Shown here in pieces: positions 1 through 64,000 of a stretch of DNA of 64,000 nt. The stretch is from Mesobacillus jeotgali. GTDB lineage: Bacteria > Bacillota > Bacilli > Bacillales > Cytobacillaceae. Under the pieces are notes generated by a model, which worked only from the letters and a program-made list of their open reading frames with translations, did no database searches and was not told the origin of the DNA. The stretch spans positions 124,001 through 188,000 of the forward strand of contig NZ_CP109811.1 in NCBI RefSeq assembly GCF_014856545.2, read 5' to 3'. The position numbers were made by a program, and so were the translations under genes. Every line of letters starts with the position of its first letter. The stretch's first letter is position 1.

Positions 1-318
1 GAACTTAACGATCTAGTAAAAGCAATCGAAGAAGAATTCGGCGTAACTGCTGCTGCACCAGTAGCAATGATGGGTGGAGCTGCTGCTGGCGGCGCTGCTG
101 AAGAAAAGACTGAGTTTGACGTAGTTCTTGCTTCTGCTGGCGACCAGAAGATCAAGGTTATCAAAGTTGTTCGTGAAATCACTGGTCTTGGACTTAAAGA
201 AGCGAAAGAAGTTGTTGACAACGCTCCTAAAGCTCTTAAAGAAGGCGTTTCTAAAGAAGAAGCTGAAGAAATCAAAGCTAAGCTTGAAGAAGTTGGAGCT
301 AACGTCGAAGTTAAGTAA
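1..318 (+). CDS. rplL: Ribosomal protein L7/L12, 3' part of gene (5' end outside window)
   Basis: The frame is open from base 1 and encodes the last 105 residues of the ribosomal stalk protein L7/L12. The family is about 123 residues in bacilli, so roughly 18 N-terminal residues lie upstream of the window. L7/L12 dimers bind L10 on the 50S subunit and recruit translation GTPases such as EF-G and EF-Tu, both encoded downstream. Visible are the end of the dimerisation domain ([14 protein letters not shown]), an Ala/Gly-rich hinge, and the C-terminal domain with its basic [10 protein letters not shown] helix. ATG codons at 67 and 70 fall in the hinge and are not starts. A terminator follows. Confidence 0.97.
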
Positions 319-332
319 TCAACCTTACAATA

Positions 333-363
333 AAAAGCTCGCTGCTAAAGCGGGCTTTTTTTT
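333..363 (+). terminator. Rho-independent terminator after rplL
   Basis: AAAGCTCGCT and AGCGGGCTTT pair across a short loop with one G-U, followed by a run of T. It lies 15 bases after the rplL stop and ends or attenuates the rplJL unit before ybxB. Confidence 0.85.
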
Positions 364-476
364 CGCTTTATTAGTTTCAAATTTTGCTTTTTAAGATTTA
401 AAAGTTTATAATACCGCAGTAGCAATGCAATCCGCGATCGCATTCTTCAAATGAATCCCCGTGGAGGTGAGAGATT

Positions 477-1079
477 TTGACTGAACATTATTACTCCCGC
501 AAACCCAGTACTGACAGCAGTCCGGTAAAATGGCAAAGCGAATTGAAGGGGAATAGCTTCCGCTTCAAAACAGACAGTGGTGTTTTTTCGAAAAAGGAAG
601 TCGATTTTGGGTCAAGGCTGTTGATCGACACGTTCGAATTGAATAAAGCTGATGGATTGATTCTTGATGTTGGGTGCGGCTATGGGCCGATTGGTCTTTC
701 GCTAGCAAAGGCTTATCCTGATGCAATGATCCACATGGTGGATGTCAATGAAAGGGCGATTATGCTTGCTGAAGAAAATGCGTCCGAAAATAAAGTGAAC
801 AATGTGAGAATCTATGAAAGTGACCGGCTGACTGGAGTGGAGGAAAAAGGATTCAATGCAATCCTTACGAATCCGCCGATCCGTGCCGGGAAAAAGATTG
901 TGCATGATATTTTCGAACAAAGTTTCCTTCATTTAGCTGAAGGCGGAGAGCTTTGGGTGGTCATCCAGAAGAAGCAGGGTGCACCGTCCGCGATGGATAA
1001 AATGAAAGAGCTTTTTGGCGAAGTAGATATTGCGGCTAAAAATAAAGGATACTTTATTCTCAAATCTGTTAAATGTTGA
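477..1079 (+). CDS. ybxB: Class I SAM-dependent methyltransferase, RsmC-like (YbxB)
   Basis: A 200-residue protein of the RsmC/YbxB family, predicted to methylate a guanine base, most likely in 16S rRNA; the substrate is inferred from family. Seen in the sequence are the SAM-binding glycine motif DVGCGYGPIG near residue 65 and the catalytic NPPIRAGK motif (N6-Met/N2-G type NPP[YF/I]) near residue 129. The start is TTG at 477, chosen because a strong GGAGGTGAG lies 5 bases upstream and an alternative ATG is lacking. The position between rplL and rpoB is conserved in Bacillus. It is shorter than E. coli RsmC, which carries a duplicated N-terminal domain absent here. Confidence 0.9.
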   Translation: MTEHYYSRKPSTDSSPVKWQSELKGNSFRFKTDSGVFSKKEVDFGSRLLIDTFELNKADGLILDVGCGYGPIGLSLAKAYPDAMIHMVDVNERAIMLAEENASENKVNNVRIYESDRLTGVEEKGFNAILTNPPIRAGKKIVHDIFEQSFLHLAEGGELWVVIQKKQGAPSAMDKMKELFGEVDIAAKNKGYFILKSVKC

Positions 1080-1137
1080 CGTGAGAAAACCGCTATGTTA
1101 ATATTATAAAATGCCAATATATTAGTTTCCTTTTCAA

Positions 1138-1165
1138 TTGCTATTTTCAACGAAAGTTGTATAAT
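1138..1165 (+). promoter_or_regulatory. Candidate sigma-A promoter upstream of rpoB
   Basis: TTGCTA (1138-1143), 16 bases, TATAAT (1160-1165) in the 236-base ybxB-rpoB gap. The -10 is a consensus match and the -35 is partial. It would start a transcript with a leader of about 150 bases before rpoB. Confidence 0.5.
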
Positions 1166-1216
1166 TTTGGGCATTAAGGGAAAACTAACAAAATAATTGT
1201 TCGTTGCAGGAAATGT

Positions 1217-1248
1217 GGTTTTTAGGTGAAAACCCTTTTTCTTTTTGT
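1217..1248 (+). terminator. Weak attenuator-like hairpin in rpoB leader
   Basis: GGTTTT (1217-1222) pairs with AAAACC (1229-1234) and is followed by CTTTTTCTTTTTG. The stem is only six pairs, so it could at most attenuate read-through into rpoB. Confidence 0.3.
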
Positions 1249-1324
1249 CTTTTGAAATGGAGGAAACTTCATGGACAAGACAGGGATAGATGAATAATAA
1301 CGCTTGATTTGAGGGGTGAATCAG

Positions 1325-4300
1325 TTGACAGGTCAACTAGTTCAGTATGGACGACACCGCCAACGTAGAAGTTATGCTCGCATCAGTGAAGTTTTGGAAT
1401 TGCCGAATTTGATTGAAATTCAAACCTCTTCCTATCAGTGGTTTCTTGATGAGGGCCTCCGTGAAATGTTCCAGGACATTTCACCGATTGAAGACTTTAC
1501 TGGTAACTTATCGTTAGAGTTTATCGATTACAGTCTTGGCGAACCGAAATATCCAGTGGAAGAATCAAAAGAAAGAGACGTCACTTACTCTGCACCATTG
1601 CGAGTAAAGGTCCGCCTTGTGAATAAGGAAACAGGTGAAGTAAAGGACCAGGATGTCTTCATGGGCGATTTCCCGCTTATGACAGAAACTGGCACGTTTG
1701 TAATTAACGGTGCTGAAAGGGTTATCGTTTCCCAGTTAGTGCGTTCACCAAGTGTATACTACAGTGGAAAACTTGATAAGAACGGAAAGAAAGGGTTCAC
1801 TGCGACCGTTATTCCGAACCGAGGCGCCTGGTTAGAGTATGAAACAGATGCCAAGGATGTTGTATATGTAAGGATCGATCGTACGAGGAAGCTCCCTGTT
1901 ACGGTTCTTTTGCGTGCATTAGGGTTCGGTTCTGATCAAGAAATCATTGATCTGATCGGTGATAACGAATATATCCGTAATACTCTTGAAAAAGACAATA
2001 CGGAAAGCACGGAAAAAGCGCTTTTGGAAATTTACGAGCGTCTCCGTCCTGGCGAACCGCCTACAGTTGACAACGCAAAAAGCTTGCTGGTTTCAAGATT
2101 CTTTGATCCAAAGCGCTATGACCTTGCAAATGTAGGGCGTTATAAAATCAACAAAAAGCTTCATATTAAAAACCGTTTATTCGGGCAAAAGCTTGCAGAA
2201 ACATTAGTAGATCCTGAAACAGGAGAAATTATTGCAGAAAAAGGAGTCACTTTAGACCGCCGAACTCTGGATAAGATCATTCCTGCGCTGGAAAAGGATG
2301 TTGGCTTCAAGAATTTCAGCCCTTACGGCGGCGTGGTTGAAGAGGATGTAACTTTACAAAGCATTAAGATCTATGCTCCGAACGATGAGGGCGAAAAAGA
2401 AATCAATGTTTTAGGTAATGCCTATGTCCCTGAACCGATCAAAAACATCACGCCTGCTGATATCATTGCATCCATCAGCTACTTCTTTAACTTGCTGCAT
2501 GGTGTTGGCGACACAGATGACATCGACCATTTAGGAAACAGACGTCTTCGTTCTGTAGGTGAGCTGTTGCAGAACCAATTCCGTATTGGTTTGTCAAGAA
2601 TGGAGCGTGTAGTCCGTGAAAGAATGTCCATCCAGGACACAAATACGATTACACCACAGCAATTAATCAATATCCGCCCGGTCATTGCGTCCATTAAAGA
2701 GTTCTTTGGAAGCTCCCAGCTTTCACAGTTCATGGACCAGACGAACCCGCTGGCTGAATTAACACATAAAAGGCGTCTATCCGCATTGGGACCTGGTGGT
2801 CTTACACGTGAACGCGCTGGCTTCGAAGTGCGTGACGTTCACTATTCCCACTACGGACGTATGTGCCCGATTGAAACGCCTGAAGGTCCAAACATCGGTT
2901 TGATCAACTCCCTTTCAAGCTTCGCGAAGGTAAACCGTTTCGGATTCATCGAGACACCATACCGCCGTGTAGACCCTGAAACAGGAAAAGTGACAAGCCA
3001 TTTCGATTACTTAACAGCTGATGAAGAAGATAACTACGTAGTTGCACAGGCGAATGCACGGCTTTCTGATGACGGTTCATTCGTTGACGACGAGGTTATT
3101 GCGCGTTTCCGCGGTGAAAACACTGTTGTTAAGCGTGACCGCGTCGATTATATGGATGTATCACCTAAGCAGGTTGTATCCGCAGCGACCGCGTGTATCC
3201 CGTTCTTGGAAAACGATGACTCCAACCGTGCCTTGATGGGTGCGAACATGCAGCGTCAGGCTGTTCCATTGATGCAGCCTGAAGCACCAAGAGTCGGAAC
3301 TGGAATGGAACACGTTTCTGCCAAAGATTCCGGTGCTGCAGTTATCTGTAAGCATGAAGGAATCGTCGAGCATGTTGAAGCGCGTGAAGTCTGGGTGCGC
3401 CGTGTCAAAGAAGTAGACGGACAGGAAGTCAAGGGTGACCTTGATAAGTACCGTATGCTGAAGTTCATCCGTTCCAACCAGGGTACATGCTACAACCAGC
3501 GCCCTATCGTAAGCGCTGGCGACCGTGTAACAAAGGGTGAAATCCTTGCTGATGGCCCTTCTATGGAAGCTGGAGAACTTGCACTTGGCCGTAACGTTCT
3601 TGTCGGCTTCATGACTTGGAACGGTTATAACTACGAGGATGCGATCATCATGAGTGAGCGCCTCGTTAAGGATGATGTTTATACATCAATCCATATAGAA
3701 GAATATGAGTCAGAGTCCCGCGATACGAAGCTTGGACCTGAAGAAATCACACGTGATATCCCGAACGTCGGGGAAGATGCATTAAGAAACCTTGACGAGC
3801 GCGGAATCATCCGTGTAGGCGCCGAAGTGAAAGATGGAGATCTTCTCGTAGGTAAGGTAACACCTAAAGGGGTTACGGAATTGACTGCAGAGGAACGTCT
3901 CTTGCACGCGATCTTCGGTGAAAAAGCAAGGGAAGTCCGCGATACTTCATTGCGTGTTCCACATGGCGGCGGCGGGATTGTCCTTGACGTCAAAGTGTTC
4001 AACCGTGAAGATGGCGACGAGCTTCCTCCTGGCGTTAACCAGCTTGTCCGTGCTTACATCGTACAGAAGCGTAAAATTTCTGAAGGTGACAAAATGGCAG
4101 GACGCCACGGTAACAAAGGGGTTATCTCTAAAATCCTTCCGGAAGAGGATATGCCTTTCTTACCGGATGGAACACCAGTCGATATCATGCTTAACCCACT
4201 AGGGGTACCATCGCGTATGAACATCGGTCAGGTTCTTGAACTTCACCTTGGTATGGCTGCGCGCTACCTTGGAATTCATGTAGCTTCTCCGGTATTTGAC

Positions 4301-4885
4301 GGTGCCACTGAAGAAGATGTATGGTCAACGATCCAGGAAGCGGGTATGGCTCGGGATGCGAAAACAGTCCTATATGATGGCCGTACAGGTGAACCATTCG
4401 ATAACCGTGTATCAGTCGGTGTCATGTATATGATCAAGCTTGCTCACATGGTAGACGATAAGCTTCATGCTCGTTCTACTGGACCATACTCACTTGTTAC
4501 GCAGCAGCCGCTTGGCGGTAAAGCCCAGTTCGGCGGACAGCGTTTCGGGGAGATGGAAGTTTGGGCGCTTGAAGCATACGGCGCTGCTTACACATTGCAG
4601 GAAATCTTAACTGTCAAGTCCGATGATGTTGTTGGACGTGTGAAAACATATGAAGCAATTGTAAAAGGTGAAAACGTACCAGAACCAGGCGTTCCGGAAT
4701 CCTTCAAAGTATTGATGAAAGAACTCCAGAGTCTTGGTATGGACGTGAAGATCCTGTCAGGCGATGAAAAAGAGATCGAAATGCGCGATTTTGATGATGA
4801 AGAAGAATTGCAGCATGCAGAAACATTGACAATTGCTCCTGAAGCAGAAGAAATGGATTCTGAAAAAGTAGGAATGAAAGAATAG
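1325..4885 (+). CDS. rpoB: DNA-directed RNA polymerase subunit beta
   Basis: The beta subunit of RNA polymerase, 1186 residues (about 1190 in B. subtilis), which with beta' forms the active-site cleft. The start is TTG at 1325, giving [19 protein letters not shown] as in bacilli. A GTG at 1316 is in frame, but it overlaps the only good ribosome-binding site (GAGGGGTGA, 1311-1319) and is rejected. The rifampicin-region residues [20 protein letters not shown] are wild type, and [12 protein letters not shown] of the catalytic core is present. The C-terminal tail is acidic. rpoC follows after 112 bases that hold a hairpin. Confidence 0.99.
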
Positions 4886-4899
4886 GTCCATCTAATTGG

Positions 4900-4942
4900 C
4901 ACACGTGAACAAACAGTTGAATAACAGTATTGTCCACGTGTG
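4900..4942 (+). other. Intercistronic hairpin between rpoB and rpoC
   Basis: CACACGTG (4900-4907) and CACGTGTG (4935-4942) are perfectly complementary, with a 27-base loop, followed by TTCCTTTTTG. It may act as a partial terminator or an RNA processing site that sets the beta to beta' ratio. Function is inferred from position only. Confidence 0.6.
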
Positions 4943-4997
4943 TTCCTTTTTGTGGCCCATAAGGGTAAAACCCTAGATTAAAAGGGAGGTAGGCCCC

Positions 4998-7900
4998 TTG
5001 CTAGATGTTAATAATTTTGAGTACATGAAAATTGGCCTTGCTTCACCAGACAAGATCCGTTCATGGTCTTTCGGTGAAGTTAAAAAGCCGGAAACAATCA
5101 ACTATCGTACTTTAAAACCAGAAAAAGACGGCTTATTCTGTGAGCGTATCTTCGGACCGACGAAAGACTGGGAATGTCACTGCGGAAAGTACAAGAGAGT
5201 CCGCTACAAAGGCGTGGTCTGTGACCGATGCGGAGTTGAAGTCACACGCGCAAAGGTCCGTCGTGAAAGAATGGGACACATTGAGCTTGCAGCTCCTGTA
5301 TCTCACATTTGGTATTTCAAAGGAATTCCTAGCCGCATGGGGCTAGTCCTTGACATGTCTCCGCGCGCGCTTGAAGAAGTTATTTACTTTGCTTCTTATG
5401 TGGTAACGGAAACTGGCGACACTGCTCTTGAAAAGAAGCAATTGTTGTCAGAGAAAGAATACCGTGCTTACCGCGAAAAATACGGAAACAAGTTCCAGGC
5501 TGCCATGGGAGCTGAAGCGATTAAAAAGCTGCTTTCTGACCTCGACCTTGACAAAGAAGCAGACATGCTGAAGGAAGAATTAAGAACAGCACAGGGCCAG
5601 CGTCGTACTCGTGCGATCAAGCGTCTTGAGGTTGTAGAAGCATTCCGTGGGTCAGGCAATGAGCCATCATGGATGATTCTAGATGTACTTCCAGTCATCC
5701 CGCCGGAATTGCGCCCGATGGTACAGCTTGACGGTGGACGTTTCGCAACTTCCGACCTGAATGACCTTTACCGCCGAGTAATCAACCGCAACAACCGTCT
5801 TAAGCGTCTTCTTGACCTTGGTGCACCTAGCATCATCGTCCAGAACGAAAAGCGTATGCTTCAGGAAGCTGTTGACGCGTTGATCGATAACGGCCGCCGC
5901 GGTCGTCCAGTAACTGGACCAGGTAACCGTCCATTGAAGTCCCTTTCTCATATGCTGAAAGGTAAGCAAGGTCGTTTCCGTCAAAACCTTCTTGGGAAGC
6001 GTGTTGACTACTCAGGCCGTTCTGTTATCGTCGTAGGTCCAAACCTGCATATGTACCAGTGCGGACTGCCGAAAGAAATGGCTCTTGAGCTATTCAAGCC
6101 GTTCGTCATGAAAGAACTTGTACAAAAGGGCTTAGCCCATAACATAAAGTCTGCCAAACGCAAAATCGAGCGCGTACAGCCGGAAGTCTGGGATGTGCTT
6201 GAAGATGTCATCAAGGAGCACCCTGTATTGCTGAACCGTGCCCCGACTCTTCACAGACTTGGAATCCAGGCGTTCGAGCCAACATTGGTCGAAGGACGCG
6301 CAATCCGTCTTCACCCGCTTGTATGTACAGCTTACAACGCTGACTTCGATGGTGACCAGATGGCGGTTCACGTTCCACTTTCTGCAGAAGCACAGGCAGA
6401 AGCACGCCTATTGATGCTTGCTGCTCAGAACATCCTGAACCCTAAGGATGGAAAACCGGTTGTTACTCCTTCACAGGATATGGTTTTAGGTAACTATTAC
6501 CTGACTCTGGAAAGAGAAGGTGCTGTCGGTGAAGGTATGGTCTTTAAAGATGCGAACGAAGCATTGATCGCATACCAGAATGGCTATGTACACCTTCATA
6601 CTCGTATTGCAGTTGCCGCTTCATCACTGGGCAACCAGACATTTACAGAAAAGCAAAATGGCCAACTCTTGGTTACGACAGTCGGAAAATTGATTTTCAA
6701 TGAAATCCTTCCGGCATCATTCCCTTACATCAATGAGCCTTCTAAGCAAAATCTCGAAGAGGAAACTCCTGAGAAGTACTTTGTAGAAAAAGGTGCTGAT
6801 GTAAAGGAAGTCATAAAGTCAATGCCATTGGTGGATCCGTTCAAGAAGAAAATTCTTGGAAACATCATTGCTGAAGTGTTCAAGAAGTTCAAAATCACTG
6901 AGACATCAAAAATGCTTGACCGTATGAAGGGACTAGGCTTCACATACTCGACTAAAGCGGGTATTACGGTTGGTGTGGCAGATATCGTGGTTCTTAAAGA
7001 GAAGCAGGAAATCATTTCAGAAGCACAGACTAAGGTAGATAATGTTCTTAAGCAGTTCAGACGCGGTTTGATTACCGAGGATGAGCGTTATGATCGCGTT
7101 ATTTCCATCTGGAGCCAGGCGAAGGATAATATCCAGGCTAAGCTGATGAAATCACTAGATAACTCAAACCCAATCTTCATGATGAGTGACTCTGGTGCCC
7201 GTGGTAACGCGTCTAACTTCACGCAGCTTGCTGGTATGCGTGGTCTGATGGCCAACCCGGCTGGACGTATCATCGAGTTGCCGATCAAGTCAAGTTTCCG
7301 TGAAGGTCTGACAGTATTGGAGTACTTCATCTCCACTCACGGTGCACGTAAAGGTCTTGCCGATACAGCACTTAAGACAGCTGACTCAGGTTACCTGACT
7401 CGCCGTCTTGTAGACGTAGCACAGGATGTCATCGTTCGTGAAGACGATTGTGGTACAGATAGAGGCTTGTTTATCAAATCGCTTAAAGATGGTACTGAAG
7501 TAATCGAACCACTGGAAGAGCGTCTGATCGGCCGCTATGCAAGAAAGGCTATCAAGCATCCTGAAACTAAGGCTGTGATTGTACCTGAAAACGGATTGAT
7601 CACAGAAGACTTGGCTGTTGAAGTAACTGAAGCTGGAATCGAGGAAGTGTGGATTCGTTCTGCATTTACATGTAATACACGCCACGGTGTATGTAAGAAG
7701 TGTTACGGTCGCAACCTTGCGACTGGCCAGGAAGTCGAAGTTGGCGAAGCAGTCGGTATCATCGCTGCCCAGTCAATCGGTGAGCCAGGTACACAGCTTA
7801 CAATGCGTACATTCCACACAGGCGGTGTTGCAGGAGACGATATCACACAAGGTCTTCCGCGTATCCAGGAATTGTTTGAAGCACGTAATCCTAAAGGGCA

Positions 7901-8600
7901 GGCTGTCATCTCTGAATTGGAAGGTGTCGTAGTCGGCATCAACGAAGGAAAAGATCGTCAGCAGGAAATCGTCATTCAGGGTGAAATCGAAAGCCGCACA
8001 TACAATGCGCCATATACAGCACGCCTAAAGGTTGCTATAAATGATCATGTAGAACGCGGTCAAGAACTCACAGAAGGTTCGATCGACCCTAAGGAACTTT
8101 TAAGAGTCAAAGACGTTCAATCCGTGCAGGAATACTTATTGAAAGAAGTTCAAAAAGTATACCGTATGCAGGGTGTTGAAATCGGCGACAAGCACGTAGA
8201 AGTAATGGTGCGCCAGATGATGCGCAAGATCAGGGTTATCGACGCAGGTGAAACAGATGTACTGCCAGGCACATTGCTTGAAATCCATCAGTTCACTGAC
8301 GCTAACCGCAAAGCACTTCTTGAAGGAAAAATGCCGGCAACAGGACGTCCAGTACTGCTTGGTATCACAAAAGCATCACTTGAGACGGATTCATTCCTGT
8401 CTGCAGCATCCTTCCAGGAAACAACGAGAGTGCTTACTGATGCAGCGATCAAAGGCAAGCGCGATGAGCTTCTCGGCCTGAAAGAAAATGTCATCATCGG
8501 TAAACTTGTTCCTGCTGGAACTGGTATGCAGCGCTACAGAAGAGCTGAACCAATTTCTATGGAAGAAGAAAATGCTGAAGATGCCATCACTGTAGAATAA
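4998..8600 (+). CDS. rpoC: DNA-directed RNA polymerase subunit beta'
   Basis: The beta' subunit of RNA polymerase, 1200 residues, the length usual for Bacillus. It holds the catalytic magnesium through N447-A-D-F-D-G-D453 (D449, D451, D453). An N-terminal zinc site is formed by C60, C62, C75 and C78, and a second CxxCxxxxC-type zinc site is visible near residue 890 ([14 protein letters not shown]). The TTG start at 4998 follows GGGAGGT by 8 bases and gives the conserved [10 protein letters not shown]. It is transcribed with rpoB and ends at a strong terminator. Confidence 0.99.
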
Positions 8601-8610
8601 AATAAAGAGC

Positions 8611-8648
8611 GCGGCGCTCTCTGCTACGGCAGAAAGTGCCGCCTTTTT
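8611..8648 (+). terminator. Rho-independent terminator after rpoC
   Basis: GCGGCGCTCTCTGC pairs with GCAGAAAGTGCCGC around a TACG loop (one G-U, one mismatch), followed by CTTTTT. It separates the rpoBC unit from the promoter of the str-type operon. Confidence 0.9.
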
Positions 8649-8714
8649 AAAGATAAAAAAAGAGTATTTCTATGAATAAACCGATACTCTAGCGAAAAAA
8701 GTTTTCTAATGTTG

Positions 8715-8743
8715 TTGACATCCCTTGCGCTAGATGTTAATAT
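8715..8743 (+). promoter_or_regulatory. Sigma-A promoter of rplGB-rpsL-rpsG-fusA
   Basis: TTGACA (8715-8720), exactly 17 bases, TAATAT (8738-8743). It lies directly after the rpoC terminator and about 40 bases before the rplGB start, so it can drive the downstream ribosomal genes independently of rpoBC. Confidence 0.8.
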
Positions 8744-8784
8744 TTCAAAGGTGCTCCTATTTACCGGTTACTTTGGAGGATATC

Positions 8785-9557
<773 letters not shown>

Positions 9558-9597
9558 TAACCAAAACTATTAACCCTTTTTGAAAGGAGGAAATTAC

Positions 9598-10068
9598 ATG
9601 CCACGTAAAGGTCCAGTTGCAAAGAGAGACGTATTGCCGGATCCGATTTACAACTCAAAGCTTATCACTCGCTTGATCAACAAAATGATGATCGATGGTA
9701 AGAGAGGTAAATCACAAAAGATCCTTTATTCAGCTTTTGATATCATTCGTGAGCGTTCAGGCAAAGAGCCAATCGAAGTATTCGACGCAGCTCTTAAGAA
9801 CATCATGCCTGTTCTAGAAGTAAAAGCACGCCGTGTAGGTGGAGCTAACTACCAAGTACCAGTTGAGGTGCGCGCAGATCGCCGTACAACACTTGGTCTT
9901 CGTTGGTTGGTGAACTACTCACGTCTTCGTGGGGAAAAGACAATGGAAGAGCGTCTTGCTAACGAAATTCTTGACGCTGCTAACAACACTGGTGCTTCTG
10001 TTAAGAAGCGCGAGGATACACACAAAATGGCGGAAGCAAACAAAGCATTCGCTCACTATCGTTGGTAA
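9598..10068 (+). CDS. rpsG: 30S ribosomal protein S7
   Basis: S7, 156 residues, the usual length, starts assembly of the 30S head by binding the 3' domain of 16S rRNA and contacts E-site tRNA. The ATG at 9598 follows AAAGGAGGAAATTAC and gives [16 protein letters not shown]. An earlier in-frame start at 9580 would precede the ribosome-binding site. In E. coli S7 represses its own operon; no obvious copy of that leader element was recognised here. Confidence 0.97.
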
Positions 10069-10116
10069 TCTTACCTTCAATCTAAAAACACTCATACTAG
10101 GAAGGAGAAAGACCAA

Positions 10117-12195
10117 ATGGCAAGAGAGTTCTCCTTAGAAAAAACTCGTAATATTGGAATCATGGCTCATATTGATGCTGGTAAAACAACAACAACTGAG
10201 CGTGTTCTTTATTATACTGGCCGTATTCACAAGATCGGCGAAACACATGAAGGTGCTTCTCAGATGGACTGGATGGAGCAGGAACAAGAGCGTGGAATCA
10301 CGATCACTTCTGCTGCAACAACAGCTTCTTGGAAAGAACACCGCGTTAACATCATCGATACACCAGGACACGTAGACTTCACTGTTGAAGTTGAACGTTC
10401 TCTTCGTGTACTTGATGGTGCAGTAGCAGTACTTGACGCACAGTCAGGTGTTGAGCCTCAAACTGAAACAGTTTGGCGCCAGGCTACTACTTATGGAGTT
10501 CCACGTGTAGTATTCGTTAACAAAATGGATAAGTTAGGCGCGGACTTCTTGTACTCAGTATCAACTATTCATGATCGTCTTCAAGCTAACGCTCACCCGA
10601 TCCAACTTCCGATCGGTGCTGAAGATGAGTTCGAAGCAATCATCGACTTAGTTGAAATGAGAGCAATCTTCTATGGTAATGACCTTGGAACAGAAATCAC
10701 TGTTGGGGAAATTCCTGAAGAATATATGGCTCAAGCAGAAGAATACCGCGAAAAGTTAGTTGAAGCGGTAGCTGAGCTTGACGAAGAATTAATGGAAAAA
10801 TACCTAGGCGGAGAAGAGCTTACAGTCGAAGAGATCAAAGCTGCGATCCGTAAAGGTACAACAAATGTTGAATTCTACCCAGTTATCTGTGGTTCAGCAT
10901 TCAAAAACAAAGGTGTTCAGCTAATGCTTGACGCTGTTATCGACTACCTTCCATCTCCACTAGATGTACCTGCGATCCAGGGCCATCTTCCGGATACTGA
11001 AGAAGTGGTTGAGCGTCACTCTGACGACAACGAGCCGTTCTCTGCTCTTGCGTTCAAAGTTATGACTGACCCTTATGTTGGTAAATTAACATTCTTCCGC
11101 GTTTACTCCGGAACTCTTGATTCTGGTTCTTATGTCCAGAACTCGACTAAAGGAAAGCGCGAGCGTATCGGACGTATCCTTCAGATGCACGCGAACAGCC
11201 GTCAGGAAATCTCAACGGTTTACGCTGGTGACATCGCTGCAGCTGTAGGTTTGAAAGATACAACTACTGGTGACACTCTATGTGATGAAAAGTCTCTAGT
11301 TATTCTTGAATCCATGCAGTTCCCAGAGCCTGTAATCCAGTTATCAGTTGAGCCTAAGTCAAAAGCTGACCAGGACAAGATGACAACTGCATTGCAAAAG
11401 CTTCAAGAAGAAGATCCTACATTCCGCGCACACACTGACCAGGAAACTGGACAGGTTATCATCGCAGGAATGGGTGAACTTCACCTTGACATCATCGTTG
11501 ACCGTATGAAGCGTGAATTTAAAGTGGAAGCAAACGTTGGTGCACCTCAGGTTGCATACCGTGAAACTTTCCGCGAATCAGCTAACGTTGAAGGTAAATT
11601 CGCTCGTCAATCCGGTGGACGTGGTCAATACGGACACGTTTGGATCGAGTTCTCTCCAAACGAAGAAGGAAAAGGCTTCGAATTCGAGAACGGTATCGTC
11701 GGTGGTGTAGTTCCACGTGAATACATCCCAGCGGTTCAAGCTGGTCTTGAAGACGCTCTAGATCGCGGAGTTCTTGCAGGATATCCAATCGTAGACATCA
11801 AGGCAAGACTGTTTGACGGTTCTTACCACGATGTTGACTCCTCTGAAATGGCGTTTAAAATCGCTGCTTCAATGGCACTTAAGAATGCTGCTTCCAAGTG
11901 TAAGCCAGTTATCCTTGAGCCTGTCATGAGGGTTGAAGTTGTTATCCCTGAAGAATATCTTGGAGATATCATGGGTATGATCACTGCTCGTCGCGGACGC
12001 GTCGAAGGTATGGATGCTCGTGGTAACGCACAAGTAGTTCGTGCGATGGTTCCACTATCAGAAATGTTCGGTTATGCAACTGCTCTTCGTTCAAGCACAC
12101 AAGGACGCGGTGTATTCTCAATGCACTTCGACCACTACGAAGAAGTTCCTAAATCTGTTTCTGAAGAAATCATCAAAAAAAATAAAGGTGAATAA
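10117..12195 (+). CDS. fusA: Elongation factor G
   Basis: EF-G, 692 residues, is the GTPase that moves tRNAs and mRNA through the ribosome and splits ribosomes with RRF. The G motifs are [13 protein letters not shown] (G1, about residues 17-29), the DTPGHVDF G3 motif and NKMDKLGAD (G4), followed by domains II-V. Domain IV has [10 protein letters not shown]. The start follows AAGGAGAAAGACCAA. Length and composition are as in other bacilli, and only one copy is in the window. tuf follows after 124 bases that include a hairpin. Confidence 0.98.
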
Positions 12196-12245
12196 TTGAT
12201 TTTCACCTATTAATCAAGTATAACTACTAATGTAAGCATAACGCT

Positions 12246-12269
12246 GTGGAATAGGGGAACCTATTTCAC
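12246..12269 (+). other. GNRA-capped hairpin between fusA and tuf
   Basis: Ten base pairs (12246-12255 with 12260-12269, one G-U) closed by the tetraloop GGAA, with no following T-run. It is probably an mRNA processing or stabilising element at the fusA/tuf junction, since tuf needs much higher expression. The role is an inference. Confidence 0.65.
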
Positions 12270-12319
12270 GGCACATTAAAATATACTTAATTTTCATATA
12301 CTAAAGGAGGATTTTTCTA

Positions 12320-13507
12320 ATGGGAAAAGCTAAATTCGATCGTTCTAAGCCACACGTTAACATTGGTACAATTGGTCACGTTGACCATGGTAAAACTACT
12401 CTAACAGCTGCTATCACAACTGTTCTTTCAAAAGCAGGCGGCGGTGAAGCACGCGGTTACGACCAAATCGACGCTGCTCCAGAAGAGCGTGAGCGTGGAA
12501 TCACAATCTCAACTGCACACGTTGAGTACGAAACACCAAACCGTCACTATGCACACGTTGACTGCCCAGGACACGCTGACTATGTTAAGAACATGATCAC
12601 TGGTGCTGCTCAAATGGACGGCGGTATCCTAGTAGTATCTGCTGCTGACGGCCCAATGCCACAAACTCGTGAGCACATCCTTCTTTCTCGTCAGGTAGGC
12701 GTACCTTACCTTGTTGTATTCATGAACAAGTGTGACATGGTTGACGACGAAGAACTTCTTGAACTAGTAGAAATGGAAGTACGTGACCTTCTTTCTGAGT
12801 ACGACTTCCCTGGCGATGACATCCCAGTTATCAAAGGTTCTGCTCTTAAAGCTCTTGAAGGAGCTCCAGAATGGGAAGAAAAAATCAACGAGCTTATGGC
12901 TGCAGTTGATGAGTACATCCCAACACCAACACGTGACACTGACAAGCCATTCATGATGCCTGTTGAGGACGTATTCTCAATCACTGGCCGTGGAACAGTT
13001 GCTACTGGTCGTGTTGAGCGTGGACAAGTTAAAGTCGGTGACGTAATCGAAATCATCGGTCTTACTGAAGAGCCAAAATCAACTACTGTAACAGGTGTTG
13101 AAATGTTCCGTAAGCTTCTTGACTATGCTGAAGCTGGAGACAACATCGGTGCACTTCTTCGTGGTGTAGCTCGTGAAGATATCCAACGTGGTCAAGTACT
13201 TGCTAAGCCAGGTTCTGTTAAGCCACACACAAAGTTCACTGCTGAAGTATACGTTCTTTCAAAAGAAGAAGGTGGACGTCACACTCCATTCTTCACAAAC
13301 TACCGTCCACAGTTCTACTTCCGTACAACTGATGTAACTGGTATTTGTAACCTTCCTGAAGGCGTAGAAATGGTTATGCCTGGTGACAACATCGAAATGA
13401 CTGTTGAACTAATCGCTCCAATCGCTATCGAAGAAGGAACTAAGTTCTCAATTCGTGAAGGCGGCCGTACTGTAGGCGCTGGCGTTGTAGCTTCTATCCA
13501 AGAGTAA
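12320..13507 (+). CDS. tuf: Elongation factor Tu
   Basis: EF-Tu, 395 residues, delivers aminoacyl-tRNA to the ribosome as a GTP complex. Motifs are [11 protein letters not shown] (G1), DCPGHADY (G3) and [10 protein letters not shown] (G4), followed by two beta-barrel domains. The ribosome-binding site AAAGGAGG lies 9 bases before the ATG. Codon use is strongly biased toward the preferred set, as expected for one of the most abundant proteins. A strong terminator follows, so tuf ends the str-type operon. Confidence 0.99.
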
Positions 13508-13526
13508 TTTTTAATAGAAACAATGA

Positions 13527-13557
13527 AGCAGCTGGATGACGATCCAGCTGCTTTTTT
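13527..13557 (+). terminator. Rho-independent terminator after tuf
   Basis: AGCAGCTGGAT (13527-13537) and ATCCAGCTGCT (13542-13552) form an 11-pair stem with a 4-base loop, followed by TTTTT. It cleanly ends the rplGB-tuf operon. Confidence 0.95.
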
Positions 13558-13654
13558 ATATTTTCATGTGGTTTAGGACCTCAAAAAATTAATCAAGAAT
13601 TTCATGTTTCTTCTATATTATAAATATGCCAATCTCCGGGATGGGTTAGAAACA

Positions 13655-13998
13655 GGAAAGCGGTAAAAACTAAAGCGCTGCATTACCCGAAAATGGAAGA
13701 CGTAATTGAAACGGAAATCTAAAGCCTTGCATTGCCCGAAAGGAGCACATAAAAGAGAAAACGGTAAAAGCAGAAGCATTTCATTGCCCGAAAATGGAGC
13801 ATGAAAGAGAAAACGGTAAAAGAAGAAGCATTTCATTGCCCGAAAATGGAGCATGAAAGAGAGAACGGTAAAAGCAAAAGCAATTCTTTGCCCGAAAATG
13901 GAGCATAAAAGAGAAAACGGTAAAAGCAGAAGCTTGTTGCCCGAAGAAGGATCACCGAAATCAAAAAGGTAAAAGCAGAATCGCTGCCTTGCCTGTAA
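13655..13998 (+). repeat. Tandem repeat, 52-base period, about 7 units (family copy 1)
   Basis: A non-coding stretch between the tuf terminator and the rpsJ promoters. Units of the form CATTGCCCGAAAA...AAAACGGTAAAAGC recur with the CGG at 13661, 13712 (degenerate), 13762, 13814, 13866 and 13918, and a degenerate one near 13968. The central units are exactly 52 bases long. Within a unit CCG and CGG are 23 bases apart. The same period and spacing recur in the arrays at 39.0 and 62-63 kb. B. subtilis carries the gene ybaC at this position, which is missing here. Bases 13999-14115 hold nothing I can name. Confidence 0.9.
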
Positions 13999-14115
13999 TG
14001 AGTTAATAATAAATAATCCTCAAGTAAAACAACTTTAATAATTTCTTATGCTCTTCTATAACTCCACAGGAATTATTTTCTCCGCGTCCAAATAGTTAGA
14101 AATCTCTTTCCCTAC

Positions 14116-14144
14116 TTGTAAAATATCAATGCGCCCGCTATAAT
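14116..14144 (+). promoter_or_regulatory. Distal sigma-A promoter of the S10 operon (P1)
   Basis: TTGTAA (14116-14121), 17 bases, TATAAT (14139-14144). A transcript from here carries the full rpsJ leader, including the 5' half of a long-range stem that P2 transcripts lack. Confidence 0.7.
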
Positions 14145-14185
14145 AGTAAAAGTGTGTTAAACATAATTAAAAAGCGGAATACTTC

Positions 14186-14214
14186 TTGCATTTGGGTTAT
14201 GTTTTATGTATAAT
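14186..14214 (+). promoter_or_regulatory. Proximal sigma-A promoter of the S10 operon (P2)
   Basis: TTGCAT (14186-14191), 17 bases, TATAAT (14209-14214), 70 bases downstream of P1. Tandem promoters are plausible for this highly expressed operon. Confidence 0.7.
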
Positions 14215-14220
14215 AGACAA

Positions 14221-14654
<434 letters not shown>

Positions 14655-14692
14655 TAAATAAATCATTAAAATTCACAGGAGGTGTGACTGAA

Positions 14693-15322
14693 ATGACCAA
14701 AGGAATCTTAGGAAGAAAGATCGGTATGACTCAAGTATTTGCTGAAAACGGCGACCTTATCCCGGTTACTGTTGTAGAAGCTTCTCCTAACGTGGTGCTT
14801 CAAGTGAAATCTGCTGAGACAGATGGCTACGAAGCAATCCAGCTTGGCTTTGAAGACAAGCGCGAAAAGCTTTCTAACAAACCTGAAAAAGGCCACGTTT
14901 CAAAGGCAAACACTGCTCCTAAGCGCTTCGTAAAAGAATTCAACGGAGTCGATGTAGCAGGATATGAAGTTGGTCAGGAAGTCAAAGTTGATATTTTCGC
15001 AGAAGGCGATATCGTAGATGTTACAGGAATCTCAAAGGGTAAAGGTTTCCAAGGTGCTATCAAGCGTCACGGACAATCTCGCGGACCAATGGCTCACGGT
15101 TCTCGTTACCACCGCCGCCCTGGTTCAATGGGTCCTGTTGCTCCAAACCGCGTATTCAAGGGTAAATTGCTACCTGGACGCATGGGTGGAGAGCAGATCA
15201 CTGTTCAAAACCTGCAAATCGTTAAAGTTGACGCAGAGCGTAACCTTCTTCTAATCAAAGGAAACGTTCCTGGTGCTAGAAAAGCCCTTCTAAAAATCAA
15301 AGGTGCTGTAAAAGCTAAGTAA
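14693..15322 (+). CDS. rplC: 50S ribosomal protein L3
   Basis: L3, 209 residues, is an early 50S assembly protein whose loop approaches the peptidyl-transferase centre. The ATG at 14693 gives [16 protein letters not shown] and lies 8 bases after AGGAGGTG; an in-frame GTG at 14684 overlaps the ribosome-binding site and is rejected. The loop [13 protein letters not shown], near the glutamine that is methylated in other bacteria, is intact. It follows rpsJ closely in the S10 operon. Confidence 0.97.
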
Positions 15323-15348
15323 TTTTTACAGGAAAGGAGGAAATAAGA

Positions 15349-15972
15349 ATGCCTAAAGTAGCATTATTCAGCCAAGCTGGTTCACAAGTTGGAGAAATCG
15401 AACTTAATGATTCAGTATTTGGTATTGAGCCTAACAACCACGTAATGTTCGAAGCAGTAGTTATGCAAAGAGCTTCATTACGTCAGGGAACTCATAAAAC
15501 TAAAATTCGTTCTGAAGTAGCGGGCGGTGGACGCAAACCATGGCGTCAAAAAGGTACTGGCCGTGCTCGTCAGGGATCTATCAGATCTCCACAATGGCGC
15601 GGAGGCGGTACTGTATTCGGACCAGTTCCACGCAGCTACAGCTATAAATTGCCTAAGAAAGTTCGTCGTTTAGCTATCAAATCTGCTTTATCATCAAAAG
15701 TACAATCTGAAAACATCTTTGTTCTTGAAAGCCTTGCTTTTGAAGCTCCAAAGACAAAGGAATTCAAAAACGTACTTAGCGGTCTTTCTGTTAACACGAA
15801 AGCATTGATCGTAACAGCAGGTCTTGAAGAGAACGTAGCACTTTCAGCGCGTAACATTCCTGGAGTAACTGTTGTTACTGCTGATGGAATCAACGTATTG
15901 GATGTTCTAAATCATGATAAGCTGATCATGACAAAAGCAGCTGTTGAAAAAGTAGAGGAGGTGCTTGCATAA
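15349..15972 (+). CDS. rplD: 50S ribosomal protein L4
   Basis: L4, 207 residues, binds 23S rRNA early and extends a loop into the exit tunnel. The loop region with [15 protein letters not shown], where macrolide-resistance changes arise, is wild type in form. In E. coli L4 represses the S10 operon; the equivalent leader was not recognised here. The stop overlaps the rplW start (TAATG), which implies translational coupling. Confidence 0.97.
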
Positions 15973-16256
15973 TGGATGCACGCGATATCATTAAGCGCCC
16001 CGTTATTACAGAACGTTCTTCTGACCTAATGGCTGAGAAGAAATACACTTTCGAAGTTGATACTAGAGCTAACAAGACTCAAGTTAAAGATGCGATTGAA
16101 ACTATTTTCGGCGTTGACGTTGAAAAAGTTAACATCATGAACTACAAAGGTAAGTTCAAGCGTATGGGCAAGTTCGGCGGTTACACAAATAAGCGTCGTA
16201 AAGCAATCGTTAAACTTACTCAAGACAGCAAAGAAATCGAATTCTTCGAAGTATAA
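15972..16256 (+). CDS. rplW: 50S ribosomal protein L23
   Basis: L23, 94 residues, lies at the tunnel exit and docks trigger factor and signal recognition particle. The ATG shares one base with the rplD stop, and GAGGAGGTG inside rplD is its ribosome-binding site. Landmarks are [12 protein letters not shown] at the N-terminus and the basic extended loop [20 protein letters not shown] that contacts 23S rRNA. Confidence 0.97.
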
Positions 16257-16267
16257 TAATCCAATAA

Positions 16268-17116
<849 letters not shown>

Positions 17117-17119
17117 CGG

Positions 17120-17155
17120 GATTGAGCTACGGTTCGCGGGAACCGTAGGGCAATC
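17120..17155 (+). other. Long hairpin between rplB and rpsS
   Basis: CTACGGTTC (17127-17135) pairs with GAACCGTAG (17140-17148) around GCGG, and GATTG (17120-17124) pairs with CAATC (17151-17155) across a 2x2 internal loop. No T-run follows, and the rpsS ribosome-binding site starts 5 bases later. It fills almost the whole intercistronic gap. Confidence 0.7.
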
Positions 17156-17173
17156 ACGAAGGGAGGTTCAATC

Positions 17174-17452
17174 ATGGGTCGCAGCTTAAAAAAAGGACCT
17201 TTTGTTGATGAGCACTTAATCACAAAGATCGAAAAGTTAAATGAAACTGAAGGCAAGAAAGTTGTTAAAACTTGGTCTCGCCGTTCAACGATCTTCCCAC
17301 AATTCATCGGACACACTATTGCTGTCTACGATGGTCGCAAACATGTACCTGTTTATGTCACTGAAGACATGGTAGGCCACAAGCTTGGAGAATTCGCTCC
17401 AACTCGTACTTACAAAGGTCATGGTAATGACGATAAGAAAACAAGACGTTAA
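17174..17452 (+). CDS. rpsS: 30S ribosomal protein S19
   Basis: S19, 92 residues, forms a dimer with S13 in the 30S head and contacts the A-site tRNA. The N-terminal [15 protein letters not shown] and the conserved segment [21 protein letters not shown] are present. The ribosome-binding site GAAGGGAGGT lies between the upstream hairpin and the ATG, so the hairpin could influence initiation here. Confidence 0.97.
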
Positions 17453-17470
17453 TGAGAGGAGGGCATCCAA

Positions 17471-17812
17471 ATGCAAGCTAAAGCTGTTGCAAGAACAGTT
17501 CGTATTGCTCCTCGTAAAGCTCGCTTAGTTCTAGATTTAATTCGAGGAAAGCAAGTTGGTGAAGCAGTTGCTATTTTAAACCTTACCCCAAAGGCAGCTT
17601 CTCCAATCGTAGAAAAAGTGTTGAAGTCTGCATTGGCAAATGCAGAGCACAACTATGAGATGGATGTTAATAACCTTGTCGTATCGGAAGCTTACGCTAA
17701 CGAAGGACCAACGTTGAAACGTTTCCGTCCACGTGCTATGGGCCGTGCAAGTGCTATTAACAAACGTACTAGCCACATTACTATCGTTTTATCAGAAAAG
17801 AAGGAGGGATAA
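17471..17812 (+). CDS. rplV: 50S ribosomal protein L22
   Basis: L22, 113 residues, touches all six domains of 23S rRNA and lines the exit tunnel with its beta-hairpin. The hairpin [20 protein letters not shown], where macrolide-resistance changes are found in other species, appears normal. The ATG follows GAGAGGAGGGCATCCAA. Three bases separate its stop from the rpsC GTG start, so the two are likely coupled. Confidence 0.97.
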
Positions 17813-17815
17813 TCA

Positions 17816-19098
<1,283 letters not shown>

Positions 19099-19117
19099 TT
19101 GAGAGGAGGTTCTCACA

Positions 19118-19381
19118 ATGAGTGAACGCAACCAACGCAAAGTTTATACTGGACGCGTAGTATCTGACAAGATGGACAAAACTGTTACTGTTCTTGTTGA
19201 AACATACAAAAAGCATCCTTTATACGGCAAGCGTGTAAAATACTCTAAGAAATTCAAAGCTCATGATGAGCAAAACGAGGCAAAAATCGGCGACGTAGTA
19301 CGTATCATGGAAACTCGTCCGCTATCTGCCACAAAACGCTTCCGCCTTGTAGAAGTGGTGGAAAAAGCTGTTATTATCTAA
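19118..19381 (+). CDS. rpsQ: 30S ribosomal protein S17
   Basis: S17, 87 residues, is a primary 16S rRNA-binding OB-fold protein needed for early 30S assembly. The ATG follows GAGAGGAGGTTCTCAC. Conserved segments are [17 protein letters not shown] and [24 protein letters not shown] sequence near the C-terminus. In the next gap TTCGGA and TCCGAA can form a weak 6-pair hairpin (19385-19407). Confidence 0.97.
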
Positions 19382-19394
19382 TTGTTCGGATTAA

Positions 19395-19790
<396 letters not shown>

Positions 19791-19824
19791 TCTATTTCAA
19801 ATGCCTTTAAGGAGGTGCACACAG

Positions 19825-20136
19825 ATGCATGTAAAAAAAGGTGACAAAGTAATGGTCATCTCTGGTAAGGACAAAGGCAAAACAGGGATCATCCTTGAAG
19901 CTTATCCAAAGCAAAGCCGTGTTCTTGTAGAAGGAATCAACATCGTGAAAAAACACGCTAAGCCTTCTCAAGTCAATCCACAAGGTGGAATCTTGAACCA
20001 GGAAGCACCTATCCATGTATCAAACGTAATGCCTGTAGATCCGAAGTCTGGCAAGCCAACCCGAGTTGGTTACACTGTCGAGAACGGCAAGAAGGTACGC
20101 GTTGCTAAAAAATCCGGTGAAGTTCTAGATAAATAG
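19825..20136 (+). CDS. rplX: 50S ribosomal protein L24
   Basis: L24, 103 residues, is an initiator of 50S assembly at the tunnel exit. The ATG at 19825 follows AAGGAGGTGCACACAG and gives [19 protein letters not shown] with a KOW motif; an in-frame ATG at 19801 precedes the ribosome-binding site and is rejected. The length equals the B. subtilis protein. Confidence 0.97.
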
Positions 20137-20162
20137 TCTATTGAAGAAGGGAGGTACAATCG

Positions 20163-20702
20163 ATGAACCGCCTAAAAGAAAAGTTCAACAATGAAATTAC
20201 TCCTGCTCTTATGAGCAAGTTTAACTATAAGTCAATCATGGAAGTTCCTAAACTTGAAAAGATCGTAATCAACATGGGTGTAGGTGACGCTGTTGCCAAC
20301 GCTAAAGCTCTTGATGTTGCAGTTGAGGAATTAGCAACGATCACTGGTCAAAAGCCAGTTGTAACTCGTGCTAAGAAATCAATCGCTGGCTTCCGCCTTC
20401 GTGAAGGTATGCCAATCGGTGCGAAAGTAACACTTCGCGGTGAGCGCATGTACGAATTCATCGACAAGTTAATTTCAGTATCTTTACCACGTGTACGTGA
20501 CTTCCGCGGTATCTCCAAGAAGTCTTTCGACGGACGCGGTAACTACACACTTGGTGTTAAAGAACAGTTAATCTTCCCTGAAATTGATTACGATAAAGTA
20601 AATAAAGTACGTGGCATGGACATTGTTATTGTAACGACTGCTAACACTGATGAAGAAGCTCGTGAACTATTAACACAATTCGGAATGCCATTTCAAAAGT
20701 AA
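20163..20702 (+). CDS. rplE: 50S ribosomal protein L5
   Basis: L5, 179 residues, binds 5S rRNA and, with L18, builds the central protuberance; it also forms bridge B1b with S13. The ATG follows GAAGGGAGGTACAATCG. Conserved features are [24 protein letters not shown] and the C-terminal [12 protein letters not shown] segment. The protein has no oddities. Confidence 0.98.
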
Positions 20703-20712
20703 TCTCTAATAA

Positions 20713-20913
<201 letters not shown>

Positions 20914-20943
20914 AACTGAAAGCTCTGGAAGGAGGTAAATTAA

Positions 20944-21342
20944 ATGGTCATGACAGATCCGATTGCAGATTTGCTAACTCGTATTCGTAACGCGAATATG
21001 GTTCGTCACGAAAAACTAGAAGTACCTGCTTCTAACATTAAAAAAGAAATCGCTGAGATCCTTAAGCGTGAAGGTTTCGTGCGTGACGTTGAATATATCG
21101 AAGACAATAAGCAAGGTATCATCCGTATCTTCTTGAAGTACGGTGCAAACAATGAGCGTGTTATCACTGGTCTTAAGAGAATCAGTAAGCCAGGACTTCG
21201 CGTTTATGCAAAATCAACTGAAGTACCACGCGTACTTAACGGTTTAGGTATTGCTCTAGTATCAACTTCAAACGGCGTTTTAACTGACAAAGAAGCTCGC
21301 GCTAAGCAAGTGGGCGGAGAAGTTCTAGCATACGTTTGGTAA
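20944..21342 (+). CDS. rpsH: 30S ribosomal protein S8
   Basis: S8, 132 residues, is a primary binder of 16S helix 21; in E. coli it also represses the spc operon. The ATG at 20944 ([18 protein letters not shown]) is 7 bases after GGAGGT; a second ATG at 20950 is possible but would be too far from the site. The C-terminal [20 protein letters not shown] is typical of the family. Confidence 0.97.
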
Positions 21343-21374
21343 TAGATTTTTCTGAATGAATGGAGGTGCAACAA

Positions 21375-21911
21375 ATGTCACGCGTAGGTAAAAAACCAAT
21401 TGAAATTCCAGCTGGTGTTACTGTTACTCTTGATAACAATCACGTAACAGTAAAAGGACCAAAAGGTGAATTGTCTCGTACTTTTCACTCTGACATCGAA
21501 ATCAAGATCGAAGAGAACGTAATCAACATTTCTCGTCCAACTGATAACAAAGAACATCGTGCATTGCACGGAACGACTCGTGCGGTTCTTGCTAACATGG
21601 TTGAGGGTGTATCTAAAGGATTCGAAAGAGGTCTTGAGCTAGTAGGTGTCGGTTACCGTGCAGCTAAGCAAGGTAACAAGCTTGTACTTAACGTAGGATA
21701 CTCTCATCCGGTTGAAATCGAGGCAGAAAAAGGCCTTGAAATCGAAGTTCCTTCAAACACTAAGGTGATCGTAAAGGGAACTGACAAAGAGCGTGTTGGC
21801 GCATTGGCTGCTAACATCCGTGACGTACGTCCACCAGAGCCTTACAAAGGCAAAGGTATTCGTTATGAAGGCGAATATGTACGCCGCAAAGAAGGTAAAA
21901 CAGGTAAGTAA
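21375..21911 (+). CDS. rplF: 50S ribosomal protein L6
   Basis: L6, 178 residues, has two copies of one RNA-binding fold and supports the sarcin-ricin loop. The ATG at 21375 follows TGGAGGTGCAACAA and gives [12 protein letters not shown]; an in-frame start at 21360 lies ahead of the ribosome-binding site. The C-terminal [22 protein letters not shown] segment, the site of gentamicin-resistance changes in other species, is intact. Confidence 0.97.
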
Positions 21912-21943
21912 TGCCGCATAGGTTAACGAAAGGAGTGACGTAA

Positions 21944-22303
21944 ATGATTACGAAGGCTGATAAAAACGCTACTCGCCGTAAAAGACACGGTCGTGTCCGT
22001 GCGAAACTTAGCGGAACTGAAGCTCGTCCTCGTCTAAATGTGTTCCGTTCAAATAAGCACATTTATGCTCAACTAATCGACGATGTAAAGGGAGTAACTC
22101 TAGCGAGTGCTTCTACTTTAGATAAAGAAGTTAATGTTGAAGGCAATAACCTGGAAGCAGCAAAGCAAATCGGTGAATTGATCGCTAAGCGTGCTGTGGA
22201 AAAAGGTTATAAGTCAGTAGTATTTGACCGTGGCGGATACCTCTATCATGGCCGCGTTCAAGCACTTGCTGATGCTGCCCGCGAAAACGGCTTAGAATTT
22301 TAA
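21944..22303 (+). CDS. rplR: 50S ribosomal protein L18
   Basis: L18, 119 residues, carries 5S rRNA to the 50S subunit together with L5. The ATG at 21944 follows AAAGGAGTGACGTAA. Conserved features are [23 protein letters not shown] and [21 protein letters not shown]. The basic N-terminal tail binds 5S rRNA. No oddities seen. Confidence 0.97.
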
Positions 22304-22306
22304 TAG

Positions 22307-22828
<522 letters not shown>

Positions 22829-22841
22829 GGAGGGAAATCAA

Positions 22842-23024
22842 ATGGCTAACAAATTAGAAATTACCCTCACTCGCAGCCTGATCGGCCGTCCGCAAGATCA
22901 GCGCGAAACAGTTAAGGCTCTTGGATTACGTAAAATGAACCAAACAGTTGAGCAACAAGATAATGCAGCAATCCGCGGCATGATCAACAAAGTTTCTCAC
23001 CTTGTTACTGTAAACGAAAAATAA
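22842..23024 (+). CDS. rpmD: 50S ribosomal protein L30
   Basis: L30, 60 residues, is a small 50S protein next to 5S rRNA. The family pattern [27 protein letters not shown] is visible in segments. The ATG is 13 bases after the rpsE stop, with AAGGAGGGAAATCAA spanning the junction, so it is likely coupled to rpsE. Confidence 0.96.
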
Positions 23025-23055
23025 TTTATCCTTTTTAAAATAAGGAGGTGCCAAC

Positions 23056-23496
23056 ATGAAACTTCATGAATTAAAGCCTGCAGAAGGTTCCCGTAAAGAA
23101 CGCAAGCGTCTAGGACGTGGTATCGGTTCTGGCCAAGGTAAAACTGCTGGTAAAGGTCATAAAGGTCAAAACGCTCGTTCTGGCGGCGGTGTACGCCCTG
23201 GTTTTGAAGGTGGTCAAACTCCTTTATTCCGACGCTTGCCGAAACGCGGTTTCACGAACATCAACCGCAAAGAGTACGCAGTCGTTAACCTTGATGCTCT
23301 AAACGTTTTCGAAGAAGGAACAGAAGTGACTCCAGAACTTTTAATCGAAACAGGTCTTGTCAAGAAGGAACTAGCAGGTGTTAAGATCCTTGCTAAGGGA
23401 AACCTTGAAAAGAAATTAACTGTTAAAGCTCATAAGTTCTCCTCTGCAGCCGAAGAAGCGATTAAAGCTGCCGGCGGTCAAACTGAGGTGATTTAA
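23056..23496 (+). CDS. rplO: 50S ribosomal protein L15
   Basis: L15, 146 residues, is a late-assembly 50S protein. The long basic N-terminal arm rich in Gly and Arg ([21 protein letters not shown]) threads into 23S rRNA, and the globular part follows. The ATG follows AAGGAGGTGCCAAC. The stop overlaps the secY start as TAATG, giving tight coupling between the last ribosomal gene of this block and the translocon. Confidence 0.97.
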
Positions 23497-24789
23497 TGTT
23501 CCAGACAATCTCCAATTTTATGCGCGTGGGTGAAATTAGAAATAAAATTCTCTTCACCCTTTTAATGTTGATTGTATTTCGTATCGGTACATTTATTCCT
23601 GTACCGAGCGTAAATGCAGATATTTTGAAAGCACAAGATGACATGAGTGTCTTCGGTGTGCTGAATACTTTCGGTGGCGGTGCGCTGCAGAACTTCTCGA
23701 TCTTCGCGATGGGAATCATGCCGTACATCACTGCTTCAATCATCATCCAGCTCTTGCAGATGGATGTTGTGCCAAAGTTTACCGAATGGTCCAAACAAGG
23801 AGAAGTCGGACGCCGTAAATTAGCTCAGTTTACCCGCTATTTCACGATCGTTCTTGGTTTTATCCAGGCACTAGGTATGTCTTATGGCTTTAACAATATG
23901 GCAGGTGGATTACTGATCCAGAATGCCGGTATCACAACTTACTTGCTGATTGCTGTTGTCCTGACAGCCGGAACTGCATTCCTGATGTGGTTAGGCGAAC
24001 AGATTACGGCAAAAGGCGTAGGAAATGGTATTTCAATTATTATCTTTGCAGGTATCGTTGCTGGTATTCCGACAATGGCCAACCAGATTTATGCACAGCA
24101 GTTCTCTGATGCAGGTGACGCTTTGTTCCTTCGTATCGTGACTATGCTGTTGATCCTATTGGCTGTTATCGCGATCGTGGTTGGAGTTATCTTCATCCAG
24201 CAGGCAACTCGTAAGATACCAATTCAGTACGCTAAACGCATGAGCGCAGGTAACAACGCGGTTGGCGGCCAGAACACTCACCTTCCATTGAAAGTGAATG
24301 CTGCTGGTGTTATCCCGGTAATCTTCGCGATTTCGTTTATCGTTACACCTCCGACAATCGCTCAGTTCTTCGGCACGAATGATGTGACACTCTGGATCCA
24401 GAAGACGTTTGATTATACACAGCCGATCGGTATGATCGTGTATGTGGCATTGATCATTGCGTTCACGTATTTCTATGCGTTCATCCAGGTGAATCCTGAA
24501 CAAGTTGCCGAAAATCTGAAGAAGCAAGGTGGATATGTCCCAGGCATCCGTCCGGGCAAAAACACACAGGAATACTTGACTAGGGTCCTTTACCGTCTGA
24601 CTTTCGTCGGCGCGATCTTCCTTTCAGTAATCTCTGTGCTGCCAGTATTTTTCATTCAATTTGCTGGTCTGCCTCAATCAGTACAGATTGGCGGAACAAG
24701 CTTGCTAATCGTGGTAGGCGTTGCGCTTGAAACGATGAAGCAGCTTGAAGCTCAGCTTGTAAAACGCCATTATAAAGGCTTTATAAAAT

Positions 24790-24791
<2 letters not shown>
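23496..24791 (+). CDS. secY: Preprotein translocase subunit SecY
   Basis: SecY, 431 residues, forms the membrane channel for protein export and insertion with SecE and SecG. Ten hydrophobic segments can be seen across its length. The conserved cytoplasmic loop with [19 protein letters not shown] sequence near residue 75 and the C5-C6 loops with [13 protein letters not shown] are present. The ATG overlaps the rplO stop. A hairpin in the gap after it separates the gene from adk. Confidence 0.98.
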
Positions 24792-25499
<708 letters not shown>

Positions 25500-25500
<1 letters not shown>

Positions 25501-26246
25501 TGATCGTTTGTAAAACCGCTCGTGAAATAGAGATTATGCGAGAAGCAGGTCGCATTGTAGCGATGACTCACCAGGAGTTGAAGAAGCATATTGCTCCTGG
25601 CATTACAACTAAAGAACTGGATGCAATTGCCGAGGATTTCATCCGCAAACAAGGTGCAACTCCTTCTTTTAAAGGTTATAATGGTTTTCGCGGCAGCATC
25701 TGTGCATCAGTTAATAACGAACTAGTTCACGGGATTCCTGGCGAACGGGTTCTGAACGAAGGCGACATCATCAGTATCGATATCGGAGCAAAGTACAACG
25801 GATACCACGGGGACTCTGCATGGACTTACCCGGTAGGAAAGATTGATGAGGAAGCCCAGCGTCTTTTGGACGTGACTGAAGAGTCTTTGTTCATAGGCTT
25901 GAAAGAAGCCAAGCCAGGGGAACGTCTTTCGAACATCTCCCATGCGATTCAAACGTATGTGGAATCAGAAGGCTTTTCTATTGTTCGTGAGTATGTCGGC
26001 CATGGAATTGGGCAAGAATTGCATGAGGACCCGCAAATTCCTCATTACGGACCTCCTAACAGAGGACCTAGGCTGAAGCCTGGTATGGTTCTATGCATAG
26101 AACCGATGGTGAATGCAGGAAGCCGCTATGTGAATACGTTAGCCGATGATTGGACTGTTGTAACGGTTGACGGTAAAATGTGTGCCCACTTTGAGCATAC
26201 AATCGCGATCACAGAAACTGGTTTTGAGATTTTAACAAAAGCCTGA
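25500..26246 (+). CDS. map: Methionine aminopeptidase, type I
   Basis: A 248-residue type I methionine aminopeptidase that removes the initiator Met from new proteins. The five metal ligands are D94, D105, H168, E201 and E232, and the substrate histidine H77 is present. The ATG shares a base with the adk stop (TAATG). It lacks the N-terminal SH3/zinc extension of eukaryotic type. The gene is followed by 225 bases without an evident gene. Confidence 0.97.
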
Positions 26247-26471
26247 TGAAGTGATTGGCCGTCTAGTTCTGTTTTTAGTCTTTAAATAGGCGGAAATGAG
26301 ATTTCTATGCGGACGGGATGCCAGCTTTATGTTATAATCATAAGGTTGAGTATTTCTCAATGATATTCTCAATTGCTTGCTGCTTAGAACGTGTCACCAA
26401 TAGGAAGCTACATTCCGTCAACGCGGAGTATATGATTTAATACGATTTGAATAAGGAAGGGAGACCAGTTT

Positions 26472-26690
26472 ATGGCGAAAGATGATGTAATTGAAATTGA
26501 AGGCACAGTATTGGAAACTTTGCCTAATGCAATGTTTAAGGTAGAATTAGAGAATGGTCATACAGTGTTGGCTCATGTTTCCGGCAAAATCAGAATGCAC
26601 TTCATTCGGATCCTGCCTGGAGATAAAGTAACAGTCGAGCTTTCTCCATATGATTTGACTCGCGGAAGAATTACTTACCGCTTTAAATAA
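26472..26690 (+). CDS. infA: Translation initiation factor IF-1
   Basis: IF-1, 72 residues, is an OB-fold protein that blocks the 30S A site during initiation. [22 protein letters not shown] and the C-terminal [13 protein letters not shown] are canonical. The ATG follows AAGGAAGGGAGACCAGTTT. The 225-base gap upstream has a TATAAT (26333-26338) without a good -35, so a separate promoter is uncertain. In B. subtilis a KOW-domain gene lies in this gap, and no intact one exists here. Confidence 0.97.
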
Positions 26691-26697
26691 ACCGTGA

Positions 26698-26838
<141 letters not shown>

Positions 26839-26861
26839 TTCTAAAGGAGGTGCGCATCTAG

Positions 26862-27227
<366 letters not shown>

Positions 27228-27250
27228 TCCGTAAAGGAGGGTAACTTTAA

Positions 27251-27640
<390 letters not shown>

Positions 27641-27642
27641 TT

Positions 27643-27711
27643 TTTCTGTATAGAATTTGTAGTCCTGTCTATAATGGGATATGATACAAATATTTTCTAG
27701 GTATACAGAAA
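27643..27711 (+). other. Long imperfect hairpin between rpsK and rpoA
   Basis: TTTCTGTATA (27643-27652) pairs with TATACAGAAA (27702-27711), and inside it ATTTGTA (27655-27661) pairs with TACAAAT (27685-27691). A TATAAT (27670-27675) sits in the apical loop without a recognisable -35. It is larger than the other intercistronic hairpins here and starts 3 bases after the rpsK stop. Confidence 0.65.
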
Positions 27712-27816
27712 TCATTAATCCAGTTGTTGTGCACAAACGGGAACGTATACATGGGGGAATTTCGGTAAGGTAAAGAGCCTGCCGGGGTTTCGACGTTTTA
27801 AAGGAGGGTATATTTG

Positions 27817-28761
27817 ATGATCGAAATAGAAAAACCAAAAATCGAAACGGTTGAGATCAGCGATGATGCCAAGTACGGCAAGTTTGTCGTAGAACCGCTT
27901 GAGCGTGGATATGGTACAACTTTGGGTAACTCCTTACGTCGTATCCTATTATCCTCACTCCCAGGTGCAGCTGTCACATCGATTCAAATCGATGGAGTAC
28001 TTCATGAGTTCTCAACAATTGAAGGCGTCGTAGAAGATGTAACATCAATCATTTTGAACGTTAAGAAATTAGCGTTGAAAATCTACTCTGATGAAGAGAA
28101 GACACTTGAAATTGATTTACAGGGCGAGGGTCCAGTGACTGCAGCGGCAATCACGCATGATAGTGATGTTGAAATCCTTAATCCGGATCTTCATATCGCG
28201 ACACTTTCAAGCAAAGGTTCATTGCGTATGCGCCTGAATGCAAGAAGAGGCCGCGGGTACAATCCTGCTGATCAAAACAAGCGGGAAGACCAGCCGATCG
28301 GTGTCATTCCTATCGACTCAATCTATACACCGGTTTCACGCGTTTCTTATCAAGTAGAAAACACACGCGTAGGGCAAATGACGAATTATGACAAGCTGGT
28401 ATTTGACGTATGGACAGATGGCAGCACAGGTCCTAAGGAAGCTATTGCACTGGGTTCAAAAATCCTGACTGAGCACTTGAATATTTTTGTCGGTTTAACT
28501 GACGAAGCTCAAAATGCTGAGATCATGGTAGAGAAAGAAGAAGACCAAAAAGAAAAAGTCCTTGAGATGACGATTGAGGAACTAGATCTTTCTGTTCGTT
28601 CATATAACTGCTTAAAGCGTGCCGGTATCAACACTGTCCAGGAGCTTGCTCACAAGACAGAGGAAGATATGATGAAGGTTCGCAACCTTGGCAGAAAATC
28701 ACTAGAAGAAGTAAAAGCAAAACTAGAAGAGCTAGGCTTAGGCTTACGCAAAGATGACTAG
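27817..28761 (+). CDS. rpoA: DNA-directed RNA polymerase subunit alpha
   Basis: The alpha subunit, 314 residues, whose dimer starts RNA polymerase assembly. The N-terminal domain includes [20 protein letters not shown]; after a linker, the C-terminal domain (from about residue 245) binds UP elements and activators such as CcpA and Spx ([17 protein letters not shown]). The ATG at 27817 after AAAGGAGGGTATATTTG is preferred over the TTG directly before it. The stop codon lies in a hairpin. Confidence 0.98.
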
Positions 28762-28779
28762 TTAATGCAGGTTAACTAG
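28758..28779 (+). other. Hairpin overlapping the rpoA stop codon
   Basis: CTAGTTAA (28758-28765) and TTAACTAG (28772-28779) pair perfectly with a 6-base loop, and the rpoA TAG lies in the 5' arm. No T-run follows. A terminating ribosome would cover it, so folding could depend on translation of rpoA. Confidence 0.55.
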
Positions 28780-28817
28780 GCATTTTGCTGTCAGTACTAA
28801 TAACTGCCGGCTTATGA

Positions 28818-29204
<387 letters not shown>

Positions 29205-29224
29205 TACCATTAAACACTCAAACA

Positions 29225-29269
29225 AGGGCGATGGACAGTTTATACAAACTTGTTTCATCCCCTTTTTTT
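29225..29269 (+). terminator. Terminator after rplQ
   Basis: An interrupted stem pairs AAGGG, GATG, ACA and GTTT on the 5' side with AAAC, TGT, CATC and CCCTT on the 3' side around ATAC, followed by seven T. It should end most transcription of the S10-spc-alpha region. Confidence 0.8.
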
Positions 29270-29299
29270 GCTATAAAGGGTAAATCCCTTTCGAAAACT

Positions 29300-29525
29300 A
29301 AAAAAAGCAGCACAAGCCAAAAACGAGCGTTATGATGCGCAGGCCACTGGGAAAGAAGAGTTCACTGGCCCCATCGGCCGGTTACTTCGGGACTCTCCTG
29401 AATCGGTTAGCGATAACCGGAGCTGTTCTGCCTGTCTCGTCTAGCTCATGTACTTCTCCCCAGTCCATTCAGGACCCTGCACTATGCGGATCGCTTCCGC
29501 CCGGGGAGAGGTGCAGGCTTTTTTT
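29300..29525 (+). promoter_or_regulatory. Structured leader RNA with alternative pairings and terminator upstream of ecfA1
   Basis: About 225 bases between the rplQ terminator and ecfA1. Visible are GGCCACTG (29342-29349) with CACTGGCC (29363-29370), one mismatch; CCGGTTA (29378-29384) with TAACCGG (29414-29420), enclosing TTCGGGA/TCCTGAA; and a rival hairpin CGGTTA-GCGA-TAACCG (29404-29419) using the same 3' arm. A terminator CCTGCAC (29476-29482)/GTGCAGG (29511-29517) with an inner GCGGA/TCCGC hairpin ends in seven T. CTCCCC (29456-29461) can pair with GGGGAG (29503-29508) and would cross the terminator stem. I do not recognise TPP, cobalamin, lysine, T-box or other standard motifs. It may be an attenuator or riboswitch for the ECF module. 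Confidence 0.6.
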
Positions 29526-29604
29526 ATATACAAAGAATTTTATTATAATCGAAAAAAGATAGAATCAGAAGAGTCAGTTAAGATGAGTTGAGAGGAGGGC
29601 GGAG

Positions 29605-30444
29605 ATGAGCAAACCCTTAGTCAGAATAGAAAATGTATCTTTCAGTTATGAAGGGCAGCAGACTCCCGCGCTAAAAAATATCACTTTTGATATTTTAGAA
29701 GGAGAGTGGCTGGCGATTGTCGGGCATAACGGCTCTGGAAAATCAACACTTGCCAAGCTATTGAACGGCCTGCAATTCCCGCAGGAAGGTTCAATCGAGG
29801 TATGTGGGATTATTTTGTCAGAGGATACGATTTGGGATATTAGAAAAAATGTAGGAATGGTTTTTCAAAATCCTGATAACCAGTTCGTTGGAACAACGGT
29901 TCGGGATGATGTGGCTTTTGGTCTGGAAAATCACGGCGTACCTAGAGAAGTAATGGTAGAGCGCGTGCAGAATTCACTTGATAAAGTCAATATGGGAACC
30001 TTTCTAAATCAAGAGCCGCACCATCTGTCAGGCGGCCAAAAACAACGTGTGGCCATTGCAGGTGTCCTGGCACTGCAGCCGTCGATCATTATACTGGATG
30101 AAGCAACATCGATGCTCGATCCAAGAGGCCGTGCTGAGGTGATCGAAACGGTCCGTGAGCTGAAAGATCGAGAGAACATAACGGTCATATCGATAACACA
30201 TGATCTTGAAGAGGCTGCGAAAGCGGACAGAATCATCGTCATGAACAAAGGAGAGCTATACCGCGAAGGAACTCCTGAGGAAATTTTTGAATTGGATGAA
30301 GAGCTGATCAAGCTGGGGCTGGATATTCCCTTCCCTGTAAAAATGAGCAAAATCATGCGTAAAAAAGGAATTTCACTTACGAAATCATATTTGACAGAAG
30401 AAGAGCTGGTGACGGAACTATGGACATCTCACTCAAAAATGTAG
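29605..30444 (+). CDS. ecfA1: Energy-coupling factor transporter ATP-binding protein EcfA1
   Basis: A 279-residue ABC ATPase of the group II ECF vitamin/cation transporters. With EcfA2 and EcfT it forms a shared energising module for many substrate-binding S proteins. The Walker [10 protein letters not shown] is at residues 40-48, the Q-loop region [10 protein letters not shown], the signature [13 protein letters not shown] and the Walker [14 protein letters not shown] are present. The ATG follows GAGAGGAGGGCGGAG. Its end overlaps ecfA2 by 25 bases. A TATAAT at 29544-29549, without a clear -35, lies between the leader terminator and the gene. Confidence 0.96.
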
Positions 30445-31289
30445 AATATCGTTACCAGGCTGATTCCCCTTTCGAACGACTTGCGATTTCAGATGTCTCC
30501 ATCGATGTACCTTCTGGAACATACCTTGCGGTGATTGGACATACGGGTTCTGGCAAGTCAACTGTGCTGCAGCATCTGAATGCCCTGTTAAAGCCGACTA
30601 AAGGCTCTGTTTTGATCGGCAGCAGGGAAATCAAAGCTGGCCGCAAAGAGAAGAATTTAAAGGGTGTCCGCGAGAAGGTGGGCATTGTCTTTCAATTCCC
30701 GGAGCATCAGCTATTCGAAGAAACAGTGGAAAAGGATATCATGTTTGGCCCGATGAACTTTGGCGTTACCGAGAAGGAAGCAAAGGCGCGAGCAAGAGCC
30801 TCTATCAATCTTGTCGGACTATCTGAAGAAATTCTTGAAAAATCACCATTCGATCTTTCAGGCGGTCAAATGCGCCGTGTTGCCATTGCTGGCGTACTGG
30901 CAATGGAGCCAGAGGTCATTGTCTTGGACGAGCCTACTGCGGGTCTTGACCCACGCGGGCGTAAAGAAATCATGGACTTATTTTATTCACTTCATAAAAA
31001 AAGAAATTTATCTACTGTACTTGTTACCCACAGCATGGAAGATGCTGCCCGCTATGCGGATGAAATTGTCGTCATGCATCAGGGGAAGGTTTTTACAAAA
31101 GGGACACCTGATGAGATATTCTCGAATCCGAAAGCATTGATTGAACTGGGCCTTGATGTACCAGAGGTAGTCGGCCTGCAGCTGAAGATTGAAGAAGCCT
31201 TCAAAACGAAATTCAGCAAAATCAGCCTTTCCGAGGAGGAGCTTGCCCAAATGGTGGCAGAGCTTCTGGAAGGGGGCGTTCCAGAATGA
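30420..31289 (+). CDS. ecfA2: Energy-coupling factor transporter ATP-binding protein EcfA2
   Basis: The 289-residue partner ATPase of EcfA1. The Walker [10 protein letters not shown] is at residues 40-48, followed by a Q-loop [13 protein letters not shown], the signature [13 protein letters not shown] and Walker [14 protein letters not shown]. The EHQLFEET segment is typical of EcfA2 rather than EcfA1. It begins inside ecfA1 and ends with an ATGA overlap into ecfT, so all three subunits are translationally coupled. Confidence 0.96.
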
Positions 31290-32083
31290 TGGAGAAAATG
31301 ATTTTTGGCCGTTACGTGCCGGGAGATTCCATTCTTCATCGGATGGATCCGCGTTCTAAGTTGATCACTGTCTTCCTGTTCGTCATCGTCGTGTTTATCG
31401 CGAACAATGTCGTTACGTATGGAGTTTTAGCAGCTTATACTCTTATCATGGTAGGATTGTCGAGGGTTCCACTGCGATTCTTATACGGCGGTCTCAAGCC
31501 CGTATTCCTGCTGGTGATTTTCACGTTCCTGCTTCATATCTTCATGACCAAGGAAGGCGATGTCATCTTAGATCTGGGATGGCTGAAAATATATGAAGAA
31601 GGGTTAAGGCAGGGTATCTTTATTTCGCTGAGGTTCCTGCTGCTGATTCTGATCACATCACTTTTGACATTGACCACTACTCCAATCGAGATTACAGATG
31701 GTCTGGAGACATTGCTGAATCCTTTAAAGAAGTTAAAATTCCCCGTCCATGAACTGGCATTGATGATGTCGATTTCCCTGAGATTCATTCCGACGCTCAT
31801 GCAGGAGACTGACAAAATCATGAAGGCGCAGACAGCCAGGGGAGTGGAGTATAACAGCGGTCCAATCAAAGACCGGATCAAGGCGATTGTTCCATTGCTG
31901 ATTCCGCTGTTCATCAGTTCATTCAAGCGGGCCGAAGAACTGGCAGTCGCAATGGAAGCACGGGGCTACAAGGGCGGCGAAGGCCGGACGAAATACCGCC
32001 AGTTGACCTGGGGAGTGCCGGATACTATGCTGATTCTGTTCCTGGCAGCTGTCACGATCCTATTAATCATCTTAAGAGGGTAA
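31286..32083 (+). CDS. ecfT: Energy-coupling factor transporter transmembrane protein EcfT
   Basis: A 265-residue integral membrane scaffold that links the ATPases to the substrate-binding S components. Hydrophobic segments lie near residues 27-65, 66-85 and 105-125 and at the C-terminus. The two coupling-helix signatures ARG (TARGVEY near 183 and EARGYKGG near 224) that dock into EcfA1/EcfA2 are visible. The ATG overlaps the ecfA2 stop by 4 bases. truA follows after 5 bases. Confidence 0.95.
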
Positions 32084-32088
32084 TCATT

Positions 32089-32853
32089 ATGCCGCGAATC
32101 AAATGCATAGTTTCATACGATGGCACCGGCTTCTCCGGTTACCAGGTCCAGCCTGGCAAAAGAACGGTCCAGGGTGAGCTGGAAAAGGCCCTTGAGAAGC
32201 TTCACAAGGGTACAAGCATCAGAGTCAGTGCATCAGGCCGTACAGACGCAGGAGTCCATGCCCGCGGCCAGGTTATCCATTTTGATACAAAGCTTGAAAT
32301 TGAGCCTGCCAGGTGGCAAATAGCGCTTAATTCATTACTGCCTGATGATATTGCTGTTAGCTCAGTAGAATATGCCAGGCCGGATTTCCATGCTCGCTTT
32401 GATGCTGTCGGCAAGGAGTACCGTTATTTTTTGCTGCTATCAAAGCATCGCGACCCTTTCCAGCGGAACTATGCCTACCAGTTCCAGTATGAACTTGATC
32501 TCGACGCAATGAGAGAGGGTGCAAGGCTGCTGCTTGGCACACATGATTTCACTAGTTTTTGCTCGGCCAAGACTGAAGTGGAAGACCGTGTGAGGACCTT
32601 GCAGAAAATTGATATTTTTGAAGATAACGGACTGCTGGTTTTCAGGTTTGTCGGTAATGGCTTTTTATATAATATGGTCAGGATCCTTGTCGGGACATTG
32701 CTGGAGGTAGGGACAGGCAGGAGGCAGGCTGACAGCATGCACCAGCTGCTTGCAGAACAGGACCGCACGCAGGCCGGCAAGACGGCTCCTGGACACGGGC
32801 TGTATCTGTGGAAGGTTATTTATGGCGATAAAGATCATCGATTCGGAAATTAA
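32089..32853 (+). CDS. truA: tRNA pseudouridine(38-40) synthase TruA
   Basis: A 254-residue pseudouridine synthase that modifies positions 38-40 in the tRNA anticodon stem-loop. The catalytic aspartate is D53 in [12 protein letters not shown]. The KEYRYFLL and [17 protein letters not shown] segments are conserved. It follows ecfT by 5 bases, so it belongs to the ecf operon, and it precedes the separate promoter of rplM. Its ribosome-binding site AAGAGGG overlaps the end of ecfT. Confidence 0.96.
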
Positions 32854-32887
32854 TTTTAAAAAAATGATATGACAACTATTCCTGGTG

Positions 32888-32916
32888 TTGACAATCTCTC
32901 AACCACAGGTTAAGAT
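32888..32916 (+). promoter_or_regulatory. Sigma-A promoter of rplM-rpsI
   Basis: TTGACA (32888-32893), 17 bases, TAAGAT (32911-32916). It lies directly upstream of the L13 leader and frees rplM-rpsI from the ecf-truA transcript. Confidence 0.75.
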
Positions 32917-32925
32917 ATCATATGT

Positions 32926-32982
32926 ATGTATTTTAAACCCACGATCAGCCCCGGAAGAGCTTTATCGTGTTTGAAAATATAC
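32926..32982 (+). promoter_or_regulatory. Ribosomal protein L13 leader RNA
   Basis: A conserved hairpin CACGAT (32940-32945)/ATCGTG (32964-32969) with an internal purine-rich loop CCCCGGAAGAGC, extended by A/U pairing of the flanks. Position, size and sequence fit the L13 leader described upstream of rplM in bacilli (Rfam L13_leader, recalled from memory). It is thought to bind L13 for autoregulation. Confidence 0.7.
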
Positions 32983-33026
32983 CAAAATGAACTTGATTTT
33001 TTTTTGACTATTTAGGAGGGAAACTC

Positions 33027-33464
33027 ATGCGTACAACGTTTATGGCAAATGCCAACAATATCGAGCGTAAATGGTACGTAGTTGACGCTGCAGGCAAGAC
33101 TCTAGGTCGCCTTTCAACTGAAGTTGCAGCTATTCTGCGTGGTAAACATAAACCAACTTTCACACCACATGTTGACACTGGTGATCACGTAATCATCATC
33201 AACGCTTCTCAGATCGAACTAACTGGTAAGAAATTGACTGACAAAATCTACTACCGCCACACAATGCACCCAGGTGGATTGAAGCAAAGAACAGCTCTTG
33301 AAATGCGTACAAACTACGCTGAAAAGATGCTTGAACTTGCAATCAAAGGTATGCTTCCAAAGAACTCTCTTGGACGCCAAATGTTTAAAAAGCTTCATGT
33401 ATATGCTGGTAACGAGCATCCACATCAAGCACAACAACCTGAAGTTTACGAACTTCGCGGATAA
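33027..33464 (+). CDS. rplM: 50S ribosomal protein L13
   Basis: L13, 145 residues, is one of the first proteins to join the 50S subunit. The N-terminal [21 protein letters not shown] and the conserved [19 protein letters not shown] and [18 protein letters not shown] segments are present. The ATG follows TTAGGAGGGAAACTC. A second in-frame ATG (residue 6) is less well placed. It forms a two-gene operon with rpsI under its own promoter and leader. Confidence 0.98.
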
Positions 33465-33484
33465 TTATTAAGGAGGTAATTAAC

Positions 33485-33877
33485 TTGGCACAGGTTCAAT
33501 ATATCGGTACCGGTCGTCGTAAGAGCTCCGTTGCGCGAGTTCGTCTCGTACCAGGCACTGGAAAAATTACAATCAACGATCGTGAAATTGAAGATTATAT
33601 CCCATTCGCAGCTCTACGTGAAGTAGTTAAGCAGCCGCTTGTTGCTACTGAAACTGTAGGAAGCTACGATATCCACGTTAACGTAAATGGCGGTGGATAC
33701 ACTGGCCAGGCTGGCGCAATCCGTCACGGTATCTCTCGTGCATTGCTTCAAGCTGACCCAGAATTCCGTCCAACACTTAAGCGTGCTGGACTACTGACTC
33801 GTGACGCTCGTATGAAAGAACGTAAGAAATACGGTCTTAAAGGCGCTCGTCGTGCACCTCAGTTCTCAAAGCGTTAA
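33485..33877 (+). CDS. rpsI: 30S ribosomal protein S9
   Basis: S9, 130 residues, whose C-terminal SKR tail reaches the P-site tRNA. The start is TTG at 33485 after AAGGAGGTAATTAAC. The conserved [23 protein letters not shown] and the C-terminal basic [16 protein letters not shown] are intact. It ends the large + strand ribosomal region, and a symmetrical terminator follows. Confidence 0.98.
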
Positions 33878-33890
33878 TTTTTGGCGCTTC

Positions 33891-33926
33891 AAAAAAGCTC
33901 TCAACCAATTGGTTGAGAGCTTTTTT
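33891..33926. terminator. Bidirectional terminator between rpsI and yhcZ
   Basis: AAAAAAGCTCTCAACCAA and TTGGTTGAGAGCTTTTTT are a perfect inverted repeat. It serves rpsI on + and the convergent response-regulator gene on -. Confidence 0.95.
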
Positions 33927-33977
33927 ATTTCATCGAAACAGTATTATACATTGCAGAGCCTGTAATCAAGCTATTTC

Positions 33978-34619
33978 TTATTTCACCAATTTATTTTTCA
34001 CTGCAAAAAGGGCAGCCTGGGTCCGGTCAGCCAGTTCGAGTTTTGCCAGCAAATTAGATACATGTGTTTTTACCGTTTTTTCCGTGATATACAAGGAGGC
34101 GGCAATCTCTTTATTGCTCTTTCCTTTAGCGATCTCTTTTAAGACTTCCAGTTCTCTTTTCGTTAGTTCTTCTTGTAAGCCTTTTTTTGGTTTGCTGCTG
34201 TTTGATAAATTGGCTAGTAAATGTGAAGTGGCTTTCGGATGAAGCTGGTTCTCTCCTTTGACCATTTTCTTGATGGATGTAACAAGTTCATCAGGCTGGA
34301 TATCCTTCAATTGAAATCCGGAGGCACCTGCTTCTAGTGCGGGGATGACATGGTCCTGGTCGGAGAAACTGGTGAGAATCATGATTTTAATGCCTGGGTC
34401 TTCTTCTTTAATCATCTTCGTAGCTTCAATTCCATTCATTTCAGGCATGGCTAAGTCCATCAAGATAATATCAGGCTTGAGCTCTCTTGCCATTTCAACC
34501 GCTTTTCTGCCATTTTCGGCTTCTCCGATAATTTCAAGGTCTTTTTGAGTTTTTAGAAAAAAGACGAGGCCTCTTCGGACGACATGATGATCGTCTGCGA
34601 TTAATATGCGTATACTCAT
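33978..34619 (-). CDS. yhcZ: Response regulator, NarL/LuxR family (YhcZ/AirR-like)
   Basis: A 213-residue two-component response regulator. The receiver domain (1-120) has D9/D10, the phosphoacceptor D55 (ILMDLAMPEMNG) and K104 (QLKDIQPDEL). A LuxR-type helix-turn-helix follows at about 150-200 (LTKRELEVLKEIAKGKSNKEIA ... KTVKTHVSNLLAKL in parts). It resembles B. subtilis YhcZ and S. aureus AirR over its whole length. The start follows AGGGGGAAAATACA, 12 bases after the kinase stop, so the pair is one operon. Target genes cannot be told from the sequence. Confidence 0.92.
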   Translation of the reverse strand: MSIRILIADDHHVVRRGLVFFLKTQKDLEIIGEAENGRKAVEMARELKPDIILMDLAMPEMNGIEATKMIKEEDPGIKIMILTSFSDQDHVIPALEAGASGFQLKDIQPDELVTSIKKMVKGENQLHPKATSHLLANLSNSSKPKKGLQEELTKRELEVLKEIAKGKSNKEIAASLYITEKTVKTHVSNLLAKLELADRTQAALFAVKNKLVK

Positions 34620-34631
34620 TGTATTTTCCCC

Positions 34632-35750
34632 CTAGAGTGGAATGGTTATCTTTATTTCGGTTCCACTTCCCAATTGGCTTCGCAATCGAAACAGGCCGTT
34701 CAGTGCTTCTGTCCTTGCTTTCATATTCTTTAAGCCTAATGAAGGAATTGAAAGGTTTTCATTATAATGAAAGCCGCAGCCCCCATCTTTAATGGTTAAA
34801 GTGGCCTCATTTTCAGAAGCATGAAGTGATAAAAAGACCTCTTGGACACCGGAATGCTTTTTACAATTGGCGATTGCTTCTTGTCCAATTCTCCATATAG
34901 CTTCTTCAACTTTTCCGGGCATGCTGGTTGCTCCCGTCACCTTTGCCTCTATAGTCAGACCAAGCATTTCCCCATAACTCTTTAGTGCGCTGACAAGTCC
35001 ATTCTCGAGACCCTGAGGCTTCAGCTGCCAAATGAGTGATCTCATTTCTCCGAGTGCTTCCTGGGTCAAGTCCTGCATATAGCTAAAGGTTTGCTTCACA
35101 GCTTCATCCTCTGTCATTTCCATTCCAGCTCTGGCTGTCAGGCTGAGAGAAAACAATAGCTGGTTCACCGAGTCATGCAGGTCCCGTGCAAGCCGGTTTC
35201 TTTCCGCAACAAGAGCTGTTTCTTGTTCACGCTGAGTGAGTTTGATGCGTTTTAATGCTGTACCAATTTGATAGGCAATTGCTTCGAGCAGGGCAAGCTC
35301 ATTTTTATGAAAATGTTTTTTGTTTGGTGACCCCACATTCAATAAGCCGAACCGTTCTTTTCCGGCGCGGAGGGGGACAGTAGCGTGATGGGTTAATCCA
35401 CAGGTTTCCCCAGCACCTTCGTCAAGTGCGTCTTCAATTCGCTTACATTCAATGATATTACTTGCTTTTTTTAAAGTATGGTTATTATATTTATTCACAC
35501 ACCAGCACTCACCGTGACACATTCTTTCCTTCTGATTCATTGCCAAAGCGGGTGGAAGGGCGAAATCTGCCGTAAGTTCGTGGTTTCCGTGAGCATCAAT
35601 AAGAAAAATCCAGCCAGTTTGAAGTCCTGTTATATGCAAAAGCCTTTTCAGGACATCAGATAGCATAGTCTTCGTGTCTGTTCCTTCGTTTAACAGCTCT
35701 GCAATTTCTTTCAGGATGCCGATTTCTTCATATTGCTTTTCCTCAGTCAT
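34632..35750 (-). CDS. yhcY: GAF-domain sensor histidine kinase with cysteine cluster (YhcY/AirS-like)
   Basis: A 372-residue cytosolic histidine kinase with no membrane segment. An N-terminal GAF domain (about 15-165) holds five cysteines, C78, C82, C84, C102 and C117, spaced like the iron-sulfur ligands of S. aureus AirS. The HisKA_3 phosphoacceptor is H192 in ERNRLARDLHDSVNQLL, and the ATPase domain has the G box DGGCGF and GLKNMKARTEAL. The ATG follows AAGGAGGTGCTGGA. Partner is the response regulator 12 bases downstream. Redox or oxygen sensing is an inference from the cysteines and AirS. Confidence 0.9.
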   Translation of the reverse strand: MTEEKQYEEIGILKEIAELLNEGTDTKTMLSDVLKRLLHITGLQTGWIFLIDAHGNHELTADFALPPALAMNQKERMCHGECWCVNKYNNHTLKKASNIIECKRIEDALDEGAGETCGLTHHATVPLRAGKERFGLLNVGSPNKKHFHKNELALLEAIAYQIGTALKRIKLTQREQETALVAERNRLARDLHDSVNQLLFSLSLTARAGMEMTEDEAVKQTFSYMQDLTQEALGEMRSLIWQLKPQGLENGLVSALKSYGEMLGLTIEAKVTGATSMPGKVEEAIWRIGQEAIANCKKHSGVQEVFLSLHASENEATLTIKDGGCGFHYNENLSIPSLGLKNMKARTEALNGLFRLRSQLGSGTEIKITIPL

Positions 35751-35802
35751 TCCAGCACCTCCTTCACCGTCCTGTTATCTAATGTCATTATAGCTCATTT
35801 TT

Positions 35803-36180
35803 TCAATTGCGGATGTTAAAAACTGGTGCATGCTTTGCGGGGAGGTGATACCTGTAAAATTCGATCATTTCATGATTGGGTCCTTCAAAAAAGACTGTTT
35901 CCCAGCCGTTATCCAGTTTATAAGGTCCTTCTGCTATTTGGTTTGACTCTAAAGTTTTGATCACTTGCTGAAGGTCGGGAACTTCAAAACAAATATGGAC
36001 CGAGTTTGTGCTATGTGGATGACATACTAGTTCGAGCCGGAAATGACGGGACGCTAGGAACGCAATCTTTTCCCCCAGGAAAGAAAGCCTGCTTTCCAGT
36101 TCTAAGCCCAATAAATCTGTATAAAAATTTATCGACTCTTCAAGATTGGTTACTTCCAAGCCGATATGATGAAGGCGCAT
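35803..36180 (-). CDS. VOC (glyoxalase/dioxygenase superfamily) protein
   Basis: A 125-residue protein of the vicinal oxygen chelate fold. H5 (LHHIGLEV), E50, H62 and E107 occupy the four metal-ligand positions, so a metal-dependent activity such as a glyoxalase-type isomerase or lyase is likely; the substrate is unknown. The start follows AGGAGGTATTT, 12 bases after the end of the QueA-like gene, so they form an operon. A C-terminal tail of about 15 residues goes beyond the domain. Confidence 0.85.
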   Translation of the reverse strand: MRLHHIGLEVTNLEESINFYTDLLGLELESRLSFLGEKIAFLASRHFRLELVCHPHSTNSVHICFEVPDLQQVIKTLESNQIAEGPYKLDNGWETVFFEGPNHEMIEFYRYHLPAKHAPVFNIRN

Positions 36181-36192
36181 AAATACCTCCTA

Positions 36193-37215
36193 TTATATGA
36201 TAAGATTCATATCACCAAACTCGTGCCATAAATAACCTTCATGGATTGCTTGATGATAGGCATGAAGCAAGTGATGTTCTGGTAAAAAGGCAGTCAGCAT
36301 ATCCAGGTGGCTAGCCTTTGGTTCATGCAATCCAGTGATGATTCCGTCTACTATTTTTAGAGATGACTGCTGATTAATATATAAATTTGTAGTACCTGAG
36401 AGTTCTCCGTTTCTCGCAGCGCTTTCGAGAGCCCGGACGACAGTCGTCCCAACTGCGATGACTCTTTTGCCAGAAGAATGAGCCTTGAGGATTTTTTCCA
36501 TTGTCTGTTCAGAGATGTGATATTCCTCAGGATTTTCTTTTGGGTCCACATGATCCTCTAGCAAATAACTAAGCCCTGTGTGCAATTGAATGAAATCGAT
36601 TTGAATGCCTTTCTTCTTCAATTCAAATAACAGCTCCCAGCTAAACGCTCTGCCGGCAGATGGCATCTCCACAGAACCGGGGTGGGTGGCAAATACATTT
36701 TGATAGTAATTGAGGTCCCATGGTTGTTCGATATATTCATACCGGATCGGGGCACCAAGAACATAGATTAGATCTAATAACTCACTCCCGTTTTTATTGA
36801 ATTTAATCGTCTTTAGCGGAGATGTCTCGGTCTCAGCGATCACCCTAGCAGTCAATTTTTCTGAGAAGTGCAGAGTATCACCCACTCTGACAGAGTTTGC
36901 GATGATGAGAGCCTCCCAAGTGTCAGCGAAAACCCGTCTGGCTAAACGGATTTCCACTTTTGGTGAAATTTGAACTCCTTTCCTTCTGCAGTCTCCTTGT
37001 AGCGAAGCAGGGATGGTGCGGCTATTATTTAAAATGATTAAATCACCGGGCTGAAGGAAACGGGGGAGATGATAAAAACGATTGTGTTTCATTTCACCGG
37101 TTTTTCGGCTCAGCGTCATCAACCTTACTTGATCCCTTCTTAGGCCTCTTTTTTCCGGAGGAAGGTTCGCATTCAGGTTTTCAGGCAGAATAAAATCCAG
37201 TGCACCTGTTTCCAT
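36193..37215 (-). CDS. Divergent QueA-family S-adenosylmethionine:tRNA ribosyltransferase-isomerase
   Basis: A 340-residue member of the QueA family, which makes epoxyqueuosine in tRNA from SAM. The family fold is recognisable: FILPENLNANLPPEKRGLRR, LPRFLQPGDLIILNNSRTIPASL and the motif FATHPGSVEMPSAGRAFS, where canonical QueA reads PGSVAAPTAGLHF. The H to A/S changes there and the operon with an SDR and a VOC protein, rather than with tgt/ruvB, suggest a paralog with another role. The ATG shares its first base with the stop of the restored upstream SDR frame (TAATG), with AGGAGGG as ribosome-binding site. Confidence 0.85.
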   Translation of the reverse strand: METGALDFILPENLNANLPPEKRGLRRDQVRLMTLSRKTGEMKHNRFYHLPRFLQPGDLIILNNSRTIPASLQGDCRRKGVQISPKVEIRLARRVFADTWEALIIANSVRVGDTLHFSEKLTARVIAETETSPLKTIKFNKNGSELLDLIYVLGAPIRYEYIEQPWDLNYYQNVFATHPGSVEMPSAGRAFSWELLFELKKKGIQIDFIQLHTGLSYLLEDHVDPKENPEEYHISEQTMEKILKAHSSGKRVIAVGTTVVRALESAARNGELSGTTNLYINQQSSLKIVDGIITGLHEPKASHLDMLTAFLPEHHLLHAYHQAIHEGYLWHEFGDMNLII

Positions 37216-37930
37216 TACAATCCCTCCTCTGATTGAGCTTCAAAGCGCTGGCCATTTATGCCTTTGGCCTTATCTGATGCTAAGTGAAGAAAGATGTCCA
37301 CCACATTCTCAGGTTTTGCCAAGGGTAATCGCAATCAGGAACAGCTAATTGGTGCATTTCAGTGTCCATCTCACCAGGGTCTACCATATTTACACGAACA
37401 TTGGTAGCACTTAACTCATCTGCCCATGTTTGAGTAAGGCCTTCCACAGCAAACTTTGAAATCCCATATGCTCCCCAGCCTGCATAGCCAACATGGCCAG
37501 CCTCAGACGTGACATTGATAATAGAACCTTCATTACGCTCAAGCATGATTGGGATGACTCTCTGGCTGACTAGAAATGCGGAGACTGCATTGACTCTTAA
37601 CACCTCTGCAAAATCCTCTGCAGGATAATCCAGGAGCAGAGGCATTGGACTAGGGCCTAATACGGAAGCATTATTAACCAGCACATCGATCTGTCCATAT
37701 ACTTCCTGAGTTAAGGCTACGAAACGTTCCACATCCCTTGGCTGTGATACATCTGCTGTAATCGCCAATACTTCAGCACCTAAACCCTGGGCTTCTTGTT
37801 TGACTTTTTCTAGCCTATGCTCGGATCTTGAGCAGATGGCAAGTCTTGCTCCTTCCTTCGCAAAAGCCATTGTTAATGCTTTACCTAAGCCTTTAGAGGC
37901 ACCAGTTATCATGACTACTTTTTTATTCAT
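37215..37930 (-). pseudogene. Short-chain dehydrogenase/reductase gene with a frameshift near its 3' end
   Basis: A classical SDR oxidoreductase: the NAD(P)-binding TGASKGLGKA (residues 9-18), NNAS, an active-site Ser (NVTSEAGHVG) and YxxxK (YGISK near 154-158). The uninterrupted frame stops at 37280 after 216 residues with an odd end (WQNLRMWWTSFFT). Shifting by one base near 37321 restores LAKPENVVDIFLHLASDKA and a normal SDR C-terminus ending in a TAA at 37217-37215 that overlaps the next gene as TAATG. One base appears lost in the AAGGG/CCCTT run. It is either a real mutation or a sequencing/assembly error. The start follows AAGGAGAGATGATTCAAA. Substrate unknown. Confidence 0.8.
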
Positions 37931-38120
37931 TTTGAATCATCTCTCCTTATTAGCTTGTTATATTAAGCATAAAGAGGATTAACAAAATTTCCCTCGGAAG
38001 AAAGCTTGAACTTTACCTACAACTTTTGGATGAGAAATAGGGGGAAGATGATCTGAATGCATTTTGTGTTAACCTTTGGGGGCTTTTATCAAGAGGAGAA
38101 ACCTTGTGGCAGCATAATGC

Positions 38121-38156
38121 AAAAAGACGGAGGAAATGGTGCATTCCTCCGTCTTC
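38121..38156 (-). terminator. Terminator for the acidic-protein gene
   Basis: On the - strand AAGACGGAGGAA pairs with TTCCTCCGTCTT and runs into TTTTTGC. It lies just after the stop at 38161. The 5' side of the - strand also ends in A-rich sequence, so activity on + is possible but weak. Confidence 0.85.
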
Positions 38157-38160
38157 TATA

Positions 38161-38853
38161 TTAATCGTCGTATCCTTGCATGGAATCGATATGGCTGGCA
38201 ATCATGGCAATGATGGTTGGAGCTTCTTCTTTTGTGAAAATGAAATTCGTTTCGTCTTTGATCATTTCGTCATCCTCTGTCCAAATTCGATTGATGCGGC
38301 GAAGGACTCCGTCTCCTGTATCCTGCACAAGCCCAAACTGATAGGTGACTTCTACATCATCTTCCATCAGGAAGGCTGTAACCTCGGGAGTTTCCCACTC
38401 GACATCAATTTCCTCGAGAATATCGTCCTCATCTATCAGCTCCGCCACATATAGCTCATCATCTTCATGAATTCCCTCATCTTCATAATATACAGTATCG
38501 TCATCCTCCGTTGCATAAACGACATCGAGTTCGTCTTCATCGTCGTTTGTGTAATCGTGGAAGCCCTGGTGAACCGCATCGACAATATCATCAATATCTG
38601 AAAGAATGACACGCGCCGGCTGCCCCAGGTCTTCATCAATGGTTTCCGTATAAAACTCCTCATTATGCGGGTCAAAGTATAATATATAGAAATAATCTCT
38701 TTCGCCATCATCATAATCCACAAAGAACTGAATCCGCGGATGTTTCGCGCCTCTCTCAACAGCCATCTGGCCTTCCTGATCATATTTTTCACAAATAGAC
38801 TCAAGATGGTCCTGCAGCTCTCCAACTACCCGGTCAAACCATTCCATAGACAT
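38161..38853 (-). CDS. Highly acidic protein of unknown function
   Basis: A 230-residue soluble protein that I do not recognise. It is rich in Asp and Glu throughout, with runs such as DDEDELDVVYATEDDDTVYYED and no signal peptide, membrane segment or nucleotide-binding motif. It alternates acidic loops with short hydrophobic strands (IQFFVDYDDG, YFYILYFDP), which suggests a folded beta-rich protein rather than a disordered tail. The start is taken at the ATG at 38853 (MSMEWFDRVVGELQDHL), 9 bases after AGGAAGGG; an ATG at 38862 directly abuts that site. It is monocistronic, with a repeat array upstream and a terminator downstream. Confidence 0.75.
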   Translation of the reverse strand: MSMEWFDRVVGELQDHLESICEKYDQEGQMAVERGAKHPRIQFFVDYDDGERDYFYILYFDPHNEEFYTETIDEDLGQPARVILSDIDDIVDAVHQGFHDYTNDDEDELDVVYATEDDDTVYYEDEGIHEDDELYVAELIDEDDILEEIDVEWETPEVTAFLMEDDVEVTYQFGLVQDTGDGVLRRINRIWTEDDEMIKDETNFIFTKEEAPTIIAMIASHIDSMQGYDD

Positions 38854-38977
38854 AGAAATCATCCCTTCCTCTGTATTCTCGATTAGCTTGCCCTAATATG
38901 AACATATTCTGTGTTAGTAAATTAGAGGAAATAGAGCAGGCGGCTCGCACGAGGCATAGAGAGTAGATAATAGCGTC

Positions 38978-39092
38978 TACATTGCCCGAAAGCTCGGGAA
39001 CTAAGTCAAAACGGTAAAAGAAAAGCCTCTGCATTGCCCGAAAACGCAGGAACGAAGTCAAAACGGTAAAAGGAAAGTCTTTTCATTGCACC
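38978..39092 (+). repeat. Tandem repeat, 52-base period, two units (family copy 2)
   Basis: Two units CATTGCCCGAAA...AAAACGGTAAAAG with the CGG at 39012 and 39064, exactly 52 bases apart, and a third partial TTCATTGC at the end. CCG and CGG are 23 bases apart in both units, though the middle (for example GCTCGGGAACTAAGTC) differs from the other arrays. Oriented on +, although both flanking genes are on -. It fills most of the 305-base gap between the acidic-protein gene and the nuclease. Confidence 0.85.
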
Positions 39093-39118
39093 ACAATCCA
39101 AAAACCTCCCCAACTCAA

Positions 39119-39152
39119 AGAAAAACCGCCTGTAATCTAACGCTCAGGCGGT
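39119..39152 (-). terminator. Terminator after the nuclease gene
   Basis: On the - strand ACCGCCTG pairs with CAGGCGGT around a 12-base loop and is followed by TTTTTC. It closes the ispA-nuclease operon. Confidence 0.85.
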
Positions 39153-39157
39153 CTACT

Positions 39158-39931
39158 TTATAAGCCAAGCAAGTCTCCAGCCAACTCCGGAAAATCAATA
39201 AAAGGATTTCGGTTCCCCTGGAGTTCCTGTATTGCGGCATTCCGATGCTTTTCATATAGAGTAACAGGGTGTTCCTGATGCCAGCCAAGCAGAAGCTTGA
39301 AGTCCATCTGTGCATCAAGCTTGATGACATCCATATATCTTATTGCAAAATAAAAAACGGCTCTCGCGACAATACCCTTGCCATATTCCGGTTCGAATTT
39401 CCCTTCTTCCACCATGCCGCAGCCAGACCTAATGCCTGAAGCAGCAAGTTCAGGTTCATAGGATGAGAAATCATGATAAGGGTGATTGCTTCTCATGCTG
39501 TTGCAGGCTGGCTCACAGGTAAACAAGTGGTGGAGGTCGCCTCGCATTGGCTCATCACCATCAAACCATGATTGTGGAACAACATGTTCAGTATTAAAAA
39601 GAATATCAGAACTGGCTGTAAATCCTCCTTGCCTAAGAGTCTCCATGAGTCGCAAATCCTCCTCAATCACCTCGACAGGGTCAAGGTTTTGTCCTGAATA
39701 CAGGCTCTTCAGCTGAAGGTTCTCCTGCAAGTCCACCCATGGATAAACGTAATCATGCGGCGAATACTTTAAATGGGAGGAATGTGTCCGGACCAGCAGA
39801 GAATGGAGCTCTTTTGGTGTAAAAGCAGTATCGCAATAATACTCATTGCGAACTCGAGCATCCAGCTCTGCATCATAATACGATTTATTCTCGATGTTAT
39901 GGATATACGCCTCACTAGCCGAAAGAATCAT
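39158..39931 (-). CDS. EndA/NucM-family (His-Me finger) endonuclease without signal peptide
   Basis: A 257-residue member of the endonuclease I family (EndA, NucM, Bacillus Bsn/YurI), which cut DNA and/or RNA non-specifically. The core NTEHVVPQSWF (E115, H116 as general base) and RGDLHHLFTCEPACNSMRS (H134/H135, N144 as metal ligand, R147) is intact. The family is usually secreted, yet the N-terminus (MILSASEAYIHNIENKSYYD) has no hydrophobic signal. The ATG overlaps the ispA stop as ATGA, so the two are cotranslated, which fits an intracellular enzyme or one controlled by the protease. Confidence 0.88.
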   Translation of the reverse strand: MILSASEAYIHNIENKSYYDAELDARVRNEYYCDTAFTPKELHSLLVRTHSSHLKYSPHDYVYPWVDLQENLQLKSLYSGQNLDPVEVIEEDLRLMETLRQGGFTASSDILFNTEHVVPQSWFDGDEPMRGDLHHLFTCEPACNSMRSNHPYHDFSSYEPELAASGIRSGCGMVEEGKFEPEYGKGIVARAVFYFAIRYMDVIKLDAQMDFKLLLGWHQEHPVTLYEKHRNAAIQELQGNRNPFIDFPELAGDLLGL

Positions 39932-40893
39932 ATCGCATCCATAACCATCGTTTTAAAGCTCTGGTCGAAGATTTCAGCCAGATGCTCAGGCACAGTCAGG
40001 TAAACAAGACCGTTGCCCTCCAGCTTTGGTGAGTTACCGAGCGGGACTGTCCGCTTGACCAGTTGCGCGTACAACTCTGGTTCTGTCAATTCTCGCTCAA
40101 AATGGGCTTTTGCATATGTCTTGATCAATGCCAGTGCACCGGATACGTGCGGAGCAGCCATAGAGGTACCGCTCAAAGTCGCGTATTTTCCATTGAGGTA
40201 GGTTGAAGTGATTCGCTCACCGGGAGCCACGACATCAATTTCATTATGGGAGTTGGTAAAATCGGATGAGCCTCGTTCAAGGTTTACAGCTCCAACACTG
40301 ATGACTTCGTTATATGCACCAGGGTAGGCGAATTCATTGGTAGAATCGTCGCCATCTCCCTCATTGCCAGCAGCACAAACGACGAGGATATTCTTTTTAA
40401 CAGCGGCTTGAATTGCCTCGTGCAATTCGGGTACGTCAGCTGGTCCGCCAAGCGACATCGAGATAATATCTGCTTCCTGCTCAATGGCATAGTGAATTCC
40501 ATTGATAATCCATTCATACCTGCCTGAACCGGCCTTGTTCAACACCTTTACAATCAGCAGCCCGGCTTCTGGGGCAACGCCGATGACGCCAGACTCATTT
40601 TCCTGAGCGGCAATCGTGCCTGCCACATGTGTACCATGACCATTGTAGTCCGTATAAAGATCAGGGTTGCCACGGTCATCATCTGTAAAATTCCTTCCGC
40701 CAATGATTCGGTCCTTTAAATCAGGGTGTGTCGTTTCACAGCCAGTATCCAATACAGCAACCTTAATTCCTTTTCCTTTTGTTTCATTCCAAAGCTTGGG
40801 TGCCTGGATCAGCTCAACACCTTTTGGCACCTCTTTGATTTCCTCCGCTTCATCAATCACGGTATAAGGAATAACGTGAACACCTTGCTCCAT
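39928..40893 (-). CDS. ispA: Intracellular subtilisin-type serine protease IspA
   Basis: A 321-residue intracellular subtilisin close to B. subtilis IspA (319). It has the short N-terminal propeptide with a VIPY motif (LIPY in most) that blocks the active site, and no signal peptide. The catalytic triad is D49, H86 and S244 (LSGTSMAAPHVSGA), with N177 as oxyanion residue. Calcium-site sequences near 70-85 are acidic. The ATG follows GGAGGGAAAGAA. It is the first gene of a two-gene operon with the nuclease. Such proteases are active in stationary phase and sporulation. Confidence 0.95.
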   Translation of the reverse strand: MEQGVHVIPYTVIDEAEEIKEVPKGVELIQAPKLWNETKGKGIKVAVLDTGCETTHPDLKDRIIGGRNFTDDDRGNPDLYTDYNGHGTHVAGTIAAQENESGVIGVAPEAGLLIVKVLNKAGSGRYEWIINGIHYAIEQEADIISMSLGGPADVPELHEAIQAAVKKNILVVCAAGNEGDGDDSTNEFAYPGAYNEVISVGAVNLERGSSDFTNSHNEIDVVAPGERITSTYLNGKYATLSGTSMAAPHVSGALALIKTYAKAHFERELTEPELYAQLVKRTVPLGNSPKLEGNGLVYLTVPEHLAEIFDQSFKTMVMDAI

Positions 40894-41151
40894 TTCTTTC
40901 CCTCCTTAGAGATTAAATTGAAGCGAGTTCTAGTTGTGATAATAAGTCTAACAATTCTGACTATTAATTAAAAGGACCGATAGTAGGGTATTTGCTAGAA
41001 ATGAATAACCATAATTGGGCATTTCATCCTAACAGGATTGCTGAAATCTTATTCAGTAAACGTCTGTGAAAACTGGAAAAGGAATCGTCGGTTGATATTG
41101 CATTACACCCTTCAAGAGGTTGAACACTACTTCTTAAGGGGTGAGAATACT
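40894..41151. other. Divergent intergenic region ispA/ybaK
   Basis: About 258 bases between divergent genes. The ribosome-binding sites of both are present at its ends. I looked for sigma-A, sigma-E and sigma-G promoters and found none convincing on either strand. Confidence 0.4.
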
Positions 41152-41595
41152 TTGAACGTCGTAACGACATTTGTAGATAAAAGAAAACAAAAACAAGTGA
41201 AATATGAGCGAGCGATGCTCCGTGAATTATCCATCAACATCCTGCAGGGCAGGGTGAAACAATATTTTGGCTCATCAAGGCTGACCTCGAACCTGATCAT
41301 GAATTCAGGAATCGAAGAAGCTTGTTATGATGTAGCGATAGAAGCCTATTTACTTGGTGCCAAGTTCAGCCGGTTTGGGTATTTCGGTGAACCAATAGAG
41401 GCAGTTAAACCTCGCTGTGAAAAAGAAGAGCGCCATTTGATTGACACCTTATATAACTTTTTCCTATTTTGGGGGAAGGGTGAAGAGGGAGCCGGTTCCG
41501 AAGAGCTTTATTATTTATGCGAACAGTATGTCGACAGCTGGTGGAGAGAAGGATTCATGAAGGGTGAAAAGAAGTATAAGCTAAGATTGCACTAG
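41152..41595 (+). CDS. ybaK: YbaK family protein (DUF2521)
   Basis: A 147-residue protein with the length and pattern of B. subtilis YbaK, upstream of cwlD there too. The function is unknown; expression with cwlD suggests a sporulation link. The start is TTG at 41152 after AAGGGGTGAGAATACT, giving MNVVTTFVDKRKQKQ; the frame is open further upstream to 41038, but that extension has no ribosome-binding site. Conserved segments are CYDVAIEAYLLGAKFSRFGYFGE and the C-terminal VDSWWREGFMKGEKKYKLRL. Confidence 0.88.
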   Translation: MNVVTTFVDKRKQKQVKYERAMLRELSINILQGRVKQYFGSSRLTSNLIMNSGIEEACYDVAIEAYLLGAKFSRFGYFGEPIEAVKPRCEKEERHLIDTLYNFFLFWGKGEEGAGSEELYYLCEQYVDSWWREGFMKGEKKYKLRLH

Positions 41596-41673
41596 CAGCA
41601 ATAGTTCTAAATCATCTACCTGTCCCATATAGTTTATTATCAGGGACTAGCTGGGGAGAGGATGGTTTAGAAC

Positions 41674-42390
41674 ATGCTGAAGAAACTCAAAATCGGATTA
41701 TTTGCAGCCGGCCTTGCCGTGCTTTTCCTAATATTGCAGTATGACTTTGCCGACAATGATTCTTGGGAATCCTGGAACCTGCCGCTTTCGGGGAAAATCA
41801 TCTATCTTGACCCAGGGCATGGAGGGGTTGATCCCGGAGCAGGGGAAGAGGAACCCTTTGAAAAAGATATCGCGCTCAATGTTTCCCTGAAATTGCGGGA
41901 TTATCTCCAGCAACAGGGGGCTCTCGTCATTATGACGCGCGAAACAGATGTCGACCTAGCGGATAAAGGCCTTAAAGGCTACAGTAAGCGAAAGGTACAG
42001 GATTTAAAAAGAAGACTGGATTTGATTAATGAATCCGAAGCTGATTTTTTTGCGACGATCCATTTGAATGCGATTCCCTCATCAAAATGGAAAGGGGCGC
42101 AAACATTCTACTCCACTAATTACAAAGAAAACAAACGCGCCGCCAAACTAATCCAGGACGAATTACGCAGGAACCTTGAAAACACAGATCGAGATGCAAA
42201 GGCAGCGAATAGCATCTATTTGCTGAAGCATACCAATAAGCCGGGTGTACTGGTCGAAATCGGATTTTTATCCAATCCGCAGGAAGCGGCAAACCTGAAA
42301 GATGAAGCCTATCAGGAAAAGATAGCGGCCTCCATTTATGACGGGATGCTCCGTTATTTTACAGATGAACAGAAATTTTGGGAAAAATAA
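41674..42390 (+). CDS. cwlD: N-acetylmuramoyl-L-alanine amidase CwlD
   Basis: CwlD, 238 residues, removes the peptide from muramic acid in the spore cortex so that PdaA can form muramic-delta-lactam, the mark for germination lytic enzymes. Residues 1-23 are a signal anchor. The zinc amidase_3 domain has ligands H49 (YLDPGHGG), E63 and H130 (ATIHLNA), and the catalytic E195 (VLVEIGFLSN). The ATG follows GGGGAGAGGATGGTTTAGAAC. A terminator follows. Unlike autolytic amidases there is no cell-wall binding repeat. Confidence 0.95.
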   Translation: MLKKLKIGLFAAGLAVLFLILQYDFADNDSWESWNLPLSGKIIYLDPGHGGVDPGAGEEEPFEKDIALNVSLKLRDYLQQQGALVIMTRETDVDLADKGLKGYSKRKVQDLKRRLDLINESEADFFATIHLNAIPSSKWKGAQTFYSTNYKENKRAAKLIQDELRRNLENTDRDAKAANSIYLLKHTNKPGVLVEIGFLSNPQEAANLKDEAYQEKIAASIYDGMLRYFTDEQKFWEK

Positions 42391-42416
42391 AGAAGGGTCA
42401 TGGGATCCTTCTTTTC
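42389..42416 (+). terminator. Terminator after cwlD
   Basis: AAGAAGG pairs with CCTTCTT across a 10-base loop, followed by TT. It overlaps the stop codon region of cwlD. Confidence 0.7.
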
Positions 42417-42514
42417 TCATGGGGACTTTTATTTATAGGTTATTCTGATTGATATTGGTAAAAATATCTTTCAGAAATGTGTGATAGGTTTAACACTTAG
42501 GAATTTTATCAATA

Positions 42515-42523
42515 TGTTATACT
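42515..42523 (+). promoter_or_regulatory. Extended -10 promoter of salA
   Basis: TGTTATACT contains TGn plus TATACT (42518-42523); the -35 region (around ACTTAG at 42495) is poor. It starts about 40 bases before the salA ATG. Confidence 0.5.
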
Positions 42524-42561
42524 GTCCTTGGAGATAAATTTTTACAGAGGAAGGTGTCATT

Positions 42562-43617
42562 ATGTTAACTGAAGCAAAGGTGCGAGAAAGTTTAAAAGAC
42601 CTTAAGGAACCATTTTTACATAAAACACTCGAAGAAATAAATGCAATCGAAGAAATCAAAATCAAAGAAGAGAAGAATCATGTAAGCGTTAAAATAGCTA
42701 TCGCGAAAACAGGTACAGCTGAACAGCTGCAGCTGCAGACGGAGATTGTCAATATTTTAAAAGGCGCCGGAGCGGCATCAGTTGGCTTGCGCTTCTCTGA
42801 ACTTCCTGCAGAAGTTCTTTCGAAGTTCCAGACAGCGGCTCCTGAAGAAGAGGAAGGCCTGCTTTCTCCTAATAACCAAACAACGTTCATTGCGATTGCG
42901 AGCGGAAAAGGCGGAGTAGGGAAATCAACGGTATCCGTGAACCTTGCTGTCTCTCTTGCGCGTTTAGGTAAAAAAGTCGGACTTGTTGATGCGGACATCT
43001 ATGGTTTCAGTGTTCCTGACATGATGGGCATCACAAAACGCCCGGTTGTAAGAGGGGAAAGAATCATTCCTGTTGAAAGGCACGGAGTAAAGGTCATCTC
43101 CATGGGATTCTTTGTGGAAGATAATGCACCGATCATCTGGCGCGGGCCAATGCTTGGTAAAATGCTGAACAGCTTCTTCAATGAAGTTGAATGGGGAGAG
43201 CTCGACTATCTCCTATTGGACCTGCCTCCAGGAACAGGGGACGTGGCGTTGGATGTGCACACCATGCTGCCATCATGTAAAGAAATCATCGTTACTACAC
43301 CACACCCGACAGCGGCATTTGTTGCGGCACGTGCTGGTGCGATGGCGCTTCGAACAGAACATGAGATCCTAGGTGTCATTGAAAACATGTCCTACTTTGA
43401 AAGCAAGCTGACCGAGGAAAAAGAATATGTCTTTGGACAAGGCGGCGGCGAAAAGTTAGCGGACGAGCTTAATACACAGCTGTTAGGCAAACTGCCATTA
43501 GGCCAGCCAACATGGAATGAAGAAGACTTTGCACCATCCATTTATCAGGAAGACGATAAAATTGGAGCGATTTATACGAATATTGCCCAGCAAGTTGTGC
43601 AAATGCTTGAAAAATAA
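42562..43617 (+). CDS. salA: Mrp/NBP35-family ATP-binding protein SalA
   Basis: A 351-residue P-loop ATPase of the Mrp/ParA group. B. subtilis SalA (352) binds DNA and represses scoC, thereby raising AprE; the wider Mrp family carries iron-sulfur clusters. An N-terminal DUF59-like domain spans about 1-95, the deviant Walker A is SGKGGVGKST (114-123), and the Walker B-like YLLLDLPPGTGD follows. The usual C-terminal CxxC of iron-sulfur Mrp proteins is absent, which supports the regulator type. The ATG follows GAGGAAGGTGTCATT. Confidence 0.93.
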   Translation: MLTEAKVRESLKDLKEPFLHKTLEEINAIEEIKIKEEKNHVSVKIAIAKTGTAEQLQLQTEIVNILKGAGAASVGLRFSELPAEVLSKFQTAAPEEEEGLLSPNNQTTFIAIASGKGGVGKSTVSVNLAVSLARLGKKVGLVDADIYGFSVPDMMGITKRPVVRGERIIPVERHGVKVISMGFFVEDNAPIIWRGPMLGKMLNSFFNEVEWGELDYLLLDLPPGTGDVALDVHTMLPSCKEIIVTTPHPTAAFVAARAGAMALRTEHEILGVIENMSYFESKLTEEKEYVFGQGGGEKLADELNTQLLGKLPLGQPTWNEEDFAPSIYQEDDKIGAIYTNIAQQVVQMLEK

Positions 43618-43620
43618 TAA

Positions 43621-43655
43621 GAGAGCCTCTCCGTTATCTGGAGAGGCTCATTTAC
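43621..43655. terminator. Terminator between salA and gerD
   Basis: GAGCCTCTCC (43623-43632) and GGAGAGGCTC (43640-43649) pair perfectly across 7 bases, followed by ATTTACTT. The genes are convergent, so it may serve both, with the weaker T-run on either side. Confidence 0.75.
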
Positions 43656-43705
43656 TTATAATCAGCTAAAGCGGTTGTCGGGCTGACCAAAGGCTAATAC
43701 AATCA

Positions 43706-44347
43706 TTACTGTCCTCCAGAACCTCCGCCTGATTCTTCGCCGCCACCGCCTCCGGAACCTCCGCCGCCTTCTTCGGAGCCACCTTCAGGTTTCTGAGTTG
43801 GCATTTCCTCAGCAGCTTTGACAATCAATGCCTGAAGCTTTGCTTTGAATAATGGGCTTTCAAAGGTTTCAGTCATGACCTTTTGCAAATGCTCCCGGTA
43901 TTCTTTGCTTTTCAGCAAAGTGGTCAATTCCTTTTCAAGCTCCGGGTCTTTCATTACCTCAATCATCATGCCCTTATATTCTGGATCCTTCATAAGATCC
44001 TTTAACAGCTTTTCATTTTCCTTCTTCATGCTTTTTGCAACGCTCTCAGCGAATTTTGGATCTTCAAAGGATTTTTTCCAAAACTCCATGCCTTTTTCGG
44101 ATGTCATTGTTTTTTCGACTGTATCAATTACGACCGGCTGGTCCATTATTAGCTTTTCCTTCATGCCATCGTCACCCATGACTTCCTGAATCGCTTTTTT
44201 GCCATCGTCAGTCTTCAGGATATCGACAACCATCTTCTTTGTTTCCTCATAATCGACTTGCCCCCCTGCTGACTCGGCTGGAGCAGCGCAGCCGGCAGCT
44301 AAAAGTAAAAAGGAAGCAGGGAGTATATACTTCATGAGTTTCTTCAT
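43706..44347 (-). CDS. gerD: Spore germination lipoprotein GerD
   Basis: GerD, 213 residues from the ATG at 44347, is the spore inner-membrane lipoprotein that organises germinant receptors into the germinosome. The signal peptide ends in the lipobox LAAGC with C20 as lipidated residue. The body is helical with repeated acidic/basic patches (KDPEYKGMMIEVMKDPELEKEL). The last 30 residues are Gly/Glu/Ser-rich (GGGGSGGGGGEESGGGS), longer than in B. subtilis GerD (about 185). The start follows AAAGGGG by 8 bases; a GTG at 44365 includes that site. A sigma-G promoter lies just upstream. Confidence 0.93.
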   Translation of the reverse strand: MKKLMKYILPASFLLLAAGCAAPAESAGGQVDYEETKKMVVDILKTDDGKKAIQEVMGDDGMKEKLIMDQPVVIDTVEKTMTSEKGMEFWKKSFEDPKFAESVAKSMKKENEKLLKDLMKDPEYKGMMIEVMKDPELEKELTTLLKSKEYREHLQKVMTETFESPLFKAKLQALIVKAAEEMPTQKPEGGSEEGGGGSGGGGGEESGGGSGGQ

Positions 44348-44382
44348 CTTCCATTCCCCTTTCACATAGACAGCCCTAATTT

Positions 44383-44413
44383 TAGGATGAGTAAAATGAC
44401 AAATTGTTATACA
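44383..44413 (-). promoter_or_regulatory. Sigma-G promoter of gerD
   Basis: On the - strand TGTATA (44413-44408), 18 bases, CATCCTA (44389-44383). This fits the forespore sigma-G consensus (TGAATA, 17-18, CATnnTA). B. subtilis gerD is transcribed by sigma-G, which agrees. It ends about 36 bases before the ATG. Confidence 0.7.
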
Positions 44414-44495
44414 CGAATAACGACACCTAGATTTTTCAAATCCTCATTGGTACAATCAAATAGTGAAGTTTAATTTGGTTTTGGGGGAAAAAATC

Positions 44496-45173
44496 GTGAC
44501 AAGCCGTAATTGGGTACATTTATTTCTCACCACCCTGGTTGTTGGAGCGGTGACAACTGCTGTGGTTGGTTTTATTGTCCGCTGGAGTGAATTCCAGCAG
44601 CTATTAAGTGATTTCAACATTCTTGAATTCCTTTCAATTTTAGTATGGCTAATGGGTGTTGGTCTTATATTTAGCATTCTTAGCCAAATGGGTTTCTTTG
44701 CATATTTGACGGTACATCGCTTTGGTCTTGGAATTTTTAAATCTCTATGGAATCCAGTACAGGTTCTGTTGATTGCCTTTGTATTGTTTGACCTTGTATA
44801 TCTGCGTTTTACCATATTTGCGGAAAGCGGCGAGAGTATCATTTCCTATTTGGGCCTCGCGGTGATCGTACTGGCAGCGGGGCTGATTGTGGCGTTCATG
44901 AAGGTTAAGCAGACAAATAAAGAGGCATTTATACCAGCATTATTTTTCATGGTTGTCGTAACGGTGATTGAATGGGTGCCGGTCCTCCGAGTGAACGAGC
45001 ATAGCTGGCTATATCTCATGCTATTCCCATTATTAGTATGTAATGCCTATCAGCTATTGGTTCTGCATAAGCTTAACCAGAGGTCACTCCAGGAACGGAA
45101 AGCCCTTGAAGAAAAGGCTAAGACAAAGACAAAAACAAGTAAAAAGGCACAAAAAAAGCCGTCCAACGCATAG
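44496..45173 (+). CDS. kbaA: KinB-signalling pathway activation protein KbaA
   Basis: KbaA, 225 residues, is a membrane protein needed for KinB activity in the phosphorelay that phosphorylates Spo0A. Six hydrophobic segments are visible. The signature SQMGFFAYLTVHRFGLGIFKSLW is conserved. GTG at 44496 is chosen (MTSRNWVHLFLTT), 8 bases after GGGGG; the frame is open to a GTG at 44463. A basic, Lys/Thr-rich tail (KAKTKTKTSKKAQKKP) of about 30 residues extends the protein past B. subtilis KbaA (198). Its stop codon lies in the loop of a terminator. Confidence 0.92.
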   Translation: MTSRNWVHLFLTTLVVGAVTTAVVGFIVRWSEFQQLLSDFNILEFLSILVWLMGVGLIFSILSQMGFFAYLTVHRFGLGIFKSLWNPVQVLLIAFVLFDLVYLRFTIFAESGESIISYLGLAVIVLAAGLIVAFMKVKQTNKEAFIPALFFMVVVTVIEWVPVLRVNEHSWLYLMLFPLLVCNAYQLLVLHKLNQRSLQERKALEEKAKTKTKTSKKAQKKPSNA

Positions 45174-45190
45174 TTGGACGGTTATTTTAT
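45157..45190. terminator. Bidirectional terminator between kbaA and pdaB
   Basis: GCCGTCCAAC and GTTGGACGGT pair around GCATA; A-rich sequence precedes and T-rich sequence follows, so it works on both strands. The kbaA TAG is in the loop, and the pdaB stop lies in the 3' flank, so the two convergent genes end only 8 bases apart. Confidence 0.9.
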
Positions 45191-45934
45191 TTCTGCTGAT
45201 TTAGAGTCACCATTGGCGATCATTTCTGAAACTGTGACCATTTTCAAATTTTTCGACCTGATGTCTTTTAAGACCAGAGGAAGTGCTTCCGCTGTTTGCT
45301 TAGCTGAATCAGAAGCATGCATTAACAGGATATCTCCTTTTTTTGCTTTAGAAGCATTCGCGGCGATTACATCAGTACCAGGATTCGTCCAATCCTTTGT
45401 GTCAAGACTCCAGTGGACTACCGTATATCCAAGGCGCTCAGCAATTTTCAGTGTCCGTTGGTCAAAGTGACCGGTAGGGGCCCGCAGCAGCTCAATGTTC
45501 TTAACATTAAGCTTTTTAAATGCCTCCTGAGCCTTTAGGATATCACGCCTGATTTTATCATCCTCAAGATCGGTATAATCCTTATACTCATAGCCCAGCA
45601 TACCAATTTCATAACCTTCTTTCACCATTCGGTTCACCAAGTCTGGATGCCTTTCTGCCCAGGAGCCTGATAAGAAGAAGGTTACCGCTCCTGCTTTCTC
45701 TTTCTTCAGGACGTCAAGGATCGGTTCCGCTTTTTCATCGCCCCAGCCAATATTAAAGGTCAAAGCCAAATCCTTTTCTCCTTTGTAGATGGCCTTAGGA
45801 CCGTCCTTAGCTGAAAAAGCAGGGATTTGCACCATGTTTTCCATGTAAAAAAACCAAGCTGTAAAAAAGGCTGCAATTACAATGACAAAAGCTGTTTTAA
45901 TCGACTTCGCATTCATTACGTAAAAGAAATTCAT
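45182..45934 (-). CDS. pdaB: Polysaccharide deacetylase-family sporulation protein PdaB
   Basis: PdaB (YbaN), 250 residues, is required to keep spores stable late in sporulation. A signal anchor spans about 12-30, followed by a NodB homology domain (about 52-240). Motif 1 reads LTFNIGWG, with N61 where B. subtilis PdaB and active deacetylases have Asp. The metal-binding HxxxH is also not visible, as in other PdaB. RAPTGHFD and HASDSAKQT match motifs 3-5. The ATG follows AGGTGGTGAAAAA. The loss of the catalytic Asp, unless a sequencing error, makes enzyme activity doubtful. Confidence 0.9.
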   Translation of the reverse strand: MNFFYVMNAKSIKTAFVIVIAAFFTAWFFYMENMVQIPAFSAKDGPKAIYKGEKDLALTFNIGWGDEKAEPILDVLKKEKAGAVTFFLSGSWAERHPDLVNRMVKEGYEIGMLGYEYKDYTDLEDDKIRRDILKAQEAFKKLNVKNIELLRAPTGHFDQRTLKIAERLGYTVVHWSLDTKDWTNPGTDVIAANASKAKKGDILLMHASDSAKQTAEALPLVLKDIRSKNLKMVTVSEMIANGDSKSAEIK

Positions 45935-46078
45935 TTTTTCACCACCTCGTCCAATGCACTCCTTGTCTAATTTTTATTCTCCAGTTCAAAAAGATATGAT
46001 AATAAAAAATCAGATTATAAAAATAAGCGAAAAAGACAACACTACAATCACTATGTGAAAATGAACAGGAGTGTATGT

Positions 46079-46309
46079 ATGCTTGGTGTTCTGATTAATG
46101 AGAAGGAACTGAAGGAGCTAGAATATTTAATAAAGAGGGAGATGGATGAAATCCTATTCGATCTCAAGGATGATCGCATTGATCATGTAGTGAAGAGATC
46201 CATGAAAGAAAGATATCAAATTCTGTTTTCTCTTTTTAAAAGAGTAGCATCACCAAAGGAATGTCTTAAGTATATGCCAGCAAAGAAAAGCATGTATAAA
46301 GGTCAATAA
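46079..46309 (+). CDS. Small protein of unknown function upstream of the rRNA operon
   Basis: A 76-residue charged, helical protein (MLGVLINEKELKELEYLIKREMDEIL). I do not recognise a named family, although similar short genes are found next to pdaB in bacilli as far as I recall. ATG at 46079 is chosen because AGGAG lies 7 bases upstream; the frame is open to an ATG at 46055 that lacks a site. No signal peptide, cysteines in pairs or DNA-binding motif seen. The rrn promoters start 30 bases downstream, and no terminator is evident between. Confidence 0.7.
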   Translation: MLGVLINEKELKELEYLIKREMDEILFDLKDDRIDHVVKRSMKERYQILFSLFKRVASPKECLKYMPAKKSMYKGQ

Positions 46310-46340
46310 ACAAGCGGGAAAACTTTTTTCGTAATTTTTA

Positions 46341-46369
46341 TTGACGGAAAGAAATTATCCTGTTATATT
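46341..46369 (+). promoter_or_regulatory. rRNA operon promoter P1
   Basis: TTGACG (46341-46346), 17 bases, TATATT (46364-46369). Confidence 0.85.
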
Positions 46370-46435
46370 AATAAACGTCGCTGCTGAGCCACTCGGAAAC
46401 ACGGTGATTCGGCGGTAAAAATAATAAAAATGTGG

Positions 46436-46464
46436 TTGACACTAAATCGGTCACATGTTATATT
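46436..46464 (+). promoter_or_regulatory. rRNA operon promoter P2
   Basis: TTGACA (46436-46441), 17 bases, TATATT (46459-46464), 95 bases after P1. Tandem P1/P2 is the usual rrn arrangement in Bacillus. Confidence 0.88.
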
Positions 46465-46497
46465 ATGAAAGTCGCTTATGAGCGGCAAGACAACGAA

Positions 46498-46528
46498 ATT
46501 GCTCTTTGAAAACTAAACAAACAAGCGT
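46498..46528 (+). promoter_or_regulatory. rrn boxA and 5' arm of the 16S processing stem
   Basis: TTGCTCTTTGAAAACT matches the Bacillus boxA, where NusB and S10 load for antitermination. It is followed by CTAAACAAACAAGCGT (46513-46528), which is exactly complementary to ACGCTTGTTTGTTTAG at 48232-48247. The pair encloses 16S rRNA and is the expected RNase III site. Confidence 0.85.
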
Positions 46529-46606
46529 CAACAAACAATAAATGATCATGTTTCTTCTATAAGAACATGAGCCAACGTTTTAACTTATGAGCTAAACTCA
46601 TAACTC

Positions 46607-51317
<4,711 letters not shown>

Positions 51318-51338
51318 ATTGATTACTCGATCTTCTTG

Positions 51339-51374
<36 letters not shown>

Positions 51375-51414
51375 TAAAGTTTTCTTGCGATAGCAAAATA
51401 TCTTAAATTACCTC

Positions 51415-51442
51415 TTGAAAAATGCATAAAAGGCAGTATAAT
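51415..51442 (+). promoter_or_regulatory. Promoter-like sequence between 23S and 5S
   Basis: TTGAAA (51415-51420), 16 bases, TATAAT (51437-51442), about 20 bases before 5S. It could give extra transcription of 5S and the tRNA cluster; not tested. Confidence 0.4.
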
Positions 51443-51463
51443 AAATATTGTCCTTAAAAATTG

Positions 51464-51579
<116 letters not shown>

Positions 51580-51658
51580 AATGATGCATGATCATCTTGG
51601 ATAAGTTCTAAGATGTGGCATTCGAATCATCTGCAAGAGTTATGAAAAATACCATTAT

Positions 51659-51733
51659 TCCGCAGTAGCTCAGTGGTAGAGCACTCGGCTGTTAACCGAG
51701 CGGTCGTAGGTTCGAATCCTACCTGCGGAGCCA
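51659..51733 (+). tRNA. tRNA-Asn (GTT)
   Basis: Cloverleaf with acceptor TCCGCAG/CTGCGGA, anticodon loop CTGTTAA, T-loop TTCGAAT and encoded CCA. First tRNA after 5S. Confidence 0.97.
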
Positions 51734-51775
51734 TTATCTCTAAATGACGTAAGTCATTTGAGCTGGCAGCAAAAT

Positions 51776-51848
51776 GCTTCCATAGCTCAGCAGGTAGAGC
51801 ACTTCCATGGTAAGGAAGAGGTCAGCGGTTCGAGCCCGCTTGGAAGCT
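51776..51848 (+). tRNA. tRNA-Thr (GGT)
   Basis: Acceptor GCTTCCA/TGGAAGC with discriminator T; the anticodon stem CTTCC/GGAAG encloses ATGGTAA, giving anticodon GGT. CCA is not encoded and must be added by the CCA enzyme. Confidence 0.95.
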
Positions 51849-51866
51849 CTGAAAATACTATTATAT

Positions 51867-51941
51867 GGCCCCTTGGTCAAGCGGTTAAGACACCGCCCTT
51901 TCACGGCGGTAACACGGGTTCGAATCCCGTAGGGGTCACCA
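51867..51941 (+). tRNA. tRNA-Glu (TTC)
   Basis: Acceptor GGCCCCT/AGGGGTC, anticodon loop CTTTCAC, CCA encoded. This tRNA also serves haem synthesis in bacilli. Confidence 0.96.
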
Positions 51942-51971
51942 AGATTTTTTTGCGACAGCGAAGTTGAATAT

Positions 51972-52047
51972 GGAGGATTAGCTCAGCTGGGAGAGCATCT
52001 GCCTTACAAGCAGAGGGTCGGCGGTTCGATCCCGTCATCCTCCACCA
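51972..52047 (+). tRNA. tRNA-Val (TAC)
   Basis: Acceptor GGAGGAT/ATCCTCC, anticodon loop CTTACAA, T-loop TTCGATC, CCA encoded. Confidence 0.96.
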
Positions 52048-52073
52048 TTTATTCTTATATAACTTTCCTTAAT

Positions 52074-52149
<76 letters not shown>

Positions 52150-52243
52150 TCTTTCTAACTTACCTGAATAAACTTCAGCGGAAAGATGCGAAAAGTCCCG
52201 AAGGGATTTTGAGCATGTACCTAGTTAGGAAGTTCTATTATGT

Positions 52244-52328
52244 GGAGGGGTAGCGAAGTGGCTAAACGCGGCGGACTGTAAATCCGCTCCCTCAGGGTTC
52301 GGCGGTTCGAATCCGTCCCCCTCCACCA
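52244..52328 (+). tRNA. tRNA-Tyr (GTA)
   Basis: An 85-base class II tRNA with a long variable arm. Acceptor GGAGGGG/CCCCTCC, anticodon loop CTGTAAA, CCA encoded. Confidence 0.96.
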
Positions 52329-52382
52329 TTTTAATACATATTAAAATTGGACAAGCTACTAATGTCCTTTTTATTTTTTCAT

Positions 52383-52457
52383 TGGGCTATAGCCAAGCGG
52401 TAAGGCAACGGACTTTGACTCCGTCATGCGTTGGTTCGAATCCAGCTAGCCCAGCCA
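52383..52457 (+). tRNA. tRNA-Gln (TTG)
   Basis: Acceptor TGGGCTA/TAGCCCA, anticodon loop CTTTGAC, CCA encoded. Confidence 0.96.
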
Positions 52458-52462
52458 TTTTT

Positions 52463-52535
52463 GAGCCATTAGCTCAGTCGGTAGAGCATCTGACTTTTAA
52501 TCAGAGGGTCGAAGGTTCGAGTCCTTCATGGCTCA
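52463..52535 (+). tRNA. tRNA-Lys (TTT)
   Basis: Acceptor GAGCCAT/ATGGCTC, anticodon loop CTTTTAA, CCA not encoded. It begins 5 bases after tRNA-Gln. Confidence 0.96.
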
Positions 52536-52542
52536 CTCATGT

Positions 52543-52588
52543 TAAGACCCCTAAGAATGAACTTAATCCTTTATTTTTAGGGGTCTTA
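52543..52588 (+). other. Hairpin between tRNA-Lys and tRNA-Gly
   Basis: TAAGACCCCTAA (52543-52554) and TTAGGGGTCTTA (52577-52588) form a perfect 12-pair stem without a T-run. A TATAAT (52593-52598) follows 9 bases before tRNA-Gly, without a good -35. It may be a processing signal, or a former operon end with a new start. Confidence 0.6.
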
Positions 52589-52606
52589 TCTATATAATAA
52601 AATCAT

Positions 52607-52681
52607 GCGGAAGTAGTTCAGTGGTAGAATACAACCTTGCCAAGGTTGGGGTCGCGGGTTCGAATCCCGTCTTCCGCTCCA
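52607..52681 (+). tRNA. tRNA-Gly (GCC)
   Basis: Acceptor GCGGAAG/CTTCCGC, anticodon loop TTGCCAA, CCA encoded. Confidence 0.96.
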
Positions 52682-52684
52682 AAT

Positions 52685-52760
52685 GGGGCCTTAGCTCAGC
52701 TGGGAGAGCGCCTGCCTTGCACGCAGGAGGTCAGCGGTTCGATCCCGCTAGGCTCCACCA
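52685..52760 (+). tRNA. tRNA-Ala (TGC)
   Basis: Acceptor GGGGCCT/AGGCTCC (one wobble), anticodon loop CTTGCAC, CCA encoded. Last tRNA of the cluster. Confidence 0.96.
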
Positions 52761-52783
52761 TCACACTACATAAATACCATTTC

Positions 52784-52818
52784 AGCCATAAATCCAACGG
52801 ATTTATGGCTTTTTTATT
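52784..52818 (+). terminator. Terminator of the rrn-tRNA operon
   Basis: AGCCATAAATCC (52784-52795) and GGATTTATGGCT (52799-52810) form a perfect 12-pair stem with a 3-base loop, followed by TTTTTTATTTTT. Confidence 0.96.
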
Positions 52819-53089
52819 TTTATCCAATAGAGTTTAGACAAGTTTGAAGGAGAAGAGACCAAAGCTATCAAGAAAAAGCCGTTATTCTGACAGTTTACAG
52901 GGGGTAAAGCCTAGAGCTGTCCAGAATACTACCTATTAATCCGACAGCATTTGCTTTTTCTCATTTTTCTCATATTTCAAGTCTATTCCAATTCGCCGGT
53001 GAAGCTGTTATAAATTTTTCATATTAAGTATCCTTACCCAATAAATTCGCTCAATTCCAAACCGTATATATATTCATGAAATTGTCCGG
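52819..53089. other. Intergenic region with no recognised feature
   Basis: About 270 bases between the tRNA terminator and the rocF promoter region. No open frame with a ribosome-binding site, repeat or stable hairpin was seen on either strand. Confidence 0.5.
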
Positions 53090-53119
53090 TTGAGTCATTT
53101 GAATGAAAGCGTTTAAAAT
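53090..53119 (+). promoter_or_regulatory. Candidate rocF promoter with an overlapping CcpA (cre-like) site
   Basis: TTGAGT (53090-53095), 18 bases, TAAAAT (53114-53119). TGAAAGCGTTTAAA (53104-53117) differs from the cre consensus TGWAANCGNTNWCA at one position and overlaps the -10, a place where CcpA would repress. Carbon control of arginase is an inference. No sigma-L -24/-12 was seen. Confidence 0.45.
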
Positions 53120-53155
53120 AAGGAGTAGACGAGAGATAGCAAGGGGGAGAAAACA

Positions 53156-54052
53156 ATGAAGAAACTTTCGATTATTGGTATGCCGATGGATTTGGGTCAG
53201 ATGAGAAGGGGAGTCGACATGGGCCCAAGTGCAATCCGTTATGCTGGAATAAATGAAAGACTGAGAGTGTTATTTGATGAGATAGAGGATTTGGGAGATA
53301 TCGCAGTTGGCAGACCTGAGGTGAAGATTGATCCTAACAGCAATCTTCGCAACCTGGAATTAGTTGCTGAGAAAAATAGTTTGCTTGCTGATGAGGTAGA
53401 CAGGATTATAGAATCAGGATCATTCCCGCTTGTATTAGGCGGTGATCATAGCATTGCGATCGGGACATTGGCAGGTGTATCCAAGCATTATAAGAACCTG
53501 GGTGTCATCTGGTATGATGCGCATGGTGACTTGAATACAGCGGAAACTTCTCCGTCTGGTAATATCCACGGAATGCCGCTGGCTGCGAGCCTGGGTTTGG
53601 GTCATGAAATGCTGACTCAATTAGGCGGATTCGCGCCAAAAGTAAAGGCGGAAAACATTGTCATTATCGGAGCACGTGCGCTGGATGAGGGTGAGAAGGA
53701 CCTGATTAAGGAAATGGGCATTAAAGTGTTCACAATGCACGAAATCGATCGCCTAGGAATGGCAGCGGTCATTGAGGAAACAGTCAACTATCTTAAAGAT
53801 AAGACGGATGGTGTCCACCTTTCTCTTGATCTGGATGGGCTGGATCCAACAGATGCACCTGGTGTCGGTACGCCGGTAACGGGAGGCATCAGTTATCGTG
53901 AAAGCCATCTGGCAATGGAGATGCTGGCTGAATCAAAAATCATCACATCAGCTGAATTTGTCGAAGTCAACCCAATCCTTGATGAAAAGAACAAGACAGC
54001 TGTCGCGGCAGTGGCGTTGATGGGGTCTTTATTTGGTGAAAAACTTCTGTAA
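53156..54052 (+). CDS. rocF: Arginase
   Basis: Arginase, 298 residues, hydrolyses arginine to ornithine and urea for nitrogen use. The manganese ligands are H98 (GGDHS), D121, H123 and D125 (YDAHGD), and D225 and D227 (SLDLDGLDP). The gene stands alone here, whereas B. subtilis has it in rocDEF. The ATG follows AAGGGGGAGAAAACA. A cre-like site overlaps its candidate promoter. A terminator follows at about 54100-54130. Confidence 0.97.
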   Translation: MKKLSIIGMPMDLGQMRRGVDMGPSAIRYAGINERLRVLFDEIEDLGDIAVGRPEVKIDPNSNLRNLELVAEKNSLLADEVDRIIESGSFPLVLGGDHSIAIGTLAGVSKHYKNLGVIWYDAHGDLNTAETSPSGNIHGMPLAASLGLGHEMLTQLGGFAPKVKAENIVIIGARALDEGEKDLIKEMGIKVFTMHEIDRLGMAAVIEETVNYLKDKTDGVHLSLDLDGLDPTDAPGVGTPVTGGISYRESHLAMEMLAESKIITSAEFVEVNPILDEKNKTAVAAVALMGSLFGEKLL

Positions 54053-54097
54053 TGTCCATATAGTTTGGGAATAGACTCATATTAGTGAGAAAAAATA

Positions 54098-54130
54098 GGA
54101 GCAGCGGCCAGGTGGCTGCTGCTCTCTTAT
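54098..54130. terminator. Terminator between rocF and the Spo0E-like gene
   Basis: GAGCAGCGGCC pairs with GGCTGCTGCTC around AGGT with one wobble, followed by TCTTATTATT on +, with AAAAAATAGG-type A-rich sequence upstream giving a T-run on -. The two genes are convergent. Confidence 0.8.
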
Positions 54131-54132
54131 TA

Positions 54133-54303
54133 TTAATATAGGAATGTCTTTTTTGAAGATAAGTGATAATATTTATTTAGTAAATGGTCGAGTTTAGTGC
54201 TGATGTCTACAACCCGTTGATTTGCCAGCGAGGTTTTTGCGGCTAATTCAACCATTTCTTTACGGCAATTTTCAATATCCTTCAGCAACGTTTCTGCACA
54301 CAT
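54133..54303 (-). CDS. Spo0E-like aspartyl-phosphate phosphatase (small protein)
   Basis: A 56-residue protein on - (ATG 54303, TAA 54135-54133). It matches the Spo0E family: two helices with LLKDIENCRKEMVELA and the motif VVDISTKLDHLLNKYYH, where the family has SQELD. Members (Spo0E, YisI, YnzD) dephosphorylate Spo0A-P and so delay sporulation. The motif SxxLD with its catalytic-region Asp is kept, with T-K in place of Q-E. The ribosome-binding site GAGGAAAT is moderate, 6 bases upstream. It is divergent from sigW and convergent with rocF. Confidence 0.82.
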   Translation of the reverse strand: MCAETLLKDIENCRKEMVELAAKTSLANQRVVDISTKLDHLLNKYYHLSSKKTFLY

Positions 54304-54480
54304 TGATTATTTCCTCGCTTTCACTGAAATATAGTTCATTTATACCCCTGAAAAAAACTTTTTAAACCAAACTGGTAAAAATTTGTTAAAATTGACTTAG
54401 CGTGCTTTTTCGCAAAATAAGTCAGTTAGTAGATGATTTTGTCAATTACATACATAAATAAAGTTTTTATAAAAAAAAAC

Positions 54481-54506
54481 GAAACCTTTTACGGAATCGA
54501 TTCGTA
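54481..54506 (+). promoter_or_regulatory. Sigma-W autoregulatory promoter of sigW-rsiW
   Basis: GAAAC (54481-54485), 17 bases, CGTA (54503-54506), with the AACCTTTT-like context seen in B. subtilis sigma-W promoters (TGAAAC, 16, CGTA). It lies 36 bases before the sigW ATG. The T of TGAAAC is C here. Confidence 0.75.
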
Positions 54507-54541
54507 TATCGATTAGCCGCATGAAGCGCGGAGGTAAACTA

Positions 54542-55105
54542 ATGGAGACAATCGTAAAACACAGAATAAAGCAAGTACTCAAGGGAGACCAGAATGCCTA
54601 TGGAGAGATTGTTGAGGTATACAAGGACAAGGTATTCCAACTTTGCTACCGTATGCTCGGGAATCGGCACGAGGCAGAAGATATTGCACAGGAGGCTTTT
54701 ATCCGTGCATATATCAATATTAACAGCTTCAATCAAAACTTGAAGTTTTCTACATGGCTGTATAGAATAGCTACTAACCTATGTATTGACCGGATCCGCA
54801 AAAAGAAACCGGATTATTTCCTTGATGCGGAAGTACCTGGAACAGAAGGCTTGACGATGTATTCCCAGGTTCCATCTGAAACACCCTTACCAGAGGATGA
54901 AGTAGAAAGTATCGAATTGCATGATACCATCCAAAAAGAAATATCAAAACTACCCGATAAATATCGGTCTGTAATCGTATTAAAGTATATTGAAGAACTT
55001 AGCCTCAATGAGATCAGTGAAATACTGGATTTGCCGCTTGGCACGGTGAAGACGAGGATCCATCGAGGAAGAGAAGCCTTAAGGCAGCAGTTGCGACACG
55101 TATAA
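54542..55105 (+). CDS. sigW: ECF RNA polymerase sigma factor SigW
   Basis: Sigma-W, 187 residues, the same length as in B. subtilis, directs genes against cell-envelope stress, bacteriocins and fosfomycin. Region 2 (YKDKVFQLCYRMLGNRHEAEDIAQEAF) and region 4 (LPDKYRSVIVLKYIEELS ... LPLGTVKTRIHRGREAL) are present in order. The ATG at 54542 follows GGAGGT by 6 bases; a start at 54521 would include the site. It is cotranscribed with its anti-sigma gene 16 bases downstream. Confidence 0.96.
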   Translation: METIVKHRIKQVLKGDQNAYGEIVEVYKDKVFQLCYRMLGNRHEAEDIAQEAFIRAYININSFNQNLKFSTWLYRIATNLCIDRIRKKKPDYFLDAEVPGTEGLTMYSQVPSETPLPEDEVESIELHDTIQKEISKLPDKYRSVIVLKYIEELSLNEISEILDLPLGTVKTRIHRGREALRQQLRHV

Positions 55106-55121
55106 GGTGAGGTGAAAGAAT

Positions 55122-55775
55122 ATGAAATGTTCCGAACAAATTATCGACTATATGCATGAATACTTAGATGAAGAAATCTCCGAAGAACATGAAAAGGTAC
55201 TAAGAGAGCACCTGCAAAGCTGTTCAGATTGCCAGGAATACTTCAGGGAGATGAATAAGTCAATCGCTCTTGTGCAGAGCACTTCCCATATCCAGGCACC
55301 AGATGATTTTACTTCAAAAGTGATGGCCGGCCTGCCGAAGGAAAAGAAAAAGACGGAAATCCAACGCTGGTTCAGGAGCCATCCATTTATAACGGCTGCC
55401 TCGCTTTTCCTGGCGTTGATGACTGGCAGCATCTTTTCGACTTGGAATGAAGAACACCAGTTTTCCGTATCGAAGCAGCCTAATCTGATTGTTGAGAATG
55501 ATACGGTTATCGTACCTGAAGGGGAAGTCGTCAAAGGAGATGTCGTTGTCAGGAATGGCAAGGTGAAAATAGAAGGCGAGGTCCAGGGTAATGTCACAGT
55601 GATCAACGGTGAGCTGATCAATGCTGAGAATTATATGGCATCAGCCGGAAATGTCACCGGTGAAATAACAGAGGTTAATGAAGTGTTCGAGTGGATCTGG
55701 TACCATATTAAAAAAACAGCTAAAAACACGGCAGATCTTTTTGAGAACGACGAAAAGGAACAGTCATTCCAATAG
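55122..55775 (+). CDS. rsiW: Anti-sigma-W factor RsiW
   Basis: RsiW, 217 residues, holds SigW at the membrane until it is cut by PrsW, RasP and ClpXP. The zinc anti-sigma domain has H30, C34 and C37 (HLQSCSDC), with C3 as possible further ligand. One membrane segment spans about 88-107. The outer part contains a repeated V-x-G pattern (EVVKGDVVVRNGKVKIEGEVQGN). The stop codon lies in the loop of the terminator. The ATG follows AAGGTGAGGTGAAAGAAT. Confidence 0.94.
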   Translation: MKCSEQIIDYMHEYLDEEISEEHEKVLREHLQSCSDCQEYFREMNKSIALVQSTSHIQAPDDFTSKVMAGLPKEKKKTEIQRWFRSHPFITAASLFLALMTGSIFSTWNEEHQFSVSKQPNLIVENDTVIVPEGEVVKGDVVVRNGKVKIEGEVQGNVTVINGELINAENYMASAGNVTGEITEVNEVFEWIWYHIKKTAKNTADLFENDEKEQSFQ

Positions 55776-55790
55776 GAATGGCTGTTTTTT
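55759..55790 (+). terminator. Terminator of sigW-rsiW
   Basis: AACAGTCATTCC (55759-55770) pairs with GGAATGGCTGTT (55775-55786) around AATA, one G-U, followed by TTTT. The rsiW stop is in the loop. Confidence 0.9.
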
Positions 55791-55863
55791 AAGGCTCCCT
55801 TTTGCAAGGGTTGGTTGGGGGTCAGCAGCCAAGGTGACATCATTATAATTTGAACAAAGCTTA

Positions 55864-55872
55864 TGGTATAAT
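55864..55872 (+). promoter_or_regulatory. Extended -10 promoter upstream of cdaA
   Basis: TGGTATAAT gives TGn plus a perfect TATAAT (55867-55872); no clear -35. A transcript would carry a leader of about 275 bases to the cdaA start. Confidence 0.5.
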
Positions 55873-56093
55873 AAAAAAGTTACCTTTGTTTATAGCTGAA
55901 ACAGATTGGTCATCTTTTGTATTTTTTACAAAGGGCGATTTTGCTTTGTATGATTTTTTACACCGCATTTTGAAAGGTTTCATCTTTCTGGCTGCTCATT
56001 AACTGTGTGCACTCGAAAACCTTGAAGCTGATTTTTTACTTTTCTATAGTTAACAACAAAGATACAAAGAAGCCTTTAAAAAAGGCTGATGAA

Positions 56094-56124
56094 CCTTCAG
56101 GGCAGTCTTAGAGACTTCTGAAGG
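56094..56124 (+). other. Hairpin in the cdaA leader
   Basis: CCTTCAG (56094-56100) pairs with CTGAAGG (56118-56124), and inside it GTCT (56105-56108) pairs with AGAC (56112-56115). A second hairpin, AGCCTT with AAGGCT, lies just upstream (about 56071-56087). Neither has a T-run. The rest of 55787-56153 shows no gene; the leader does not resemble the ydaO c-di-AMP riboswitch. Confidence 0.5.
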
Positions 56125-56153
56125 AGCCTTACTAAACTACTGGAGGAAGTGCA

Positions 56154-56981
56154 ATGTCGTTTGCGGATTTCGATTTTTTAGAATATCTAGCTAATATTGT
56201 TGACATTCTCCTGGTTTGGTTCGTCATTTACAAGCTGATTGCAATTATTCGAGGTACGAAGGCTGTCCAGCTTTTAAAAGGGATTTTTGTCATCCTGATT
56301 GTAAAGTTTATCAGTGATTACTTCGGATTGAATACGCTCAGCTGGATGATGGAACAAGTACTAACCTGGGGATTCCTGGCCATTATCATCATCTTCCAGC
56401 CTGAATTGCGGCGGGCACTCGAACAGATCGGCAGAGGGCGGCTTTTTTCCAGAACAGGTCTGCAGGAAGAAGAAGACGAAGAGAAGATGGTGGAGGCTAT
56501 TATCAAGGCAACCGATTATATGGCCAAGCGCCGGATCGGGGCATTGATCTCAATTGAAAGAGAAACAGGAATGAGTGATTACATAGAGACAGGCATCCAG
56601 CTTCAATCAAAAATCTCCTCTGAACTGTTGATTAATCTTTTTATACCGAATACGCCGCTTCATGATGGAGCTGTGGTGATACAGAAAAACATCGTCGCTG
56701 CGGCTGCTTGTTATTTGCCGCTGTCGGAAAGTCCTTTCATTTCGAAGGAACTGGGTACAAGGCACAGAGCCGCGCTCGGAATCAGTGAAGTAACCGACAG
56801 TATCACAATTGTCGTGTCTGAGGAAACAGGGAATGTATCGGTTACCCGGAATGGCGAACTTTACAGGGACTTGAGCGGGGAAACGCTAAGGGAACTGCTT
56901 ACAGCCGAGCTGGTTTCGCCATCAAGAATCAAGCAGGCAGCTTCTACCCGCTGGAATTGGAGGGGGAAGAAAAATGGATAA
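56154..56981 (+). CDS. cdaA: Diadenylate cyclase CdaA
   Basis: CdaA, 275 residues, makes cyclic di-AMP from two ATP at the membrane. Three membrane segments lie near 12-32, 40-57 and 66-82, followed by the DAC domain with the catalytic DGA motif (D171-A173) and the nucleotide-binding RHR (203-205, GTRHRAALG). It is essential for potassium and turgor control in bacilli. The gene overlaps cdaR by 8 bases and lies in the conserved cdaA-cdaR-glmM order. The ATG follows TGGAGGAAGTGCA. Confidence 0.97.
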   Translation: MSFADFDFLEYLANIVDILLVWFVIYKLIAIIRGTKAVQLLKGIFVILIVKFISDYFGLNTLSWMMEQVLTWGFLAIIIIFQPELRRALEQIGRGRLFSRTGLQEEEDEEKMVEAIIKATDYMAKRRIGALISIERETGMSDYIETGIQLQSKISSELLINLFIPNTPLHDGAVVIQKNIVAAAACYLPLSESPFISKELGTRHRAALGISEVTDSITIVVSEETGNVSVTRNGELYRDLSGETLRELLTAELVSPSRIKQAASTRWNWRGKKNG

Positions 56982-58206
56982 ATGGATGGATAATCCCTGG
57001 TTCATAAAAGTCGTTGCCCTTGTTCTTGCTGTCCTGCTGTTTGGATCTGTACCTAAAAACGATCCAGATAAGCCTGGCGATGTGAATGTACCATCAGATG
57101 AAAAGGTGGAGACGATTGAAGAAGTGCCGGTAAAAAGGATTTATGATACCGATACTTTGGTAGTATCAGGTGTTCCTGAAACAGTTTCCGTCACGCTTCA
57201 AGGACCGAAGAATTTGGTGCAGCAGGCGAAGACACTGAGGAACTTCGAAGTGTTCGTTGATTTAACAGATGCCGAAATCGGCAATCAGCGAGTGCCGATC
57301 ACGATTAAAGATGTCTCAGACCGCCTGACCGTAACCATCGAACCTGGGTATGCAAATGTTTCAATCCAGGAAAAGGTTACGAAGGAATTCAGTGTGGAGG
57401 CAGAATTCAACGGGAATATAGTGGAGGAAGGCTATATAGCTGAAAAGCCGTCAGTAAAGCCTAATAAAGTCCAAATAACAGGTGCAAAGGATGTTATCGA
57501 CAGAATCACGTATGTGAAAGCAACTGTCAATTCTTCCGGGAAGGTGTCAGACACCATCACGCGAGAAGCAAGTATTCTTGCGCTGGATAAAGATATGAAT
57601 AAACTTGATGTTGTTGTCGAACCTGGCGTTGTCGAGGTAACGATTCCGATTAAAAGCTCAAGCAAAAAGGTACCAATTGATATTGTCCGGAAAGGAACTC
57701 CTCCAAGCGGGGTAACAATCGATTCAATCACTTTGGAAACGAAGGAAGCTGAGATCATCGCTGACCCAGGTGTTCTCGAGAAATTTGATCGTGTCAGGGT
57801 CGAAGTGGATGTAAGCAAGATTGAGGAGGATACGGAAATCACCCTTCCAGTCATTATTGGTGAAGGAATTGTCCGGGTTTCCCCTGAAACGGTAAAAGTG
57901 GCTGTAAAAGTCACAACGGCTTCCGAGATAAACATCTCTAATGTTCCAATAGAAATTGATGGGATGGATGCCGGCTATGAAGTCAATTTCCTTGATCCCG
58001 CAGATGGCCAGACTAATTTGACCGTTTCTGGACCGAGTGAGATTGTTTCGGCCCTGTCATCCGATGATTTTAAAGTCTTGATCGATGTGTCGGAACTTGA
58101 GGAAGGGAATCATGAAGTCGAGATGAAGGTGACAGCACCTCAAAATATAACGTGGAAGCTGGCTAAAGAAACGGCCAGTATATCGGTTGCGAAAAAAGAT
58201 GCGTAA
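56974..58206 (+). CDS. cdaR: CdaA regulator CdaR (YbbR-domain protein)
   Basis: CdaR, 410 residues (B. subtilis about 480), is a membrane-anchored extracellular protein that modulates CdaA. One membrane segment spans about 9-27, followed by repeats of the YbbR fold, recognised by recurring VSVTLQGPKN, VQITGAKDVIDRI and LTVSGPSEIVSAL patterns; I count four. The ATG lies inside cdaA. The protein is shorter than its B. subtilis homolog, mostly at the C-terminal tail. Confidence 0.93.
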   Translation: MDKWMDNPWFIKVVALVLAVLLFGSVPKNDPDKPGDVNVPSDEKVETIEEVPVKRIYDTDTLVVSGVPETVSVTLQGPKNLVQQAKTLRNFEVFVDLTDAEIGNQRVPITIKDVSDRLTVTIEPGYANVSIQEKVTKEFSVEAEFNGNIVEEGYIAEKPSVKPNKVQITGAKDVIDRITYVKATVNSSGKVSDTITREASILALDKDMNKLDVVVEPGVVEVTIPIKSSSKKVPIDIVRKGTPPSGVTIDSITLETKEAEIIADPGVLEKFDRVRVEVDVSKIEEDTEITLPVIIGEGIVRVSPETVKVAVKVTTASEINISNVPIEIDGMDAGYEVNFLDPADGQTNLTVSGPSEIVSALSSDDFKVLIDVSELEEGNHEVEMKVTAPQNITWKLAKETASISVAKKDA

Positions 58207-58242
58207 TGACTGCAATTTTTCATACAAGGAGAGATTCTAAGA

Positions 58243-59592
58243 ATGGGTAAATATTTCGGTACAGACGGAGTACGTGGTGTTGCGAACAGCGAATTAACGC
58301 CAGAATTAGCTTTCATGCTTGGACGCTTTGGAGGCTATGTCCTGACAAAGGAGCATGATCGTCCTAAGGTATTGATCGGAAGGGACACTCGTATTTCCGG
58401 ACATATGCTTGAAGGTGCGCTGGTAGCCGGCCTATTATCAATCGGAGCAGAGGTCATGAGGCTCGGCGTTATCTCAACTCCAGGGGTGGCCTATTTAACG
58501 AAAGCTCTTGGCGCGCAGGCTGGCGTCATGATTTCTGCCTCTCACAATCCAATAGCTGATAATGGAATTAAATTCTTTGGGCCGGATGGATATAAGCTGT
58601 CTGATGATCAAGAGAATGAAATCGAACAATTGATGGATATGGACAAGGATGAGCTGCCTCGCCCAGTAGGTGCTAATCTTGGACAGGTAAATGATTACTT
58701 TGAAGGCGGACAAAAGTACCTTCAGTATCTAAAGCAATCTGTAGATGAAGAATTCACAGGTCTTCATATCGCGCTTGACTGCGCACATGGAGCAACTTCA
58801 TCATTGGCTACGCATTTATTTGCTGACCTTGATGCTGATACTTCTACAATGGGTGCATCGCCTAACGGTTTGAACATTAATGATGGCGTCGGATCGACAC
58901 ATCCGGAAGCACTTGCTGAATTCGTAAAGGAAAAGGGAGCGGATTTAGGCCTTGCTTTTGACGGAGATGGCGACCGCCTGATTGCGATTGATGAAAAAGG
59001 AAACATCGTTGACGGCGACCAGATCATGTATATCTGCGGAAAATTCATGAAGGAACGCGGACAGCTGAAACAAGGTACTGTTGTATCAACTGTGATGAGC
59101 AATCTTGGTTTTTACAAAGGCCTTGAGGAAAATGGAGTTCAAAGTGTTCAAACAGCGGTTGGTGACCGTTATGTAGTGGAAGAAATGAAGAAGAACGGCT
59201 ATAATCTCGGCGGCGAGCAATCCGGCCACATCATCTTCCTGGACTACAACACGACTGGTGATGGCCTGCTTACTGGCCTGCAGCTTGCCAATATCATGAA
59301 AGCTACGAAAAAGCCGCTTTCAGAGCTGGCAGGGGAAATGAAGAAATTCCCTCAGGTTCTCGTGAATATCAGAGTGACGGATAAGCACCACGTAACAGAT
59401 AACGAGAAGGTAAAAGAAGTAATCGAACAGGTTGAAGCAGAAATGAACGGCAACGGCCGTATCCTTGTTCGTCCTTCAGGAACAGAGCCTTTGGTACGTG
59501 TCATGGCAGAAGCAGCAACAGCAGAGCTTTGCGAAGAATATGTAAGACGAATTGCTGTCGTGGTTGAAGAAGAAATGGGATTAAAAGAATAA
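58243..59592 (+). CDS. glmM: Phosphoglucosamine mutase
   Basis: GlmM, 449 residues, converts glucosamine-6-phosphate to glucosamine-1-phosphate for UDP-GlcNAc and peptidoglycan. The phosphoserine is S100 ([13 protein letters not shown]), and magnesium is bound by DGDGDR (D240, D242, D244). The sugar-binding GGEQSGHI and the phosphate-binding [12 protein letters not shown] are intact. In B. subtilis CdaA binds GlmM and is inhibited by it, which fits the operon. The ATG follows AAGGAGAGATTCTAAGA. Confidence 0.97.
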
Positions 59593-59601
59593 TAATCAGT
59601 C

Positions 59602-59651
59602 ATATGCATAAGGGCTTCGTCACATAAAAGAGCCCTTATGCATATTTATTT
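59602..59651 (+). terminator. Terminator after glmM
   Basis: ATATGCATAAGGGCT (59602-59616) and AGCCCTTATGCATAT (59631-59645) form a perfect 15-pair stem, followed by TTATTT. It separates cdaA-cdaR-glmM from glmS. Confidence 0.92.
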
Positions 59652-59719
59652 AGGAAGGGAGTTTTCAGTCGTCCGGTATAGGGTAATTGTACGGGAGGGC
59701 TGTTTTCCTTTGTTTTCTA

Positions 59720-59748
59720 TTGACGGATAGGTATGTATCATGTATGAT
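59720..59748 (+). promoter_or_regulatory. Sigma-A promoter of glmS
   Basis: TTGACG (59720-59725), 17 bases, TATGAT (59743-59748). It starts a leader of about 350 bases that includes the glmS ribozyme. Confidence 0.7.
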
Positions 59749-59830
59749 AATCCTGTTTTTGAAAAAGGTTGTTTTTTGCCTTGAAAACAATTTTTCGAAA
59801 GGTGGGCAGAGGTAGATCAATGGAAAACTA

Positions 59831-59985
59831 AAAGCGCCAGGACTAATCCCTGACCGAAATTGTGGATTAGTTGACGAGGTGGAGGTTTATCGAAGTTTCG
59901 GCGGATGCCTCCCGGCTGAAAGCACAGCCGCGAATTCCATCTTCAAAACATTAGGGCAACTTAATGCACAAAAAGATGGGGATGC
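59831..59985 (+). promoter_or_regulatory. glmS ribozyme (glucosamine-6-phosphate responsive)
   Basis: The self-cleaving leader that uses glucosamine-6-phosphate as cofactor to cut itself and destabilise glmS mRNA. Diagnostic segments are AGCGCCAG at the cleavage site (cut expected before G59834), GTTGACGAGGTGGAGGTTTATCGA, and TTTCGGCGGATGCCTCCCGG; the P4 arm pairs CCATC with GATGG at the end. The core bases match those in B. subtilis. The 3' limit is approximate. Confidence 0.96.
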
Positions 59986-60043
59986 TAAAACTAAAGAGGA
60001 TTGGATTTTTGAAGTCTGACCTCAAACCAATTATATGAGATAA

Positions 60044-60081
60044 GGGGGCAAGCTGCCCCTATATAAGAGGCTTCTTGCCCC
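60044..60081 (+). other. Strong hairpin with two exclusive pairings before the glmS ribosome-binding site
   Basis: GGGGGCAAG (60044-60052) can pair with CTTGCCCCC (60073-60081), or its GGGGCA can pair with TGCCCC (60054-60059). Both use the same G-run. No T-run follows, and AGGAGG begins 9 bases later. It is not part of the known ribozyme core. Confidence 0.6.
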
Positions 60082-60106
60082 CTGTCGTACAGGAGGAAAA
60101 GAAGTT

Positions 60107-61909
60107 ATGTGTGGAATCGTTGGATATATCGGAAGTAATGACTCGAAAGAGATTTTATTAAAAGGTCTGGAAAAGCTTGAGTATAGAGGGTATGACTCTG
60201 CGGGGATCGCAGTCATGAACGAAAAAGGAGTTCACGTTTTTAAGGAAAAAGGACGCATCGCGGACCTTCGCAATGCAGTGGACAATGATGTAATGGCCAA
60301 CGCTGGAATCGGCCATACTCGTTGGGCAACTCACGGTCCTCCAAGCAAGGTGAACGCTCACCCTCACCAGAGCACAACTGGCAGACTGACTCTTGTCCAC
60401 AATGGTGTCATCGAGAACTATGATCTATTGAAGCGCGAGTATTTGCAGAATGTCGAATTGAAAAGTGAAACAGACACTGAAATTATCGTCCAGTTAATCG
60501 AACTGTTCGTAAAAGAAGGTCTGAGCCTGGAAGAAGCCTTCCGTAAGACGCTTACACTTTTACATGGTTCATATGCACTTGCCCTTATAGATGAGCAAAA
60601 CGAAGACACGATTTTTGTGGCAAAAAACAAGAGCCCGCTTCTAGTCGGCCTTGGCGATGGCTTCAATGTTGTTGCCAGTGATGCAATGGCAATGATTCAG
60701 GTAACAAACCAATACGTTGAACTGATGGACAAGGAAATGGTCATTGTCACGAAAGACGAAGTGACAATCAAGAACCTTGAGGGAGAAGTGGTTTCACGCG
60801 CTCCTTACACTGCAGAACTTGATGCAAGCGATATTGAAAAGGGAACATACCCGCACTACATGCTCAAGGAAATCGACGAGCAGCCGCTTGTGATGCGTAA
60901 AATCATCCAGAACTACCAGGATGGCGAAGGCGCGCTTGAAATCGACTCTGACATCGTCGCTGCGATGAAGGAAGCAGATCGCATCTATATTATCGCTGCT
61001 GGTACTTCTTATCATGCAGGTCTTGTCGGCAAGCAGTTCATCGAGAAATTGGCGAAGATTCCTGTTGAAGTTCATATCTCAAGTGAATTCGGCTACAATA
61101 TGCCACTTCTATCTGAAAAGCCATTGTTCATCTTCATTTCACAGAGCGGAGAAACTGCGGACAGCCGCCAGGTTCTTGTTCAAGTGAAGGAAATGGGCTA
61201 CAAGGCTTTGACGATTACGAACGTACCAGGTTCAACACTTTCCCGTGAAGCAGATTACACTCTTCTTCTTCATGCTGGTCCGGAAATCGCGGTAGCTTCA
61301 ACAAAAGCATACACAGCACAGCTTGCTGTCCTGTCAATTTTGGCTGAAGTGACAGCTCGCGGTATGGGCCATGAAGTTGACTTCGACCTTGTACAGGAGC
61401 TGGGAATCGTGGCAACAGCGATGGAAGCTCTTTGCGATGACAAAGAAGAATTCGAAAGCATTGCACACGAATACCTGACTGTTACAAGAAACGCATTCTT
61501 CATCGGACGCGGAATTGACTTCTACGTGGGACTTGAAGGCGCGTTGAAACTGAAGGAAATCTCGTACATCCAGGCGGAAGGCTTTGCTGGCGGAGAATTG
61601 AAGCATGGAACAATTGCTTTGATCGAAGAAGGCACACCAGTCATCGCCCTTGCAACACAAGAATTTGTTAACCTGAGCATCCGTGGAAACGTCAAAGAAG
61701 TCGTTGCCCGCGGAGCAAACCCGTGCATCATCTCCATGAACGGACTGGAAACAGACGAAGACCGCTTCGTCATCCCAGAAGTGCACAGCCTATTAACACC
61801 TCTTATCTCAGTAATCCCGCTGCAGTTGATCTCATACTACGCAGCGCTGCACCGCGACTGTGACGTCGATAAGCCACGTAATCTGGCTAAATCAGTTACG
61901 GTTGAATAA
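60107..61909 (+). CDS. glmS: Glutamine-fructose-6-phosphate aminotransferase (isomerizing)
   Basis: GlmS, 600 residues, makes glucosamine-6-phosphate from fructose-6-phosphate and glutamine, the first step to UDP-GlcNAc. The N-terminal glutaminase domain starts with the catalytic C2 (MCGIVGYIG) after Met removal and has GHTRWATHG. Two SIS isomerase domains follow, with SQSGETADS near 345 and the C-terminal KSVTVE. The ATG follows AGGAGGAAAAGAAGTT. Expression is expected to be controlled by the ribozyme in its leader. Confidence 0.98.
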
Positions 61910-61920
61910 ATGTGTGTTGG

Positions 61921-61958
61921 AACCCAGTCAGCATTTGATGCTGGCTGGGTTTTTTTTG
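61921..61958 (+). terminator. Terminator after glmS
   Basis: AACCCAGTCAGCAT pairs with ATGCTGGCTGGGTT around a short loop (one G-U), followed by T6. The repeat array starts directly after it. Confidence 0.95.
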
Positions 61959-61969
61959 TTTTATTTAAG

Positions 61970-63090
61970 CCTCTGCATTGCCCGAAAAAGGAGACTGAGC
62001 ATTAAAACGGTAAAAGAAATGCCTCTTCATTTACCGAAAAAGGAGACTGAGCATTAAAACGGTAAAAGAAACACCTCTGCATTTACCGAAAAAGAAGAAT
62101 GAGCATTAAAACGGTAAAAGAAATGCCTGTTCATTTACCGAAAAAGGAGACTGAGCATTAAAACGGTAAAAGAAATAGCCTGTTCATTTACCAAAAAAGA
62201 AGAATGAGCATTAAAACGGTAAAAGAAACACCTCTGCATTTACCGAAAAAGAAGACTGAGCATTAAAACGGTAAAAGAAATGCCTCTTCATTTACCTAAA
62301 AGGGGACTGAGCATTAAAACGGTAAAAGAAACCTCTTCATTACCTGGGACTGACATTAACGTAAAAAAAGCCTGTGCATTACCGAAAAGACTGAGCATTA
62401 AAACGGTAAAAGAAATGCCACTCATTTACCTAAAAGGGACTGAGCATTAAAACGGTAAAAGAAACACCTCTGCATTTACCGAAAAAGACTGAGCATTAAA
62501 ACGGTAACAGAAATGCCTGTTCATTTACCGAAAAAGGAGACTGAGCATTAAAACGGTAAAAGAAATGCCACTTCATTTACCTAAAAAGGGGACTGAGCAT
62601 TAAAACGGTAAAAGAAACACCTCTGCATTTACCGAAAAAGAAGACTGAGCATTAAAACGGTAAAAGAAACACTTCTGCATTTACCGAAAAAGAAGAATTA
62701 GGATTAAAATGGTAAAAGAAATGCCTGTTCATTTACCGAAAAAGGAGACTGAGCATTAAAACGGTAAAAGAAATGCCTCTTCATCCTAAAAAGGGGACTG
62801 AACATTAAAACGGTAACAGAAATGCCTGTTCATTTACCGAAAAAGGAGACTGAGCATTAAAACGGTAAAAGAAATGCCTGTGCATTTACCGAAAAAGAAG
62901 AATGAGCATTAAAACGGTAAAAGAAATGCCACTTCATTTACCTAAAAAGGGGACTGAGCATTAAAACGGTAAAAGAAACACCTCTGCATTTACCGAAAAA
63001 GAAGAATGAGCATTAAAACGGTAAAAGGAGCGTCTCTTCATTTACCGAAAAAGTGAATTAGTGCTGAAAGGTAAAAGCAGAGTCTCTCCT
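61970..63090 (+). repeat. Large tandem array, 52-base period, about 22 units (family copy 3)
   Basis: The CGG of each CATTTACCGAAAAA...GCATTAAAACGGTAAAAGAAA unit is at 62008, 62060, 62112, 62164, 62217, 62269, 62320, 62360 (degenerate), 62404, 62453, 62502, 62554, 62606, 62658, 62710, 62762, 62811, 62863, 62915, 62967, 63019 and near 63069. Most steps are exactly 52 bases; the exceptions are small indels or a decayed unit at 62340-62400. TTTACCG and CGGTAAA within a unit are complementary with 23 bases between CCG and CGG. Units alternate between types (GGAGACTGAGC and GAAGAATGAGC), showing repeated duplication. No long open frame has a ribosome-binding site, and 52 is not a multiple of three. 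Confidence 0.95.
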
Positions 63091-63119
63091 CTACTGTCAC
63101 TATAATATGAGGGATCAAA

Positions 63120-63983
63120 TTAAAGAAAATACCGTGTATTTCTTTCGCCCAGTGATTCCAAATTCGAAAGAAGTATCCGTCTAACCGATTTTAAGGGTAC
63201 TACGCCATTACACCATTCATGAACCAAAGATGTGGTCACTTTTTTATCTGGTAATAAGAGCTTGAGTTCACCTACACTCCGGAGTACTGCAGTATCAATT
63301 TTTTCATGACTGCCGCAGTGACTGCACACTAACTCCCTTTTCACAACCACGTCCACAAACGAATGACACTCTCCACAAACAATACCTTTTTTCAACTGTT
63401 CATACTCATACTTCGGTACTCGTTTATAGGGATTATCCACTGTATGCAACTCAAGCAGCTTGTCGGCAATCTTCTGATGAAGGTTATTCAGAGTGGATTG
63501 TCTTTTATTCAACTTTTTCATAAAGCGGTTCAGCTGGCTGGGTAAGATGATAGGTGCATTCTTTGGGGCCTGATACAGGGTGAACTCGGGGTTGATGAAT
63601 AAGACATAGGATTCAACCTCTAGGTGAAAGCCGAGGCTGGATAGCAGTTGGCGAAAGAGAGAGGTACTACGCTTTAACTGGATCAGGGGATCTTTAATTT
63701 CTTCGCCATTGATGATTTTGAGGCGTTCGTCTTCGTAGTAGTAGTCACCTTCGTAATCTTTTACCTCGAATAGTAGAATTTTATTCTGCGTAATGACACT
63801 AGAATCAATCTGGAACGTGGTGCTGCTTGCCTCGAGGAGGAGGTCGTTCAACGTCAGGTTTTGTATCTCAAGGCTTTGCATCCATATGTCGTATTGGACT
63901 TCACCTTTGTAGCCTTTCCTCAGGCTATAGTGTCTCTGCTTGTCTTTTTCCGTGAAGATCATTCGTGGTTCCAGGAGATTCAT
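63120..63983 (-). CDS. NERD-domain protein with C-terminal zinc ribbon
   Basis: A 287-residue protein with an N-terminal NERD (nuclease-related) domain, about residues 22-135: GYKGEVQYD, D60, the E-x-K pair E73/K75 (LLFEVKDYEGDYY) and Q102xxR fit the PD-(D/E)XK-like fold. A zinc ribbon follows at C203, C206, C220 and C223. The C-terminal part is basic and helical, perhaps DNA-binding. The function of this class is not well known; a role in DNA processing is inferred. The start at 63983 has no clear ribosome-binding site and an ATG at residue 8 is an alternative. It is convergent with glmS across the repeat array. Confidence 0.82.
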   Translation of the reverse strand: MNLLEPRMIFTEKDKQRHYSLRKGYKGEVQYDIWMQSLEIQNLTLNDLLLEASSTTFQIDSSVITQNKILLFEVKDYEGDYYYEDERLKIINGEEIKDPLIQLKRSTSLFRQLLSSLGFHLEVESYVLFINPEFTLYQAPKNAPIILPSQLNRFMKKLNKRQSTLNNLHQKIADKLLELHTVDNPYKRVPKYEYEQLKKGIVCGECHSFVDVVVKRELVCSHCGSHEKIDTAVLRSVGELKLLLPDKKVTTSLVHEWCNGVVPLKSVRRILLSNLESLGERNTRYFL

Positions 63984-64000
63984 AATTTTTAATTCATCTG

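Follow-up and report, generated by a model that had tools for sequence, protein, structure and literature searches.

Many tandem arrays of a 52-bp unit in Mesobacillus jeotgali and its relatives share a dyad layout whose arms change on both sides, keep an asymmetric C/T pair and are oriented with replication independently of gene direction. The layout, the two-sided arm change, the kept mismatch, the replication polarity and a core shared by many of them (GAC-N27-GTC) go beyond the published description of the repeat class to which these arrays belong.

The main array and its repeat class

The tandem array that a sequence-only reading had described was confirmed at 61969..63077 on the + strand of the window (the whole stretch of 64,000 nucleotides analysed), with a 52-base period, 21 recognisable units and one decayed 22nd unit at about 62328-62372 (+). 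Tandem Repeats Finder placed it at 61969-63053 (period 52, 21.4 copies, 85% matches, score 1482), and a pattern scan returned 21 units from 61976 to 63076. The typical element, CATTTACCG-N23-CGGTAAAAG, is 41 nt long, and the linker is 11 nt. Exact TTTACCG-N23-CGGTAAA arms were present in 10 of the 21 units, the others being off by one base or an indel. Unit-to-unit steps were exactly 52 in 13 of 20 cases and 46-53 in the remainder, except for one step of 88, which runs across the decayed unit. Convergent ORFs flank the array, glmS at 60107-61909 (+) and another ORF at 63120-63983 (-), and an intrinsic terminator-like hairpin with a T run, recognised by eye, lies 3' of glmS just before the array (61921..61957, +). 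The first unit (61976..62016, +) is the sole one of the 21 with a clear C (left)/T (right) mismatch, and the units after it mostly have A-T where this pair would sit. GAC-N27-GTC was not found in the main array, where TAC and GTA are typical at those places. The general rules for the C/T pair and the core therefore lean more on the relatives of the main array than on the array itself.

The claim that the array is the largest member of a dispersed family was supported by genome-wide matches. A degenerate 40-base pattern with at most 3 mismatches matched 42 times in the 4.84-Mb genome and its reversed form 0 times, indicating that the family is not a product of chance. R1, a sequence-only model, gave 88 matches at E ≤ 1 from 150 scored candidates, the weakest of them probably chance, and the main array was the longest among these listed matches. 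The window holds two further arrays of the family, one after tuf (13722..13933, +; 4 good units with weaker ones on either side) and one of 2 units (38972..39089, +), which has the leading-strand orientation, with both neighbouring ORFs on the - strand. At E ≤ 1e-3, R1 matched 15 of 81 genomes, comprising 14 of 21 in the genus and 1 of 60 outside it; the latter, G037 from another genus, had a single weak match (E 7e-4). In a named scan, 20 of 21 matching loci were in Mesobacillus species or Bacillus sp. ISL strains, and the remaining one was in a Riflebacteria MAG. One further locus of this genome (342064-342519) has 9 units with TTTACCC/CGGTAAA arms, no C.T pair and lagging orientation; it was absent among the listed matches of the model R2 and lies outside the 49 polarity loci described below.

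The same reading held that the unit matched no known repeat class, which proved wrong. Tandem repeats of 52 nt with constant size and variable sequence have been catalogued in 176 Bacillus genomes, with no function assigned (Subirana & Messeguer 2021, PMC8161180), and the main array belongs to them. The outcome that the reading had named as refuting it, a match in the catalogued repeats, thus holds at the level of the class and not for a known mechanism. The arrays studied here have in common with that class a period of 51-53, a non-coding location and many sequence families per genome, together with short signals often accompanied by their reverse in one repeat, species specificity and 20-21 nt arrays alongside. 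PMC8161180 names selenatarsenatis, boroniphilus and subterraneus, and its tables hold species now placed in Mesobacillus, with 82 arrays for B. selenatarsenatis, 49 of them of 51-53 nt. The repeat families are described there as lacking sequence conservation, and the main text and tables make no mention of fixed arm geometry, covariation, a conserved mismatch or replication polarity.

The features of the class were found in our material: the main array has a period of 51-53 with at least 4 units, several unrelated sequence families of one period occur per genome, and the sequence families are genus-specific. Systematic sampling of 400 kb of this genome, as 20 stretches of 20 kb at even spacing, yielded 9 arrays of period 52-53 with differing sequences, which projects to about 110 per genome. 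The same 400 kb (L061-L080) contained 10 arrays of period 20-21, which are thus as common as the 52-bp arrays. Five other genomes of the genus had 13 of the 52-53 arrays in 400 kb. Of six genomes from other genera, G039 had 5 arrays with other arms in 80 kb, and the other five had none of period 50-54 in 320 kb, indicating that the class is not essential in Bacillales. The merging rule of this survey displayed two of the window's three arrays.

All 27 sampled arrays lay in inter-ORF gaps once ORFs mostly inside arrays had been removed, and 6 of them overlapped an ORF edge by 13-168 bases; in a later set, a comparably crude ORF rule put 9 of the 49 loci inside some ORF. The convergent-gene setting noted in the sequence-only reading holds for the main array itself and is not typical, as 16 of the 27 arrays were between co-directional, 6 between divergent and 5 between convergent genes, against a background of 285, 97 and 82. 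A preference for convergent genes was therefore rejected. Within 52-bp arrays, higher-order periods (104 or 155 bp) were seen at 2632510-2633046 (L054) and 1253781-1254042 (L066) of G000 and at the tuf loci of G009 and G001, suggesting that arrays are probably extended by block duplication.

Dyad layout and change at orthologous sites

We assessed inverted repeats in 45 fetched arrays of period 50-54. In 23 of them the inverted repeat was equalled in no more than 3 of 60 shuffles, with the larger arm-centre spacing at 30-36 in 16 of the 23, and in the other 22 this shuffle test gave no significant dyad. Within the systematic samples, the dyad was present in 8 of 9 arrays of this genome, 17 of 22 of the genus and 1 of 5 of G039. 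Published consensus repeats of other species had a dyad at p ≤ 0.05 in 20 of 27 cases (about 1.4 expected), with the larger arm-centre spacing at 32-36 in 14 of the 20, and no significant dyad in 7; these 27 families are not fully independent, those of horikoshii and m3-13 being nearly alike. The GAC-N27-GTC core occurred in 22 of the 45 arrays, any other gap reaching at most 2, and in 6 of the 27 published repeats, for which 300 shuffles averaged 0.14 with a maximum of 2. It was also present in 15 of 22 systematically sampled arrays of the genus and in 3 of 5 of G039.

The tuf-rpsJ interval was compared across 20 genomes of the genus. Tandem Repeats Finder detected a 52-bp array in 13 of them, and a position matrix without pairing terms, its seeds brought into phase on the arms by visual inspection, found units scoring at least 20 in 17; of the other three, G004 is cut off, G008 has no units and G018 has weak ones only. 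At this threshold 77 of 88 units were retained and 11 dropped, leaving 69 distinct units. The sequences at this orthologous site differ in kind (CATTGCCCG..CGGTAAAAG, ATGTGCCCG..CGGTCACAT, CTCCGCCCG..CGGTCGCAG and ATGTGCGGATAA..TTATCGTCACAT), so that other genomes of the genus carry arrays of other sequence families, and decayed copies often retain the 52-bp step. The arm pairs vary on both sides: position 1/41 is A-T or C-G, 8/34 is C-G or G-C, and 9/33 is G-C or A-T. Position 6/36 is C.T (a left C and, 30 bases on, a right T) in 63 of the 69 distinct units. Outside the genus, such an array was found at 1 of 25 tuf loci (G094).

Covariation in alignment A2 (62 tuf-site units) was 0.335, compared with 0.142 ± 0.013 after shuffling and no more than 0.119 when pairs were slid, and 90 cells were changed on both sides against 35 for shuffles. 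Pairs with two-sided change (8 vs 8.0 shuffled) and further pair types (16 vs 15.4) stood at shuffle level, and these two of the five measures are those less swayed by relatedness. When right halves were shuffled among the 17 genome consensuses, the observed pairing was reached in 0 of 2000 trials. These results indicate that the dyad matters, since the arms change on both sides. Among 759 cells there were 18 G.T, 18 A.C and 147 other mismatches, and neither strand favours wobble; the balance of G.T and A.C points to DNA rather than RNA. The hairpin-forming unit proposed in the sequence-only reading thus stood in part: the dyad is kept across species, whereas arm pairing on 30 units of this genome (76.7%) was not above shuffled pairing (77.8%). 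Together with the lack of a wobble excess, this does not indicate a folded RNA.

Turnover was also seen downstream of glmS in 20 genomes, the comparison using 20 of 26 matches, which excluded second copies and the fragmentary G010. Arrays of 51-52 bp started within about 160 bases past the gene in G000, G016 and G017, and three further genomes had 52-bp arrays about 1.1-1.2 kb off. In seven genomes (G003, G005, G008, G012, G013, G018 and G020), arrays of 20-21 (or 40-42) were found instead.

Orientation along the replichores

Because of the C/T asymmetry, each element can be assigned a direction. A covariance model, R2, was applied to three closed genomes, and its listed matches (in one list, some 150 out of 164) gave 19 loci in G000, 14 in G009 and 16 in G016. 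Of these 49 loci, 48 read along the leading strand, and the sole exception, at 627 kb, has A-T in place of C.T. With neighbouring genes called by a simple ORF rule, the leading orientation was kept at 10 of 10 loci with a lagging-strand ORF on either side and at 12 of 12 with mixed neighbours. A pattern that left the 23-base loop unconstrained gave 15-140 matches per genome compared with 0-1 for the reversed pattern. In a tally of G009, G011, G017 and G019, made without G000 and G016, 49 of 51 of its loci were leading, the two others being an isolated match and a locus close to the terminus.

A second superfamily, CGGCCA-N25-TGTCCG, was leading at 26 of 28 loci (five genomes, hand count); one exception was lagging and one had both orientations. 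The C and T are 30 bases apart in the first family and in this one alike. For both superfamilies in this genome, 29 of 30 loci were leading (p 2.9e-8 against one half and 2.0e-3 against an assumed 0.75). The replichores were supported by GC skew, with terminus positions approximate and the origins of the rotated assemblies (G016 and G019) placed from the position of tuf. The polarity was observed in six genomes of one genus, whose loci are partly orthologous, and R2 had no match at E ≤ 0.02 in the outgroups G030, G042 and G044. Purine-rich loops were rejected as the cause of the polarity, because units with T-rich loops (G017 3196207-3196345 and G019 2961799) keep the C/T polarity. Orientation also follows replication in KOPS/SRS and Chi, which are single short motifs and not dyads in 52-bp arrays.

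Candidate explanations

The likeliest mechanism, which we put forward tentatively, is that the arrays are phased half-sites bound as DNA by a candidate factor linked to replication or segregation. In this genus the typical unit comprises a 41-bp element, made of two inverted half-sites and a centre of about 25 bp, and an 11-bp linker, which repeats the half-sites at intervals of 52 bp, or about five helical turns. The factor would bind these half-sites as DNA and would read the C/T asymmetry, by which it would be loaded or oriented along the replichore, and the arrays would offer it many phased sites. Block duplication or unequal exchange probably extends the arrays and keeps them homogeneous. 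We infer protein binding of the half-sites and a role in replication or segregation, the role being suggested by an orientation that is independent of genes and locked to replication.

A wider reading, which is possible if doubtful, is that these are replication-polar chromosome elements with a shared dyad geometry, often the GAC-N27-GTC core and a kept C/T pair, read by a dedicated factor that follows or directs the fork or translocation. If true, this would be a bacterial satellite system with direction. Why certain bacteria maintain from tens up to roughly a hundred 52-bp arrays of differing sequence is a published puzzle, and the common layout, the surviving asymmetric pair and the replication polarity make the puzzle testable through the questions of which reader is involved and what inversion of an array does.

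The next best explanation after a DNA-binding factor, an unlikely one, is a single-stranded DNA element. The unit would fold imperfectly into a hairpin on the lagging-strand template and would be spread or amplified by a REP/RAYT-like enzyme or another single-strand DNA recombinase, and the polarity would mark the exposed strand. The imperfect dyad with its kept mismatch, the polarity locked to replication, the dispersed families, the tandem growth and one Y1_Tnp match in this genome are consistent with it. However, Y1_Tnp (PF01797) had no match at E ≤ 0.001 in the array-bearing G016 and G094 and did match in G030, G042 and G044, each of which had no array of period 50-54 in 80 kb. Since the presence of the gene does not track that of the arrays, RAYT/REP mobility is disfavoured, although another enzyme may act.

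The view in the sequence-only reading that the array is neither REP nor CRISPR held, as the main array has the features of neither. REP elements, as described in PMC3733652, span 20-40 bp, have short loops and carry GTAG or CGTC as an unpaired tag, and head-to-tail pairs are rare. The elements studied here resemble REP/BIME in being intergenic imperfect palindromes in many copies, but they are 41 bp long with about 25 bp between the arms (23 bases in the main array), run head-to-tail at 52 and do not require Y1_Tnp. Neither GTAG nor CGTC was found in main-array units; CGTC occurs in some tuf-site families, but inside the arm. A regular array with conserved and variable parts also recalls CRISPR, but there are many arrays per genome and their centres are homogenised and nearly identical within an array, in place of unique spacers between identical repeats.

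A neutral satellite is quite unlikely, a case in which slippage and quasi-palindrome template switching would make and perfect the dyads and 52 would be a by-product. Template switching would likewise yield two-sided changes without wobble. Mutations of that type are described in PMC3820800. The fast turnover after glmS and between species, the homogenised array-specific centres and the higher-order periods of 104 or 155 bp also agree with such a satellite. Under neutral turnover, however, the C.T mismatch should be lost, yet it is retained in 63 of 69 units amid neighbouring positions that vary, and its survival suggests more than a perfecting mutation process. It also leaves unexplained the polarity and a core common to several genera.

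We regard an RNA-level element (a small RNA, an mRNA 3' end or a terminator array) as very unlikely. Satellite transcripts of 52 nt are reported in B. coagulans (PMC8625621), and the main array follows a terminator-like hairpin, but G.T is not above A.C, the 27 arrays showed no preference for a gene arrangement, orientation is indifferent to neighbouring genes, and no Rfam family reached its gathering score on the array. These wobble, Rfam and gene-context results accordingly disfavour an RNA hairpin or terminator.

Polar fork barriers of the RTP/Ter type would share asymmetric dyads with one polarity per replichore, but they are highly improbable, as the sites are spread over the whole chromosome and RTP (PF02334) was over the cut-off in 0 of 12 genomes, with weak sub-cut-off matches in G011 and G016. 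A viral or plasmid origin was disfavoured: 55 viral contigs each had a single match to a 15-base gapped pattern, presumed to be chance, and 366 bases of the main array had no plasmid match.

Two other features were observed in the window. The Rfam S10-Clostridia ribosomal protein leader matched at 14231-14333 (39.1 bits, gathering score 35.1), upstream of the ORF at 14346, which we take to be rpsJ. A 36-base tandem repeat at 43713-43783 lies within the minus-strand ORF 43706-44365 and probably encodes protein repeats.
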